NCBI GenBank assembly: GCA_022732315.1
Contig: JAIJUV010000087.1
Location: 1-9,716 of the forward strand
From: Prevotella sp.
Lineage (GTDB): Bacteria > Bacteroidota > Bacteroidia > Bacteroidales > Bacteroidaceae
DNA: 9,716 bases
Reading direction: 5' to 3'
The position numbers and the translations under genes were made by a program. Positions 1 to 9,716 of this stretch are shown piece after piece (the stretch's first letter is position 1; each line of letters opens with the position of its first letter). The notes under the pieces are model-generated. The model was given only the letters and a program-made list of their open reading frames with translations, was not told the origin of the DNA and made no database searches.

Positions 1-2433
1 GCGAACCTTAGTCTCCGGATAGTCGAAAGCCATGCCCATCATATCTACTACGCCACCGAAATTGTAATGACAGGTTACAGCCACCGAACCGTCAGAAAGG
101 AACTGCCAGTCTACCTCATCGAGTGAGCCATGCTGGTATGTAGCCACTAGCTTTGCCTCCGCTTGCTTCCATTCGAAACCGGCAAAAGCGCCCTGGTCAA
201 CAAACTCGGTATAGAGTGTCTTTTTCTTCTCAGCCTCTTTGTCATCGTGATTATAGAACTGGTCCAGACTGCGGTCGCTTCTTCTGGCAGCCATAAACCG
301 AGGACCATTGCTCAGCGAGATTGCCTTGCTGCCAACCTCAACACCCATCAGTCTGCCATCTTTCTTGGTAAAGCGATAAGTTCTGCCACCCGCCTTCACT
401 TCAACAGCATCAGCCTGGTCAGCATAAACAGCAGATGAAGCACTTGAAGTACTTGGAGCACTTGAATTTTTCACGCTTCGTTCTTCACTCTTCACTCCCC
501 TGCTCCATGTCATGATTTCCTCACCTTCATGGTTCACAGCCTTGATTTCTACCGCATCAGCATTCGCCATCATCGGTATCTTCACCTTGGCTTCCTTGCC
601 CGGAGCTACATCCGGAGAAGAGAGATTGCCCTGCTTCAACACCTTGACCTGAGTGCTGCCCATCGCTGGCATCTGCAACAGACGATAAGAGAAACGGCAA
701 TCCTTCAGATTCACGAAGTTATACAGATTGGATAAGGTGAGTTCACCTTTCTCCACATCATTCCAAGTCAACTGTACCGGGCACCATACCTCTTTAATCG
801 TATAGTAAGAACCTTCCTTCTCGGCATGAGGGCCCACGATACCATCGGCTCCGAAGTTACCCATACAGTCTACATAATTATTCTTGTCAGTACGCACCAC
901 ACCCTGGTCCATCAGATCCCAGAGGAATCCGCCGGCACAGCGAGGGTTCGCCATCATCATGTCCCAGTAATCCTTCAGTCCTGCTCCGTGTCCACCGTCA
1001 TACAGACCATGCAGGAACTCGGTAGGCATGAAGATTTCTTTCTGTCGCATATACTCCTGGGTCTCGCCATAAGAACGGTAGTGCTTGGTTTCAAAGCCGT
1101 TGCGGTTAGCCCAAGGATAGAGAACCACGCGTTTCTGCTTGTCCCAAAGAGCGAAGTCTGGTTCCAGTTCGTAGTTGAAACCACCCTCGTTACCGTTGCT
1201 CCAGAAGATGATGCTAGGATGGTTCTCATCACGGGTAATCATCTCCTTCACCAGCTGCTTGCCCACGATGGTAGGATGCGCCCAATGCCAGCCGCTCAAT
1301 TCACATTCTACATATAGACCGAGCGAATCGCATGCCTCCAGAAACTCAGGATCGGCAGGATAATGACTCAATCTCACGGCATTCATGTTCATGCTCTTGA
1401 TGAGTTTCACATCTTCTATATTCTTCGCCTTACTCAGCGTTCTACCGGTCTCAGGACGGAAGCTGTGACGGTTCACACCTTTGAAGATGACTTTCTGACC
1501 ATTGATATAAACGCCATCGCTGGCACGGTATTCGATGGTGCGGAAGCCGAACTTCTGACGCTCTCTGTGGAGCGTCTTGCCTGCTGCATCCTGGAGTGTG
1601 AAAACGGCAGTATAGAGATGTGGAGTCTCAGCAGTCCACAGCTTAGGTGCCTTCGTCTGGAAGTCGACATGTGCCTCATCGCTGTTTCTGGCATCAGCCA
1701 CGTTCGATGCTACCACCTTTCCTTTCTCATCCAGAATCTCGGTCTTCACCTTCGCCCCCTTGACGGCACGGTTCAGGTAGCAGTCTGCCATAAAATGACC
1801 ATCGCCCTTGGCATCAATCGCCACACGGTCGATGTTCTCCGCAGGTTTCGCCACGATGAATACAGGACGGAAGATGCCGCCGAAGTTCCAGTAGTCAGCA
1901 CGGCGCTCCGCCATGTTCACCTGACTGTTGCTACTCTCCTTGCTCACCTCCACTTCGAGTCTGTTCTTATGTTTTCCGAAGAAGATGCGGTCGCTCACAT
2001 CGTAAGTAAAGCGATAGAAACCGCCCTGATGCAAACCATTTCCCGCCTTTCTGCCGTTGATGGTTACCTTGGCATCGGTCATCACGGCTTCGAAGACGAG
2101 TTCTATCTGTTTGCCCTCCCACTCCTGTGGCAGCGTAAACTCATATTTATATTTTCCTTTTTCGTCAGCAATACCTTCCGGAGTAGCCTTTCCGTAGAAT
2201 CGCATGCCATACTGATAGGTACCGAATCCCTGCAGTTCCCAGCAGGAAGGCACACCAATCTTGGTCCACTTGCCGGCATTTCTACCACCTGTGCAGTAGA
2301 AGTCCCAGTTCACCATATCATCACATCCATGTCCCGAGAGGTACTGGCGCTGTGTATCAATACTAGCCTGTGCGGCAGCAGTCATCGCCATCGCCCCCAA
2401 AGCTATTATTAAAAACGTTTGTTTTAGATACAT
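1..2433 (-). CDS. Secreted glycoside hydrolase family 2 enzyme, divergent beta-galactosidase type (C-terminus cut off by window edge)
   Basis: The first 811 residues are present; the stop lies outside the window. It starts MYLKQTFLIIALGAMAMTAA, a type I signal peptide ending near AAAQA with no lipobox Cys, so it is probably periplasmic. By motif reading, a GH2 sugar-binding domain covers about 35-195, an Ig-like domain 200-295 and a TIM barrel from about 300 (KFGFR at 294-298, GVNRHSF, RLSHYP). The likely acid/base is E416 in SNGNEGG and the nucleophile E472 in MPTEFLHG. LacZ-like C-terminal domains follow, interrupted by a Ser-rich linker near 656-668. The DEANxETHG metal-site motif of LacZ is replaced by ECELSGWHW (376-384), so the substrate may not be plain lactose. 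In-frame ATGs also lie at 2463 and 2475. I chose 2433 because it gives a compact signal peptide and a normal leader. GH2 membership is secure; exact substrate is unknown. Confidence 0.9.
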   Translation of the reverse strand, partial: MYLKQTFLIIALGAMAMTAAAQASIDTQRQYLSGHGCDDMVNWDFYCTGGRNAGKWTKIGVPSCWELQGFGTYQYGMRFYGKATPEGIADEKGKYKYEFTLPQEWEGKQIELVFEAVMTDAKVTINGRKAGNGLHQGGFYRFTYDVSDRIFFGKHKNRLEVEVSKESSNSQVNMAERRADYWNFGGIFRPVFIVAKPAENIDRVAIDAKGDGHFMADCYLNRAVKGAKVKTEILDEKGKVVASNVADARNSDEAHVDFQTKAPKLWTAETPHLYTAVFTLQDAAGKTLHRERQKFGFRTIEYRASDGVYINGQKVIFKGVNRHSFRPETGRTLSKAKNIEDVKLIKSMNMNAVRLSHYPADPEFLEACDSLGLYVECELSGWHWAHPTIVGKQLVKEMITRDENHPSIIFWSNGNEGGFNYELEPDFALWDKQKRVVLYPWANRNGFETKHYRSYGETQEYMRQKEIFMPTEFLHGLYDGGHGAGLKDYWDMMMANPRCAGGFLWDLMDQGVVRTDKNNYVDCMGNFGADGIVGPHAEKEGSYYTIKEVWCPVQLTWNDVEKGELTLSNLYNFVNLKDCRFSYRLLQMPAMGSTQVKVLKQGNLSSPDVAPGKEAKVKIPMMANADAVEIKAVNHEGEEIMTWSRGVKSEERSVKNSSAPSTSSASSAVYADQADAVEVKAGGRTYRFTKKDGRLMGVEVGSKAISLSNGPRFMAARRSDRSLDQFYNHDDKEAEKKKTLYTEFVDQGAFAGFEWKQAEAKLVATYQHGSLDEVDWQFLSDGSVAVTCHYNFGGVVDMMGMAFDYPETKVR
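431..466 (-). repeat. Four degenerate 9-bp repeats encoding a Ser-rich linker
   Basis: On the plus strand the units are GCAGATGAA, GCACTTGAA, GTACTTGGA and GCACTTGAA. In the GH2 reading frame they encode a Ser/Ala/Thr-rich stretch around residues 656-668. The period of 9 keeps the frame, so copy number could change without breaking the gene. It sits at the junction before the last beta-sandwich domain and is probably a flexible linker. Confidence 0.6.
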
Positions 2434-2475
2434 ATTGTTTATTCCGTATTTGTTTATATTCATTTTGTTATTCAT

Positions 2476-2508
2476 CAATAAAGACTCATAAACACAGATT
2501 TTGTAACT
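2476..2508 (-). promoter_or_regulatory. Two-box promoter-like element upstream of the divergent GH2 gene
   Basis: Read on the minus strand this is AGTTACAAAA, 13 bp, GTCTTTATTG, ending 42 bp before the ATG at 2433. The same two 10-mers at the same 13-bp spacing occur before the other complete GH2 gene (7266-7298), while the spacer sequences differ. That pattern indicates paired recognition sites. The GTTACA/GTC boxes about 16 bp apart resemble the geometry of ECF sigma-factor promoters, and no TAnnTTTG box is seen here. The sigma-factor reading is inference; the duplication is directly visible. Confidence 0.6.
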
Positions 2509-2532
2509 ATTTAGCAAATCGGAAATACGCCT

Positions 2533-2575
2533 ATAAGCTGCGAAAATATATCAAAAATCATCAACTTTCGCAGAT
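2533..2575. repeat. Direct repeat, downstream copy flanking the ATPase gene; also an imperfect palindrome
   Basis: This 43-bp sequence matches 3807-3848 except for one extra base. It begins ATAAGCTGCGAAA and ends TTTCGCAGAT, with inverted arms CTGCGAAA/TTTCGCAG around a 20-nt A/T-rich centre. In this copy the dyad extends to 15-bp arms (2531-2545 and 2566-2580) with one mismatch, and its edge lies 2 bp beyond the ATPase stop codon. It could fold as an RNA hairpin after that gene, but no U-tract follows, so a simple intrinsic terminator is not well supported. Confidence 0.85.
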
Positions 2576-2582
2576 TATAGAG

Positions 2583-3698
2583 CTAATTCAGCCACAGCTT
2601 CATCAGTTGGTCATCAATATTGTACGTACCCAACGAAGTAGATACCAGATGATACTCCAGCAATTTCTTGATGGCAGACTGAACGCTGCTGGCAGAGCGT
2701 AGATTATGCCGTTTTACAAAAACAGTGGAAGTAATCTGCCTGGCAATGCCATCCTTGGCTATCGCATAGAGCAATTCCTTCTGAGGGAGCGTGAGACGCG
2801 ACAAGATTTCACTAAACTTACGGTCGTTGTCCAATATCATCATGTGGATGATGGCTTCCGCCATCGCCTTGTCAGCCTTGCCCTTTACATCTGTCTGGTT
2901 GAAAGCTTCATGAAACACCTTCTGCATATAATACGTATTTCCTCCGAACGTATCATAGACATCACGCACAGCCTCTTCCTCCACGTCCTTCCCAAACCTG
3001 GCAAACAAACTTTTCGCAAATTCCAAATACTTATCGTATGGTATCACCTCCAAGTTCATCATGTCGGCACTATTGTAGAATGGATGCGCCTTTTCGGAGA
3101 ACATCTTCGTAATGAGATGGCGCTCGCTACCAGAGAATATGAAGTTGGCATTGCTGCACTTCTGCACATAAGTGCGTAAGATTGCTTCCATGTTCTTCTC
3201 TGGATAATAGCCAATCTGCTGGAACTCGTCTATCGCCACGATACATTTCTTGTCGGCATGCTCCAAACAGGCAAATATCTCATCCAGGGTATAGAGCGGA
3301 TTGGAGATATCACCTAGCGAAAGGTTAAAGGTCGGCGTGTTCGAGATGGGGTCATAACCGAAACACCCATTGATAGATTTCAATGTGCTGACCACCATCT
3401 TAAGCATCTTCTGACTGCGATGAGCCGCCTGTTCGAAAACAGCCTTACCTAGTTCGAAGGCAAACTCCTGGATGCTCGAAGTACGGAGTATGTCGATGGA
3501 AATGGCGATAAAATCATTCTTGACCATCGGCGAGTCGAGACAAAAGTCGATAAGCTTACTTTTGCCCACACGCCGTGCAGCCATCAACACAATATTTTCA
3601 CCCGAAGTTACCTTTCGGATGATTTTCTCTGCCTCTACGTCTCTGTCGCAGAAGTACTCTGGCTTAATCTTGCCTGTGATAATAAAAGGATTCTCCAT
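2583..3698 (-). CDS. AAA-type P-loop ATPase with C-terminal winged helix (ATPase_2 / COG1672-like)
   Basis: A complete 371-residue cytoplasmic protein with no signal peptide or membrane segment. It begins MENPFIITGKIKPEYFCDRD, the N-terminal style of a Bacteroidota ATPase family with many paralogues. The Walker A is AARRVGKS at 40-47, with Ala in place of the usual first Gly. Walker B is IVAIDEFQQI with D157 and E158, followed by a sensor-like IFSGSERHLI stretch. The last 70 or so residues (LPQKELLYAIAKDG onward) look like a winged-helix domain. I see no DUF234-type nuclease domain. These proteins are predicted STAND/AAA ATPases of mostly unknown role, so I assign no process. The gene has its own promoter (3733-3764) and is bracketed by direct repeats, which suggests independence from the hydrolase genes. 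The start is supported by the promoter distance of about 28 nt from the expected transcript start. Confidence 0.9.
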   Translation of the reverse strand: MENPFIITGKIKPEYFCDRDVEAEKIIRKVTSGENIVLMAARRVGKSKLIDFCLDSPMVKNDFIAISIDILRTSSIQEFAFELGKAVFEQAAHRSQKMLKMVVSTLKSINGCFGYDPISNTPTFNLSLGDISNPLYTLDEIFACLEHADKKCIVAIDEFQQIGYYPEKNMEAILRTYVQKCSNANFIFSGSERHLITKMFSEKAHPFYNSADMMNLEVIPYDKYLEFAKSLFARFGKDVEEEAVRDVYDTFGGNTYYMQKVFHEAFNQTDVKGKADKAMAEAIIHMMILDNDRKFSEILSRLTLPQKELLYAIAKDGIARQITSTVFVKRHNLRSASSVQSAIKKLLEYHLVSTSLGTYNIDDQLMKLWLN

Positions 3699-3732
3699 AC
3701 TTTTTACCTAATTAAATCATTGGTTATGGCGG

Positions 3733-3764
3733 CAAAGATAATAAGATTTCTCGAATTATGCAAA
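3733..3764 (-). promoter_or_regulatory. Consensus Bacteroidota promoter for the ATPase gene
   Basis: On the minus strand the -7 box is TATCTTTG (complement of 3733-3740), matching TAnnTTTG. The -33 box TTTG (complement of 3761-3764) lies 20 bp upstream, within the usual spacing. Transcription should begin near 3726, giving a leader of roughly 28 nt to the ATG at 3698. This is the only TAnnTTTG/TTTG pair I found upstream of any gene in the window. Confidence 0.8.
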
Positions 3765-3807
3765 TTAAATTATGCAAATTGCATAATGCAAAACAAATAA
3801 TTCGAGA
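3749..3807. promoter_or_regulatory. Operator-like nested dyads overlapping the ATPase promoter
   Basis: Outer perfect 11-bp inverted arms TCTCGAATTAT (3749-3759) and ATAATTCGAGA (3797-3807) enclose two direct copies of AATTATGCAAATT (3754-3766, 3768-3780). The second copy is part of a perfect 19-bp palindrome, ATTATGCAA-A-TTGCATAAT (3769-3787). The -33 box lies within the first direct copy, so a bound dimer would block or recruit RNA polymerase. Autoregulation by the ATPase's own winged helix is possible but not shown. Confidence 0.6.
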
Positions 3808-3848
3808 TAAGCTGCGAAAATATATCAAAAACATCAACTTTCGCAGAT
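3807..3848. repeat. Direct repeat, upstream copy flanking the ATPase gene
   Basis: This 42-bp copy matches 2533-2575 with a single-base gap and keeps the CTGCGAAA/TTTCGCAG inverted arms (3812-3819, 3839-3846) around a 19-nt centre. The outer extension of the dyad seen in the other copy is mostly lost here. It abuts the operator-like region and lies about 10 bp from the hairpin that follows the beta-galactosidase gene. Confidence 0.85.
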
Positions 3849-3858
3849 GATAAAACTA

Positions 3859-3901
3859 AACTTGTCGGAAAAGAACTTTTACGCACCCTTTCCGACAAGT
3901 T
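3859..3901 (-). terminator. Probable terminator of the beta-galactosidase gene
   Basis: A perfect 13-bp inverted repeat, AACTTGTCGGAAA (3859-3871) and TTTCCGACAAGTT (3889-3901), encloses a 17-nt loop. It begins about 40 bp after the stop at 3943. On the minus strand the stem is followed by a modest T-rich run (TTTAGTTTTATC), which fits an intrinsic terminator. Confidence 0.7.
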
Positions 3902-3942
3902 ATTAATTTACCTCAAAACGGCATCCCCAAATACCTGATGCC

Positions 3943-7230
<3,288 letters not shown>

Positions 7231-7265
7231 TTAAACAGTTTACCAGTTTATCGTTTTTGTCCATA

Positions 7266-7298
7266 CAATAAAGACGCCCCACCCCATTTTTTGTAACT
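7266..7298 (-). promoter_or_regulatory. Two-box promoter-like element upstream of the beta-galactosidase gene
   Basis: On the minus strand it reads AGTTACAAAA, 13 bp, GTCTTTATTG, ending 47 bp before the ATG at 7218. Both boxes and their spacing are identical to 2476-2508, whereas the spacer is G-rich here and A/T-rich there. The downstream box is at a plausible -10 position for a leader of about 40 nt. I infer control by a shared sigma factor or activator. Confidence 0.6.
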
Positions 7299-7345
7299 GA
7301 GAATGAGTACTTTTTAGATTTACCATTGCTCTCACGCGCACACAT

Positions 7346-7504
7346 ATAAGTGTTTTTTCTCGAAAAAAGTCTCAAAGTCTCATTTTTAAGGAAAATTTCA
7401 GTTTATATATCTGATATATAAGTGTTTATAAGAATGATACTTTTCTGAAAATAGCTAGAGAAGTCTCATCGAAGTATCATAAAATAGGGAGAAGTATCAT
7501 AAAA
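7346..7504 (+). repeat. Left arm of the fold-back element
   Basis: Motif copies: AAGTCTCA 7367-7374, AAGTCTCAT 7375-7383, ATGATACTT 7434-7442 (reverse orientation), AAGTCTCAT 7461-7469, AAGTATCAT 7472-7480 and 7492-7500. It also holds a 12-bp direct repeat, ATATAAGTGTTT, at 7344-7355 and 7416-7427, and an 8-bp A/T hairpin at 7403-7421. Confidence 0.8.
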
Positions 7505-7561
7505 AACCGGCAAACAGCATACAAAACAAGCGAAATATCAAACGAAATGCATCAATTATGT

Positions 7562-7718
7562 CCACGTACGTGGTTACTCGTACCCACGTACATGGGTAGC
7601 CATGACCACGTACATGGGTACGAGTGACCAAAACGATGGGTATCCATGCCCAAAACCTTGGGCAACCATGCCCTACATAGTTGGGCACAAATGCCCAAAG
7701 GCTTGGGCAAGTCTGGGC
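7562..7718. repeat. Array of seven short palindromes at about 22-bp spacing
   Basis: The units are CCACGTACGTGG 7562, CCCACGTACATGGG 7583, CCACGTACATGGG 7606, CCAAAACGATGGG 7628, CCCAAAACCTTGGG 7649, CCCTACATAGTTGGG 7671 and CCCAAAGGCTTGGG 7694, then a half unit CTGGGC at 7713. The flanks CC(C)/GGG are kept and the core drifts from ACGTAC-like to AAA..TT-like. Steps between starts are 21-23 bp, about two helical turns, which fits an array of dimer-binding sites or a run of small hairpins. The step is not a multiple of three, which argues against coding. A second-level inverted repeat (7572-7586 with 7615-7629, 14/15) encloses the second unit. Confidence 0.75.
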
Positions 7719-7752
7719 AAAAGCATATATAAAGAGACTTGTCCTAATTCCG

Positions 7753-7858
7753 TAGACGTTTACTCTTTCTTAAAACTAGAAAGGTAGACACTACTACTGA
7801 TATAAAAACTGAAAAAATAGACGCTACGGACTCAAAAAGACTGAAATAATAGACGTTT
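7753..7858. repeat. Degenerate 32-33-bp tandem repeat headed by TAGAC
   Basis: TAGAC starts at 7753, 7785, 7818 and 7850, steps of 32, 33 and 32 bp. The second and third units also share an AAAACTGAAA-like tail, seen more weakly in the first. Only the head and tail are conserved, so this is not a CRISPR array. The step is close to three helical turns. Function unknown. Confidence 0.55.
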
Positions 7859-7889
7859 TTTATAGTCTTTTGCAGCAACCCAATGCCGA

Positions 7890-8047
7890 TTTCATGATAC
7901 TTCTCCCGATTTTATGATACTTCTATGATACTTTTTTGTAAAGATATTAGGAAGTCTCATTTTTACAAATCATCATATATCAACACTTTACAATAATATT
8001 TCCACCTAATAATGAGACTTTGAGACTTTTTTCTCAAAAAAACTTAT
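7890..8047 (-). repeat. Right arm of the fold-back element
   Basis: Inverted counterpart of the left arm. Motif copies: ATGATACTT 7894-7902, 7914-7922 and 7925-7933; AAGTCTCAT 7952-7960 (opposite orientation); ATGAGACTT 8012-8020 and TGAGACTT 8021-8028. Distances between copies match the left arm to within one base. Confidence 0.8.
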
Positions 8048-8055
8048 TACGCAAG

Positions 8056-8128
8056 AAAAAATCTGCGCCATCTGCGTCATCTGCGTGAGATTCTTAAGTC
8101 ACACAGATTTCGCAAATGGCGCAGATTT
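8056..8128 (-). terminator. Large stem-loop terminator of the malectin GH2 gene
   Basis: Positions 8059-8088 pair with 8099-8128 as 30-nt arms with only a few mismatches around a 10-nt loop. The outer part AAATCTGCGCCAT/ATGGCGCAGATTT is perfect over 13 bp. It starts 4 bp after the stop at 8133. Read on the minus strand the stem runs into TTTTTTCTTG, a good U-tract. The repeated ATCTGCG wording resembles dispersed palindromic repeats familiar from Bacteroides and Prevotella intergenic regions, so it may be a REP-like element serving as terminator. Confidence 0.85.
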
Positions 8129-8132
8129 CCTT

Positions 8133-9716
8133 TTATTGCACTTCCAGATAATCGAACGAAACGTTCGGAAGACCGGAGAGGATTATCTGATAGGTACCGG
8201 CATTGATCTGAGAATCAGTAGTGGTACCGATGGTCTTAAACTTATTCGGCGTTTCAGGGAAGGTCATGGCTCTATCCAGCAGGACAATGCCCTTGCTGTC
8301 CACAATCTTCAACCTGCCTACCTGTTGCTCACCGGTTGTGTTCTTATAGCGGAAACGCAACATGTATTCGCGGGCTACACCAGGATTGATGGTCCAGGTT
8401 GAGGACTTGCTCTTATAGCGCACAGCCGGGAACACTTCGTTGTCCTGAGGCAACAGCTCCTTCGGATATTTCTCTACCACATCCTTATCCAGGTCAGCCC
8501 AGTAAGTCTTGCTCATTCCGCTCTCAGGCTTGCTGCCCTTGAAGGCGGTATTCCACTTCTCAGCATCTCCTATCTCTCCCTTGGCAGCAATGGCGATGGC
8601 AGAGATGATAGCCTCTCCCACCTTAACTTCCGGGAAAGAAATGGTCAGCAGACCGCCCTTTACCTTGACATCTACCACCTTCTTGCAGGCTCCCGCAAAG
8701 CCAGCCTCAGCCCAAAGGTCGAGGTCATCTACTACCACGGAATCGTTGATAGCTACATCAAAGATGCGCTCGCCTTCACAATCGATACCGGTGCCCTCAT
8801 GCTTGCTCAGCCAAGGCTCGGCAAAATAGAGTTCTACGCGATATTCTCCATCCGGAACAGCAAACTGATAATTCAGCGCATGACGGCCCCAACGGAAATA
8901 CTGGAAGAGCTTTGCATCAGGAGCCGCAGCATGATGAGAGGCTTCAGATGATGATTTCAAGCCATGAATGCGGGAGGTGATATGTCCCTGACTCGCCGTA
9001 AACGGATTCATGCCGAAACGCTCTGCCCAGGAATGAGAATAGACGCTGTCGTCTTGCTCCCATTCGCTGCCATAACTGTCTGTAACGGCATCACCGCCAC
9101 AGTTCACTCTATACAGATAGGTATAACCCTCGGCTGGTTTCAGAAGATCTCTGTTGCGGTCGGCAGCTGTAGGCGTAAGCATATCTGGCTGCACCTTAGT
9201 ATAATGATTGCGATACCAGTAGAAGCCTTCAGTAGGCTGTTCCCAAGGCGTGAGAAGTCCCTTGTAATTGAACGGTCCCACCTTGTCGATGCGGCGGTAA
9301 GCCTCATCCGGCTGTACTCTGCCCGGGTTCTCATGCGATACGAAGAGCCACTGGAAATGGCCGCAGACGCTGTCCCTGGCACTCTCTGCCAGCATCGCCT
9401 TCTTGCTCAGAAGAGATACAAAGGCTTCTTCGGTATAGGCTTTTGACAGAGCCTTTGCATCACCGGCATGCAGTTTCTCTGCATCGGAACTGCGGAAACC
9501 GAGCGTGCGCCAGGCACCATATTCACCATTCAGCAACTGGTTAGGCTGCTTCAATTCCTGATCATATTTATCGGCTGTTCCGCCGTAGGTTCCGCTCCAG
9601 TTCTGAATCACATTCCAGTCGCTTCCCTCTCCTCCATTACAGGTCGTAATAGCACGCATGGTCTGAGCGGTAGGGTCCATCTCCCGGATGATGGCAGCAC
9701 ATTCCTCGGTGAAATC
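8133..9716 (-). CDS. Glycoside hydrolase family 2 enzyme with malectin domain (N-terminus cut off by window edge)
   Basis: The last 527 residues are present; the frame is open to the window edge, so the ATG at 9680 is internal. Fragment residues 1 to about 175 match the end of a GH2 TIM barrel: LLNGEYGAWR holds the probable nucleophile at fragment residue 65, and GHFQWLFVSHENPGR and GLLTPWEQPTEGFYWYRNHY follow the GH2 pattern. A malectin-type carbohydrate-binding domain covers about 200-375 (YRVNCGGD, YRVELYFAEP, ERIFDVAIND). A last beta-sandwich lies at about 440-527 (YMLRFRYKN to VSFDYLEVQ), similar in style to CBM6/35-like modules. It probably hydrolyses a polysaccharide or oligosaccharide, with the extra domains holding the substrate. 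The acid/base residue and export signal lie outside the window, so substrate and localisation cannot be read. A strong terminator follows at once. Confidence 0.85.
   Translation of the reverse strand, partial: DFTEECAAIIREMDPTAQTMRAITTCNGGEGSDWNVIQNWSGTYGGTADKYDQELKQPNQLLNGEYGAWRTLGFRSSDAEKLHAGDAKALSKAYTEEAFVSLLSKKAMLAESARDSVCGHFQWLFVSHENPGRVQPDEAYRRIDKVGPFNYKGLLTPWEQPTEGFYWYRNHYTKVQPDMLTPTAADRNRDLLKPAEGYTYLYRVNCGGDAVTDSYGSEWEQDDSVYSHSWAERFGMNPFTASQGHITSRIHGLKSSSEASHHAAAPDAKLFQYFRWGRHALNYQFAVPDGEYRVELYFAEPWLSKHEGTGIDCEGERIFDVAINDSVVVDDLDLWAEAGFAGACKKVVDVKVKGGLLTISFPEVKVGEAIISAIAIAAKGEIGDAEKWNTAFKGSKPESGMSKTYWADLDKDVVEKYPKELLPQDNEVFPAVRYKSKSSTWTINPGVAREYMLRFRYKNTTGEQQVGRLKIVDSKGIVLLDRAMTFPETPNKFKTIGTTTDSQINAGTYQIILSGLPNVSFDYLEVQ

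Follow-up and report, generated by a model that had tools for sequence, protein, structure and literature searches.

Satellite phage P4 bears an integrase, and its ori and crr iteron regions are separate and do not form the element ends. Plant En/Spm and Ac have many short transposase sites in both subterminal regions and produce target duplications. AAV-type inverted terminal repeats are mirrored ends with repeated initiator sites, the initiator being an HUH nickase. PICI origins consist of two iteron sets flanking an AT-rich region (PMC6092414), VirE/VapE domains are predicted to be helicases of mobile-element replication (PMC5862659), and SaPI initiators have helicase activity (PMC7145576). 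The nearest repeat that we found described is BrickBuilt, a MITE of Porphyromonas gingivalis with 19 copies in one strain and internal 23-nt repeats (PMC4596501).

The element considered here lies beside a sugar-digestion gene in a 9,716-nt stretch of a contig of a gut bacterium, Prevotella sp. (the window), and seems to be a copy, stripped of its genes, of a DNA element that has been little studied and whose mirrored ends carry repeated words, as in some phage-satellite origins. As in PICI and SaPI, each arm has two iteron sets around a middle stretch, the iterons differ between lineages, and full copies encode, in a gene outside the window, a helicase related to PriRep1 (7pds, its sole PDB sequence match; PF05272). 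Unlike them, the full copies show no integrase or phage-related gene, there are two mirrored arrays instead of one origin, and gene-less copies are dispersed. With the P4 alpha protein the helicase shares a C-terminal winged helix, predicted here for its DUF3874 domain, and 1ka8 is among its fold matches. En/Spm and Ac resemble the element in having many short sites near both ends, with unrelated proteins; AAV-type repeats resemble it in their mirrored ends with repeated sites, but no HUH nickase was recognised in the present family. BrickBuilt, too, is found in Bacteroidota, is intergenic, and has inverted ends and partial copies; it differs (PMC4596501) by IS5-type 12-nt terminal repeats, a distinct leader and tail, tandem repeats and the lack of a helicase parent. 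Its GAGACC...-type 12-nt repeats are not seen at the ends of the window element in a comparison by eye with Table 2 of that paper. In the broader literature, without preprints and most subscription journals, we found no description of such an element and no paper on DUF6078 or DUF3874.

Arms, sites and surroundings of the window element

The 702-bp fold-back has colinear arms of 159 bp (7346-7504) and 158 bp (7890-8047), identical in 121 of 162 columns with 7 gap positions (about 75%). It contains 12 AAGTMTCA words, with one more in the rest of the window, against a mean of 0.07 and a maximum of 2 in 5,000 first-order Markov versions. The full AAGTMTCAT is exact at 10 of the 12 sites; on either side the outermost word has A as its last letter, since it and the next copy overlap. 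Two of the six mirrored site pairs differ (7434/7952 and 7461/7925), solely at the A/C position. The first-pass annotation had described two arms of about 158 bp and near-equal length, six motif copies in each in matching order, and a change confined to the degenerate position in two pairs, and these statements are borne out. Its limits, 7346..8047, are slightly too narrow: homology to other loci moves the edges to about 7332-7343 on the left (from 7332 against L073 and from 7341 against L082) and 8047-8066 on the right, where homology to L085 stops at 8066 (Table 1). The stretch between the arms holds a palindromic array, five copies of which, within 7593-7710, are spaced 22, 22, 22 and 23. 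A scan for sigma-70-type promoters gave a near-background result (5 found, 3.6 in shuffles).

Table 1. Parts of the window element, in window positions, and words of mirrored arrays at other loci. The end profile was built from 46 ends, the window's two included, which qualifies the E values; sites of other lineages' words were counted at one mismatch.
Feature	Location	Strand	Basis or sites
Whole element	widest 7332..8066, core 7343-8052	.	nhmmer end profile and homology to L073, L082, L085
Left end, six sites	7343..7501	+	nhmmer end profile, E 1e-31
Outer tandem site pair of left end, AAGTCTCAAAGTCTCAT	7367..7383	+	
Central motif of left end, TCTGATATATAAG	7410..7422	+	
Inverted site of left end	7434..7442	-	
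Three inner sites of left end	7461..7500	+	starts 7461, 7472, 7492
Internal palindromic array (GGGTA/GGGCA ... TGCCC)	7560..7715	.	22-bp period
Right end, six sites	7893..8052	-	nhmmer end profile, E 6e-31
Three inner sites of right end	7894..7933	-	low ends 7894, 7914, 7925
Inverted site of right end	7952..7960	+	
Central motif of right end, GTTGATATATGATG	7971..7984	-	
Outer tandem site pair of right end	8012..8028	-	
Word ACTCTTCAC	L202, L203		six sites per end
Word TAGTGACA	L243		six sites, outer group inverted
Word ATTGCCAC	L200, L198		six and five sites (L200), five (L198)
Word CCTCTCAC	L211		five sites
Word AAACTATA	L312		five sites, helicase outside arrays
Word ATTGCCAT	L205		four and five sites
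Weaker words TGGCAGAT and CTCTCATC	L306 and L224, respectively		four or five sites

The element is flanked by a GH2 beta-galactosidase gene (start 7218, minus strand) and by the 3' end of a gene at 8133. The latter (8133-9716) extends beyond the window and has malectin as its sole domain match (8133-9680 scanned), so that the earlier placement between two GH2 genes stands for one side, while on the other only a malectin domain was matched. Judged by comparison with relatives, the element is an insertion between these two genes. Elsewhere in the genus these genes also lie side by side, both being matched in 12 of the 13 loci fetched; the extrapolated spacer measures -22 to 96 bp in 11 of the 12, versus 914 bp in the window, and in the twelfth it is 616 bp, filled by other sequence. 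None of the 12 loci has an end-profile match. Since DNA identity to these relatives is only about 64-78%, the junction is not readable base by base, and the empty-site comparison proposed at first pass gave short spacers but no base-exact empty site among them. By eye, no target duplication was seen in 13 two-ended copies, the exact edges of which are uncertain.

Next to the element, at 8059-8128, comes another palindromic repeat, AAATCTGCGCCATCTGCGTCATCTGCGTGA, which is unrelated to it and pieces of which match many genomes of the genus. Elsewhere in the window, an ATPase gene (PF01637; 2583-3698, minus strand) lies between two GH2 genes.

Full and gene-less copies of one family

The window element belongs to a multi-copy family found in the Segatella copri complex and Prevotella pectinovora. 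In genome contigs the exact pattern AAAAGTMTCAAAGTMTCAT matched 37 stretches, and those with site clusters came from S. copri, P. pectinovora and uncultured Bacteroidales, the others being single matches in unrelated bacteria. A looser pattern, with at most one mismatch allowed, matched 10 times in S. copri Indica, 16 times in iA622, 10 times in iAQ1173 and 22 times in P. pectinovora P4-76; its reversed control matched 0, 1, 1 and 0 times in these four genomes. A stricter end pattern matched 2 of the 299 genomes drawn from the genus, and the AAGTMTCAT word is therefore confined to a narrow group. The first-pass annotation had made its reading depend on further copies in related genomes; copies were found at many loci, with or without genes, and the reading therefore withstood its refutation tests. 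In other genomes the family shows traits of a MITE, with short copies that lack genes, have inverted ends and occur several times in a genome.

Site positions vary little. In 50 unique ends with at least five sites, some of them orthologues and not independent events, sites start at 0, 8, 67-70 (inverted), 94-98, 105-109, and 116-119 or 125-128; in four ends, which all belong to a single orthologous locus (L076, L084, L142), the inner group lies nearer by about 12 bp, and a small number of ends have one site fewer or more. Over the 46 profile ends the positions within the sites are nearly invariant except for position 5 (A, C or G); these ends were picked by a regular expression that required the outer pair and four or more sites, so the conservation of the outer pair is partly built in. 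Directly outside 4 of the 46 ends, three of them at one orthologous locus, is a CGCAGAT-type word (background 38/4,000).

Five full copies of about 3 kb (L073, L080, L090, L098, L162) carry, between the same ends, genes for a DUF6078 protein and a 615-628-aa helicase with BT4734-like N-terminal, VapE-like (PF05272) and DUF3874 domains. Gene content rests on Pfam scans of two full copies, family matches in all five, and ORF lists for the others, in which these are the only two genes of plausible size among ORFs of at least 90 aa. The proteins of the two scanned copies show neither a transposase domain nor a Par-type domain, and on the combined evidence none of the five was recognised as a transposase-encoding full-length relative, though a copy with a transposase may exist elsewhere. 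No integrase was detected in the two large ORFs each of L016 and L034, which the other listed ORFs overlap when they do not overlap the ends. By prediction, DUF6078 is a small protein; four of its cysteines are invariant, and its C-terminal part is weakly similar to the HTH domains of C.Kpn2I and MqsA. Of 251 genomes drawn from the S. copri family, 114 have a DUF6078 match and 89 a DUF3874 match above the curated cut-off. Primase activity of the helicase is doubted: inspection by eye of an alignment of the 11 longer helicases shows no hhhDhD/E motif (named in PMC5862659) where it would be expected, and 3 of 14 helicases are missing the primase-like domain.

The remaining copies are reduced to various degrees. 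L083 holds DUF6078 only, L082 holds an AAA-ATPase/PDDEXK_9 gene, and L075, L084, L093, L142, L143 and the window element have neither of the two genes; L093 appears to be related to L090 and to have an internal deletion. All seven interiors displayed (window, L075, L083, L084, L093, L142, L143) keep, by eye, an array of the GGGC/GCCC type, which in full copies sits between the DUF6078 and helicase genes. Full copies carry a helicase and DUF6078, and the two scanned have no recognised transposase domain, which departs from the proposed transposase-bound non-autonomous element even as the many loci agree with it; that reading and the iteron array, the first two offered at first pass, look like parts of one thing.

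Copies are dispersed within and between genomes. In iA622, one left-end and one right-end type occur at three loci, L080 (full), L083 (DUF6078 only) and L082 (other cargo, inverted), with an end identity of 0.76-0.81 like-to-like versus 0.61-0.63 when both ends of a single element are compared with each other. The right end of the window element is 87% identical over 181 columns to L085, an unpaired iA622 end with other neighbours. Right-flank genes of L083, L082 and L075 are present in relatives with no end-profile match within the fetched stretch; the left flanks are not syntenic there. Three full copies (L073, L080, L162) share one orthologous locus, with right flanks 96-97% identical to that of L162 and alignments of 83-92% over the elements, two of which extend into the flank; this shared locus counts against rapid movement. 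Genome G048 has three inward-facing end pairs and one solo end. Twelve of the 14 P. pectinovora ends fetched (from 22 matches) have no partner in the fetched flank, L103 being too close to a contig edge to exclude one; distant ends, possible limits of a large element, are 26-27 kb apart, and 8 of the 12 have a GGGC/GCCC-type array in the 230 nt shown. Three viral contigs were matched by the pattern, and one carries an end by profile (L038, 10597-10755); this public contig probably represents host flank or prophage there.

Arrays of other words in other lineages

We fetched 40 loci from among the listed DUF6078 matches and 40 from among the listed DUF3874 matches. Mirrored arrays of similar layout, with 4-6 sites of another word per end, are present at other DUF6078/helicase loci (Table 1); several lineages have only four or five sites per end, and two site groups surround a middle stretch in the lineages examined. 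A geometry scan found 6 of 92 real loci against 0 of 368 Markov sequences; L198, L200, L202 and L203 had guided its design, and L211 and L312 had not. A shared-word score, which has arrays on both sides of the helicase built in, reached at least 60 at 10 loci, four of them from the family of the window element (the seed family), with a maximum of 50 in mismatched flank pairs (n=111). A reversed-sequence control gave 12 and 6 "null" matches and was useless because mirrored arrays survive reversal; Markov sequences and mismatched flank pairs replaced it.

The middle stretch carries a TGATA-type motif. A matrix made from 19 stretches of the seed family gave a summed score of 42.0 over 21 ends of other lineages, which are partly kin (L202/L203, L198/L200 and two ends of L205 are close relatives), whereas shuffles had a mean of -21.5 (sd 15.6; best of 500, 23.2). 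Best matches fall at offset 30-35 in 14 of the 21 ends, 5 of the 21 are significant alone, and the motif is missing from several single ends. CTTGATA is a rolling-circle nick site, an identity that we did not adopt for this motif because no HUH nickase was recognised. The AT content of the middle stretch is 0.72 in the seed family and 0.82 and 0.78 in the window, and only 5 of 15 ends measured outside the seed family are AT-rich here.

Some single loci deserve mention. At L202, ACTCTTCAC ends (3353-3459 and 4804-4910) tightly flank a 421-aa helicase that has no primase-like domain, with DUF6078 just outside. A third ATTGCCAT array (6013-6097) lies beyond the mirrored pair of L205, apparently a further end copy in the same genome. 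At L312, a 1.9-kb mirrored AAACTATA element (5108-7041) has no listed ORF of at least 90 aa inside, and a helicase gene is adjacent.

Candidate mechanism and alternatives

Our preferred reading, to which we give a probability of about 0.45, is that the window element is a gene-less, non-autonomous derivative of a chromosomal helicase-carrying family, with arms that are origin-like arrays bound by the helicase and served in trans. The arms are read in this way, and the window element as a stripped copy, because of the origin plan of PICI (PMC6092414), the replication helicases of the VapE type (PMC5862659) and the helicase activity of SaPI initiators (PMC7145576). Each arm would be an array of two outer and four inner 8-9-bp iterons around a stretch of about 50 nt with the TGATA-type motif. 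The VapE-type helicase would bind the iterons, most likely via its C-terminal DUF3874 domain, and open or replicate the element, possibly assisted at the iterons by the cysteine-rich, HTH-like DUF6078. Full copies would supply both proteins in trans to short copies, which keep the cis parts only (both ends and the 22-bp array). New intergenic sites would be reached without a transposase of their own, perhaps by amplification followed by recombination, or else with the help of a host enzyme or one from another element.

A bolder version remains doubtful: an element class that has no transposase, integrase or nickase of its own, bears complete lineage-specific origin-like iteron arrays at both ends, and is multiplied by its own hexameric helicase, with six sites for six subunits in the window lineage, shedding gene-less mini-replicons served in trans. 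The correspondence of sites and subunits is an attractive idea that fits the window lineage, L202/L203 and L243 better than others. The data do suggest a mobile element that spreads with no known transposase. If this is so, satellite-type replicons (helicase plus iterons) would be linked with miniature transposon-like repeats, hitherto kept apart; DUF6078 and DUF3874, which are common in the S. copri family, would gain a biochemical handle; and the question would arise how a helicase element with no recognised DNA-joining enzyme reaches new sites.

A conventional MITE, its ends bound by a classical transposase encoded elsewhere and the helicase and DUF6078 being passengers, is in our view unlikely. 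Size, intergenic place and the finding of several gene-less copies plus one full copy per genome agree with it, as do the different gene of L082 and the position of the helicase outside the arrays at L312, one of the six loci of the helicase-independent scan. At the other five, however, a VapE-type helicase lies between arrays of different word and similar layout, and the by-eye search for target duplications, with its uncertain edges, and the gene content of the full copies also speak against it.

Somewhat less probable is a cis-regulatory array, in which the words are operators of DUF6078 or another regulator and control neighbours or the cassette. The HTH-like features of DUF6078 and the location of the window element upstream of the GH2 gene would suit this. 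The arrays, however, come as mirrored pairs around a cassette or gene-less filler, and DUF6078 lies outside them at L202, L203 and L211 and was not found at L205 or L306, while the helicase stays.

A structured RNA or fold-back hairpin with no protein-bound sites, also offered at first pass, is weakened and looks very improbable. Folding of the element strand is much more stable than that of shuffled versions (z -14.9), which is inevitable for a long inverted repeat, and a local hairpin between the inverted site and the first inner site has at least 10 pairs in 23 of the 46 ends. In 18 of the 46, however, it ends after 4 pairs, in the examples listed at a mismatch in the degenerate position, even though the sites are nearly invariant; the direct repeats of the layout do not pair mutually, and an Rfam search gave no match at the gathering score. 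A partition (centromere-like) site or nucleoid-protein array can hardly be right either: short clustered sites and partnerless ends on several P. pectinovora contigs fit it, but the layout goes with a replication-type helicase and lineage-specific words, and the two scanned full copies encode no Par-type domain.

Genes for AAA-ATPase_like/PDDEXK_9 proteins, numerous in these genomes, are inside or beside 7 of 45 end loci (L082, 1598-3163; L073, L089, L096, L099, L100, L163). L089 and L163, from two genomes, are unpaired ends of a single type, and the AAA-ATPase genes near them are similar, which suggests an old, stable solo end.
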